Shown here piece after piece: positions 1 to 64,000 of a stretch of 64,000 bases of DNA. The notes below the pieces were generated by a model that was not told where the DNA came from, searched no databases, and saw nothing but the letters and a program-made list of their open reading frames with translations. The number at the start of each line of letters is the position of its first letter. Positions within the stretch are counted from its first letter, which is position 1. Source of the DNA: Rosa chinensis (lineage: Eukaryota > Streptophyta > Magnoliopsida > Rosales > Rosaceae); assembly GCF_002994745.2 (NCBI RefSeq), contig NC_037094.1, forward strand, positions 20,933,001 to 20,997,000. The letters are read 5' to 3'. The translations under genes were made by a program, and so were the position numbers.

Positions 1-660
1 GCAGTTTAAGGTTGCTTATATATGGGAAAAGAAACCCTAGAGCGACTAACAATGAAACCCCTAAAATAAAACAAATCCAAAATAAACTAGAAAACCTAAA
101 ATAAAAAGAATGCAAAACTAGCCTAAAAATTATTAAATCACAAATCGGATAATTAAGACGATACATTTTGGCCTAAATCTGATATGGCTCACTAAAGTGA
201 GTCTTGAAGATCTCGTCGTTCTCATTTTGGAAAGGTATCATGCGTCTCAAACGGACATTCTGGCCAAAAGTTAGTCAAATCTGATTCAAAATCAAAACCT
301 GACTTTTCGCACGAGAAATCCGTAAAGTCCAAAACCAAATTTTCTTGAATATTCCAGCGGCTAGTAATCTGATTACGTGTGAGTTACGTATTTTCCAATC
401 ACTCTTCTTAATTTCACGGCACTTCTTTATTTTTCTAGTTTTTCAGCTAAACCAGGCTCATTCTCGTCCTACATCAGACTGCACCAACAGTACGTCCTAT
501 CTCCTCCCTTCTCAACGGCGCGAAAGTTTCCAATTTCGAGGGATAAAGAAGCTGAAGCATGCAGAGCTTCCGATGGTGGTGAATTTTTGGATTTTATGGA
601 TGCGAGCGAGAGTCCATTAAAAAAAAAAAGGAACAAAGTGAATGAGAAAATTGAAAGTAA
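1..660. other. gene-free 3' flank of the arogenate dehydratase
   Basis: No coding frame here resembles a known family. The sequence is A/T-rich and looks like old repeat-derived DNA, but I could not find paired termini. It lies downstream of the minus-strand dehydratase, so the last few hundred bases may hold its 3' UTR and polyadenylation signal. Confidence 0.5.
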
Positions 661-673
661 TAAATGGCGCTAG

Positions 674-1840
674 TCACCCCGCAAAGGACACCAAGGGGAT
701 CATATCCCTGGGGTAGCTACCAAGGACCCTCAAGAAAGACGTGAACTCTTGGACCTCCTCTAACGCATTCTGAGTCCTAACCTCGGCCATTGACTCCTCG
801 AAGTCCATGTAGAACAAGTACTCGAAGCTCCCTTCGTTCGAGTCATTCACCAACCTGATCGGACGGTTGCGGTGCGGCCGCGACTCGATCTTGGTCAAGC
901 TGATGTTCCTGAAGGCGAACGCCGATAGCACCTTGAATAGCACCGACGTCCCTTTGTCGTGAGCGAAGACGATACTGGTCTTGAAGGGCCGGTCTGTCAG
1001 GGCAACTATGGGCTTCCGGGCAAGCATCACAAACCGGGTTACGTTCCTCGAGTCGTCCTGGATACCGTCGGCGAGGATGTTGAGGCCGTAGATATCGGCG
1101 GCTCGTGCGCTTGCGATTGCGGCGGTGTCCCGAAGGTTGTTGGCGGCGATGAACTCAGCGGCCCCGGCGGTGTTGTCGACGGCTTCGTGCTCGACGTTGA
1201 GGCCGAGCTTGGTGAGAGTGAGCTCGCACTGGGCCAGGGCCTGAGAGTGAGAGATGACTCGGGTCAAGCAGTCTTGTTGAACCCCAGGAAGTGCTAAGAG
1301 GCAGTGGTGGACGAGTAAATGGACCTCACCAACAATGTGGAGCCTGTGGCGGAGGAGAAGATCGTAATTCCGATGGATTGAGCCGCCGAGGGAGTTTTCA
1401 ATTGGCAAAACGGCCCGGTCGGCGATCCAGAGCTCCACGGCCTGGAAAGCATCTTCGAATTGATCGCAGGGAATGGCCTCGCAGTTTGGGTAGGCTTTAC
1501 CGGCCGCAGCCTCCGAGTAAGCGCCGGGAACGCCCTGGTAAGCCACGCGCAGCTTTGCGCCGTGCATAGGTGCTGGCGAGAGGTCAGCGATGGTTTCAGC
1601 AGATTGTTCAGGCTTGGAGGAGACAACCTTGCTGGCGAGAATGGAGCAGGAGCTCTGCCATTCGGAGACAGAGTTGTAGTAGTTGAGGGAGTCGGAGCAT
1701 TGAACGGTGAGCCGGGTCGCCCCTACCCTGGACGACAGGGAAATGTAGGGCTTGAGAAGATTATCAGCTAGTAAAAGTGCATGCATGGTGTCCTGTGGTG
1801 GCGCGACTTGGATGGAAATAAAACAAAAGATGAAAGGCAA
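674..1840 (-). CDS. ADT: arogenate dehydratase (prephenate dehydratase family), plastid
   Basis: Converts arogenate (and often prephenate) to phenylalanine (or phenylpyruvate) in the plastid. The single 388-residue frame has a variable Ser-rich N-terminus (about 1-95, transit-peptide-like), then the catalytic domain starting [17 protein letters not shown]. The family motifs [27 protein letters not shown] and the catalytic NVTRF (TRF about 268-270) follow. A C-terminal ACT domain (about 289-375) carries the ESRP Phe-binding motif at 319-322. It is intronless, as in the ADT3-6 clade. The true start may be Met19 (MHALLLADN) rather than Met1. Compared with remembered clade members it has Ser for Pro in SHPQALAQC, DNTAG for DDTAG, and about three residues missing in the ACT domain near [13 protein letters not shown]. 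It may therefore be a diverging paralogue, although the frame is fully open. The tandem repeat array starts about 140 bp upstream. Confidence 0.9.
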
Positions 1841-3971
1841 AACAAGAGTCTAAGCTTGGTGGTCTCTGTGTGTGAGATCAGGTTCAATTTATTGAAGTTT
1901 GTGATACTAGTTGATGAGATTTTGATTTAGGCTTAATGTCCTTCGGTTTTGCATCTAGGTTACTGATACAAGGTAATGTGATGGGATTCAAAATATGGAG
2001 AGAAGAAAAGGAATGAAAATGCAGACCTATAAAGATTGAAAATGAAGAAGGAAATCAGAAGATAGCTAGCCAGAATGGCTTGAGGGACAACATATAAGCT
2101 AGGAGCTGCATCATACAAGTCAACTACTCTACACGTGTCCATCAGGATCACAGCTAGGTGGTTGGGCTAATCTACATGGACCTAAAGATAATAGGTTTGC
2201 AGATGCAATTGTGAGGGTCTGGTTGTTGATCTCAACATAATAACTTATGATGAGAATATATTGACAAGCACCAGTAGCGGATTCAGAAATCTTTCTCAAG
2301 TAAGGCAAGATTATTAATAGACTTCTTTTCAAAGAAAATTTTCTTATATTTTAGTTGGAGTTATAAACTCTTAAATATGTAACAATTACTTACATGAAAA
2401 TTTGAGCACATATAGATATCACTTACTAAAACAAATTTACAAAAAACAAAAAGAAAAATTATCAAGGGGTGAAGAGAGAAGTATAGTTTGTAGTTTATAA
2501 AACTATAAATATTATGTTATCTTAAAAAAGAAAAAAGTTTATACAAAAAATATTTAAAGAAATACACAATTCTCTAAACTTAGTGTAGAATAGTGATGTT
2601 GATGCCATGAGTGCTATGTTATATCTTTGACAAGTATTATCTATATTATACTTAAGAGAAGAAGGCTTGCTCACTAGCTATAACTGATATTTTTTTTATT
2701 TACTTTTATACCCCTAAAATATTAAATAACTTTATATATCTTTCTAGTGTTATTTATATTTAATTGTATTTAAACAAAGTTATGACTCTTAACCCTAGTT
2801 AAAGATTTCAAACTACTAGGCGGCCTCTTTATTGGATAAAAGAAACAGAAAAGATGTGTAAGGTATTGTCCCCAGCCCTCTTGCTTTCTCCTTCAGAAAA
2901 TGATTCAAAATATGGAGAGAAGACAAGGAATGAAAATGAAGAGAGATAAAGATGGAAAATGCAGAAGGAAAAGAAATTTCATTTGATTGTTCAAAAGATA
3001 GCTAGCCAAAATGGTTTGAGGTATAACATATAGGCTGGGAGCTGCCTCATGCAAGTCAACCGCATTAAACATGTCCGTCAGGAGTCAAGATCACGGCTAG
3101 GTGGTTTGGCTAATCTACTTGGCCCAAAAGATAATAGGTTTGCATATGCAATTGTGAGGGTCTGGTTGCTGATCTCAACATAATGACTTGTGATGAGAAT
3201 ATATCGACAAGCACCAGTGGCGGATTCAGAAATCTCTCTCAAGTAAGGTAAGATAATTAATAGATTTCTTCTCAATTGGTTTTCAAAGAAAATTTTCTTA
3301 TATTTTAATTGAAGTTATAAACTCTTAAATATGTAACAATTACATACATGAAAATTTGAGCACAAATAGATATCACTTATTAAAGTAAAATTATGAAAAA
3401 CAAAAAGAAAAATTATCTAGGGGCGAAGAGAGAAATATAGGTTGTAGTTTATAAAAGTATAAATATTATGTTGTCTTAAAAAAGAAAAAAGTTTATAAAT
3501 ATTTAAAGAAATATACAATTCTCCAAACCTAGTATAGAATAGTGATGTTGATGCCACGAGTGCTATGTTATATCTTTGACAAGTATTATCTCTACTATAC
3601 TTAAGAGAAGAAGGCTTGCTCACCATAACTGAATTTTATTACTTTTATACCCCTAAAATATTAAATAACTTTATATATATTTCTTGTGTTATTTATATTT
3701 AATTGTATTTAAACATATATATGACTCTTAGCCCTAATTAAAGATTTCAAACTACCAGAGCCACGTCTTTATTGGATAGAAGAAAAAGAAAGGACGTGTT
3801 AGGTATTGTCCCCAACCCTCTTGCTTTCTCCTTCAGAAAAGGATTCAAAATATGGAGAGAAGACAAGGAATGAAAATGCAGAGAAATAAAGATTGAAAAT
3901 GCAGAAGGAAAAGAAATTTCATTTCATTGTTCAAAAGATAGCTAGCCAGAATGGCTTGAGGTATAACATAT

Positions 3972-6900
3972 TGTGATGCCCCGGAAATTCGTAATTATTT
4001 TCCAAGGATTTTTCGGAATTAATTTTATAACTATTGGACGGTTTCGTGGCTCGTGGATGGAGCGGAAGTGTTTCGGGCGAATAATTAATTGAAGAATATG
4101 GTTTTAGGGGGGTTGACAAAGATTGAATTTTTATTCGTTGGGATTCTCCTAAAACTTCCTTCACGAAAGTTGTAGAGCGCGTCGATACGAGTTCGTGGAC
4201 ATGTGGAACGCGAGAATCGGAGTTCGTATGAGAAAGTTATGGCCATTGGAAGGAATTTCCATTTTGATATAAATAGAAGTTTCCCAAGTTGGAAACTTAC
4301 TATTTTCATTTCTTCCATTTTCGGAAGTTACTTTCTCTCTCTCTTCTCTCTCGGCTGCTACCTTCAGAATCGAAATTATCCGGCTGACCCGACCCGAACC
4401 CGGACGGTCCGACCAGACTTTTCCGGCGAGCTGCGGCGGTCTCCGGCGACGAAACTTTCCAGATAGGATCGTCTCCTCCGTCTGGTCGTCCCTCTGGTGT
4501 CCTCTAGCACCGATTCTCCTCCACGGCGGCGCTGCAAGGCGGTGCAGGTTGGTGTTTCCGGACCCGATCGGAATTCCTCGTTCCGACGTCGGCAAGGCTT
4601 TGATTTTTCTTGGTTGAGCTCAGAACAGCCTCGCCGATCGATCCTTGGTGGTTGTTTGGATCGATTCACGTGAAACTTCGATCAACTCAGTTGGGATCAC
4701 TGTTCACGGCTTGTGAGGTATTTTTCGATCCCTTAAACTTGTTTTCTGACTTCGATCCAGTTATGAAAGTTCACAAGCATGCTTAGATGAAGCTTTTTGA
4801 TGTTGGGAGTTTTGTCAAATTCCGACTTTGGTCCGGCGGCGGTGCCGCCACTGTGGTGGTGTTTTCCGGCGGTTTTCGGCCACCTCAGGGATAGTTTCTG
4901 TTCCTGAGTTCGATCTACTCGTCGATACGAGCATTTCGATATATTGTTTGTAATTTTTGGAGATCGTATGAGCATGTTGTGATTTTTACGGTTTCGGACC
5001 GTTCGATGTTTCGATCCGTGAGGATTCGAGCGTCCGATCGACTTGTGGTTTTGGCATTTCGATCGTAGATGTATTCTGGAGACATTGGGTGGTCTTGGAT
5101 GTGGTTTCGCCTCAATTGGCGTCACTTTGGGGATTTTAGTTCAAAACAGGGGTTTCGGACTTAAATCGTTTGTGAATTGTTACTAAGTGAAAACCGATTG
5201 TGATTAGGTACTTGACGAAGTATTCTTGGACGATCGTTTTGTGGATTGGCTGCTTTGTTCTGTATTGAAGACGCAGCAGGAGTTTCGAGGTGAGTAATCT
5301 CACGATGTTCATTCACTAACGGGTTTACCATATTGTCTTGGAGTTATGAGATTAACTGTGACTATAGTTGGTATTAGTGGCTTTTCTGTGTGGATGGATG
5401 ACTATGTGTGTGTATATATATATATTATGGGATGTATATATATACATATATATTCATGTATTAGTGGCTTCGTGGTGAATCTTTGTGATGATTGTCATGT
5501 AAAGCTTGTGTAGATCTGTGTAGCTTGTGTAGGGATGTTTGTGTGATGATTGCTATCTATGTGATGACTAGCAATGAATCTATGTGGGAGGATCGCTATC
5601 TGTGTGATGACTGGCGATATCTGTGTGATGATTAGTTAAATGATCGCTATCTATGTGATGACCGGCGATATCTGTGTGATGAATATGTGCGATGATTGCT
5701 ATCTGTGTGATGACTAGCAATGAATCTATGTGGGAGGATCGCTATCTGTGTGATAACTGGCGATATCTGTGTGATGGTTAGTTAAATGATCGCTATCTAT
5801 GTGATGACCAGCGATATCTGTGTGATGAATATGTGGGATGATCGCTATCTATGTGATGACCAGCGATATCTGTGTGATGAATATGTGGGATGATCGCTAT
5901 CTGTGTGATGACTGGTGATATCTGTGTAATGATTAGTTAAATGATCGCTATCTATGTGATGACCAGCGATATCTGTGTGATGATCAGTAGGATGATCGCT
6001 ATCTGCGTGATGATTAGTTGGATGATCAGCGATATCTGTGTGATGATCAGTAGGATGATGGCTATCTGTGTGATGATCGATGGAATCTATGTGATGATCA
6101 GTGTGATGACAGCTCGGTAGCGGAGTTGAATTGTTATTAAGTTAACAAAGATCGAGAGGACTGCTGTGATGGTTGGGGCTACCTACAGACGTGAGAGTGT
6201 GGGATTACTATGGTTTGAATTGCTTGACTTAGTGTGACCTCCTGAACTAAATTATATGCAGGGGTTACCATGACTTGTTTTGCTTGTTTTGAATTGTGAT
6301 TGCCTTGTTTTCTTCTTGATTTGATTGATTGATGGTTTGATTTATCTTGAAAACCATAGTGGTGACGATTGTGCTCTGTGTGAGGATAGGAAGGTGATTC
6401 ATTGTTTTCACCTTGATGTCATGTTGATGACAAGGTTTCCTGTGGGAAGGAAATGAGTGTGATCCTTGTGACTCACCGTTGTGCGTCAAGGGATTTTCAA
6501 ACATTATCTAAGGAGGTTTTGTTTGACGGGGAATTTGTGTAATGAGATGCTAAGTTGAGAATCTGAGCATGTAGTTTAGTCACGAGTTGACCTATGTAAG
6601 CATGAGATGGAAGAGTGAAGCAGATGGTTGTAGGTGTGAGATGTATGCTTATCATTGTTTAGGTTGGGTGACTTAAGAAATGTGTTTTGCTTTGTGGTTT
6701 TGAGTTACTCATACGGGCTTGCAAAAGCTTACCGGGTTTGTTGTGTGGCAACCCGGTACACCGTTCCAACGGTGTAGGGGTTATTTCTGCAGGTCGGGTT
6801 GATCGTGGCTGATGCTGAGGTAGCGTGCTTGCAGCTTAACGGTAATAAGTCAATTTTGTGACCTTACCGTTATAAAGACTTCCGCTTGTGGTGAGCTCTG

Positions 6901-7133
6901 ATGAGCATTTACGTTTTATTTTGTTGTTGACAATTTAATTCGTAAACTCGTGTGTTATGTGTCTCTGTGGAGCGAGTCAATATTGAAATTGTGGGTTCAG
7001 GGCATCAATATGTACTTGGGTTAAAAAGGGATTAAGTTTCTAAGTATTTTGTATTGATGGCTGAACGTTTCACGCATATATAATTATGGGGTTATATATC
7101 GATTTTATTGTGTATAAAATCAGGGGCGTGACA
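3972..7133 (+). mobile_element. solo LTR of a long-LTR retrotransposon (probably Ty3/gypsy)
   Basis: A 3162-bp insertion starts TGTGATGCCCCGG and ends GGGGCGTGACA. It has TG...CA ends and a perfect 5-bp target duplication CATAT (3967-3971 and 7134-7138). The repeat unit resumes exactly after it. There is no gag or pol and no second LTR, so it is a solo LTR left by LTR-LTR recombination. A TATA-type motif TATAAATAG lies at about 4267-4275, followed by a CT-rich, GC-richer stretch that suits a transcribed leader. The Ty3/gypsy assignment rests on general similarity of the termini to long plant gypsy LTRs and is inferred. A relative of its 3' end recurs at 13965-14393. Confidence 0.85.
5530..6115 (+). 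repeat. minisatellite inside the solo LTR
   Basis: Degenerate tandem repeats are built from the words GATCGCTATCTGTGTGATGA and GCGATATCTGTGTGATGA, in alternating units of roughly 20-40 bp. They lie in the middle of the LTR. Internal minisatellites of this kind are common in long plant LTRs. Confidence 0.85.
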
Positions 7134-8805
7134 CATATAGGCCGGGAGCTGCCTCATGCAACTCAACTGCTCTAAACGTGTCCGTCAGGAGCTAGGTGGT
7201 TTGGCTAATCTACTTAGGCCTAAAGATAATAGGTTTGCATATGCAATTGTGAAGGACTGGTTGTTGATCTCAACATAATGACTTGTGATGAGAATATATC
7301 GACAAGCACCAGTGGCGGATTCAAGAATCTTTCTCAGGTAAGGCAAGATTATTAATAGACTTCTTCTCAATTGGTTTTCAAAGAAAATTTTCTTATATTT
7401 TAATTGGAGTTATAAACTCTTAAATATGTAACAATTACATACATGAAAATTTGAGCACAAATAGATATCACTTACTAAAGCAAAATTATGAAAAACAAAA
7501 AGAAAAATTATCTAGGGGCGAAGAGAGAAGTATAGTTTGTAGTTTTTTTTTTTTTTGAAAAGTAGTTTGTAGTTTATAAAAGTATAAATATTATGTTATC
7601 TTAAAAAACAAAAAATTTTATACAAAAAATATTTAAAGAAATACACAATTCTCTAAACCTTGTGTAGAATAGTGATGTTGATGCCACGAGTGCTATGTTA
7701 TATCTTTGACAAGTATTATCTATACTATACTTAAGAGAAGAAGGCTTGCTCACTATAACTGAATTTTATTACTTTTATACCCTTAAAATATTAAATAACT
7801 TTATATATATTTCTTGTGTTATTTATATTTAATTGTATTTAAATATATATATGACTCATAGCCCTAATTAAAGATTTTAAACTACCGGGTTGCGTCTTTA
7901 TTGGATAGAAGAAAAAAAAAGGACGTGTTAGGTAATGTCCCCAACCCTCTTGCTTTCTCCTTCAGAAAAGGATTCAAAATATGGAGACAAGATAAGGAAT
8001 GAAAATGCAAAGAAATAAAGATTGAAAATGCAGAAGGAAAAGAAATTTCATTTCATTGTTCAAAAGATAGCTAGCCAGAATGGCCTGAGGTACAACATAT
8101 AGGCTGGGAGCTGCCTCATGCAAGTCAACTACTCTAAACGTGTCCGTCCGGAGCTAGGTGGTTTGGCTAATCTACTTAGGCCTAAAGATAATAGGTTTGC
8201 ATATGCAATTGTGAGGGTCTGGTTGTTGATCTCAACATAATGACTTGTGATGAGAATATATTGACAAGCACCAGTGGTGGATTCAAAAATCTTTCTCAGG
8301 TAAGGCAAGATTATTAATAGACTTATTCTCAATTGTTTTTCAAAGAAAATTTTATTATATTTTAATTGGAGTTATAAACTCTTAAATATGTAACAATTAC
8401 ATACATGAAAATTTGAGCACAAATAGACATCACTTACTAAAGCAAAATTATGAAAAACAAAATGAAAAATTATCAAGGGGCAAAGAGAGAAGTATAGTTT
8501 GTAGTTTATAAAAGTATAAGGATTAATTTAGTTTACCCCCCTGAGGTTTGGGGGTGTCATCATTGCACCCCCTTAACTCTCAATTTCACTTTTTTACCCC
8601 CTGAACTTTCTAATTTTTGTCTTCCGTGCCCTTCGTCTCATTTTCCATCCAAATTGGATGTTAAATCTGATAATATGGCCCATTTCGAAGGCTAAAATGG
8701 TTATTTTATGACTCAAAAAAAAAAAAAAAAAGAAGAAAGATTCGACTTTCTCCCTAAAACCATTTCTCTCTCTCTTCTGCTCCCTAGCCTCGACCAGCCA
8801 TTTCT

Positions 8806-8815
8806 CCTCTCTCTC

Positions 8816-8898
<83 letters not shown>
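8806..8898 (+). repeat. (CT)n microsatellite
   Basis: An almost uninterrupted CT dinucleotide run of about 90 bp inside the left half of the MULE, with one GT interruption near its start. Confidence 0.95.
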
Positions 8899-8901
<3 letters not shown>

Positions 8902-9942
8902 ACACCCTAGCCTCGACCAGCGACGGCGACCCAGTGGTTCTCCACCGTCCGGCCACTCCGACTGAAAGTGTGGTCGATCTAGAAGACGCGAGAGAAGCTC
9001 GAAGCTTCTGATCCGAAAACACGTCGACGACCCGAGGAAGAACTCCGACCAAAACGCTGTCCTCCGGCCACCTCTCCGAGGCAGACCACCTGAAATAGCC
9101 TTGTCTCACGGTCGCCTACGTCCCTACAGTCTCGGATCGTACATGCATCGACGGTGAATGGAGAATCGACGATTGGAAGCTTCGAGACTTCTCTGGCGAT
9201 TTTCGAGAGTTCCGGCTACTCCGGCCACCTTCTGGGCTATATTAGGTATGAAATCTCATCTCCTCGTCATACTCTACAAGCTTGTACAATTAGATTTTGA
9301 ATTTGATCGAGTTTTGACAATTTCGTTTCTAGGTCCCTCTCGGTTTCGACGCAGTCACTGACGCCGGCGACTTCCCGGCCTTTCTAGGCTTGGTTTCTGG
9401 TTCGACTGCTTCTCTGGACGAGGCCTAACTTCGATTGAGAGCTAAAGTCTGGAAATTTCTAGGTGGGTGTTGTTGAATCCTCAGTTCATCGTCATTCAAG
9501 TTTTTGGAAAACGTTTGGTTCCAAGATCGAAATAAGGTGAGTTGAGTTACATCTGGTTTTGGTGAATTTCGACTGTTGTTACATTATTAATGAACTGAGT
9601 TAGTTGGTTTGGTTGAAATCAGATTATCCTAGTTTTGTGTGAGTTGAGTTTAATTTTGAGGGAGTTGGAATTGTGAGGAATCGGTTATGGGTATCGCCAT
9701 TTTGGACTGAAATTGGTTGCTATGTTGTGTGATCGCTGTGAATCGGAAACTTGCTGAGATTGGTGAATTAGATTGTTGTTATTCCAGTGAATTGGTAAAA
9801 GATGCGAATGGGTAAATGGTTTGTTTGTGTATACTGAGATTGGTAAATGGTTTGTTTGGGGACCTTGAGGACTATTGTGGTAGTGGCTAGGGTTGGATTG
9901 TGGGCGGATGAGGTTCTTGGCCGCGGAGGAGGAAGAAGGAGG

Positions 9943-9946
<4 letters not shown>

Positions 9947-9995
<49 letters not shown>
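9947..9995 (+). repeat. (GA)n microsatellite
   Basis: A GA run of about 48 bp in the right half of the MULE. It mirrors the (CT)n tract of the left half, so the two extend the inverted-repeat symmetry of the element. Confidence 0.95.
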
Positions 9996-9998
<3 letters not shown>

Positions 9999-10490
9999 TT
10001 GGTGAAGAGAGAGAAACCCTCGAATGTGAAAGGGAGAGGGTTTTTTGTTTTGCTTTTTTTGTTTTGTTTTTGTCATGAAATGACCATTTTAGACCTCAAA
10101 GTGGGCCCCATTATCGAACTTAACGTCCAATTTGGATGGAAAATGAGACGAGGGGCACGGAAGACAAAAATTGGAAAGTTCAGGGGGTAAAAAAGTGAAA
10201 TTGAGAGTTGAGGGGGTGAAATGATGACACCCCCAAACCTTAGAGGGGTAAACTGAAATTAATCCAAAGTATAAATATTATGTTATCTTAAAAAGGAAAA
10301 AAGTTTATACAAAAAATATTTAAAGAAATACACAATTCTCTAAACCTAGTGTAGAATAGTGATGTTGATGCCACGAGTGCTATGTTATATCTTTGACAAG
10401 TATTATTTATACTATACTTAAGAGAAGAAGGCTTGCTCACCATAACTGAATTTTATTACTTTTATACCCCTAAAATATTAAATAACTTTA

Positions 10491-10915
10491 GGGCTAAATA
10501 CTAGTTACTACCCTGTGGTTTAGGTACAAAATCAATTCAGTCTCTAGACTTCTAATTTCATCAAAAAACACCCCTACACTTTCAATTTTGATCTAATAGG
10601 TCCAATCCGTTAATATTATGTTATGGGTTCAAGTTATAGTTGGAATATTTGTTGAAAAGCTATTTATCTAATAGATTTCTAATAGTGGATATGACTCCTA
10701 AATTGACTATACAGGTCATCTTAACACCACATCATAAAACATAGGCCATATATGAGCCACGTCAAAAAGTTAAATGACTCAATTGTCGGAAGTCTAATAA
10801 ATTGGACCTATTAGATCAAAATTGAAAGTACAAGGGTGTTCTTGATGAAATTAGAAGTTTAGGGACTGAATTTATTTTGGACCCAAATTACAGGGTAGTA
10901 ATCAGTATTTAGCCC
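10491..10915. mobile_element. small Mutator-like MITE
   Basis: A 425-bp insertion has ends GGGCTAAATACTAG and CAGTATTTAGCCC and inverted arms of roughly 110 bp. A perfect 9-bp target duplication ATAACTTTA (10482-10490 and 10916-10924) interrupts the tandem unit. There is no coding capacity. It belongs to a different family from the MULE at 8520-10265. Confidence 0.9.
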
Positions 10916-12166
10916 ATAACTTTATATATATTTCTATTGCTATTTATATTTAATTGTATTTAAACATATATATGACTCTTAGCCCTAATTAAAGATTTCA
11001 AACTACCAGAGCCGCGTCTTTATTGGATAGAAGAAAAAGAAAGGACGTGTTAGGTATTGTCCCCAACCCTCTTGCTTTCTCCTTCAGAAAAGGATTCAAA
11101 ATATGGAGACAAGACAAGGAATGAAAATGCAGAGAAATAAAGATTGAAAATGCATAAGGAAAAGAAATTTCATTTCATTGTTCAAAAGATAGCTAGCCAG
11201 AATGGCTTGAGGTATAACATATAGGCTGGGAGCTGCCTCATGCAAGTCAACTACTCTAAAAGTGTCCGTCCGGAGCTAGGTGGTTTGGCTAATCTACTTA
11301 GGCCTAAAGATAATAGGTTTGCATATGCAATTGTGAGGGTCTGGTTGTTGATCTCAACATAATGACTTGTGATGAAAATATATCGACAAGCACTAGTGGC
11401 GGATTCAGAAATCTTTCTCAGGTAAGGCAAGATTATTAATAGACTTCTTCTCAAATGGTTTTCAAAATTTTTTTTATTATATTTTAATTGGAGTTATAAA
11501 CTCTTAAATATGTAACAATTACATACATGAAAATTTGAGCATAAATAGATATCACTTACTAAAGTAAAATTATGAAAAACAAAAAGAAAAATTATCAAGG
11601 GGCGAAGAGAGAAGTATAGTTTGTAGTTTATAAAAGTATAAATATTATGTTATCTTAAAAAAGAAAAAAATTTATACAAAAAATATTTAAAGAAATACAC
11701 AGTTCTTTAAACCTAGTGTAGAATAGTGATGTTGATGCCACGAGTGTTATGTTATATCTTTGACAAGTATTATTTATACTATACTTAAGAGAAAAAGGCT
11801 TGCTCACCATAACTGAATTTTTTTACTTTAATACCCCTAAAATATTAAATAACTTTATATATCTTTCTAGTGTTATTTATATCTAATTGTATTTAAACCT
11901 AGTTATGACTATTAGCCCTAATTAAAGATTTCAAACTACCAGGCGGCGGTCTTTATTGGATAGAAGAAACAGAAAGGTCGTGTAAGGTATTGTCCCCAAT
12001 CCTGTTGCTTTCTCCTTCATAAAAGGATTCAAAATATGGAGGGAAGATATGGAATGAAAATGCAAAGAGATAAAGATTAAAAATGCTGAAGGAAAAGTAA
12101 TTTCACTTCATTGTTCAAAAGATAGCTAGCCAGAATGGCTTGAGGTACGACATAGAGGATGGGAGC

Positions 12167-12417
12167 ACCTTTTTCTTGGTTTGAAAGAGCAGATTCAAAG
12201 TTTGCTTGGTCCGCGGCGGATTCTTTTTGCCTTTTATTTCGTTTTTTTTATTCAAGAGATTTTTTTTCACTGGAGGATATTGATATAAAAGGATCTTTTT
12301 TTTATTTCCAGCGATGCTTTTGTTTTCAATATCAGTAGCGTTTTCATTTATATTAGAATCGGTTAACCTTTCGAACTGCTTCTTAATCCATGGGCAAGCA
12401 AGAGATAACCTGGCAGG
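12167..12417. other. 251-bp filler insertion in a tandem unit, possibly organellar
   Basis: The unit is continuous on both sides (GGGAGC before, TGCCTCATGG after), so this segment was inserted. It has no inverted repeats and no clear target duplication. On the minus strand it reads as an open Lys/Asn-rich stretch (WIKKQFERLTDSNINENA, then IKGKKNPPRTKQTLNLLF) with A/T homopolymers. That composition is typical of plastid ycf1. The ycf1 assignment is a guess from composition and feel, not a match I can verify. A nuclear plastid fragment captured at a double-strand break would fit. Confidence 0.35.
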
Positions 12418-13199
12418 TGCCTCATGGACCACAGGTAGGTGGTTGGGCTAATCTACTTGGGCCTAAAGGTAATAGATTTGCATATGCAATTGTGAGGGTT
12501 TGGTTGTTGATCTCAACATAATGACTTGTGATGAAAATATATCGACAAGCACTAGTGGCGAATTCAGAAATGTTTCTCAGGTAAGGCAAGATTATTAATA
12601 GACTTCTTTTTAATTGGTTTTCAAAGAAAATTTTGTTATATTTTAATTGGAGTTATAAACTCTTAAATATGTAACAATTACATACATGAAAATTTGAGCA
12701 CAAATAGATATAACTTATTAAAGCAAAATTATGAAAAACAAAAAGAAAAATTATCAAGGGGCGAAGAGAGAAGTATAGTTTGTAGTTTATAAAAGTATAA
12801 ATATTATGTTATCCTAAAAAAGAAAAAAGTTTATACAAAAAATATTTAAAGAAATACACAATTCTCTAAACCTAGTGTAGAATAGTGATGTTGATGCCAC
12901 GAGTGCTATGTTATATGTTTGACAAATATTATCTGTACTATACTTAAGAGAAGAAGGCTTGCTCACCATAACTGAAATTTTTTACTTTTATATCCCTAAA
13001 ATATTAAATAACTTCAGGAAAAATCGTCCAAACTGTGTCTGAACTTTTCTAGACTATTAATTTTCATATGTATACTTTGAAAAATATCAATTTTTGAGTC
13101 AGACGCGACTTATTTCAAATGTATTGGTCTTTGTATCAAGAGCCACAGATGGTGAGCAGGGATGGGGAAAGCTGAAGTTAGATTTTTGTAACGTTTTTA

Positions 13200-13630
13200 G
13201 GTCGGGTGCGACGTACTTAACGTTTGATTTTAAGACCAGACGAGGTCTGAAAATCATATGTCACAGATGGTGACAGGTCGCAGATGGTGACCAACGTTTG
13301 ATTCTAAGACTATACCAGGTCTGAAAATCATATGTCATAGATGGTGACCAACATTTGATTCTAAGACCAGACGGGGTCTGAAAATCATATGTCACAGATG
13401 GTGACAGGTCGCAGATGGTGACCAACGGTTGATTCTAAGACCAGACGGGGTTTGAAAATCATATGTCACAGATGGTGACAGGTCGCAGATGGTGACCAAC
13501 GTTTGATTCTAAGACTAGACGGGGTCTGAAAATCATATGTCACAGATGGTGACCAACGGTTGATTATAAGACCAGACGGGGTCTGAGAATCATATGTCAC
13601 AGATGGTGACAGGTCGCAGATAGTGACCAA
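13200..13630 (+). repeat. ~110-bp tandem repeat with CACAGATGGTGAC words
   Basis: About four to five degenerate copies of a unit containing AAGACCAGACGGGGTCTGAA and GTCACAGATGGTGACAGG. The GTCACAGATGGTGAC word is itself near-palindromic. It lies just upstream of the LTR fragment, so it probably represents the internal minisatellite of that LTR family. Confidence 0.8.
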
Positions 13631-14394
13631 GGCAGAAAATCGGTAATCATGTTTTGGCTGGAAGAATGGTTACTACTTCAGTAGAGCTCTAGTCTGTCTG
13701 CCATTATAACTTATGGGGGTAATGGTCTAGGTTGCTGGAGACTCATAAGTATGTAGTTTAAAGGAGAGTTTTGAGAGTATTCTTCTTTTATTGTCTAGAT
13801 GAGACTTGAATTGCTTCTTGATGGTTAAGTTAGCAAATAGAACATTGTCACAGCGGTGACTTAAGTTGCCCCTTCAGTGGAAAGGATATAGAATGTAAGA
13901 AGGAATCATAGTTGCATTGTTTCCTTAAGCTGATTTGTGTGAGTTGTTGATTGATGTTCATGAGTTACTCATACGAGCTTTCATAAGCTTACCGGGTTTG
14001 TTATATGGCAACCCGGTGCACCATTCAAACGGTGTAGGGGTTAATCCTGCAGGTTAGGATAATCATAGCTGAAGCTGAGATCGCATGCTTACGGCAATAC
14101 GATAGGAAGCCATTTTTGTGACTTTACCGTTGATAAGGACTTCTGTTGTGTAGTTAGCTCTGAGTAGCATTTACGTTTTATTTTATTGTTGACAATTTAA
14201 TTCGTAAGCTTATGTAATATATGACTCTATGAAGGGGGTCAATATTGACACAGTGGGTTCAGTGCATCAATATGTAATTGGTTTAAAAGGAAAAAAGTTT
14301 TCAGGTATTTTGTATTGATGGCTGAACGATCACGCATATATAATTATGGGATTGTATATCAATTTTTATTTGTGTTAAAAATCAGGGGCGTGAC

Positions 14395-15831
14395 AGGTAG
14401 TTTCCGAATAACTGAACATGCAGCTTACAAATGTGGTCACGACGTATCAATATGTGGATCTAGATATAGAATATGCATGAAGGTTCATGGTGAACTTCAT
14501 TTACCCAAGTCAAGTGGCTCTAGACCACGGAGCGCGTTTACAAAGAGGTTGAAACGCTCACTAAAGTGACTACTTGATTAGGAAAGGATTTGCCCACGCG
14601 TTTTCATAACAAGTTTTGGATTCCATCGCGGTTCATGTTAGACATGATCTTCATTGGAAGCCCTTAAAGAGTTAAGGAAAACCGCTGAACACTTGAAATC
14701 CTATTTTGAGATGAAGGATTTTGGAAGAACATGCCTATATCTCGGTTTGGAACTTGAGCATCGTGTTGATAGATGGTTAGGCGTTTTGACAAGGTCAAGC
14801 CTTCAAGCACCCCCCATGATCGTCCGTAGTGTTGATCCTGAAAATGATCCTCTTCGTCCGAAAGATGATTACTAAGATGTGCTAGAGGCAAAGGTGCCAT
14901 GCTTGAGTACAATATTCGCATTATTGTACTTAGCTCAATGCACAAGACCAAACATCTCATATGTTGTGAACTTGTTAGCTAGTTATAGCTCTGCGCCAAC
15001 ACGACACCATCGGATTGGTGTAAAAGATATCTTTCGGTACTTGATATTATGATTGATATGGGCTTGTTCTATCTCTACAGAGAGACGATGGATTCAGACC
15101 CATCACACACTAGGAATGCCGCCAACACTGGCCTGCGTCCTCTATCCCCATCCCAAAACGACATAAGTGTTTATTGTGTTTTGGAAGGTCTTGCTGATGT
15201 TAGGTATCTCTCTGACCCACACAAAGGTCATTCCCAAACTGGTTAAGTGTTCACCATGGGTAAACACAACGATATCTTGGAGGTCTACAGAACAAACCCT
15301 AGTCACTATATCTTGGAACCATGTAGAGATCATTGCTCTTCACGAAGTGGTTCGTGAATGTATATGTATTGGAGCCATAATTACGCATGTTTGAACAATT
15401 GTGGTTTGAAGTCTACCACAGATGAGCCTACGAGCATTTAGGATAATGCTGCTTGTTTTGAACAAATGAAGCAAGGCTACATCAAAAGCGACAACACTAA
15501 GGATAATTAGTAACAACAGACTCTCCTCAAGATCAAAGTGAACTAAGTTCGATCTGAGGACAGTGTGGCAGGCTTGCTCACTAAGTCATTGCCTAAATTC
15601 CACTTTTGAGAAACATGTTGGTGGCATCGTTTGCGGAAGTTATCCGAACTCCCATGACCGTTGTCATCAAGGGGAGATGTCTACATGTATGGTCTCGAAA
15701 CGTAAAGGGTGTGTTATGCTCTTTTTCCCTTTCGACCGAGGTTATTTTTATCCCACTGGGTTTTTGTTACTCGGCAAGATTTTTAAAGAGGCAACGACAG
15801 GAGCACCATGTTTGGGTGACACAAGGGAGAG
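14395..15831 (+). pseudogene. Ty1/copia pol remnant (reverse transcriptase and RNase H)
   Basis: Translated pieces match copia reverse transcriptase (GELHLPKSSGSRPRSAFTKR; then LKELRKTAEHLKSYFEMKDF and YLGLELEHRVD). RNase H fragments follow (RPNISYVVNLLA-like; LEGLADVRYLSDPHKGHSQT). Stops and frameshifts break it throughout. Several lesions are shared with the copia element at 45940-52338, including the stop directly after the RLKRSLK segment and the deletion that removes the YVDD box. Confidence 0.85.
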
Positions 15832-16057
15832 TGTTCAAGTAAATTCAGAATATGTGTCTAGCCCAAACTCTAGGTTACTTGACCTAATTGTAATAGGGTT
15901 TTGAATTAGAGATATTCATAGATATGCGATTAATTGTACGATATATCTTTCCTTGTATAAATCTGATTCTATGTCTTGTAATCCTCTATATAAAGAGGCC
16001 CCTATTATCAATGAAAGTACGACTCAATTCTCTCCCAATTTTAGTTTTCCTTAAACA
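15832..16057 (+). mobile_element. copia LTR (3' LTR of the fragmentary element)
   Basis: It starts TGTTCAAG directly after a purine tract (ACAAGGGAGAG) and ends near TTAAACA. It shares the block CCTCTATATAAAGAGGCCCC with the 203-bp LTRs at 45940 and 52136; this contains the TATA box of the LTR promoter. It is more diverged from those two than they are from each other. Confidence 0.8.
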
Positions 16058-16292
16058 TAAAGTTTATTATTTTCATAAACAAACTACCCACTTGTAGACA
16101 GGTGACCACCCACTTCTCCACACCCATCGGGTGTGAACAGTTTCTAGTGTTATTTATATTTAATTGTATTTAAACCTAGTTATGACTCTTAGCCTTAATT
16201 AAAGATTTCAAATTATCAGGCAGCTTCTTTATTGGATAGAAGAAACAGAAAGGACGGGTAAGGTATTGTCCCCAACTCTCTTGCCCTCTCTT

Positions 16293-18006
16293 TCAAAAAA
16301 GAATTCTACAAAACCCTAAGACAAAAGAGACTTCCATAGCTTATCTTAAGTTCCGAGGTTAGGCAGCTACCTAGACTCGACCCCCCTTGAATTCGCCCAT
16401 GACAAGCACAAACCTTCGATTTAGTATCATAACTTCTGACTCGCTTGGGACTTGGGTTTAGTATCGTAACTTCTGAGTTCTGACTTGAGGTTGACATGTT
16501 TCCCATCTGCATGGCCTCTTGGCCAATTTAGTAGTAACTTCTGACTCGCCTAAGGACTTGGGTTTGGTATCGTAACTTCTGAGTTCTGACTTAAGGTTGA
16601 CATGTTTCCCATCTGCGTGGCCTCTTGGCCAATTTAGTAGCATACTGCACACATATCCGAAGATTCTTCAGCCCACCTGGGTGGGTGGTAACCTGGGCTC
16701 TGTTAACAATCTAATCATCAGTAACAATTGCGTTTACTGGCACATGTTCTTCACGTGCGATGTTTATAATCTTGAAGTCGACGTTATTGTTCTCTTATTC
16801 CCATCGCTAGTTGAAAACCAGAACAGAGAGTCGGTGATTTTCGAGTGTCGTCCGAAACTTCATCGGAGCCCATTGGAACATAAGATTTGCAACAAGTCCC
16901 CGCCATCTATACCTATTAGTATATGTAATTACCCATATCAGCAGTGGAGTTTTTCTCTTGATTGATTGCTTAAATCTAATGATTTTCAATTAGATTCGAA
17001 TTAGGTTGTGAGTTTTTTTGTGCAGACAAAAGATGAAAAAATGAAAATGGTGTGAAATTGAAAGAAGGCAATAGAAGCGAGGTAGTGAAAACTCAGGTTT
17101 TGACTTCTCTTACGCATCTGAAACATCTCAAAACCATCATCCTCTAGAGTAATTGTTTGTCTTTGAGCAAGGAGATTCTTCTTGAACCTCCTCAAGAACC
17201 TAGGGGATTTCAAACTCTGAATTCAACACCTTCACCCAAGTAGCTCTCAGATAACTAGTGGAGTAGTGGCTGCCTACCAGAACTTCCCGAATTATATTGA
17301 TCTTCTGAACAATATAATGAACATTTTTCATCAACAATTGAGCAATGGAAGCAATGAAGCATCCTTGTACAGCTTAGACTTGTCATCCAAATTAAATTGT
17401 AAAATTAAAATAATCCAAACCACATGCAAAGGCAACTGGGTCTTCCCTTCCAATTCAGCAAAACTCCAAATCCGGCGTCTTGCGGTAGCCGGATTACCGC
17501 GACTTGGTGGGTCTCCAACGCATTAATCAGAATTGACTCTGACGACATCCATTCAAACACCCTATTTCTTCTCGCTAACTGTTGATTCACTACTATTTCA
17601 AACAAACTATAATGGTCTAACAGTTCATCCAACGGCTGAGATCTCTTAGTTGCCTAAGGGCAACTAGATCTCCTGACACCACACCAGGTGGCCACCCACC
17701 TAGGTGGTAGAAGAAAATTGGAGTGGAAGTGTCCAATGAATTCAAGCTGTTGTGAATAGGTAGAAAAATTTGAAGGTAGAACTCTATATTTGACATTGTT
17801 TATTAAGGGAAGCTTGTCAATGGTACAAGACCAGTTCGAATGTGATTGATGAGGTATGAATTTGTTGCATAGCACTAATATTAATTTTTTTTTTTAATTA
17901 CTTCATACATTGTACTTAAAATCATTAGTTGATAAATAATTGGTTAATTACACTGGAGGAGATGCCCTCTCATATTATAGTCTGTGTGTCTTGGCATTTT
18001 TGTGTA
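16293..18006. other. unassigned gene-free sequence
   Basis: No protein family is recognisable in either strand. The longest frames (for example 16597-16965 plus) have no domain I know and no splice context. Apart from the tandem duplication at 16430-16640 I see no paired termini. This may be old transposon sequence. Confidence 0.5.
16430..16640 (+). repeat. 105-bp tandem duplication
   Basis: Two adjacent units (16430-16534 and 16535-16640) both start TAACTTCTGACTCGC and end CTTGGCCAATTTAGTAG, with only a few differences. Confidence 0.9.
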
Positions 18007-18762
18007 AGAGCATCTTTAGCAGACTCTCTATTGTGGCTCCTTAGCTATTTTGGAGAGCATGTTTAGTTTTTTTTACCTATTTTAGCAGCTGCACCAGACT
18101 CCTAAGAGCATCTTTAGTAATTCTAGCCATTTTAAAGTCAAATTTTAGCTAAAGTAGCTAAAAAGTCATTTTAGCTAGCCACTTTAGAATTACGTCTGCA
18201 TCAATGTTCTCTATTTTAGCTAGTTTTAAATTTATATTATTTTTTAAATGAATATTAAATAGTTTAAATGTATTTATAAATTACATAAACTAACTTAAAA
18301 GGAATGTTTTAAATTATAGAGAGTCTCATCCCGCTCTCTATATTTAGGAGCGAGATAGCTAAAAGTTATAATAGAGAGCCACTAAGGAGTCTGGTGCAGC
18401 TGCTAAAATAGATAAAAAAAAACTAAACATGCTCTCCAAAATAGCTAAGGAGCCACAATAGAGAGTCTGCTAAAGATGCTATAAGTGGCTCTCTATTATA
18501 ACTTTTAGCTATCTCGCTCCTAAATATAGAGAGCGGGATGAGGCTCTCTATAATTTAAAACATTCATTTTAAGTTATTTTATGTAATTTATAAATACATT
18601 TAAACTATCTAATATTCATTTAAAAAATAATATAAATTCAAAACTAGCTAAAATATAAAGCATTGATGGAAACGTAATTCTAAAGTGGCTAGCTAAAATG
18701 ACTTTTTAGCTATTTTAGCTCAATTTTGACTCAAAAATAGATAGCATTGCTAAAGATGCTCT
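18007..18762. repeat. interleaved inverted repeats A-B-A'-B' (MITE-derived)
   Basis: Segment A (18007-18103) is the reverse complement of A' (18385-18480). Segment B (18105-18384) is the reverse complement of B' (18484-18762). Both A and B start AGAGCATCTTTAG, and both A' and B' end CTAAAGATGCT. The two inverted pairs therefore interlock instead of nesting. The termini and the TAGCTAAAATAGC-rich sequence resemble common plant MITEs. Family and target duplication are not determinable by eye. Confidence 0.85.
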
Positions 18763-18903
18763 AAAATGGCTAAATAAAATTGCTTTAAAGTTAGTCATGA
18801 TTCATGAAGAGATTTTGGACCTTGTTTTATTTGGAAGACCCAGATGAAATTAGTGATGGACTTTTTAGAACCGAAAATCAATAAACTGTACTTTAATTGG
18901 TCG

Positions 18904-19130
18904 TAAATGTGATGTCATTCTTCCACCATATATAGGAAAAGAAGTTAAACAAAGCATGAATCCAATTCCTTCCGTCGACATCGCCCCCGTTAAATCTTTG
19001 GTATATAGTAAATGTGATGTCATTCTTCCACCATATATAGTAAATGTGATGTCATTCTTCCACCATATATAGGAAAAGAAGTTAAACAAAGCATGAATCC
19101 AATTCCTTCCGTCAACATCGCCCCCTTAAA
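18904..19130 (+). repeat. short tandem duplications
   Basis: The string TAAATGTGATGTCATTCTTC begins at 18904, 19009 and 19041. The first and third copies extend for about 87 bp, ending in a shared CATCGCCCCC region. This is a recent local duplication. Confidence 0.85.
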
Positions 19131-19182
19131 TCTTAATACTATAAAAGACCAAGACAATGTATATGTGTTGCCATATGCCAAC

Positions 19183-19962
19183 TAGGGCTGGGCATTTAGC
19201 CCGAAAACCAGAAAATTGGCCTGAAACTGGCCCGAGACAGACCCAAATGGTCCGGGCTTTAAAAAATAATTTCATAGTTTTGCAAGGCCCGGCCCGAAAG
19301 CAATATAAACCATCCGGGCCCGGGCCTAAGAAATCATGAAAAAAAAAAAAAAAAAAAAAAAGCCTGAAGGCCCGTTTACTAACATTTTCTATTAATTATT
19401 ATATAATTAAAGCTATTACCCTACTCTCTCTTCCTCTTTTCACTGTCACACACTCTCTTCTCTTCTTTTCTCCTCTTCTTCTTCTTCTTCTTCGTCTTCT
19501 TCTCTCATCGGCTAATCTTACCCTACTCTCTCTCTTCCTCTTTTCACTGCCGCACACTCTCTTCTCTTGTTTTCTTCTTCTTCTTCTTCTCTCATCGACT
19601 CATCTCCTCTGATATTCTTTGTTCATACCTTCTTTTTCTTCTTCTAGCTATGACTTTCGTCATCTTAGATACTCAAGTTTTCATTTCTATTTCTCCATAC
19701 CTCAAATTTCAGTTCATGAGTTGATGTAAACAGAGTTGCAGATCGGGAAGTTTCAATTTCCAGATCTTAGATCAAGATGGTGCAACAGGATGTTCCAAAT
19801 CTCAAGATGGTGCAACAGGCCCGAAAACCCGAGAAACCCGATCCGAAAAACACAGTCCGGTCCCGACTTCCGGAAAGCTTGATCTGAGACCAACCCAAAA
19901 ACTTCAGGCTCGGTCCCGGGCTTGGTAATATGACCCTCAGGCTGGGACCGTGCCCAGGCCTA
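19183..19962. mobile_element. non-autonomous hAT-like element
   Basis: A 780-bp element has terminal inverted repeats TAGGGCTGGGCA and TGCCCAGGCCTA (one mismatch). A perfect 8-bp target duplication ATGCCAAC (19175-19182 and 19963-19970) flanks it; 8 bp is the hAT signature. Subterminal regions are rich in GGCCCGG words. The middle has CTT/CTC-rich tracts and no transposase. Confidence 0.9.
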
Positions 19963-20120
19963 ATGCCAACGACACACACTTGTTCAAACTCTAGGAGTAA
20001 AATAACACCATCGAAAATGATGGAAATGGTCGTTTTCCATTGATCCTTTTGCGACCTAATCAATTTAACATAAATTGTTCTGATCAATCAGTCAACTCCT
20101 AAGCGACCACCTTCCTTGTA

Positions 20121-21279
20121 AGGGCTGGGCACGGGCCGGGTTCAACTAAAACTTTGCTAGGCCCTGAACCGGCCCGTTTTTTACGGTTCGGGCCCAAAAC
20201 CCGCTTTGCAACCATCAGGGACCGGCCCGTTCTATTTCTGGCCGGGCTTCCGAGTTTTCGGACCCAAATGCATATTTTCTATATATTTTCATATTTCAAC
20301 ATATTCCAAGTTCAAATACAAATTCCTTTTTATTTCCGTTTTATTTCCTTTTTCTGGGCTTTAAGCCTTTAATGCCTCCATAAACAGAAAAAAGAGAGGA
20401 AAAAAAAAAAAAGAAGATCAGTAACTTGCTAATTCTCAAATAACTTAACAAAGTAACAAATTAAAACAAGAACACCATGTTCATCTAGTAATCAACCAAC
20501 AACATAACTAATCAAATCTGATCTTTACAACAAAAAAGAAAAATCAAATCAATTTATATTAATTGATCCAAGCAAAGGACCAGAAATCAGCCGAGTCATG
20601 GAGATCAAATTACGCAAATTGACGAAACCATCACTGACATCCTTCAACCCGACTTTTCCACGGAGGTAGAGCTGAGTAGCGGACTGCGCTTCCACGGCGG
20701 GCAGGAGAGGAAGAGCGGATCGTGGGATCCATGGAAGGGGATGATCTAGTTGGAGAGAGAAAGAGGTTCTGAAAATCTGAGCGGGCCAAAGCGAAAGGTA
20801 GGGGACGAGTGAAGACGGGGCGATGAGATCGGTGAGATGGTGGCCTTGAGGAAGGTTCTGGATTTCAAAGACGAGAAGTTTCAAGAAGAGAGAGAAATGG
20901 AGTTCTGGTAACCAAAAGGAAGAAGAAGAGAGAAATGGAGTTATGCGGCTGACAGAAAAGAGAAGAGAGGAGAGAGAGAGAGTAGGGTTAGGAATTAATA
21001 TTAGAGAGAATGATTTGGTGTGGGGAGGTCTACAATATAAAAGTATGAGCCCTATTTTATAGCCAATAATATAGAGACACATGTCTCTTTTTATGTAAAA
21101 CGGGCCTGACGGGCTTTTTAATTTCTGAAAGTGCAGGCCCGGGCCCGAACCGTATTTTGAAAGTTAAGGCCCGGCCCGAACCGTTTTGATAATAAAAAAA
21201 AAAAGGTCCGGACCGTACGGGTCGGGCCTTGACAGGCCGGTCCGGGTTTACGGGTTTTCGGGCTTAAATGCCCAGCCCT
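20121..21279. mobile_element. second non-autonomous hAT-like element
   Basis: A 1159-bp element has ends AGGGCTGGGCA and TGCCCAGCCCT. The flanks are TCCTTGTA (20113-20120) and ACCTTGTA (21280-21287), an 8-bp duplication with one mismatch. Subterminal GGGCCGG-type words match the element at 19183-19962, so they are one family. A 177-codon minus-strand frame (20549-21082) lies inside. Its C-terminal part has less biased composition and might be a captured exon, but I recognise no family. Confidence 0.85.
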
Positions 21280-21287
21280 ACCTTGTA

Positions 21288-22291
21288 TGGGACTCGCAGG
21301 ATATTAAAATCATTGTATTAGTAAAGTTTTAAGTATTAAAAACAGCAGCAGAAGAATTATTCGGGGAAATATTCGATCGGGTTAGTTGATTAATGCTTGC
21401 ATAAAACCTACACTAGGTTTTCTGCAATCTCAATTCCGAGCATCCAGGGTCACACGGTACTCAATCCTCAAACTATAATATACATCCGGCCACTTGTCTA
21501 ATGTTTATGATTAAGTCGGTTAATAAAAATTATTATTATTATCGGCATGACGTAGGATCTTGGTAAAATCTCTATGTTTGTTGCTTATAAACTATAGACT
21601 GCTTAGGTGGAGGCTTTATACCAAGACTCAGAGCAGCATTTGTATCTAAGGGGAATATTAAGCAAACTTCTCTTACTTTGTTTGTTCCTAATTCCTAATC
21701 TCCTTCGTCCATCATTCTACTTTCTTTTTTTTAAAATGCAAAAAAAATAAATATAAAATGTAATTGTATTACTATTACACAAATTAACAATTATCAGTCT
21801 CTTGTTAAAGAATGCATAATATCCAACAACACACATCACATTATGTAGCTTGTGGATCAAGTAATAACATTACATGGACAGTAATTACGGTGCCCTGTAT
21901 CCAATTGTGATTGCATTAAATTCTCAAGATCTATATCACCTTGATTTCCTGGTATATATTGACCACAAACGATGTAAAGGCAATGTTGCATCACAAGATA
22001 CTACTCATTAAATGATTACAAAAATGGTGACATTAACAAAAAGGCAATAGAAGCCCTTTCTTTGGCAATGTCAATATTAATTTATTTTTATTTATTTTTA
22101 TTTTTATTTTTATTTTGTTCGACAGTATAATTCTCTATCTTTGATGTCAATGAAATGCCACGGTATTAGTTAGGTTGGTTAGCTAGCATGTCACGGCCCA
22201 CCAACCATGTCAATATTAATTTATAAGCTCACAAACAAAAACCAAAAATGTACCAAATTACACACATTATTATTACACATCACATTTTCAT
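21288..22291. other. gene-free spacer
   Basis: A/T-rich sequence with a TATTTTTATTTT run near 22080-22130 and no recognisable gene or paired repeat. Confidence 0.5.
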
Positions 22292-22300
22292 TAAGAGAAA

Positions 22301-24420
<2,120 letters not shown>

Positions 24421-24429
24421 CATGAGAAA

Positions 24430-25083
24430 TGATAGTATATGGCAGCTGACATATTGTACAGTAGATACCATCCAAAAATGTAACCTGTGAATCATCGTAA
24501 ATATAGATTCCATCTCAAGATATTTACCTCATCTCAAGATATTTACCTCATGAATCATGGTATTTCAAATAAATCTATCAATAGCTGTATGTAACCTAAT
24601 TCTTCTGCATAGTCAACACGCTCAACAATACTCTCCATTGTCTTCCACTACCCCCCTGACTCCCATCCACTCGGCACAATCCCATTGGCTGCAGCTCTCC
24701 ACTCTGGCTCAAACAGTGAGACGCCAATATAATAATTTTAATCAATAAACCCCAAAATATCTTCTTCCCCACCATAAAAACACTGCGCGTAGTTCCCGTA
24801 CCCTTCACCGGCCTCGTCCTGCCCCCAGACACCAAAAACGTTAACGTATTACACCAATCATATAATAAGCAAAAAAAGCCTGGTCCCGTTCTCGACCGTT
24901 TAAACTAGTAAGACCAACGGTTCAGATCCCACAAGGAGCTTGTTTCTTTGTTTGTCTTCATAAAAACCTTCCCTCGTTGTTTCCTAAACATTCAAACTCT
25001 CTCTCTCTCTCTCTCTGTCAGTCTCCGTTATATCAAAGTCCTCGATGGCGTTACGGTCTTAGGAACAAGAGCGAGAGTCAAAA
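24430..25083 (+). promoter_or_regulatory. 5' flank and 5' UTR of the PGSIP8-like gene
   Basis: Upstream sequence of the glycosyltransferase. A CT-rich tract at about 25000-25018 sits about 65 bp before the start codon, as often in plant 5' UTRs. I do not see a convincing TATA box at a fixed distance. Confidence 0.45.
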
Positions 25084-28000
25084 ATGGTGAGGGGCGGCAT
25101 TGGAATTTTCAAGCTACTAGCGGTGTTGTTGCTCGCCGTTTGGGAAACGACGGCGTATAGGGAGCTGAGCCGGCAGCCACAGCAACAGCAACAGCAACAA
25201 CAACAGCACCGGAATGCGTACGCGGCGATGATGTACATGGGGACGCCGAGGGACTACGAGTTCTACGTGGCGACACGGGTCATGATCAGATCTCTCGTCA
25301 AGCTCCACGTGGACGCCGATCTCGTCGTCATTGCCTCCCCGGACGTCCCCCTGCGATGGGCCCAAGCCATGTAAGTCTTCTCAGCCCTTCTCTTTTGCAT
25401 TTTTAGTCTTCCCGGTTTTCGAGGGATTAATGTGCGCCTCAGAAGACGCTAGGCTTGTCAAGGTGTACGAAGGGTTGGTGTTACTTTAGTTTTCTCTTTT
25501 CGAGTCAACTTTGGTGGAAGCTAGGTCTGCGGCCCTGTTGAAAACGGTGACCGGGTTTCTGATTGGTCGAGACCACCGGTTTTCCGGTGGAGTTGGACGC
25601 AGCGGAGAGATATTGTTTTAGAGTCGATGATTCCTTATAAGGATAAGAATATCGGTGGTATCTACCCATTTTTGTTGCCTTTTCGAGTCATAGGGCACGA
25701 TATGATGCAATCACCCACCGTTGACTATCCGGTAAGGACTGGACCGGTGGTATTGGTAATGTCAATTAAGTAAAAGAGGAGCTAGACGTTTCGTTTTCGC
25801 ATGACGCGTGGCAGATTGTGGTTGGTTGGCCCTAAAGTCGATGGAACCCAAGTGATGGAAACATTGGTTTCGACGAACATTCGTTGGACTAAGTATTTTT
25901 GGGTTGCAATATACTGTTGATTTTTTCCTTAAAGGTTAATATGAAGGAAGAGTAGGATTAAGGGGGTTGATTTTAACGCAATTTTACCTCTTTCGGCTTA
26001 GAGCAACTCCAACAGATTCCTCATATTTAGATTTTTCTCTACTTTAGGGAAAAATAAGTCTCTTTTGTCCCAACAGATTCCTTATAATTATCTTTATTTT
26101 AGAAGAAGTGAGAAAAGAGAAAATTAAATTCCCTATATTTACAGCAATCTCTAAAATTTAAAGAATAATATGGAGATTTTAGAGATTGATGTAGAATAGA
26201 GAATCTGTTGGAGTTGGAGAAGAAAAAGATGCTAAATCTTTGAATTTTGCTTCCCTTATTATACAGAAACTATAGTGAAGCTGTTGGAGTTGCTATTGAT
26301 TAAATAAGTTATGAATCTTTTTTCTGTGTTTAACAAGTGCAACTTTGGTAGTGTAATAATTTTGAAAATTGAAATGCTCCTAAATGATTATTTTATAGGA
26401 CTTACATGAGATTCTATATAAGCAAGTTTATTGATAAGATGTATATAGATGAGTCCAAGTTGTTGGAAAATGATTCCTTCAACGGAATGGTGTTCTTATA
26501 GAGTTTGAAAGAGGATAACTTCCAAGCTCAGAAATATCTGAATATTGTATTTTTAAGGGAAGAAATATTCATCTGCATTTGCGAAGTGATTTGGTTTTAT
26601 CTGTATATGTAATATGACAAGCACTTATTGGTGGTTCCTTGTCATACTGTAGTTTGGTTTGTCAGATAGCCCTTTCCTCTGTCACATCAATACTAGTTGA
26701 CAACTTGGGATGCAAACAATAAGCCATCCCATCCCCCAGCCAAGAACTTAAGGACCTGCAAGTTAAATCTGTAGAGAAGTGTACAAGGAATTGCTCGGGT
26801 TTATGATTGGTGAAAGATGGATTTATCAGTTGAAAAATTCAGAGCATCACATATTCCGAAGTCGGTAAAAATTCTCCAAAAGTCTGTTTAATAGGCTAAT
26901 TTGAAGAATCATTGCCTCAAAAGATCAGCAGAGACGAAAATTATTTAACCCTTGAATCGTAATCATGATCATGTCGATGGTCACAGGAAACACTACACTA
27001 ATATGTCCGGCTGTTTAGTTGTTGGATCATTGATAGCTGACTAAATGCTTTCTCAAAGCGGTAGTTTTAGTTAGAGCGCCTCTTAAATTAGATGTAAGGC
27101 ACAGACAGTTCGGATCATTGAATTGCATTAGCCTAAAAGCTATCCCATGGAAAGAGATCCCTCTAATGAAACTCAATCTCCCTACCAATACCAGTTTGTA
27201 GTGTATTTTTCACAAAAAAAGTGTGTGGGTTTATTTCTCTCGTAGAATTTGATACCATCACTACTAGCATGCACAGATAAGTTACATTCTTTTAGCTATT
27301 CAGGCATTAGAACAGGTTCTGTTATTGTGACTCAGGGAACAGGAAGATGGGGCAAAGGTGGTGAGAGTGGAAAATTTGAACAATCCATACAAGGATCAGA
27401 AGAATTTTGATAAAAGATTCAAGTTAACCCTGAACAAACTCTATGCGTGGAGCCTAGTGCAGTATGACAGGGTGGTCATGCTTGATTCAGACAATCTGTT
27501 CCTCCAAAATACTGATGAGCTCTTCCAATGTGGTCAATTCTGTGCAGCTTTCATTAACCCGTGCATCTTCCACACTGGCCTCTTTGTGTTGCAGGTAATT
27601 GCTACCACTCAAATCATATTTTTGTTTGAAAATATGTATAAAGTAAAGAATCAACATTTAAACAATATTACTGATTTATGATTCCTTGTTGTGATTCTGA
27701 TTTTACAAAAGCTATTCTCACTTGGTTTGTTATTCCAGTCGTGAGTAATCATACTCACGACTGGAATTGGACTATTGGAGAATCACAAACTTAAGTGCTA
27801 GTATCATTACCCCTTAAAAATAGTTAAAGTAATTTCTAGAGTGGAATCTAGTCTGAGGCAATCATCAGAAACAACATCTAGTTGAATTCCTTCCCTTTCA
27901 TATTATTCCTGAGAGACAGTAGCTGAGGCATCATTTATCAATATTATTGCAGCCATCAATGGAAGTGTTCAAGGACATGCTTCATCAGTTGGATATTGGG

Positions 28001-29276
28001 AAAGACAATCCTGATGGTGCTGACCAGGGTTTTATTGGTGGTTACTTCCCGGACCTGCTTAGTCAACCCTTGTTCAATGCACCTTCTGATGGGTCCAAGC
28101 TTAATGGAACCTACAGACTTCCCTTGGGCTATCAAATGGATGCTTCCTATTACTGTAAGTGAAGCAAAATAAAATATCTAATATTTTAAATGAAACTTGG
28201 CAACGATGACTGCAGGTGGTTCCTTGTCCAACTATGGTTTCTTATAGTTTCTTGGCCTACTTTTGCCTGATCCAGATCTTAAACTGCACTGGAGTGTACC
28301 GTGCGGACCCAACAGTGTGATTACTTTCCCCGGTGCACCATGGTTGAAGCCATGGTATTGGTGGTCATGGCCTGTGCTTCCATTGGGCATTTCGTGGCAT
28401 AAACAACGTCATCATACTCTCGGGTAAGACCAAAACCCTTTACTATTACTCAGTTATCATTAGTCACCAAATTGAGGAGTTAAGTAACATGCCACTATCT
28501 TGTTATAAATAATCGAGGTTCAGAATAGCCATAAAGATGTAAACGAATGAATTACTTGTGTTGTTGTCTAAGCATACTCGAGTGCTGTCAAATGAACACC
28601 TTTCAACTTGATCAATACAGCAAGAATGCTCCTTCTTTATCCAGAAGTAACAATGTTTTTATTTCATCTAGGTACACCAACTATAAACAATATACCCCTC
28701 CTATTGGATTATTGGAATTTATTGGTATGTACAGCTGCAAAACCGAATCTTTGCTGTCCTAATTGTCCTCTATATTACAGGTATGGTGCAGAGATGCCTG
28801 TGTTTGTAATCCAGTCGATCATTTTTCTTGGAATAATAGCAATGACACGTCTAGCACGACCCAACATATCAAAATTGTGCTATAGGCGCTCGGACAAGGG
28901 CATAATACACACAACCCTCAAACTAATAGCTATGCTGTCCATTCTAGCTGCTTACACAGCACCTTTCCTGGTCATTCCTCACACGATTCATCCAATACTA
29001 GGCTGGAGTCTATATTTCCTCGCCTCTTTCACCCTTTGCTTCATTGCAATCAATGCATTTTCGCTACCAACGCTGCCTGTTTTAGTACCATGGATTGGCA
29101 TTTTCGGTGTCCTTTTGGTCATGGTTTATCCTTTTCCAGACGGTGTTATAAGAGCTCTCTCTGTGTTTCTCTATGCATTTTGTGCAGCACCATTCTTATG
29201 GGTGTCTATGGTTAAGATCATAACATCTCTTCAAGCCTCACTTGAAAGGGAAGCATATTTTCCTAAAATTGGGTGA
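25084..29276 (+). CDS. PGSIP8: GT8 glucuronosyltransferase, PGSIP7/8 type
   Basis: Five exons: 25084-25370, 27336-27594, 27953-28154, 28276-28423 and 28781-29276. All have GT-AG borders and join in phase to 463 residues. The protein has an N-terminal signal or anchor (1-25), a nine-Gln run (33-41), and the GT8 core with the metal-binding DSD at 146-148 (VVMLDSDNLFL). GADQGFIGGYFPDLL follows, then GAPWLKPWYWW (269-279), the KPW-type motif. Several hydrophobic segments occupy the C-terminal third (IQSIIFLGIIA onward). The polytopic C-terminus is typical of the PGSIP6/7/8 branch of the GUX family, which includes the sphingolipid glucuronosyltransferase IPUT1 and acts in the Golgi. The exact acceptor of PGSIP7/8 is not certain. 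I cannot separate PGSIP7 from PGSIP8 by eye. The 3' UTR continues to about 29600. Confidence 0.92.
26001..26295. mobile_element. MITE in intron 1 of the PGSIP8-like gene
   Basis: It begins GAGCAACTCCAACAGATTCC and ends CTGTTGGAGTTGCT, giving terminal inverted repeats of about 14 bp. The body is A/T-rich and noncoding, about 295 bp. A target duplication is not clear, so the superfamily is open. Confidence 0.75.
27732..27767. other. perfect 16-bp-arm hairpin in intron 2 of the PGSIP8-like gene
   Basis: ATTCCAGTCGTGAGTA (27732-27747) is followed by the loop ATCA and the exact reverse complement (27752-27767). No pairing extends beyond the arms. It lies between exons 2 and 3. Confidence 0.95.
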
Positions 29277-30164
29277 CTACTCTCCTAGTGTTTGATCACT
29301 GAAGGCACATACAAATCCCCAGCATGAAATTGCTAGAACCGGAAGAGGAAGACAAGATTCAGGCAGATATGGCAACTTCTTTTTCGAAATTGGAAGTTTG
29401 TATTTTGGGGAAAAGGGAAAATGAGTAGGATGGAAGCTCCAATTTTGCATAGCCTTCCATTGTTTTTTGTACTGTAAACAGCATTTGATATTAGTTTGAA
29501 CTGAACAGCAAGGGCAGTCCCACAGGAAAAACGTCTGTAATTATACCAGATTTCTTCTAAGATTTGTTTAAATGGTTCAGCTCTAGCATTTTAGTAGGAA
29601 TAATTAGGTTTCACCTACTGGTAAGTCCTTTATGTCACAAGGACATTCTTTCTTACAAGACATTTATAATACCAAATTTTATACGGACTTGAATTCTACA
29701 TTGTCTCAGTAAAACTGTTTATGGCCAAATCTGTTCCAAAGTTTCTGTTCCAGTGTAACAAAGTCAAGAAACATTGTGCTGAAAATCACACCACCAAAGA
29801 ACAGGTTAAGCTCGAAGCTCTTGCAAAAGAAATAGAAAATAGATTGTAAGGCATCAAAAATGACTTGCCTGGCTTCCAAACAATTTACTTGCGTGGGTTT
29901 GCAGGCTCAAACATGACTTTCTTAGAGACCTTTGAAGTCAAAATAAATACCACAATTAAAAGGTGACAATACTGGTAAAACAGCAAGTCCAAGCATATCC
30001 TTGTCATTCATTAGTCTAGATAAGTGATTAGTACTGCAATTTTTCCAGACTATACTGGATGACGCTGTAGTTGCTTCTGTGCAACTTTTAGGGGATTTAC
30101 AATCTACCATTCATACAAAAACCATTTCTACAAATCCCTGGAATTCCAAATGCTGTAGTACATC
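29277..30164. other. intergenic region between convergent PGSIP8-like and Sm D2 genes
   Basis: It should hold the two 3' UTRs and both polyadenylation regions. I see no open frame with family resemblance and no repeat structure. Confidence 0.6.
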
Positions 30165-31115
30165 TTACTTAGGATTCCTAAGAACTATAATCACAGAATC
30201 ACCACGGAGGAACATCTTGCTGATGAATCTATCTTTGTTAACCGGTTGTGCTTTCTTCTTGCCCTTTCCAGTTTTTGGGACCTGCATATAGATACATGGA
30301 TCAACACAGATGATTGGCGAAAATGAATGACCAGATTGTATAGATAGAAAACATAGAAATAAGAGTTATGAAAAATACCTCGGTCCACATCTCCTTAACA
30401 TTCTCAAGGACCATGTTGCAATGTCTATCAAAAGCCCTCACACGGCCAAGAAGCTTCCTGTTATTACGACAATTGATGAGGACCTGCTTGCACAATGAGA
30501 ACCAAATTGAATTAGAAATATAATCGAGACAAGTGATGAAAAGAATACTAATATTTAACCATATATTACCTGAGTGTTATTTTTGACACTCATCATCAGA
30601 ACTGAAAGTGGTCCAGTATTGAACTCCTCTTCCTCATTCTTGGAACCCTGAAGCAGTTAATTTGAATTAGAACCAGATGGCTATATAGGGATAGAAGCCA
30701 TGATAAAGTTGACAATGAGAACCTAAATCAAGAATCACAACTTTCCTAGAAAAAACCAACTGAAGTGCAAAAATATCTCAACTAGGTTACAAGAAACACC
30801 ATCAATGTCCTCAAAATACAATTTTTTTTACAGTGAAAACAGTGAAGCATCACTCAATACAATTGAAAATAGTAAATTAAGAAGTTGATTTCATATTAGC
30901 ATCTGAGAAAATTAGCTCAAGGTGTGGCAAAACAACATTTAGTAGAATTAGCTCAAGGAAAGTATAACTTACATCTTCCTCCATTGGCCGACTGGAAAAG
31001 AAGGGGAAATAATCACAAAACAAAAAAGAGAAACAACTGTCAGTATTTCAGTAAAAAGGACATACATCAACCAGATTAATAACATGTAAACCAAATTATA
31101 CAATTCATACCTCAT
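30165..31115 (-). CDS. SMD2: small nuclear ribonucleoprotein Sm D2
   Basis: Four coding exons on the minus strand: 31111-31115, 30973-30991, 30570-30647, 30379-30483; and the last coding exon 30165-30281, so five coding pieces in all. Joined they give 107 residues in one phase. The product is the Sm-ring subunit D2 of U1, U2, U4 and U5 snRNPs. It contains [20 protein letters not shown], then [32 protein letters not shown] and the C-terminal [20 protein letters not shown], covering Sm1 and Sm2. It is nearly identical to animal and plant Sm D2. The first coding exon supplies only ATG AG and the second is a 19-base microexon, so short-frame searches miss the N-terminus. The start was chosen because ATGAG directly precedes a GTATGA donor and joins in phase to TCGGCCAATGG, giving MSRPMEED, the expected N-terminus. 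Confidence 0.93.
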
Positions 31116-31165
31116 CCTGAACCAATGGGTAGATTTCTACACTTTCTCGAAAATCTGAATACAGA
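31116..31165 (-). other. 5' UTR portion of the second Sm D2 exon
   Basis: The sequence between an acceptor (TTGCCAG, minus strand) and the ATG. It is separated from the first noncoding exon by the ~2-kb intron that carries the snoRNA units. Confidence 0.7.
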
Positions 31166-31377
31166 CCTGGCAAGGAATACATCAATCAGATTAATAACAA
31201 GTAATAATTTAATTAAGGACACTGTAAGACTAATAGAATAAAGACCTTTTTTTTTTCAAAGAGTCATAAAAGAATGATTTAATAGTCTAAATCACATAAG
31301 CAAAAAGGACACATAAATAGTTGAAATACAAGGTGACCCTAGAGATAAGTATATTGTCCAAAATATACATAAACAAG

Positions 31378-31453
31378 TCCCTTCAGTTCAGGTCTCCAAA
31401 AATTTTCCGCATGGAGATCTCAGTAGAAATGTTTCAATCATCATCAGGGGCAA
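31378..31453 (-). ncRNA. box C/D snoRNA-like unit a
   Basis: Read on the minus strand: C box TGATGA within CCCCTGATGATGATTG (31438-31446), D' box CTGA (31420-31423), D box CTGA (31388-31391). The D' guide segment (TTGAAACATTTCTA) differs from units e-g and I cannot assign a target. All box motifs are intact. Confidence 0.65.
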
Positions 31454-31586
31454 CATAAAATCTTACCAAGAAATTACTAAACAGTGTCACAAGCAAACAA
31501 ACAAGAAAAAGTATTAAATTCAATATTTATATCCCTACAAATATCATTGTAACAGTATGCATAAATTTTAAGTAGGAATAAACAAG

Positions 31587-31663
31587 TCCCTTCAGTTCAG
31601 GTCTCCAAAAATTTTCCGCATGGAGATCTCAGTAGAAATGTTTCAATCATCATCAGGGGCAAC
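31587..31663 (-). ncRNA. box C/D snoRNA-like unit b
   Basis: A copy of unit a with the same C, D' and D boxes and the same divergent D' guide. D box at 31597-31600. It arose with the 209/213-bp duplication. Confidence 0.65.
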
Positions 31664-31799
31664 ATAAAATCTTACCAAGAAATTACTAAACAGTGTCACA
31701 AGCAAACAAACAAACAAGAAAAAGTATTAAATTCAATATTTATATCCCTACAAATATCATTGTAACAGTATGCATAAATTTTAAGTAGGAATAAACAAG

Positions 31800-31873
31800 T
31801 CCCTTCAGTTCAGGTCTCCAAAAGTTTTCTGCATGGAGCATCTTAGCACAGTTTTAATTCATCATCAGGGCAA
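31800..31873 (-). ncRNA. box C/D snoRNA-like unit c, decayed
   Basis: The C box (TGATGATGA) and D box (CTGA, in TCAGGTCTCC on the plus strand) remain. The D' box reads CTAA instead of CTGA and its guide has changed. Probably nonfunctional. Confidence 0.45.
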
Positions 31874-31942
31874 TAAAGTAATACAGAAAATAGTCTCAAT
31901 CACCTAACCAAAAGGACATGACAGTTTTAAATAAACAAACAA

Positions 31943-32023
31943 GCCTTTATAGTTCAGCTATCCAAATAGTTTCTGCATGGAACATCTTGGAAAAACAAAA
32001 GTATTTTTTAAACATCATCAAAA
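31943..32023 (-). ncRNA. box C/D snoRNA-like unit d, decayed
   Basis: D box CTGA (31954-31957) and a TGATGATG C-box region remain, but the D' box is lost (CCAAG) and the D guide is altered. The most degenerate unit. Confidence 0.4.
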
Positions 32024-32106
32024 TAACTCGATACTATAAATCACCTAAAAAGACGCAAGATACTTCAGATATAATATGTACCCTAGACATAAACGACACA
32101 TATACA

Positions 32107-32192
32107 AGCCTCTTCAGTTCAGGTCTCCAATATTTTTCCGCATTGAATATCTCGGAAGAACGAAAGTATTTTTGAATCATCATCAGGGGCAT
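32107..32192 (-). ncRNA. box C/D snoRNA-like unit e (U59-type guide)
   Basis: C box TGATGA within 32177-32186, D box CTGA at 32119-32122. The D' guide is complementary to 18S AAGAACGAAAGU (plus-strand copy 32156-32167). The D' box reads CCGA, one change from CTGA, so D'-directed activity may be weak. Confidence 0.6.
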
Positions 32193-32285
32193 ATAAAAGG
32201 ACATGAAATTGTTTCAAGTACAGCGATAGTTCAGATAAAATATATATCCTATCCATAAATATATTTAGTATATGTACAATGCAAG

Positions 32286-32378
32286 TGCCTCTTCAGTTCA
32301 GGTCTCCAAAAATTTTCCACATAGAGCATAAAGCATCTCAGAAGAACGAAAGTATTTTTGAATCATCATCAGGGGCAA
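32286..32378 (-). ncRNA. SNORD59-like: box C/D snoRNA, U59-type, unit f
   Basis: A predicted box C/D methylation guide. On the minus strand: C box TGATGA (32363-32371 region), guide ACTTTCGTTCTT directly followed by D' box CTGA (32338-32341), and D box CTGA (32298-32301). The guide is the exact complement of AAGAACGAAAGU in 18S rRNA. By the D+5 rule the modified base is the fifth, the A in AAGA(A)C. From memory this is the site guided by human U59 (18S A1031) and yeast snR54 (A974). The terminal stem is short: CCCCU facing AGAGG if the outer CTGA is taken as D box. The target of the second guide (GGAAAATTTTTGGAGAC) is unassigned. Confidence 0.82.
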
Positions 32379-32516
32379 TATAAAATGACAGAATATATAA
32401 CTCAATAGTCAATACTCTTTTTTCCCCCCAAAATAACCTAAATGTCTAAATCACATAACCCAAAGAACATGTAATAGTAGACAAGTAACTCATGCACAAT
32501 TCTAAGCAACACAAAT

Positions 32517-32613
32517 TAGCCTCTTCAGTTCAGGTCTCCAAAAATTTTCCACATAGAGCGTAGCGCATCTCAGAAGAACGAAAGTATTTTTTTGAATCAT
32601 CATCAGAGGCAAC
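32517..32613 (-). ncRNA. SNORD59-like: box C/D snoRNA, U59-type, unit g
   Basis: The unit nearest the host 5' end. C box TGATGA within about 32597-32605, D' box CTGA (32570-32573) directly next to the guide complementary to 18S AAGAACGAAAGU (plus-strand copy 32574-32585), D box CTGA (32530-32533). All canonical boxes are intact, as in unit f. Confidence 0.82.
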
Positions 32614-33153
32614 ATAAATTCATATATAACACAGAACAATGCTAACACTGTTCATCAATTTTGGCAAACAAAGCAACTCAAGTTCATATCCCCAAATAAA
32701 CACAACAGAAACGCAAAGAGAACACAAATATATATATATATTTTTTTTAAATCACAATGCTTGAATTGGGTTCCAAAATTGTTTAAAAGAAAAATCTTCC
32801 TCAAAAAAAAAAATCTTGAACTCTGTACAATACTCTTCGGCTTATCAAAGCAGATCAGAGAAACACTTTCATGTTAAACCAATTACTCAGAACCAGTTCA
32901 TCCTCAGCTTCAGATACAAAGACTAATCTAAGGTCAACATATAACAGATTATACCAAACAAATATGATAACAAGAACCTAAATTTTTCATGGTGAAGAAA
33001 CTCAATGCTTTCAGCTAGAACAAATCCATTCACCGAATCGATAACAGATTCAAATTACGAAACATCGATTAAACCCTAACAGAGAAACAGTAGAGAGCAT
33101 AGATCAAGGAGCGAGTGATAAACAAGTTGAATTTAAAGATGAGCGGTTCTTAC

Positions 33154-33230
33154 CGATCGATGAAGCGCGAGGTAAGGAGAGGCGGTGGAGAGTGAGAGAG
33201 AGTGAGGGTGCCGATCTAGGGTTTATGTAG
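33154..33230 (-). other. first noncoding exon of Sm D2 (approximate 5' end)
   Basis: The sequence ending in ATCGATCG before the donor GTAAGAACC, minus strand, with a CT-rich stretch typical of plant 5' UTRs. The transcription start is not fixed; 33230 is an estimate. Confidence 0.55.
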
Positions 33231-33388
33231 GGGTCGCTGAGGAAAGAGAGGGGGAACAAATTGAAAGTAAGGAGAAAAATTTAGGGCCGGCCGCTTAGAG
33301 ATGGGAAACAAATGGGGAAAAGGCTATTTGGGCCCTGAAAGTTTTCTTTGTTTGTGTGATGTCGAGGCCCAGAGACCTGATTTGGGCT
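33217..33388 (-). promoter_or_regulatory. Sm D2 promoter with telo-box and site II elements
   Basis: A telo-box AAACCCTA (minus strand) lies at 33217-33224. Site II words TGGGCC/TGGGCT or their complement lie at 33329-33334, 33366-33371 and 33383-33388. In plants the pairing of telo-box and site II marks promoters of ribosomal-protein, snoRNA and other ribosome-biogenesis genes. The orientation and spacing here suit a minus-strand start near 33230. Confidence 0.65.
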
Positions 33389-33752
33389 CGGAAAAGAATA
33401 AGACCACTGTATTGACAAAACCAAATGGAGGAACTTTTTCCTCTGAGGCTTCGTTGGTTTGGAGATTTGAGTATTTTAGAAAGAGAGTTCAATATCTTCT
33501 TATGTTTCGTAAAGCACAAATTGGAAAGTAAAGAAGAAAGCCAACCAAAACGACGCCTCGAAATTTAGGATAGATAGATAACGGGTGAGACAGTTGGTGT
33601 CACGTTGATATGTTTGACCTACTAATCAAGATCTCAAAATCATTTTCATCTACTTGAAATTATCATGCCTTTAATATTGTAAAGTATCTTAACTGTTTGG
33701 GTTAGCTAAGTGATGGGGGATAGATAAGTGGTTTGCGATTAGGGTATGTCAA

Positions 33753-34225
33753 GAGTGTGTTTGGATGAGGGAAAAATGATGAATTTTAATTGAAAGTGAG
33801 GATTTCATAATTCCTAAAAGTCAATTCCCTCGTTTGACATTATCAGATTGGAGATTTTAAATTTCCATGTAAAAAAAAATGAAGGAATTCATTATTTAAA
33901 TTTCCTACTTCAATTTCTACTAAAATATGTGTCATTTATGAATTCTTTTGCAGTATTTAATTTTTATTTCCAAAATAAGGTTTTTTTTTTATTTGTTTTA
34001 AACTTTCTTAATTTATTACACATTTTAAATCCTAAATAGATACAACGAAACAATAGAAATTGCAATTAATGAAATTTTAGATTGACGGAGTTAAAGATTC
34101 CATTATTTATAAATTTCTACAGATTTTATAATTTTCTCATCATTTATTATTATTATTTTTTAAATGATTTTCTCATCATTTATAAATTCTTACAGATTTT
34201 ATAATTTTCTCATCCAAACGCACTC
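33753..34225. mobile_element. MITE with GAGTGTGTTTGGATGAG termini
   Basis: Left end GAGTGTGTTTGGATGAG, right end CTCATCCAAACGCACTC: 17-bp inverted repeats with one mismatch. The body is A/T-rich and noncoding, about 473 bp. The GTGTTTGG-type terminus is common among plant MITEs. The target duplication is unclear. Confidence 0.8.
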
Positions 34226-34290
34226 AAAAAAACATTCTAAAAAAATATCAATATTTCCCTCAACCTCCTTGGATCTCTCTTTGTTTTTTT

Positions 34291-34505
34291 GGTAAGCCAG
34301 GAACCTTTACCATATCTCATTACTCAGCAGTGGGTCGGGAAATCATGACATGAAAGTTTATCATGAAATGAAGACTTTTAATCCCATATTCCCATTTAAG
34401 TTTTTTTTTTTTGGGTAAGCCAGGAACCTTTACCATATCTCATTACTCAGTGGGTTGGGAAATCTTGACATGAAAGTTTATCATGAAATGAAGACTATGG
34501 GATTC
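34291..34505 (+). repeat. 123-bp tandem duplication
   Basis: GGTAAGCCAGGAACCTTTAC starts at 34291 and again at 34414. Both copies run on through CATGAAAGTTTATCATGAAA with minor differences and poly-T at the junctions. Confidence 0.9.
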
Positions 34506-34785
34506 CCATTGTAGGTTTTTTTATTTATTTTTTTATGAGAAAGATCCCATTGTAGTTGGGAAATACACCACATTTTCCGATCATCAAAAGCATGCAATTT
34601 ACGAAACCAATTTATCTTACGCTTCGTACAATAACAAATTGTTATTTATGTTTTTGGAATAGTAGAATCGAGAAGAAACAAATATAACCACAGAGCTTAG
34701 CAAACAATATCATAGATTCATAGGTGAACCCCACACTCATCATAGTTCCAGTACATTGATTAAATTGGGCTGTTGGCCTGCCCTA

Positions 34786-34924
34786 AGAGCAAGTTCACCT
34801 GTAGTAAAAAAAAGGCAAAGTCGAGAAGTCAAGAATTCGACCAGTCAAGTTATTATTCACTGCCACTGAACATAGGTTTGCACCTGTTTTTTTTCTTGCC
34901 CGGTCAACAATGTTCAATTTTTAC

Positions 34925-34967
<43 letters not shown>

Positions 34968-35323
34968 TGTTCACTACTTTTTCACTGTTCACTCATGGGT
35001 TTATTGTTTAAAGTCACTGTTCATCCGTGAAGGTTTGAAACCGCATCCTCCTGCTGTGATTCGTCCGTGCTCTTCACGCCCTCTCTCTCTGCACTGGCCC
35101 CTGTGACGTCAGCCACGATCGACTGCGGGCCGAGCTGGCAGCAGGCCAAGCCTGGGCAAGACAAAAGGCATGGGCTTGGAATTTTTCTTGCCCTTGGTCA
35201 AACAAAGCCAAAGTTTGCCCGGGCAAAACAGGCCCGGTGGAGGGGAAAAAAGGAGCACGCCCAGGCAACACATCGGATTGCTAAGGTGGTGCCCGATCAA
35301 GCATCGACCGCTGCACTTGCTCT
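34786..35323. mobile_element. possible TIR element with internal (TA)n
   Basis: Ends AGAGCAAGT and ACTTGCTCT are inverted. A (TA)18 run lies at 34931-34966, and GGGCAAGA/GGCCCGG words mark the right half. The inverted repeat is short and no target duplication is clear. Confidence 0.5.
34931..34966 (+). repeat. (TA)18 microsatellite
   Basis: An uninterrupted TA dinucleotide run. Confidence 0.95.
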
Positions 35324-35691
35324 AAAGAGAGTCAATGGATTGACCAGGAATCAAGGATCATCTTTGATGCATTATGACTCAAGTTTCTGTTATAATTCGT
35401 GTATGTTTTGCCATTTTGCATATATTATATATGATGCCATACACAACTGACAATTCAGTATAAAAGCCAATCCATGTATAGATCTGGGTACAATCTAGCT
35501 CTATATCCAAATTGAGTTTTAGTCGATCAGTTTCTCTGTTGGCCGGGTTCAGGTCCCAACGTTCGGAAAATGAGTGGGGACTGTGGGGACTGAAAATGTC
35601 CATGGGACATGGAAGCTAGTGAGCTAGAATACAAAATGGTATTTAACCATGCCCGGACCATAACCTCTGTCATCCTCATGCACACCACCAC

Positions 35692-35772
35692 CACATATAC
35701 AGTACCTAACATGCATGCCCTAATTTGATTAATACATATACAGTACCTAACATGCATGCCCTAATTTGATTA
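35692..35772 (+). repeat. 41-bp tandem duplication
   Basis: Two identical adjacent copies of a unit containing ACATATACAGTACCTAACAT and GCCCTAATTTGATTAAT. Confidence 0.92.
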
Positions 35773-36963
35773 ATTTGGATATTGACATATTGTAGGGCAA
35801 ACTTATATAACCGTTTGAATTTAATTTGAGCGAAGCAGAACCAACAACCAGAAGAAGAATGACATGTATGCTTGGAAAAGATAGGACTGTGTGTTATTAA
35901 TAACTCCATTTTTATGTTGTCTTAGTCTGGACTACCAGCAGCTCGATCTGAACCGTTATGTTAACATGTTAACCATAACGGAATTCCCTCTTGTTGGGGA
36001 GTGGGGACCTTGTGTGTTCTTGTAGAATTCTCGAACGCAAATCCCATACATCATTATGTTGCACTATAATGTACTCAACTCTACACTTTCTTGTGAAATC
36101 TCTTTGAGTATTTGAAGTTTTTTCGCCCGACATAATCTATTGGAGTTACCAATTAATAAGAATACTACTTTAAAGATTAGCAGAATTTTTCAGATGTATT
36201 GCTTCGAGAAAAAACAGTTTATATGTAGTAAAAATATTTAGTATCAATGAGGCCGGATTAAATTTATATTGAGATAAAAAAATAAAAAAAACGCAGAATC
36301 TAAAGCGGACCATCACATAGGAACACCAATACTTAATGATTTATATATGGATGCATGCTACTGTTACCCTAGAGAAAACTAAGCAGCAGTGAGAGTAACC
36401 CATACCTCAAGATAACCTAATCAACCTCCAACTTGCCATAATCGACTCCCACTTTCCCAAATCAGTCTCTGCGTTATTCTAATGGTGGTTTAGTGTAATC
36501 AAGCAATTACTAAAATCACGGATGCATAGTACTAATGACCAGTGAGCTAGATTCCAAGGTTAGAGTCTTAGAGAGACATATTGTAAGAGCTAGTTAGGCA
36601 TCTGACTGACTGGTGCATTACAGCAGAGCTAGCCAAAAAGATAATGACAATAATTGAGAACCCAAAAGCCAAGCCATGTAAGCTTCCTCCTTATCCCTAC
36701 TATAAGGCAACGAAGGAAGGAAGCCTAAAAAAAAATGACCGTTGGAATCGAAGAAAATTGTTTCCCCCTAAAATACAAAAAGAACTAATAGAAACACGGA
36801 TTATAAATGTGTTAGTTTGTTTCTCTTCCACAGATATATAGCGTACTAGGTCCAGTAGTCGAATCTAACCTACGAGATCGAGCGCACTAAGACATTAATT
36901 TCTTCTCTTTCTCTAATCTTTCTGACCAATCCATTTAATGCTGTTCTAATTCGATTTGATTCA
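35773..36963 (+). promoter_or_regulatory. 5' flank of the pectinesterase gene
   Basis: Noncoding, A/T-rich, without recognisable repeats. The last ~60 bp before the ATG are CT-rich (TTTCTTCTCTTTCTCTAATC), as in a plant 5' UTR. No confident TATA box. Confidence 0.4.
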
Positions 36964-39175
36964 ATGGCTTCTTTTCTATCATCTTCATTCTTTTATTTCT
37001 ACTTCTACTTGGTTTGTTTCGTACTCACTTTGCTGTTGTTTCATGCAGAACCAGCTCAAGGTCGAAGAAGCAGCTTTGATATTCTCAGTTCATCTCCAGC
37101 CACCGGAAATAGTAATAATAGTAGCAGCTCATCCAACCGTACCAGCAACCAGCGGAAGTGGGTCGGGCCAGTCGGCCACCGCCTCATTACCGTGGACCTA
37201 AGAGGTTCCGGCGACTTCAAGTCAGTCCAGTCAGCCGTCAATGCAGTTCCGGTCAACAATACGGTTAATGTCCTCATCCACATCAAGCCCGGATGTTACA
37301 TGTAAATGTGATTATGTATACAATGTGTCAAGCTAGCAAAAGATGGTATTGGTTTAGTGTTGGAGGTTTACATAGAGTTTTGTGGGGTGTGCAGAGAGAA
37401 AGTGCTGGTGCCGGCGACGAAGCCGTACATAACGTTTCAAGGCGCTGGGAAAGATGCGACGGTGATCGAATGGCACGACCGAGCCAGTGACCGTGGACCT
37501 AACGGGCAGCAGCTGCGGACTTACAGAACTGCTTCTGTCACGGTCTTGGCCAACTATTTCTCAGCCAGAAACATTAGCTTCAAGGTAGCTTCAAATATTT
37601 TCTAATTGTATGTGTGACGTTTAGATCGATAATATAATAATATAACAATATAACAACGATCAAATTTATATGCATCTAGTATTATGTGATTAGTACATAA
37701 CTGTTAACATGTTATGCAAATGTGTGGGTTTTGTTACAGAATACGGCACCGGCTCCAATGCCGGGGATGCAAGGATGGCAGGCGGTAGCATTTCGGATAT
37801 CGGGCGACAAGGCATACTTCTCCGGATGTGGGTTCTATGGCGCCCAAGACACACTCTGCGACGATGCCGGACGCCATTACTTCAAAGAGTGTTACATCGA
37901 GGGTTCCATAGACTTCATCTTCGGAAATGGCCGCTCCATGTACAAAGTAAGCACCTAGCTAGCTAATTAGTATTTTTAGAACGATAAGTACGTACTTTGC
38001 TAATTTGCTTGCTAAATAATTTGTCTTCGTCTTAATGTCTTCCCCTCCAATCAAGATCTAGTGCTTGATTGTCTTGAAAAATGTGCATGCAAACATACGA
38101 GTGCTGATGAGAGTGATGTGAGGAAAAATATGGAAACCCGTGACCTTGTGTTCGTACGTAGCTTGATATGCGCATTATTGGAATCAATCTGGCAAAATAA
38201 AGAAAAGGACGTTGCAGACAGTGATCCATCACTTTTGAAAAGGAAGGAAGCTTTTTATCACCTTCACCAGTTTTATGTGTTGGTGGCAACAAGTTTCATC
38301 ACCAAACCAGAAAAAGTTAGGTTGTGTAATGTGAGACTAGCTCTTAGAAACCATAAGTAAGCAGTAATTAACATGTCTAACCACGATTTAAATGAAATGA
38401 TAACCATTATTGAAGCGAAGTTAGACTTGTATTTTCAGTGGTCAAAAGTATTTACTTTCGCATCCGGCATCAAACGTTTGAATCGTGTTTGATACGCTTT
38501 TATGTAACAAAGAAAAAGCGGTAAGCAAATCATGTCTAAGCACAAATCCAAATAATGTTTGCCAATCTCGGCCTTTTTTTTCAACAATTTTTACTGTTTT
38601 ACGGTGACTTTTGGGCTGCAATGAGTTTGTTTGACTTTTTGACTGTTTTACTGTTGGCACAGGACTGTGAGCTGCACTCAATAGCTACCAAGTTCGGCTC
38701 CATTGCAGCTCAGTTCAGAAAATCACCGGACGATAAATCGGGCTTCGCTTTTCTCAACTGCCGGGTAACGGGTTCGGGTCCACTCTATGTGGGTCGGGCC
38801 ATGGGCAAGTACGCCAGGATTGTATACTCCTACACATACTTTGATGATGTGGTCGCACATGGTGCCTGGGATGACTGGAACACAACCAGTACAAAGTGAG
38901 TGCTACCCTAACTCGGAAATAACTAACTTGCTAGCTCGGACGCATCATTTTGTGAACAAATTTATTATTGGTGTTATTGTTTTCTAATGATGAGATATGT
39001 GTAATTGTTCTGGTGCAGGACTGATTTTCTAGGAGTGTACAACTGCTGGGGTCCCGGAGCAGAAGCCTTGCGCGGACTGTCATATGCACCGGAGCTTGAT
39101 TTCGACTTGGCGCACCCATTTCTGAGGAAGAGCTTTGTCAATGGAAGACACTGGATAGCCCCATCTGATGCTTAA
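36964..39175 (+). CDS. pectinesterase (pectin methylesterase) without PMEI domain
   Basis: Five exons: 36964-37301, 37395-37584, 37740-37946, 38663-38895 and 39019-39175. Together they give 374 residues in phase with GT-AG borders. The product is secreted to the cell wall, where it removes methyl esters from homogalacturonan (carbohydrate esterase family 8). A signal peptide covers about 1-31 and a Ser/Asn-rich linker follows. The CE8 motifs are [36 protein letters not shown] (Gln190), GAQDTL (Asp213, acid/base), DFIFGN (Asp234, nucleophile) and [20 protein letters not shown] (Arg290). The family's GRPW tryptophan is Met here, as in the PME8/PME53-like group. No PMEI pro-region precedes the catalytic domain (type II-like). 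I suspect PME53 or PME8 but cannot decide. The 716-bp intron 3 and the last exons were copied into the two decayed blocks downstream. Confidence 0.92.
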
Positions 39176-40014
39176 CTTGGCCGTACATATCCCATTATAA
39201 ATTCTTTCAACATCCATTCTTTGATTCATTCTCATTCTCCATTCGAGCATTCTTTCATTCAATTCTGAACAGAGTTTACATAGATTTGTACTCCCTCGCT
39301 TCAAATAATCCCGATGCCCCATTTGGCTCATGTTTCATACACTACATGTAATGCATATAAAGATAGCTCACTTCTTTTGACTTGGACATACAATGCTCAT
39401 AGAAGGATAATGAATTATGTGCGTGAACATACAGCAATGAAGTAGCTGCCTGATGAAATTCTCGAGTATAATCACTAAAATGTGTGTTCTGCATCCAGTA
39501 TTGTTTCCTCTAACAAAAAAATACCCCGTGTAAAAATAAATTCAAATTCACGTTTGTTTTCATTTCTTTGGCACACATCATTCAGATTAGACCGTATTTC
39601 AGTTACTATGTCCATTCCAGCGAACGGGGACTTTAGAGAAGTTGTTTATGTTGTGCCTTGCAGCTAACCACTTAACCGCAGCCATGAACATAACATGGGG
39701 AAAATCTACCTCAATAAATCAATGGATAAATAGAGCGGATAATCTACTTCAGTAACCTCTAAAAAATTTCAAATTTTCCTTCTCATATCACCCCAAATTT
39801 TATACAAGCTCACATGTCCTAAACCTTGATCTGAAATTGGGCAACTAAATATTATAAATCGAGATAATAACATTGTACTAAGAGCCTAATCACTTTATTT
39901 TTCACAAATATTGAAAGAAAAAAGAGGGGAAAAAAAAAAGATATCTGTGTGGCCCCAAGGAATAAAGGAAACAACTAAGGGGAGATGTAAATTGCCCGGA
40001 GTGTAGACATTTGC
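39176..40014. other. intergenic region between convergent pectinesterase and PEX19 genes
   Basis: Probably the two 3' UTRs. No gene is visible. Its PEX19-proximal part is partly conserved in the duplicate blocks near 53300-53500 and 57600-57780. Confidence 0.6.
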
Positions 40015-43000
40015 TCACATTACACAACAATTTCCCTGCGACTCTAGCATCTCTGGAGATCTGCAAAGGAAAGCAATGACCAGTGTTGGTCAGTAAGTTG
40101 ATAGAAAGTTGTAAATGAATTATGCAGATTGATAGAGCTATAGGAAAGCATGCTCGCCTCTGACAGTAATTCACTAATTGTAGGAAAGCATCTTATACTG
40201 TGACAGTAAATCACTGATTGTTGCATAAGCCATAAAAAGTATGCCAAGAAGAAAGCATTTTAGATTTTGGCAATGATAAGTACACATGCATAACTTCTCT
40301 TGCTCCAACCAGAATCCTCTACTTAATTTGCATCTCAGTTTTTTTCCCCCTCTCCTTTAGTAGTACAGATTCAAGTTCTCCCACCTTTAGGGAAGGCTCA
40401 ACCTTTATTTCTCCACCAAGTAGACTAGATTCTAGAACTCTCTAACAAAATAATGCCATTTAACAGAACAAGGTGAAGAGCAACTGATTCATTAGCTTGA
40501 ATCGTTAATCAATTTTTTCAAACACCAATCCCCTAATGTTATCTCATCAATAGTTGTCCTTTCAAAATCCAAAGGAATATCTAAAAAAGTGTTTATTCTT
40601 AAGAAAAATATGAAAGATAAAAAATGTGATAATTAACAAATTTAAAATATATGCGAACTCTGAAACTTGGATGTAAACCACTAGTTATTGCTTATCAACA
40701 GTAGAAGACTTACATTTGTCCAAGACTAGAAAGATCAAAATCAGGAGCAAGCTCCTGCACAATAGCATTAGGTGGTTGGCCACATTCTTGCATTTTCTGC
40801 ATGATCTCAAAGATTTTGTTGTAGTTGCCAGAATCATTTTCATAGACTTCATTAAGTTCTTTAATGAGTTCACACTGGTGGAAACAACGATCATATTCTT
40901 CTTTACTCAAAGTTGCTTCATTATCTTTCAACCACTTTGGATATTTTTCTCCAATTTCCTTCATTGGTTCATAAAGAATCTCCTTGGACAAAAGCTGTTG
41001 CATCATGGTCTCAACCATAGATCCCATGTCCTATGTGAAAAGGGGAAATTTTACAATAAAAATATATTAGAAATTGAACACAGAGGTTTCACCCGTTTGA
41101 AAAAGTCTAAGGGGGAAATATTAAAAAGATAATGCATATTTAGCAAATAATCAAAACATTAGTAACTAAAGATGCCGTTAGATCAACATCCTAGCACTAG
41201 CACCAACTAAAGGACACAGTAGCAATGCGCACAAAAAAGAGTTCATTACTCTGACAGTTTGATTAATATAGATATAAACCCACTTGGGTTCAAAATCTCA
41301 AGACTTTGAAAGCCAAAACAACATACATGAAAAGGATTAACAAAAAGACAAAGAAATGAAACAACAAAATACTCATCCAAGAAGTTTCTTAAGGTGGAAT
41401 ACTCCTTCTGTACATATATGCAGGCCCTAGGCTGAAGAAAAAAACTAGCAAAAGAAGAATCAAAAGCATAAGGCACATGAACTTCAGAAACCTATTTGTC
41501 TATCCCATTTGATTGGGACTCGCTTCTAGAATTCCCAGTGGAAAGGAGTATAAATGACAAAAACCTTTTTTCTTAAACCTAGATAGAGATTTGTGTGTGA
41601 AAGTAATGGAAACAAACATACTAAAAACTACCCGCTAAGACACCTAAATAGAACATAAATTACAATTAATGTCTCCCTAAAAACTGCGTTCCAATTTGGA
41701 ACAATTGTAAAGTACAATGTCTCTAATAACTCTTAGATTCACTGTTTGACTAACTCTTAAGTTAGATATCCAAATAGATTGATTCTTAAATGACATTCAA
41801 AAAGATATAACAATAGACATTTTTCTATAGACCAAAAGTGCTCTGTGATAGGCATTGACCCGTTCTGCATCCAAAAAAGATTTTTTTTTTTAATCAATTT
41901 ACTCTTTCTGGATTAACTCTAAGCTCTAAAATGAACTCGACCTGATCAAGTCATCACCTCCAATGTGTTTAAGGAAAGTATCAGTTGTTTAATTGGCAGA
42001 TACAATCTTTAGCTCATAGCCACATATTTGAAAGAATATTGCAGAACCAGAGCCTACACTACTTTATGCACTCTTGGATGCAGAGAACTACCCAATGATT
42101 GGTAGATTTTGTCACAGTCTCATTATTAAATATAACTCGAGCACAACCAAAGTTAATTGGGTCTATCCATGATTCTCTGAGAATATGGATCCAATACACA
42201 TCCATAAACCAAGCTAGATCAAGGTTGAACAGTGTAAATTATAGTGCTAAACCAAGTAAAACCCATGCGATGCTCAAAATCATAAGAGGGAGAGCAGAAT
42301 CACACACAACCCTTATTGCAATTAAGATGGACTGTTTATAAAACGTTTTATAAAATTAAATAGTTAATGAATTTTCAAGTAAGAAAAGGAGGATAAGTTC
42401 AGTGGCTGAGATTTTATCAAACACCAATTTTAATTTAAAAAATCATGTATCAGCTTCAAGTATCACAAAACTCAAGCATAACTGTGTCTCAATTACAATT
42501 GCAAACCACTAACAGCTCAAGCTTCATAAAGACTCAACCAAACAATAAGCAATGCAAACTTGACATTCAGCAAAGCCCATAAACTTGACATTCATACGAG
42601 AAGAGAAAGCGAAGTACCTGACCGCCAGCAAGTTCCTCAAACTGCTTGACCCAATCCTCCATCATCGGATCCTTAGTAAAATCATCTCCCCCAGGTTGTG
42701 CACTCATGGTTTCCAGTCCCCGAACAGCCTCTCTTGTCTGCTCTCTGAGCTTATCAAGTGCCTCAGTAACATGGGATCCCCCTGCAACCTTTTGTTTCCC
42801 CTTTTTCTTAGCTTTGAGGTCAGGTAGTCCCATTCCAAGTCCCTGAACCCCAGCGGGCAACGAAGGAAGTTCTCGCTTGGTCTCTACAGCTTCTTTACTT
42901 CTACAATCAGCAAAAGAGAGAAAAATATTCAGTTTGGAGCATAAAGCTTATGCAGTCCATTGGTCTAATGAGATTTCTTAAAAGATATTATTTCACACGC

Positions 43001-43469
43001 CTTATTCTACCAATTTCTCTATGGTACGATGCTATCGAAAAACATAACTCCATCAAATTGGCAATGCCATTGAGCTAAACAAACTACAAACACCCATTAT
43101 GTAATCTCTCCACTGAATTGAAAACAAAACATTGTTCTTGGTTCTACTTTCATAAACAATTCTAGCACAACCATTTGGAACAAAGAAGTAAACTTTGGAC
43201 ACCCAAATCTCTGTTCTGAACACCCACATAACGCTGAAACTAATGAAATTCTTAATTGCACGGTACAGCTTAAAGCTTTGAAGAAAAAGATAGAACCTTT
43301 CAAGGGAGGGTTTGCTGAGGTTGAGATTCTGGAAGTCATCTAAAGCACCTGCAAAAGCAAATTTCAAAAGGTGAACATACAAGAATTTCAAAGAGAGAGG
43401 GAGAGAGAAAGTAAAGGTTTTGTCTTTACTGTCAAGGAGTTGGTCTAAATCGTCGGAGTGGTCAGCCAT
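40015..43469 (-). CDS. PEX19: peroxisome biogenesis protein 19 (PEX19)
   Basis: Five exons on the minus strand: 43430-43469, 43297-43348, 42618-42900, 40714-41030 and 40015-40060. They give 245 residues, in phase with GT-AG borders. PEX19 is the cytosolic chaperone and import receptor for peroxisomal membrane proteins and docks on PEX3. Visible are the N-terminal PEX3-binding segment ([20 protein letters not shown]), the basic linker [14 protein letters not shown], the helix [18 protein letters not shown], and the mPTS-binding helical domain ([20 protein letters not shown] to KMQECGQPP). The C-terminus ends CCVM, a farnesylation CaaX box. Length is close to the Arabidopsis proteins (~248 residues). 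Exon 5 was placed by phase: the AT ending exon 4 joins an A from exon 5, giving Ile then SPEMLES. Confidence 0.93.
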
Positions 43470-44044
43470 GGATGGAAACTTGGGAGGTTTCTGTGTTGGA
43501 AAGGAAATATGGAATTGAAGGGGATTGAGGAGGCAACGCCGCAGGTCTTCACTATTCAGCTTTCAAGATATTTTTTTTTCTTCCTGCCCTTTTCCAAAGT
43601 ATCTACCAGTTTCTTTATCTTAAAAAAAAAAAAAAAAAACAATCTAATAGTCCTAAACCCACAAAAACGTTAATTACAAAGAAGGAAGTTAGATATAATT
43701 AAGCCAATAAAGCTTAAGGTGAAATTTTAAAAAACTCTGTAATGGGGGTGGTCCTTTCTTTTCTTCGGGTTAGAGTTGCATTTATAATCATGCAAACGTC
43801 ACATTCTTTTAAGTTTATACAGTTTTAAATTTCAAGAGCATTATCAAACTTGTCATCGAAAAAAAAAGAACATTATCAAACTTAAAGAAGTGAAGGAAGG
43901 TGAACAAGTAAAATTAAGTAGGAAGAAGAAACCTGTGAGTTGTGAATAGAGGTCGACAACTGCATAAAGACCCAGAGGTTAAAACTTTTTAATAAGTTAT
44001 AGAATTTCTGCACATTTTTGTTCGAATCTTGTTTGGCTCTCTAA
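43470..44044. other. PEX19 5' flank
   Basis: Noncoding. It should contain the PEX19 promoter in its first few hundred bases. A poly-A run lies at about 43622-43640. No motif is strong enough to call. Confidence 0.45.
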
Positions 44045-44350
44045 TCTATACTATATTTAAGAGAAGAAGTTTCGTTAGCCAGAGTGAGTGTGAAAAGACA
44101 ATAAAACTCTTAGATTTTATATTAATTTTGAATAATTTTTATTAATTAAGTGATAGTATGGTAAATATCAAAATAAAAAATTATATAACATAAATAAATG
44201 ATTTTACAGACAGTTAATTACCCATATTGCAGTAACCAGTCATAATCCAGATAATTTCTCACTTTCTTTTTTCTCAAATAACTTTTATTTTTCTCAATAT
44301 AATAATACTAAAAAGCTTTACACATGCAAAGCATGTGACCGTAAGACTAG
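44045..44350 (+). mobile_element. mini-Helitron 1
   Basis: A 306-bp element starts TCTATACTATATTTAAGAG after a host A and ends CTAG before a host T. The hairpin CACATGC-AAA-GCATGTG (44321-44337) lies 13 bp from the end. A 5' TC, a subterminal hairpin, a CTRR end, insertion between A and T and no target duplication are the Helitron signature. It has no coding capacity. Confidence 0.85.
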
Positions 44351-44623
44351 TATATCTTATCTTATATATATAATTAAGTCAATTCTCAAATAAAATGGTT
44401 AAATTTTTTAACTATCTATTTTACCCACGGTTCATTAAAACTCTAGAATATATAATCTAACATATAAAGGATATGTTGGTAATTGAAAATATTGGAAACA
44501 AGAAAAGAAAAAAGAAAAGAAGCAAAACCTAACCTGGGAGGTGGGACTGTGGGAGTCAGGGAGTGGGATAGCAATCATAGGATTGTCCAAAAAAAAAAAA
44601 AAAATGTAACCATAAGACTAGTA

Positions 44624-44925
44624 TCTATACTATTATTAAGAGAACTCATTTTGATAGTCAAAGTGGGTGTGAATTTACGTAAATATCCTTAGTCTATAGG
44701 TTAATTTAAAATACTTTTTAATATATGAGAGGTGTTATGGTAAATAGCAAAATATAAATATAAATATAAATTTAGGAAAAAAAAAGAAAAGAAATTCATC
44801 CCGCTTTCTACAGATATAACTTCACACATCTTACAGTTATAAATTCCTAACTTTTTTTCTTCCAAAAGGTAAAAATAAGAATAAAACTGTTTAACACATG
44901 CATCGCATGTGTCAATAAAGACTAG
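44624..44925 (+). mobile_element. mini-Helitron 2
   Basis: A 302-bp relative of mini-Helitron 1: 5' TCTATACTATTATTAAGAG after A, the hairpin ACACATGC-ATC-GCATGTGT (44894-44912), 3' CTAG followed by T. A stray 3' end of the same family (CATAAGACTAG, ending 44621) directly precedes it, so insertions have stacked. Confidence 0.85.
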
Positions 44926-45939
44926 TATCTTATATATTAAGCCAAACTCCAGGGAAGAATTGTTAAATTTTTGAATTACCTATTATGCTCATGATTTATT
45001 AATATGCAGAAGAAAAACATTTTTATATAAAAAAGAGTAAAATTGCAAGAACTACCATATATCACAAAAAGTGGAAGAAACGACCTTTTTATTACAAAAT
45101 TTATCTTTTATTTGTCATGTAATTTATTATTATTTACTATTTTACATTTCTCTGAAAGAAAATGAAATGCCATATGGCACGCACATAGTGAGGGATAAAA
45201 AGATTGTGAGATTTCTTAACATCCCAAGCCCAACATTTTGGCGATTTGGAGCATTTGTGGATTGCCAGTGTTGACATTAAGGTGGCAATGGAGTTGGGTT
45301 TAGTTTAGTCTCAGGCCTGATGGTCCAGCATTTCAATTTGGTCGGGTTCGAAGTCACAACGAGTGTAGACTTGATCGATCAAAGGCAGGTCAGGAAGACT
45401 CTGGGTGATGAGTTAGTGTTGACAAAGTTGTGAGTCAGGCATTCACTGCTCCTGCGCATGTTGTCTATGCCTTTTAGTTGTTGTGCAAGTTTTAAGTCTG
45501 TAGTTGAGTCGGAGTTTTTTTGACTTCGTCAGCCAGTCATTATGGAGTGCTAGTGTGAAGTCCAGTGGCCATTTCTATGTTAGAGATGTTGCCCAAACTC
45601 ATTGTAACCAGTTCATTATTAATGAAGTTTATTCTTGATAAAAAAAACAAAATAAAAAAAAACATCCCAAGCCCAACATCTAGAAGTTGTGAGACTTATA
45701 TTATTCTCGAGCCTCATTATCAACCTATTCTTTGTGCACCAATTGCGGTAGAGAACTCGTTGAATTTCCCTTTAAAAATAATAAAAACTTATTACATTAA
45801 CTTCATTTAGTTGTGAGAGACTTATATTTTTCTCGAGTCTCATTATCAACCTATTCACCAATCGCGGTAGAGAAATCATTGAACTTCCCTTTAAAAATAA
45901 TAAAAACTTATTACATTAACTTCATTTGTAATAGCTGAT
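44926..45939. other. gene-free spacer with a 124-bp tandem duplication
   Basis: No gene is visible. Units 45686-45809 and 45810-45931 both start GTTGTGAGA and run through TTCCCTTTAAAAATAATAAA to TTACATTAACTTCATTT. Confidence 0.75.
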
Positions 45940-46142
45940 TGTTTAAGGATATCTCTATTTGTGTTTGGCCCAAACTCTAGGTTATTTGACCTAGTGGTAA
46001 TAGAGTTTAATTAGAAGAATCTAGAGATTATCTTTCCTTATATGATTCTAACTCTATGCATTACAATCCTCTATATAAAGAGGCCCCTATTATCAATGAG
46101 AATACACAACGATTATCTCTCAATTTTTGATTCCCTACAACA
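45940..46142 (+). mobile_element. 5' LTR of the copia element
   Basis: TGTTTAAGG to CCTACAACA, 203 bp, with a TATA-type CTCTATATAAAGAGG. A primer-binding-like CGTTATCAGCACGAAGC follows at once; I do not assign the tRNA. Confidence 0.93.
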
Positions 46143-47109
46143 CGTTATCAGCACGAAGCCCTAATCCTGAAACAAATAGCTAAACCCTGATTCAAGAAGC
46201 TAAAAACCTTGAATCCGAATACAAAACCTTGTAGCCTTTTCTGACTCCACCTCCCACCTTGAAGCACTCGATCCCAGGAGTCGAGAACAGGCGGCGCCAC
46301 CCCAAGAACCAGCCGGAAACCTACTGAACCGGCCACCGGAAGCTCGATACTACCTGCAGCAAATATTCCACCAGTTCACTATCTTCTGGACATCCAATTT
46401 TAACCAAATTTCGTCAGCAGAACTCTCTCAACCTGAAGATTCTGGAACCAGAAGAAAAAGCACAAAAACCGGCCTAAAAGTGAGTGAATAGGCCGACTGA
46501 AACTTCTGCAGAAAACCGGCAAAAAAGAGAAAGAAAAAAAAAAGGCAGCCCAAGCCGAGCCCAAGCCGCGGCCCACGTCATCCCTGCACTACCACGTCAG
46601 CTCCGTTCTGCCACGTCAGCGCCGCACTGCCACGTCAACTACCCGGTCAACTCCAGTCAACGACCGCCGACGACTTTTTCCTGCCAACTTCCGGCGACTT
46701 TTTCGGCCATCTACAGTAACTTTCCCTGCAACTTTTTCCGACCATTTTTCAAGGTAAATCTTTTCTAAAAGTTCCCGTTTTTTGAAGTTTTTTTTTTTAT
46801 TTTCTTATTCTTTGCTCGGGAACTTCCAACATCCCTTCTTCTACCCCCCTTTCTTCTTTATAGGGGAGACCAAAAGCCGAACTGTGGGGGTTCGTGCTCA
46901 CTCCAAGTTTGGAGCTTGTAGAGTCCTCCAAACTTAGAGTTTGTTGAGAAGAAAACGATCGACCACATACATCGTTGTTTCGATCTAATCCAAAACCCCT
47001 CTTGGAATCGGATTTTTCTTGGAAGCGACTACACTCAGGAATTTAATAGTTTTTTCGTGGTAGCCTTTTTCGCTCTGAAACTAACCCTAATCTTGTGTTG
47101 TTTTTCAGG

Positions 47110-48198
47110 ATGAGTTACCTGAACAAGTTGAACTTTGTTCCACTAGAGACAACTGGCGCAGGCTACCATAGGTGGGTCTGAGATGTGCGCCAACATCTTA
47201 AGGCTGATGGACTTCTGGAAGCCATCCAAGAGCCTAGTCAGAAGGTGCTCTCTTTAGAGCAAGCTCGTGCTTTCGAAGCAAATAAAGCTAAGGCCATAAT
47301 TCTCATGACAAGGCACATGAATGACGCGCTCCAAAGTGAATACCTCAATGAGGAAGACCCAAGAAAGCTATGGGTTGAACTTGAGCAGCGATTTGGCAAC
47401 GTTCGTGACTCCTTGCTTCCTGATTTAGAAGTGCGATGGCATAGCCTCCGCTTCTGTGATTTCAAGTCTGTTCTTGATTATAACTCGGAAGCTCTTCGTA
47501 TCAAGTCCCTGATGGAGTTTTGTGGCCAAGCCATAACTGATACGATGTTGACCGAGAAGACTCTCTCTACCTTCCCAGTCTCTGCCCTGATGATTTCAAA
47601 GAATTATCGGATTGATGTGAAAGCAGGACGTATCACAAGATTTCATGAGCTCATTGGCTCCATGAACGTAGCTGAAAAACACGATAACATTCTTGTGAAG
47701 AACTATAATGCTAGACCCGTGAGAACTAAGTCTATTCTGGAGTCTAACTATAGTCGCGCCCCCAATGGAGGACGCAAGGAGCGAAACCCTAAGAGTAGGG
47801 ACAATTCTGGACATTCTGGTCCATATGTTCGCCCTAAAGAGGAAGGAAATCGCCAAGAGAGGCGTGCACGGAACTGTGGAGGTCAACGTGTGAAGAGAGA
47901 GAGAGGCGGAGCCTCCGACTATGGTGGTAACGCCACCAAGAGCATAGGTCATCTAAATCGCGCCCCAATGGCTCCTCGATCAAGGGAGCCTGACCATAAT
48001 GATGTTTGTTTTCGATGTGGATCAACTGAACATTGGGCCAAAGCATGTACATCACCCCAGAATGTTGCAAACGCATACAAGACGTATCGTGAAGCAAGGG
48101 AAGCAAATTACATGGAACAAGAAGATCAAGATGGCGATCTCGATCTAAGGGTAGAAGACTACAAGGATCAAGACCCAGAAACTGGCGATTTTGATTAA
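47110..48198 (+). pseudogene. copia gag with one in-frame stop
   Basis: From ATG 47110 the frame reads MSYLNKLNFVPLETT... to HRWV, then TGA (47179-47181), and continues in the same frame for 338 codons from DVRQHLKADG. Gag-type helices (LRIKSLMEFCGQAI) and a CCHC knuckle CFRCGSTEHWAKAC (C-X2-C-X4-H-X4-C) are intact, followed by an acidic tail. The stop probably arose from CGA by C-to-T change. An internal start would give a gag lacking about 25 residues. Confidence 0.85.
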
Positions 48199-51100
48199 GT
48201 CTTTTTATTTTCCAAGAGATGTAGGCGATTGCCATATTACTTTTGTAGTAGATGCCAATGATATTAGTCTTTCTTCAAAGTAGGCGTACTCAATGTAAGT
48301 GTGATGTCTAGGAAGGTTTTGAGATAAGTGGTACTTAAGCGAGCTTTGCTCCACCGACATCTCTCTACTCACTTGGTCACATTTACATTGGAAATACCGA
48401 AAGGAGTTAGACGACTGCCATTATTTTGCATTAACTAGTTTATTGGATTAGATTTTCTTTGATCAAAGAAACAATGATGTACTCCGTTGGCTTATGAATA
48501 AAATTTCGAGTTCTTTTCATTATGACTCAATTTTGATTCTGAGCATATTACTTTGTGACTACGATGGCTGGGCCATCAATATTAATTCAAGGAAATGAAA
48601 TAGCCCAAGTTCCACTTGCCAAATGGCACCTTAATTACTGTCACAGAAACTCTCTACGCTCTTCGGGCAAATTGCCCTATGAATAGCCAACGGATTCCAT
48701 GCGAAAACGCATGTAGAGAATGGAGATGAGTTCCTTTGCAAATACCTCTAACGATTGCGAACAAAGGCGCATCTTAGAGAAGTTTATGTGTCTCTCTAGT
48801 GGACTCTATGTCACTATTCGAGCTATTAAATCCAATAAAGTTATCAGAGAAGATCTCTTGGATTTAGACACATATTGGCTTTGTCATGACAAGATAGGTC
48901 ATCCTGGTCATGATATGATGATCCGTCTACTAAAGACTTCACTTGGACATCCATCCTTTTGAGCAAAACGAAGCAAGAATCTGATGACTCCATAAAAGGC
49001 GCCAACCATGAGCATAACGCCATGGTTGTTCCTCCTTGTGGCCATGACTCCATACATGCTAATTTCCATGGCTCCAACGCCATTATGGGAGATGTAGTCA
49101 CACATTTTGCTTCTAATAGCGCTACAGAAGCTCAGGCTCTACCAAAATCCTCATTGGTCACTTCTAAGGCCTCTCGCTCATTTTGCAAAGCCAGTTCCTT
49201 CGGGAAATTCGGACTGAGACCATCTTACACAAAGGATATGAAAATACTCATTCTGTTTTTACATCAAATCCATGGGGATTCTTTGGACTGATTCAACCAA
49301 CTTGCAGACGTTTAAATATCTCATGATGTTGGTTGACACGCAAACATGCTGGTCACGTGTCGTGCTATTTTCCACTTGTAATGCTGCTTATGCTACACTC
49401 CTAGCACATATCATATGACAACGGGCTCACTCCCCAAATCATCATATTCAGTCAATTGGATTTGACTATGCTGGAGAGTTTACATCGAAGACTTTCGATG
49501 GTTATTGCATTGGGATTGATGTTGGACATCATATTCCCATGTACACACCCAATTGGTCTCGCAGAAACGTCTACGATGATAGTCTGGACATTGGTAATGC
49601 GCACCACTCTCCTTATATCCGCTTGAGGTGATGCAATATCGCATGCAGCTATGCTCATTCGTCTACGACCTACCGCCACTCACTGTACCCCTACTTTACA
49701 GCTAGTGACTGGGTACAAGTATTTTGTACTTACGCACATTTGAGTGAGCCATTTATGTGCCCATTGCGCCACCACAGCGCACTATGATAGGTCCTTACAG
49801 ACGAATGGACAACTCAGTTGGATTTGAGACTCCAACAATCGTCCGCCACTTAATGCCCTTGCAAGGCGATCTCATTACCGCTAGCTTTGAGGGTTGTCAC
49901 TTTGATGAGACAGTCTTCCCGTCGTTAGGGGGAGATAAGAACACGGATGTTCAGCAGGAACGACATGAATTGTCATAACTTGTCCCCACTATGTCTCATC
50001 TCGATCCCTGTTAAAGTGACGAGATCACACAAATATGCTGCAAACAAGCGTGCAAGGAAGGACATCCCTACGAGAGGACGTAGCGCCACCCTACACGGAG
50101 GTAGGCATGGTGCCAACGCCAAAGAGAGTGGCACTCTGGCATTACAGGCCATGGCCCCAGCTAGGATGTGTTGGAAGCCCGTGGGTTCGAAGGATTCCTT
50201 AGCACAAACCAATCCTTGGATCATCAGCACTCAAAATCCGTCTCATGAGTATCTTTCGGGTTATGGTTATCGTTGGGGGATGCCTCAACGTCAGAACATA
50301 TTCCTGAGAATATAGAGCTCTATGAAACTTACACTAGTGTACATGAGACGTTGGATAGAAACTCCATCATGATTGATGATGTAGTTGCGCATGAGTTTGT
50401 TGAGTCTGATGACATCGAACCACGCTCCGTTGATGAATGAATGCCAACGTAGAGAGATTTGGCCTAAATGGAAAGATGCGATCCAGGTTAAGATTGATTC
50501 TCTAACGAAGAGGAAGGTTTTCTGAGCCAGTAATGCCAACACCTCCTGACATAAAACCTACTGACTAATGGGTCTTCGTTAGAAAGCGTGATGAGAAAAA
50601 GAGATGGCAATCTCGACTTATGGCGCAAGGCTTCTCACAAAACGCCCTGGAATCGACTACGATGAGACATATTCTCTCGTAATGGATGTCATTGCACTCC
50701 ACTACCTTGTCAGTTTGGTAGTTTCCGAATAATGAACATGCAGCTTACAAATGTGGTCACTACGTATCTCTATGGGGATCTAGATACGGAATATACATGA
50801 AGGATCATGGTGAACTTCATTTACCCAAGTCAAGAGGCTCTAGACCACGGAGCGCGTTTACAATAAGATTGAAACGCTCACTAAAGTGACTACTTGATTG
50901 GGAAGAGATATGCCCACACGTTTCCATAACAAGTTTCGGATTCTATCGCGATTCATGTTGGACATGATCTTCATTAGAAGCCCTTAAAGAGTTAAGGGAA
51001 ACCGCTGAACACTTGAAATCCGAGTTTGAGACGAAGGATTTTGGGAGAACACGATTATATCTCTGTTTAGAACTTGAGCATCGTGTCGATAGATGCTTAG

Positions 51101-52135
51101 GCATTTTGACAAGGTCAAGCTTTCAAGCACCCCCATGATCGTCCATAGTTTTGATCCTGAAAAGGATCCTCTTCGTCGAAAGGATGATGACAAAGATGTG
51201 TTAGAGGCAGAAGTACCTTACTTAGTATAATAGGCCCATTATTGTACTTATCCCAATGCATAAGACCAGACATCTCATATGTTGTGAAGTTGTTAGCTAG
51301 ATATAGCTTTGCGCCAACGCGACGTCATTGGATTGGTGTAAAAGATATCTTTCGATATTTGAGATGTATGATATGGGCTTGTTCTATCCCTATAAAGAGA
51401 TTATGGATTCGAACCCATCACACACCAGGTACGCCGCCAACACTGGCCTGCGTCCACTATCCCCATCCCAAAACGACATGTGTTTTGGAAGGTTTTGCTG
51501 ATGTTGGGTATCTCTCTGACCCACACAAAGGTCATTCCCAAACTGGTCAAGTGTTCATCATGGGAAAAGACCATGACATCTTGGAGGTCTACAAAATAGA
51601 CCCTAGTCGCTATATCTTCGAACAATGCAGAGATCATTGCTCTTCACGAAGTGATTCGTGAATGTATATGGATTGGATCCATAATTACGCAGGTTCGAAC
51701 AATTGTGGTTTGAAGTCTACCACAGATGAGCCTACGAGCATTTAGGATAATGCTGCTTGTTTTGAACAAATGAGGCAAGGCTACATCAAAAGCGATAACA
51801 CCAAGCATAATCAACAACAACAGACTCTCCTCGATATCAAAGTGAACTAGGTTCAATCTGAGGACAGTGAGGCAGACTTGTTTACTAAGTCATTTCCCAA
51901 ATCCACGATCGAGAAACATGTGGCAAGAATTGGCTTGCGGAAATTATTTGCATCAGGGGGAGGCGCAGACATCAGGGGGAGATGTCTACATGTTCACCTC
52001 GAAACGTGAAGGGTGTATTGTGCTCTTTTTCCCCTTCGACCGAGGTTATTTTTGTCCCACTAGGTTTTTGTTACTCGGCAAGGTTTTTAACGAGGCAACG
52101 AGAGAAGCACCGCGTTTGGACAACACAAAGGGGAG
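48199..52135 (+). pseudogene. degenerate copia pol
   Basis: Fragments in order: gag-pre-integrase zinc-binding region (ICHDKIGHPGHDMMIRLL-like, about 48850-48960), integrase pieces about 49200-49700, reverse transcriptase pieces about 50430-51200 (ETYSLVMDV; GELHLPKSRGSRPRSAF; TKDFGRTRLYLCLELEHRV), and RNase H pieces about 51240-51900 (CIRPDISYVVKLLARYS; LEGFADVGYLSDPHKGHSQT). The YVDD catalytic box region is deleted. Frames shift repeatedly and no continuous pol protein is possible. Confidence 0.88.
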
Positions 52136-52338
52136 TGTTTAAGGATATCTCTATTTGTGTTTGGCCCAAACTCTAAGTTACTTAACCTAGTGGTAATAGA
52201 GTTTAATTAGAAGAATCTAGAGATTATCTTTCCTTGTATGATTCTAACTCTATGCATTGTAATCCTCTATATAAAGAGGCCCCTATTATCAATGAGAATA
52301 CACAGCGATTATCTCTCAATTTCTGATTCCCTACAACA
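52136..52338 (+). mobile_element. 3' LTR of the copia element
   Basis: 203 bp, the same length as the 5' LTR, preceded by the purine tract and followed by the target duplication CTGAT. Confidence 0.93.
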
Positions 52339-52565
52339 CTGATGTTAATATGAACCCAATATAGTAACGGCTAATATTAATACATGGATACCTCTAATAA
52401 CAGCTCATGTTAATATATGGATACTATAGTAACAATTGATGTTAATACGCGGACACATAGTAACAGCAAATGTTAATGCATGACCTAAATAGTACACATT
52501 TGATATTAATACATGGATACTATAATAACAGCTGATGTCTATACATGAGTACATGACTAGCTACT
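52330..52565 (+). repeat. ~32-bp minisatellite that was the copia target
   Basis: About seven degenerate units of the type TAGTAACAGCTGATGTTAAT-ACATGGATAC follow the 3' LTR. The first unit is split by the element: TAATAGCTGAT before the 5' LTR continues as GTTAATATG after the 3' LTR. Confidence 0.8.
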
Positions 52566-52784
52566 TTTTTATTAGAATTTTTTTGTTTTTGATGTAATTT
52601 ATTATTATTTACTATTTTATATTTATCTAATAGAAAATGAAATGTCAAAAGGCACGCACTCTACACTCACGAAGTTCGTATCAAAAGGCTAGTATTTTAT
52701 AGTATATCATCTTTGATATTCTTCTTTATAGAAGCGATAACTTAGTATGGTAAACAAAGGAGATGAAAGATTAAAATGGTTATT

Positions 52785-53220
52785 GCCAATTTCACCTTTT
52801 TGCAATAATTGTTACTGGTTTACGGTGACATTTGGTTACAAACTTATAATTAGTTGGTTTAATGTTTTACCGTTTCATTGTCGGCAAGACCAAAATATAA
52901 TAAATTAGCTTCAAATTCTTTTATTTTGGTGAACATGAGGGCTTAAAGCTCAAAAAAAAAAAAAAAAAAAAAAAAAACAAACTAACTAAATAACAATAAG
53001 ACGAGGTCCCCTTTTCAAATTTTCGATCCCTGCTGCTTATAATCGTGTGTGATACTTGGTAAACACATTAGGATTACCGCGTGCGCGCGTCATTGTATAA
53101 ACAAATTATTAACATTATTGATTTTTGAGTGGGAGCTTGAAAATTGACATCGATGGTGTTGGTGAATCCATTTCTGAGGAAAAACTTCATCAAAGAGGAG
53201 TCACTGTTTATTGTGCATCA
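52785..53220 (+). pseudogene. pectinesterase remnant, duplicate block 2
   Basis: Sequence around 52800-52900 matches the end of pectinesterase intron 3 (GGTTTACGGTGACATTTGG and the following TTTACCGTTT-TTGTCGGCA). The stretch 53140-53205 matches the last exon (CATTTCTGAGGAAAAACTTC region). The catalytic exons are absent and nothing can be translated usefully. Confidence 0.7.
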
Positions 53221-53499
53221 TGGGCATCACATTGACACCGTTCTTCCGCACAACCAAAGATAAAAGCTCCCAAAAAAAAAATATTCAACAAACAGAATAA
53301 TCTACTCAATGAGATTGAGATTTTCCTCCCCATAATGCCCATAATGTTAATACAAGTTCATATGTCCAAAATCATAGTCTTAAATTTGGGCATGCCACAA
53401 ATCCTAACTTGAGAAAATAACAATGCAATTCGGGAAATAATTCCTTTGTGTCTTACAAACTTCAAAAATAAAAAAGGACAAAGGAAAGCAGTCCGAGAC

Positions 53500-55485
53500 T
53501 CACATAACAGAACATTTTCCTGCAGTTTCGATTGTATCTCTGGTGATCTGCAGAGGAGAGCAATGCTGGTCAGTAAGTTGATCGAACTGATTTAAAGTTG
53601 TAACTGAATGAAAGCATGTTATGCTGTGATAATACTTCACTAGCCGCTGCATAAAACATAGAATATGCCAAGGAGACAGCATCCTAGAATTTGGCAATGA
53701 CAATGCAATGCACAACTTATCTTGCCCCAAATACAATGTTCTATTTGAATTTGAATCTCAATTATTTTTTCCCTATCCTTCAGCAGTCGATTTTTTTTAT
53801 CTCTCTGACATTTCATTAAACACCAACCTTAGTTTAAAACCGATGCATCAGCATCACAACTCACAAGTATCATAATTACATTCACAAACCACTAACAGCT
53901 CAAGCTGCATAGAGACTTACTCAAGGACTTGGCATAAGCTAAACGTTCAGCAAAACCAGAGAGAGAGAGAGAGCGAGCAAAACACATTACCTGAGATGAA
54001 CTTCATCGTATTCTTTATCCATTCCTTCCTTGCTTCTAGTCCTTTAACAAACTCTTTATACTCATCCTGATTTCTCTGAAATTTCATTGAACACAACTAT
54101 TAATTTTAATACCCATGTACCAACTTCAGAAGTATCAGAAAAGCTTAACACAATTGTGTCAGAATTACATTTCAAAAACTCAAGCAGAATGATAACTCGA
54201 TCAAAAACTTAGCAATGTAAACTTAATTTTCAGCAAAACCCCCGGAAAGAGAAAAGAAAAAGAAAAAAAAAAAAAGGAGAAAGAGAGAGAAAAAGAGCAA
54301 TCTAAACGAGAATACAAAACACATTACCTGAGATTCAGCTTGTAACTCAAGCTTCTTCACAAACAACTTCATTTTCAGATCCTTGCCAAAATCATATTCC
54401 CTAGGTTGTTCAGTTGTTGATTTTAGTTCATTAACAGCCTCTTTGAGCTCAGCCTGCACTTCTCTCTGAAATTTCATTAAACACAAACCTTAATTTCAAA
54501 ATTCATATAACAGCTTCACAAATATATATCACAGAAGCCGACAACAATTGTGTCTCAAGTATATTTAAAAAACCACCAACATGAAGCTGCAAGACTCAAT
54601 CGAGGACTTAACAAATGTAAACTTACTGTTCAGCGAAAACCCGAAGAGAGAGAGAGAGAGAGAATATAAAACATATTACCTCATATGCAGCTAGTTCATC
54701 CTTAAACTCCTTCATCGCATTCTCCATCCATTCAGCCCTTGTTTGTATTCTATTAAGAGCCTCTTTGCGCTCTCTTCTCTCTGAAATTTCATTGAACACA
54801 AACCTTAATTTTAATAGCCATCCATCAGCTTCACAAGTATCACAAAAGGTCAAAAGTTGAGCACAATCTCGCATATATATGTGCACCTCCTAGGCTAATT
54901 TATTTTAGTTACTAATACAAAAGAGTACCTCAGCTGCAACAATTTCCTCACGAAGCAGCTCCGCCAACTGCTTGACCGATGTACTAAAATCCATAACAAA
55001 CACCCATTGTGTTAAAATGTAATTAACATCATCTAGTCAAATTGAGCAACTCGGGAGGAAAGAAACTGCAAACCCCATTCTGTTATACTTTTACTGGGCT
55101 GAACAGAAAATGTTGAATGAAATTGTATTCTTTTCTTAAACAATTAATTCTAGACAGACGTTTTTGAAGAACTATAACAAAGAAACAAAATTTTGATTCA
55201 TGATTTTTGTTTCTGAACAAACTCATATAGAGGGATATACAAGACAGCAGATCCTAAACACAACATAGTGAAGTTCAAAGTTTTGAAGGAAAATTGAGAG
55301 AAAGATACCTTTGAACCTTGAGGTTTCGGACATCATTTGAAGCACCTGAGAAGGAAATTCAGAAGGTAAATTAGTTACAATAAATTGAGAGATAATGGGA
55401 CAGAAAGAGAGAAAAAAAGAAAGCAATGCTTCTGGTGTTTACTGTCGAGGAGCTTGTCGAGATTTTCGGAGTGATCAGCAGCCAT
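53500..55485 (-). pseudogene. PEX19-derived paralogue with amplified coiled-coil exons, block 2
   Basis: Exon-like pieces on the minus strand: 55443-55485 (MAADHSENLDKLLD), 55309-55345, 54929-54983, 54680-54780, 54328-54465, 53991-54075 and 53500-53547. The first two match PEX19 exons 1-2. Middle exons such as ELKEAVNELKSTTEQ...DFGKDLKMKLFVKKLE match the PEX19 exon 3 helix ([17 protein letters not shown]...[12 protein letters not shown]), repeated with variation. PEX19 exon 4, the membrane-protein-binding domain, is gone. The last piece ends KCSVM plus stop, a CaaX box like PEX19's CCVM. Splice signals are mostly kept and most exons are phase 0. However, 54680-54780 needs a shifted acceptor, and 53991-54075 has an extra base that breaks the phase into the last exon. 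It is either a recent pseudogene or a neofunctionalised mini-protein with unusual splicing. Confidence 0.75.
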
Positions 55486-55568
55486 GGATGAAGCTTGAAA
55501 CTCAGTCTTTCTCTCTCTTTAGCTCTGGAGAAGTCTCAGCTAAAATGAAGAAGCAATGAGCTTGCTAG

Positions 55569-55631
55569 GTGTTAAAGATTATCAAAGGGAAATCAATTTC
55601 AATTTCTTTTCCCTTTGATAATCTTTAACAC
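55569..55631. other. perfect 24-bp-arm hairpin
   Basis: Left arm 55569-55592 (GTGTTAAAGATTATCAAAGG then GAAA), 15-base loop, right arm 55608-55631 its exact complement. It lies about 85-145 bp upstream of the ATG of the block-2 PEX19-like unit, read on the minus strand. Confidence 0.93.
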
Positions 55632-56600
55632 TAGGTTTTCTTTCTCTCTCTTATAGCAAGTGTAGTAGTGTATTTTAAAGCACCGAGGTGACCAAGCTTT
55701 ACTTTTCCAATTGTTTTGGGAAACTGAATTGCTTTGGAATCTGGATATATTGCTGAGGGACTCAAGTGTGAACAAGGATAAGTACTGTTGGGGCTGCCCC
55801 AACTACACTATTTGATAACACTGGAGTAGAAAAGGTTTCAGAGAGGGAATCTCTGACCTGCAATTGAAAAGAATGTTCATCATGCATGTAAACCTTTACT
55901 GTGCTTGACTGTGTGCATGGCTTACTCGGCAAGAAAATGTGTTATGAGTAAGTGAGACTCTTCCCCAGTACCAATTTTCAGTCAGTCTGGGGATTTTTAA
56001 TTTGGATGCAATGGCTCGCGGATTAAGTGTGAGCATGATACTGGATTTGAGACTTTTGGCTTCGCCAATGAACATTATAAGGGAGGGGCGGAACCGTAGT
56101 TGATAAGATGAGTGAAACTGTGAACTGTGAACTGTGAACTGTGACGGTTCGAGCGAGAGAGAAGAAATTTCTTAACTTTACCAAAAGGATGAAAAGATTG
56201 GGAACGAGATGATTTTGACTTTGTGGCTTGCTCACCATGAGTTATGATTTACTGCATGCTTGTCAAGTCTTGAGCCCATAAATCGAGTAACCGTGACTGA
56301 AGATCTCGTGTATCAAACCACGCCGGTCACTGTTACAATCTTCAGATACTAACATGCATGTCTTTTCATATCTTCTCATGTCTTTGAGCTCTGATAAATA
56401 AATAAAGAAAAGTAGCTGATGGGTATAGCATAAAAATAAGCCAATGTGTCTGAGCCCTAAAGTGGCCTCATGAACACAAAAAAGATTAAGTGGCTTAATG
56501 GATAATTATAGTTATAGTTTAAAAGTATCATTTATGGATTTTTTTTTTCTTTCTCTCTATTAAGATAGGCAAGCATGATCATTTCGAGTACAGATCAAAT
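55632..56600. other. gene-free spacer between duplicate blocks
   Basis: No coding region or transposon terminus is recognised. A short GTGAACTGTGAACTGTGAACTG triplication occurs near 56118-56140. Confidence 0.5.
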
Positions 56601-56619
56601 CATCAGAACGGTTGTTTTC

Positions 56620-57145
56620 AATTTTACCTTTTTGGAGTTTTCGTTGCAAACTTGCAATTAGTTGGTTTGATGTTTTACCATTTTACCGCAGTTGGCAGGG
56701 ACCAAAACATAAGGATCTTTCGCTTTTCTAAACTGCCGGTGACGGGTACGGCTCTATTTTAGAAAAGCGGATCGGGCGATGGCCCACTTGGAATTGTATC
56801 AGTCATGATACAAAGCGGAATAGCGGATATTATTATCTTTCAAATTCTTTTATTTTGGTGAACATAATGACTTAAAAGCCCGAAAAGAAAAGCAAACTAA
56901 ATAGCAATAAGACTATGTTAACTTTCAAAATTTCAATCCTTACTGTGGTACTTGGTAAACGCATTATAGTTACCCTATGTGTGACTCTTATCATTTTATA
57001 AACAAATGATCCAACATTATCGCTCTCGAGTATACGACCATGTTTCTGGGAGTGTCACGAACCATGGCGCTTGACGTTGGTGCATCCATTTATGAGGAAG
57101 AACTTCATCCAAGAGGAGTCACTGTTTATTATGCCTTACAGTAAC
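56620..57145 (+). pseudogene. pectinesterase remnant, duplicate block 3
   Basis: The region near 56660-56770 matches the intron 3/exon 4 junction of the pectinesterase, including TCGCTTTTCTAAACTGCCGG (GFAFLNCR region) and the following GGTGACGGGT. The region 57066-57140 matches the last exon (GCGCTTGACG... GAGGAAGAACTTCAT). The rest of the coding region is missing. Confidence 0.72.
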
Positions 57146-57775
57146 CACTAGGGTTTTTTTTTTCTTCCAAGTTTCATATGTAATAGATGAATACTTGCAA
57201 TTTAAAAAATATCAACGACTTAGAATATGATTTGTTTTGTTGTTAATAATAGATTAGCAACAAATGAGATACAACAAAAAATAAATTTTTTCCATGATTT
57301 ATAAAAATTTACAAATACAAAACAGAATTGTTCTCCCACAAAAAAAAATATTTAAAAAAAAAAAAAAAGACCTGAAAGGATACGGGCATATTGTAGAATT
57401 GTAAAAAAAAAAACAAAAAAGGCAGGATTGTAATTTCAGTCAAAAGCAGGGGGTAAAATCGTATTTTCAGTGAACAGTGCTATGAACAGTATTTCTCTAG
57501 CAGCTTAGTCTATGTATAATTGGCGAAGTCCTTCCTCACAACCAAAGAAAAAAGTTACTTAGGGATTCCACTTGGTTCTTCTAATGAAATAGAAATTTTC
57601 CTCTAGCATATCACCACTAATGTAGCACAAGTTCACATGTTCAAAAACTTGGCCACAAATCCAAACTTAAGTAAATAACAATGCAGTTCGGGAACTAATA
57701 AAAAGGGAGAAAGGTGGGGAGTGGGGGTGGTGTGAATTGGGATGGAGAAATACGGAAGCAGGCCGAAATGTCTGT

Positions 57776-58980
57776 TCACATAATAGGACATTTTCCCTCA
57801 GACTCGGTTATATCTCTGGCAATCTGCAGAGGAGAGTAAGTTGATTGAACTGATTAAAAGTTGTGAATGAATGAAAACATGTTATTGTGATAATAATTCA
57901 CTAACTGTTGCATAAGACATAGAAGTTTGCCAAGGAAACAGCATCTTAAATTTTGGCAATGACAAATGCAATGCACAACTTATCTTGCCCCAAATACAGT
58001 ATTCTATTTGAATCTGAATCTCAATTATTTTTCCCAAAAATTTCATTAAACATCAACCATAATTTAAAACCCATGCACTTATCTTGCCCAAAATACAATG
58101 TTCTATTTGAGTCTGAATCTCACTATTTTTCCCTCTCAGAAATTTCATTGAACATCAACCAAACCCATGCATCAGTGTCACAGCTCACAAGTATCACAAA
58201 AGTCAACCACAATCGTGTCTCTATTACATTCACAAACCACTAACAGCTCAAGCTGCATGAAGACTCAATCAAGGACTTGGCAATGTAAACCAAACGTTCA
58301 GCAAGGGGGGGGGGGGGGAATACAAAACACATTACCTCAGATGCACGCATTCTCCACCCATTCAGCCCTTGTTTCTAGTTCCTCAATCTACTTCAACGTA
58401 TTCTCCACCCATTCCTTCCTCATTCCTACTTTTTTAACAACCTCTTTAAGCTCATCCTGATTTCTCTGAATTTTCATTGAACACCACTATTAAGTATTAA
58501 CCCGTGTACCAACTTCACAAGTATCAAAAAAGCAGAACACAATCGTGTGACAATAACATTTCAAAAACTCAAGCTGCATGATCACCTCAATTGAAGGCTT
58601 ATTAGCAATATAAACTTAATTTTTAGCAAAATCCCTAAAAAAAAAAAGGAGGAAGAGAGACAAAGAGCAATGTAAATGAGAATACAAAACACATTACCTG
58701 AACTGCAGCTTGTAACTCAATCTGCATCGCGGAAAACTTCGTTATCAGATCCTTGCCAAAACCATCCCCCCTAAGTTGTTCAGTTGTTGATTTTAGTCCA
58801 CTAACAGCCTCTTTGAGCTCAGCCTCAAAATCATTTTTCAAGTACATACCAAAAACCACCAAATGCTCAATCTGCAGGAAGATTCAATCGAAGACTTTAA
58901 CATATGCAAAAACCACCAACAGCTCAACCTGCATAAAGACTCAATCAAGGACTTGGCATAAACTAAACGTTCAGCAAAAC

Positions 58981-59013
<33 letters not shown>

Positions 59014-59713
59014 CTAAAAGAGAATATAAAACACATTACCTCAGATGCAGCTACTTCATCCTTAAACTGCTTCATCGCATTCTCCATCCATTCAACCCTT
59101 GTTTTTATTCTATTAATAGCCTCTTCAACCTCAGCCTGTTCTCTATGAAATTTCATTGAACACAAACCTTAATTTTAATAGCCATGCATCAGCTTCACAG
59201 GTATCACAAAAGTTGAGCACAATCTCGCATATATGCACCTCCTAGGCTAATTTATTTTAGTTAATAATAAAAGAAAGAAACTTGAGCTGCAGCAATTTCC
59301 CCACGAATGGTAATTACATGAGGCCCAACCAGCTCCTTTAACTCCTTGACCAACTTACTAAAATCCATAATAAACACCCATTGTGTCATTATGTAATTAA
59401 CATCACCTAGTAAAATTAAGCAATTTGGGCAAAAGAAACTGCAAATACCCATCCTGTTATACTTCCTTTTTACTGGGCTGAACACAAAATGTTGCATGAA
59501 ACTGTATTCTTTTCTTAAACAATTCTAGACAAAGAAACAAAATTTTGACTCATGATTTTTGGTTTTGAACAAACTCATATACAGAGATATATAAAACAGC
59601 AGATACATAAACAGAACATAGTAAAGTTTAAAGTTTTGAAAAAAAAAGATTGAGAGAAAGAAACCTTTGACGGAAGTGGCTTAGGTTGAAGTTTTCGAGA
59701 TCATCTGAAATAT
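57776..59713 (-). pseudogene. PEX19-derived paralogue with amplified exons, block 3
   Basis: Exon-like pieces on the minus strand: 59665-59713 (SDDLENFNLSHF, PEX19 exon 2), 59282-59357 (KLVKELKELVG...GEIAAAQ), about 59040-59147, about 58698-58829, 58336-58465 and 57776-57823. The last ends KCPIM plus stop, again a CaaX box. The equivalent of exon 1 is missing, replaced at about 59800 by unrelated repeat sequence. The acceptor of the 59040 exon is mutated (CAG to CAT), and the 58336 exon has an in-frame TAG. This copy is therefore dead as a PEX19-like gene. It shares the amplified-exon layout with block 2, so the amplification came before the duplication. Confidence 0.78.
58305..58318 (+). repeat. 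poly-G run
   Basis: About 14 consecutive G between two exon remnants of the block-3 pseudogene. A likely slippage or assembly-sensitive site. Confidence 0.9.
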
Positions 59714-59810
59714 CTGCAAAGGAAATTCAAAAGGTAAATTAGTTACAAGAAGTTGAGGGATAAAGGGACAGAGAAACAGAGGGAAAGAGAAAGCAATGAA
59801 AGATTACAAC

Positions 59811-60053
59811 TATATTTAAACATGAAAACATAATAAACTAGCACAGATTTAGATCAAATGTAAATAAACAGATATGAATAACTGACTTGGTTGATTGCTG
59901 TTGCAATCCATTCGATCTTCTCCTAGATGCTATATTTAAACATGAAAACATAATAAACTAGCACAGATTTAGATCAAATGTAAATAAACAGATATGAATG
60001 ATAACTGACTTGGTTGATTGCTGTTGCAATCCATTCGATCTTCTCCTAGATGC
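59811..60053. repeat. 120-bp tandem duplication next to the right-hand copia element
   Basis: Units 59811-59930 and 59931-60053 both start TATATTTAAACATGAAAACA and end TTCGATCTTCTCCTAGATGC, differing by a three-base insertion. They cover the expected end of the copia 3' LTR, so the duplication involves LTR and flank. Confidence 0.88.
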
Positions 60054-60440
60054 ACACTGTATTTCTCCTTTTGCTTGATGGGACAAAACCAGATGAGAAA
60101 GTGTTTGTGTTCTAGCAGAGATCAAAAGAAATCTTCACATATATAAGCTGTTGTGACAACAGCAGTTACATGACAGTTCCTTCCATCAAGGAACTGTCAA
60201 AGTAACTGTTTGTCTTAATCAGATTTGTCCAAATGATCATCCCTTTTGAATTTTGAATTCAAAACAGATATACTTACACATTATCTTAATTCGATTACTA
60301 AATTAAGTCTACATATATATACATGTAAGTAACTGCAGTTGTACTTTATAATCAAAATAATTTGTTTACATTAAGCTAATGTATATACAATATATAATAT
60401 CTAGTTCATTCTGCTCATATGCAGTGTGATCAATCTTACA
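60010..60440 (-). mobile_element. 3' LTR of the right-hand Ty1/copia element (inner end firm, outer end approximate)
   Basis: On the minus strand the purine tract AGTGGGAGAT (60442-60451 region) is followed by TGTAAGATTGATCACACTGC, the LTR start at 60440. The outer end near 60010 is a guess because the LTR end overlaps a tandem duplication. A TATATATAAG-type box lies near 60138. Confidence 0.6.
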
Positions 60441-60899
60441 ATCTCCCACTGAACTAGGATTATATAATGTATAGCTTGTAAGCAAACTATAACTGGATTG
60501 TGCACTTTGAATCTAAAGTATTATCTGTTTTCAAAATCCTGTCAATTAATATTCACCAAGCTGAATCACAAAAGAACATAATAAATTGATAAATTATCAG
60601 TTTCTTATGATCACATCATGATGAACAAAATTACATGGATTACCCCAAGTATGATCATGCTTGTCATGTAGAAATCGATATTGCAAGCATAGATGATCCT
60701 GATGGAATTTATTCAAATATGCATGTTTGCTGATGTGATCTCAGCAACATATTAATGTATACATTCTCTGAATCATGCAGCAATATATTTGAATATAATG
60801 ATATCATTCAAAATGTATGAATGAACTAATGATGACTGACTGAAATGGTTAATATCAAATGCATTACTTATTAACAGTAACATACAGCAACCTACACTT
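60441..60899 (-). other. 3' untranslated part of the copia internal region
   Basis: A/T-rich sequence between the pol stop codon and the purine tract, with no frame of note. Confidence 0.6.
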
Positions 60900-63800
60900 C
60901 TAAACATCAATTCTATCTAAAATTCCCATGTTTTCTACATGATTAACAAACACAGAAACTGGTAATGCTTTTGTCAGTGGATCTGCAAGTTGCTCTTTTG
61001 TTCCAATCTTCATCACTTCTATTTCATTATCCCTCACACTCTCTCTTACTGAAAAATACTTCACATCTATATTCCTTGACCCTGCTGTTCTTCTGTTGTT
61101 CTTTGAAAAGAACACAGCTGCTGCATTGTCACAGTATATAGCCAATGGCCTCTCAATTGAATCCACTACCTTCATTCTGGAAATAAAATTTTTGAGCCAT
61201 AATGAATGTGCTGTAGCCTCATATATTGCAATGTATTCTGCCTGGAAAGTTGAAGTGGCAGTCAATGATTGCTTATTAGTCTTCCATGAAATTGCTCCTC
61301 CAACAAACATGAATATGTATCCAGTTGTTGACTTCAAATCATCTAAATCCTGCTTGTATGAAGCATCTGTGTAGCACTCTACTTTCAGTTCTTGATCTTC
61401 TATTCTCTTATACACCATCATGTGATTTCTGGTACTTTTCAGATATCTCAATACTTTCTTCCCTGCAACCCAGTGTTCATGACCAGCATTTGATTGGTAT
61501 CTGGATAGCATGTTTACTGCAAAGCTTATATCTGGCCTTGTGCAAACTTGTGCATACATAAGGCTTCCAACCAACCTAGCATAGGGCACATTTTCCATGC
61601 ATTTCCTTTCCAATACATTTTGAGGACATTGTCCTTTATGTAACTTATCACCTTTAGAAATAGGTGCATTTCCTGATCTGCATTTTTCTAGGCCAAATCT
61701 TTGTAAAATCTTGTCAATATAATTCTTTTGTGACAGTCCTAGCATACATTGACTTCTATTTCTGCTAATTTCTATCCCAAGTACATAATGAGCTTCCCCC
61801 ATGTCTTTCATATCAAAATTCTTCATCAGAAAATCTTTTGTGGCTTTTAGCAAACCAACATTGCTGCTAGCTAATAGGATATCATCTACATATAATACTA
61901 AAAATATGAAATGACTCCCACTAACCTTGCAGTACACACATTCATCCAATTTGTTTTCTTCAAATCCAAAGTCAGAGATCACAGCATCAAACTTTAAATA
62001 CCACTGCCTGGATGCTTGTTTCAGTCCATAAATTGACTTGTTAAGCTTGCAAACCTTCTTTTCATCTTCTACGAACCCTTCTGATTGAAGCATGTAGATA
62101 TCCTCCTGTAAGTCTCCATTTAAGAATGCAGTTTTAACATCCATTTGATGCAATTCTAAATTGTAATGTGCAACTAGGGCCATTATGACTCTAAAGGCAT
62201 CCTTAGTTGAGACAGGTGAAAAAGTCTCATTGTAGTCTATACCTTCCTTTTGATTGTACCCTTTTGCTACGAGTCTGGCTTTGTATCTCTCAACCTTGCC
62301 ATTTGCATCCCTTTTTGTTTTATAAACCCACTTGCATCCAATAGGTTTTAAATCTGCAGTTCTGTCTACCAATGTCCAAACACTATTCTGTGACATGCTT
62401 TGAAGTTCATCCTCCATTGCAAGCTTCCATTTGTGACTGTTGTCTGATTGCATAGCCTCCTTTAGTGATGCAGGATCATTTTCTTCCCCCAAATCAAACT
62501 CAACTGCAGTCAAATATAAATGATAATCATTGGATATTGCAGGCTTCCTGGATCTTTCTGATCTTCTTAGAACTTGTTCTGCTTCCATGATAGGAACTTC
62601 TGCATTTCCATGGTTTTGATCTGCACTAACACCATTAACTTGATCTTCAACATTGGCTTCTTGATTTTGATTTTCTATTTGTGTTTCTGGAATTATATCT
62701 TCATAAATAGCATGAGTACCCGTCTGCATAATTTCTGGAAAAATAAACCAGTCATCCATGTTGCTGTACTCTTTGTCTAAGCTTGTCTCTTCTGTCACAC
62801 TTGCATTCTGATCAAACACTTCATCAAAAAATGTTGCTCTATGTGTTTCAAAAATTCTATTGTGCCTGGTAGAGCAATAAAATTTGAATCCCTTTGATTT
62901 TTCTGGATAGCCAATAAAATAGGCACTTATTGACTTGGATTCAAGTTTATCATTTTCTTCATTATACACTCTTGCTTCTGCCTTACAACCCCAGACATGT
63001 AGATGATTCAGACTTGGTTTGTAGCCACACCAAATCTCAAATGGAGTTTTGAGGACTGCTTTGCTTGGTGTCCTATTGCAGATGTTGTTTGCTGTTCTCA
63101 ATGCTTCTCCCCATAAGAACTTTGGTAAACCTGATCTGGTGAACATACTTCGAACCATGTTCATCAATGTTCTGTTTCTTCTTTCAGAAACACCATTTTG
63201 TTGTGGTGTATATGGTGTGGTATATTGAGCAACAATGCCACATTGTTCTAAATATGTAGCAAAAGGTCCTTTATCCTGCCCTTTCTCAGAATACTTACCA
63301 TAGTATTCACCACCTCGATCTAACCTTATCACCTTAATGAGTTTCTCAGTCTGTCTTTCTACTTCAGTTTTGAAAATCTTGAAAACGTCTAGCACTTGTG
63401 ACTTATCAGAAATTAAATAAACAAAACAGTACCTTGAAAAATCATCAATGAAAGTTACAAAATAGGAGTTTCCACAAATGGTGTTTATAGGAAATGGACC
63501 ACAAACATCTGTGTGGATTAGTTGAAGCAAACAATCAGATCTTTTGGAATGCAGATTTCTCAAATTTGTCATTTTTCCCTTTAAACAATCCACACATGTT
63601 TCAAAATCACTAAAATCTAATGCAGGTAAAATTCCTTGTTTCACTAGCTCATGCATTCTTTGTTTTGAAATGTATCCTAATCTTTTGTGCCAAAGAAAAG
63701 ATGATGTATGTTGCTTATTCTTTCTCTTAACACCAACAACTGTTTTTGACACATTGAAAACATGATGATTTTGAATAGCTGCATTCGTGCAAATGACATG

Positions 63801-63998
63801 CCAGTAACCATCAATTAAAATAGCATCACCAAAACAAGATGAATTTTCATAGAAATACATAGCCCTATTATTACTTGAAAAGCTGAAAGCATCATCCATT
63901 ACAAATTGAGAACCAGATATGAGGTTTCTCTTTATTAAGGGAATACAATACACATTATCTAATACCAGAACATACTTATTCCTAAATACTAATTTGAC
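60900..63998 (-). CDS. Ty1/copia pol polyprotein, partial (open to the window edge)
   Basis: More than 1000 codons without a stop, continuing upstream past the window in the frame VLVLDNVYCIPLIKRNLISG. Domains in order: gag-pre-integrase and integrase zinc finger (HKRLGYISKQ... CVDCLKGK), integrase core with the catalytic acids in LIHTDVCGPF, RLDRGGEYYG and NGVSERRNR, reverse transcriptase with LYVDDILLAS, and RNase H (CYTDASYKQDLDDLKSTTGY; FQAEYIAIYEATAHSLWLKN). The stop is at 60900-60902. Two departures stand out: the zinc-finger LGH histidine is Tyr, and the RNase H TEAEY motif reads FQAEY, which other copia elements also show. Gag, the 5' LTR and the target duplication lie outside the window. 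The open frame suggests a young element. Confidence 0.93.
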   Translation of the reverse strand, partial: VKLVFRNKYVLVLDNVYCIPLIKRNLISGSQFVMDDAFSFSSNNRAMYFYENSSCFGDAILIDGYWHVICTNAAIQNHHVFNVSKTVVGVKRKNKQHTSSFLWHKRLGYISKQRMHELVKQGILPALDFSDFETCVDCLKGKMTNLRNLHSKRSDCLLQLIHTDVCGPFPINTICGNSYFVTFIDDFSRYCFVYLISDKSQVLDVFKIFKTEVERQTEKLIKVIRLDRGGEYYGKYSEKGQDKGPFATYLEQCGIVAQYTTPYTPQQNGVSERRNRTLMNMVRSMFTRSGLPKFLWGEALRTANNICNRTPSKAVLKTPFEIWCGYKPSLNHLHVWGCKAEARVYNEENDKLESKSISAYFIGYPEKSKGFKFYCSTRHNRIFETHRATFFDEVFDQNASVTEETSLDKEYSNMDDWFIFPEIMQTGTHAIYEDIIPETQIENQNQEANVEDQVNGVSADQNHGNAEVPIMEAEQVLRRSERSRKPAISNDYHLYLTAVEFDLGEENDPASLKEAMQSDNSHKWKLAMEDELQSMSQNSVWTLVDRTADLKPIGCKWVYKTKRDANGKVERYKARLVAKGYNQKEGIDYNETFSPVSTKDAFRVIMALVAHYNLELHQMDVKTAFLNGDLQEDIYMLQSEGFVEDEKKVCKLNKSIYGLKQASRQWYLKFDAVISDFGFEENKLDECVYCKVSGSHFIFLVLYVDDILLASSNVGLLKATKDFLMKNFDMKDMGEAHYVLGIEISRNRSQCMLGLSQKNYIDKILQRFGLEKCRSGNAPISKGDKLHKGQCPQNVLERKCMENVPYARLVGSLMYAQVCTRPDISFAVNMLSRYQSNAGHEHWVAGKKVLRYLKSTRNHMMVYKRIEDQELKVECYTDASYKQDLDDLKSTTGYIFMFVGGAISWKTNKQSLTATSTFQAEYIAIYEATAHSLWLKNFISRMKVVDSIERPLAIYCDNAAAVFFSKNNRRTAGSRNIDVKYFSVRESVRDNEIEVMKIGTKEQLADPLTKALPVSVFVNHVENMGILDRIDV

Positions 63999-64000
63999 AC

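Follow-up and report, generated by a model that had tools for sequence, protein, structure and literature searches.

A tandem array of seven box C/D snoRNA units occupied positions 31377-32610, minus strand, of the window (the whole 64 kb stretch of DNA that was analysed). It lay within the first intron, in the 5′ UTR, of the gene for SmD2, a core spliceosomal protein. Each unit scored above the gathering threshold of Rfam family RF00160 (snoZ159/U59). We consider it highly probable (about 0.9) that the array, as predicted from its sequence, encodes the known double-guide snoRNA SnoR59/U59 with both of its known targets. The units were labelled a to g; their order in the transcript is g, f, e, d, c, b, a, and all are sense to SmD2.

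32519..32610, minus strand: unit g, U59/snoZ159 C/D snoRNA with both guides (12/12 each) and a 5-bp terminal stem GCCTC/GAGGC; RF00160 76.0 bits
32287..32376, minus strand: unit f, U59 C/D snoRNA with both guides (12/12 each); RF00160 66.0 bits
32108..32190, minus strand: unit e, U59 C/D snoRNA with both guides (12/12 each) and D′ box CCGA; RF00160 66.9 bits
31943..32025, minus strand: unit d, degenerate, with both guides at 10/12, D box CTAT, D′ box CCAA and C box ATGATGT; RF00160 40.9 bits, barely above 39
31799..31872, minus strand: unit c, which retains the 25S guide and has lost the one for 18S, its D′ box being CTAA; RF00160 44.3 bits
31586..31660, minus strand: unit b, which retains the 25S guide and the D′ box CTGA and has lost the guide for 18S; RF00160 56.6 bits
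31377..31451, minus strand: unit a, body the same as that of b (identity 1.0); RF00160 56.6 bits

The gathering score of RF00160 is 39 bits, and the Rfam search took in the whole window. The E-values of the units ranged from 1.8e-13 to 0.00022 over the 64 kb. No other Rfam family reached its own gathering score in the window; matches to Afu_294, which is also a C/D family, and to two microRNAs were all below gathering and were rejected. A search of the window for an eighth U59 unit, using an nhmmer profile of the units, returned the same seven at E-values up to 10. Chance motif matches were ruled out as an explanation, because these E-values were low and because the unit bodies resembled one another where the spacers were at the shuffled level. 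The sequence-only reading had proposed seven sense C/D snoRNA units, with a U59-type guide in e, f and g; all seven, f and g included, matched the U59 family.

The hexamer TGATGA was present near the 5′ end of all seven units, and the canonical ATGATGA in all except d. A terminal D box CTGA was found at the aligned place in six units, and d had CTAT there. The earlier statement that every repeat carries both boxes was thus correct for TGATGA and failed for the D box of d. With the full motifs RUGAUGA and CUGA sought near the ends, six of the seven units had each box and d had neither. The canonical D′ box CTGA was kept in four units (a, b, f and g), as had been read from the letters together with the weakened CCGA of e; the corresponding boxes of d and c were CCAA and CTAA. 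In the Rfam model's stem of four pairs, e and f each had one non-standard pair; the other five units had standard pairs throughout, the stem of d being A/U-rich. Predicted folds were not clearly better than those of shuffled sequences (z from -1.65 to 1.08 in six units; a, having the same body as b, was left out). C/D snoRNAs are weakly folded in general.

The letters before ATGC or ATGT can pair with the unit's own 25S guide, as CTCCA-TGGAG in a, b and c, as CTCTA-TGGAG in f and g, and as CAAT-ATTG in e. This pairing was present in the folds of b and c and absent from those of f and g. Local pairing of this kind could mask the 25S guide in the free RNA; pairings so short likely arise by chance.

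Two guides were recognised. The first, ACTTTCGTTCTT, immediately preceded the D′ box of units e, f and g, where it was an exact 12-base complement of 18S rRNA (three of the seven units). The same complement was absent from the rest of the window on either strand.

32574..32585, minus strand: 18S guide of unit g (ACTTTCGTTCTT), 12-base complement of 18S
32342..32353, minus strand: 18S guide of unit f, 12-base complement of 18S
32156..32167, minus strand: 18S guide of unit e, 12-base complement of 18S

In these units positions 1-12 before D′ paired with 18S at 12/12, and the fifth base from D′ faced the A just before CG in AAGAACG of 18S. The perfect complement had been placed directly at D′ of f, g and e in the sequence-only reading, and we found it there in all three. 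The 18S reference was a record scored by Rfam as SSU_rRNA_eukarya over 1764/1764 bases. The record NZ_CP050525.1, catalogued under Acinetobacter baumannii as a plasmid, matched eukaryotic 18S rRNA from end to end and is probably a contaminant.

The second guide, TTGGAGACCTGA, had been missed in the earlier reading. It lay one base before box D and was exact in six of the seven units, with 10/12 matches in d.

32530..32541, minus strand: 25S guide of unit g (TTGGAGACCTGA), complementary to the eukaryotic LSU core over 12 bases
32298..32309, minus strand: 25S guide of unit f, 12-base LSU complement
32119..32130, minus strand: 25S guide of unit e, 12-base LSU complement
31810..31821, minus strand: 25S guide of unit c, 12-base LSU complement
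31597..31608, minus strand: 25S guide of unit b, 12-base LSU complement
31388..31399, minus strand: 25S guide of unit a, 12-base LSU complement

In the six units, positions 2-13 before D paired at 12/12 with UCAGGUCUCCAA of a eukaryotic LSU fragment. At this site the letters of the Rfam LSU consensus were identical, and position 5 from D faced a G. It is the 25S guide, not the 18S guide, that more units of this array have kept. The pairing was checked on a 401-base eukaryotic LSU fragment alone, because the plasmid and phage records gave no full plant 25S. When these records were searched for one, a first core stretch had no match; a second matched 461 plasmid records at 60-90% identity, and the 20 that were listed were bacteria and archaea. 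The viral contigs were without any of three rRNA patterns. A Mangrovicoccus genome contig held a stretch of eukaryotic LSU rRNA at about 4000-4400 amid other sequence and is likely a chimeric assembly.

Numbering of the two targets followed Arabidopsis, for which 111 RiboMeth-seq sites are given in Table 1 of PMC8053127. There, both 18S A978 and 25S G1855 are assigned to SnoR59, and several gene variants of SnoR59 are noted. SNOR59a and SNOR59b are listed for LSU-G1845, in a different numbering, in PMC6461891. With the G at position 5 from D numbered 1855, all five nearby Arabidopsis sites on the LSU fragment (C1847, C1850, G1855, C1860 and U1892) agreed in letter, which happened at only one of 355 offsets. 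Position 5 from D faced G1855 in six of the seven units; d had 10/12 matches and no CTGA D box there. With the A at position 5 from D′ numbered 978, the letters agreed at all 11 sites between 780 and 1275 (2-5 of 11 at the eight offsets around it). For the 18S record as a whole, agreement was 21 of 35 sites at this offset and 24 of 35 one offset on, apparently because of length differences elsewhere. A978 was faced in e, f and g; no such guide was found in a, b or c, and d had 10/12 matches with D′ CCAA. The earlier claim that these three units point to a methylated 18S A therefore agrees with the local register.

Since the guides are in register with 18S A978 and 25S G1855, the two sites of SnoR59, the array very probably encodes the known double-guide snoRNA. 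It resembles Arabidopsis SnoR59 in its C and D boxes, in the D′ guide to 18S A978, in the D guide to 25S G1855, and in their order and register. Human U59 (SNORD59) and yeast snR54 presumably address the same 18S adenosine as the D′ guide of this array. In PMC5122169 snoR59 is among the families hypothesised to be recent plant innovations, which does not speak for orthology with human U59.

The product of the host gene had SmD2 chain 1b34_B as its best PDB match (E 8.8e-57) and contained a Pfam LSM domain, and the array fell inside its 5′ UTR intron, where it had previously been placed.

30165..31115, minus strand: coding part of SmD2, 107 aa from five coding exons (as translated across four GT-AG introns)
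31167..33153, minus strand: host intron in the 5′ UTR of SmD2, 1987 bases (splice sites read from the sequence)
33217..33388, minus strand: motifs of a putative promoter or leader, lying upstream of this intron (motif scan)

The intron began with GTAAGA and ended with TGCCAG. As in plant intronic clusters, the units are sense and lie within an intron of a protein gene, with splicing read from sequence only. Upstream, the motif scan found a telo box, AAACCCTA, from 33224 and site II hexamers from 33388, 33371 and 33334, all on the minus strand. Taken alone, each of these motifs is weak, because they are short and, counting both strands, the window as a whole contains 8 telo boxes and 46 site II hexamers. 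The combination of telo box and site II is described in PMC3022908 for the promoters of genes that house snoRNA clusters in their introns.

Several other features were seen around the SmD2 gene. Units of 37 bases repeated in tandem (3.1 copies) were located upstream of it at 34101-34214. A TA microsatellite at 34924-34969 on the plus strand yielded sub-threshold microRNA matches. A pectinesterase gene lay at 37312-37958 on the plus strand, with Pfam PF01095 in two open frames. A gene at 25063-29276 on the plus strand appears to be convergent with SmD2. One of its frames had a weak match to Pfam Mannosyl_trans3 (22.2 bits, cut-off 22), another tested frame had no Pfam match, and a later frame appeared membrane-rich by eye. 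We take this gene to resemble plant GUX/IPUT-type glycosyltransferases.

The units have diverged unequally. Both guides were retained in e, f and g, and a, b and c retained the 25S guide, ATGATGA and the D box. In a and b the D′ box CTGA was kept and the 18S guide lost, the alignment showing a deletion at that place; in c both the guide and the D′ box were lost. Unit d is probably a dead copy. With d left out, the invariant columns comprised 12/12 of the 25S guide, 6/6 of TGATGA and 4/4 of the D box, against 2/12 of the 18S guide. Body identity between units was 64-100% (21 pairs). Downstream spacers were within 0.07 of the shuffled level in 20 of the 21 pairs, the exception being c-b at 97% identity (the next 140 bases downstream served as the spacer of a). 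In the older pairs g-f, f-e and g-e the bodies were 83-93% identical and the spacers 43-57%, against 45-52% when shuffled. That the bodies held while the spacers decayed argues for function of, or selection on, the bodies; conversion confined to the bodies would look alike.

The c-b spacer points to a recent duplication. Units c and b were 94% identical in the 3′ half and 73% in the 5′ half, so the duplication seems to have been broken within the unit. Since a, b and c share this recent 3′ half, the intact 25S guide in these three units should be counted as roughly a single lineage. A module of some 30 bases, which on the minus strand resembles GTGATTTAGACTATT, recurred in some of the spacers between units at 70-79% identity, and older duplications therefore likely took in spacer DNA.

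31270-31305, 31881-31913, 32019-32048 and 32429-32464: spacer module, about 30 bases (sequence recurrence)

These patterns bear on how much of the array is functional. It is possible, although we would not bet on it, that one to three of the units e, f and g make all of the functional U59 RNA and that a-d are decaying duplicates. The intact 25S guide of the decaying copies would then, with the same modest likelihood, reflect nothing other than recent duplication. This fits the state of d, which has neither a D box nor exact guides, the missing 18S guide of a-c, and the near-identical c and b spacers, which mark young copies. It also fits the changed sequences before D′ in b and c, whose pairing with 18S was equalled in 52 and 78 of 100 shuffles, respectively. 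Against it, a-c keep TGATGA, the D box and every letter of the 25S guide, and score 44-57 bits; in their 3′ halves c and b match e at 86% and 89%, respectively, with spacers at background. Retention of the CTGA D′ box behind an altered guide (TTGAAACATTTCTA) would also be expected if a and b had gained a new target. We regard this as very improbable. The best 18S pairing of the altered guide had 7 Watson-Crick pairs, a value that 52 of 100 shuffles reached, and at most 5 pairs formed in the 401-base LSU fragment. A new 18S target was accordingly rejected for b (and hence a) and for c, neither being better than shuffles. A further reading treats the array as a subfunctionalised dose device, in which three double-guide and three 25S-only U59 RNAs would be supplied in step with SmD2 transcription and splicing. 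We offer this tentatively and think it unlikely.

Production of the RNAs might also be independent of the host. The array could have its own promoter, or be cut from the precursor independently of splicing, and the outputs of SmD2 and the snoRNAs would then be untied. Plant polycistronic snoRNAs are commonly freed by endonucleolytic cleavage (PMC4660826; PMC5122169), and a reversed telo box (TAGGGTTT) was found within the intron at 33078. However, all seven units are sense with SmD2 and lie between clean splice sites, the telo box and three site II hexamers stand upstream of the intron, and plant intronic snoRNAs are described as freed from spliced-out introns (PMC4660826). We therefore find independent production rather doubtful. 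Most likely, the snoRNAs would come from the SmD2 intron and guide both methylations; we infer their expression and processing. Sm output may in that case be coupled to rRNA modification, as the sequence-only reading had envisaged.

The RNA family, its two targets and nesting in an intron as such are already known. A homogeneous multi-copy array in a gene for a spliceosomal protein had been called unusual among plants. This agrees with Arabidopsis, where intronic snoRNAs are called an exception and one intronic cluster is covered in PMC3022908. It is less apt for rice, for which the same source gives 31 intronic snoRNA loci (28% of 109), 15 of them in ribosomal protein genes. Like the present array, the rice clusters place several snoRNAs inside protein-gene introns, and telo box and site II elements mark most of the promoters (PMC3022908). 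Unlike the 15 of 31 rice loci in ribosomal protein genes, the host here encodes an Sm core protein, and all units belong to one family. Another intronic C/D snoRNA in genes for RNP proteins is provided by U60.1F and U60.2F in the introns of Arabidopsis FIB1 and FIB2; U60.1F is unexpressed in the host mutant fib1-1 (PMC8053127). These differ in carrying another guide and in that one snoRNA is named per host intron in the account given there. SmD2 was not named as a snoRNA host in the literature found; key early catalogues lay outside the search, and a prior description is possible.

Intronic snoRNA clusters being known in plants, the repeated array in SmD2 is a further case with an instructive pattern of guide loss. 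A single intron displays steps of target loss after duplication, from double guides through single-guide copies to a probably dying copy. It also provides a plant case in which rRNA methylation guides and a core spliceosomal protein would share one primary transcript. If the dose reading were true, 25S G1855 would receive twice the guide supply of 18S A978. Such a shared transcript opens the coupling that is often assumed to a splice-site test.
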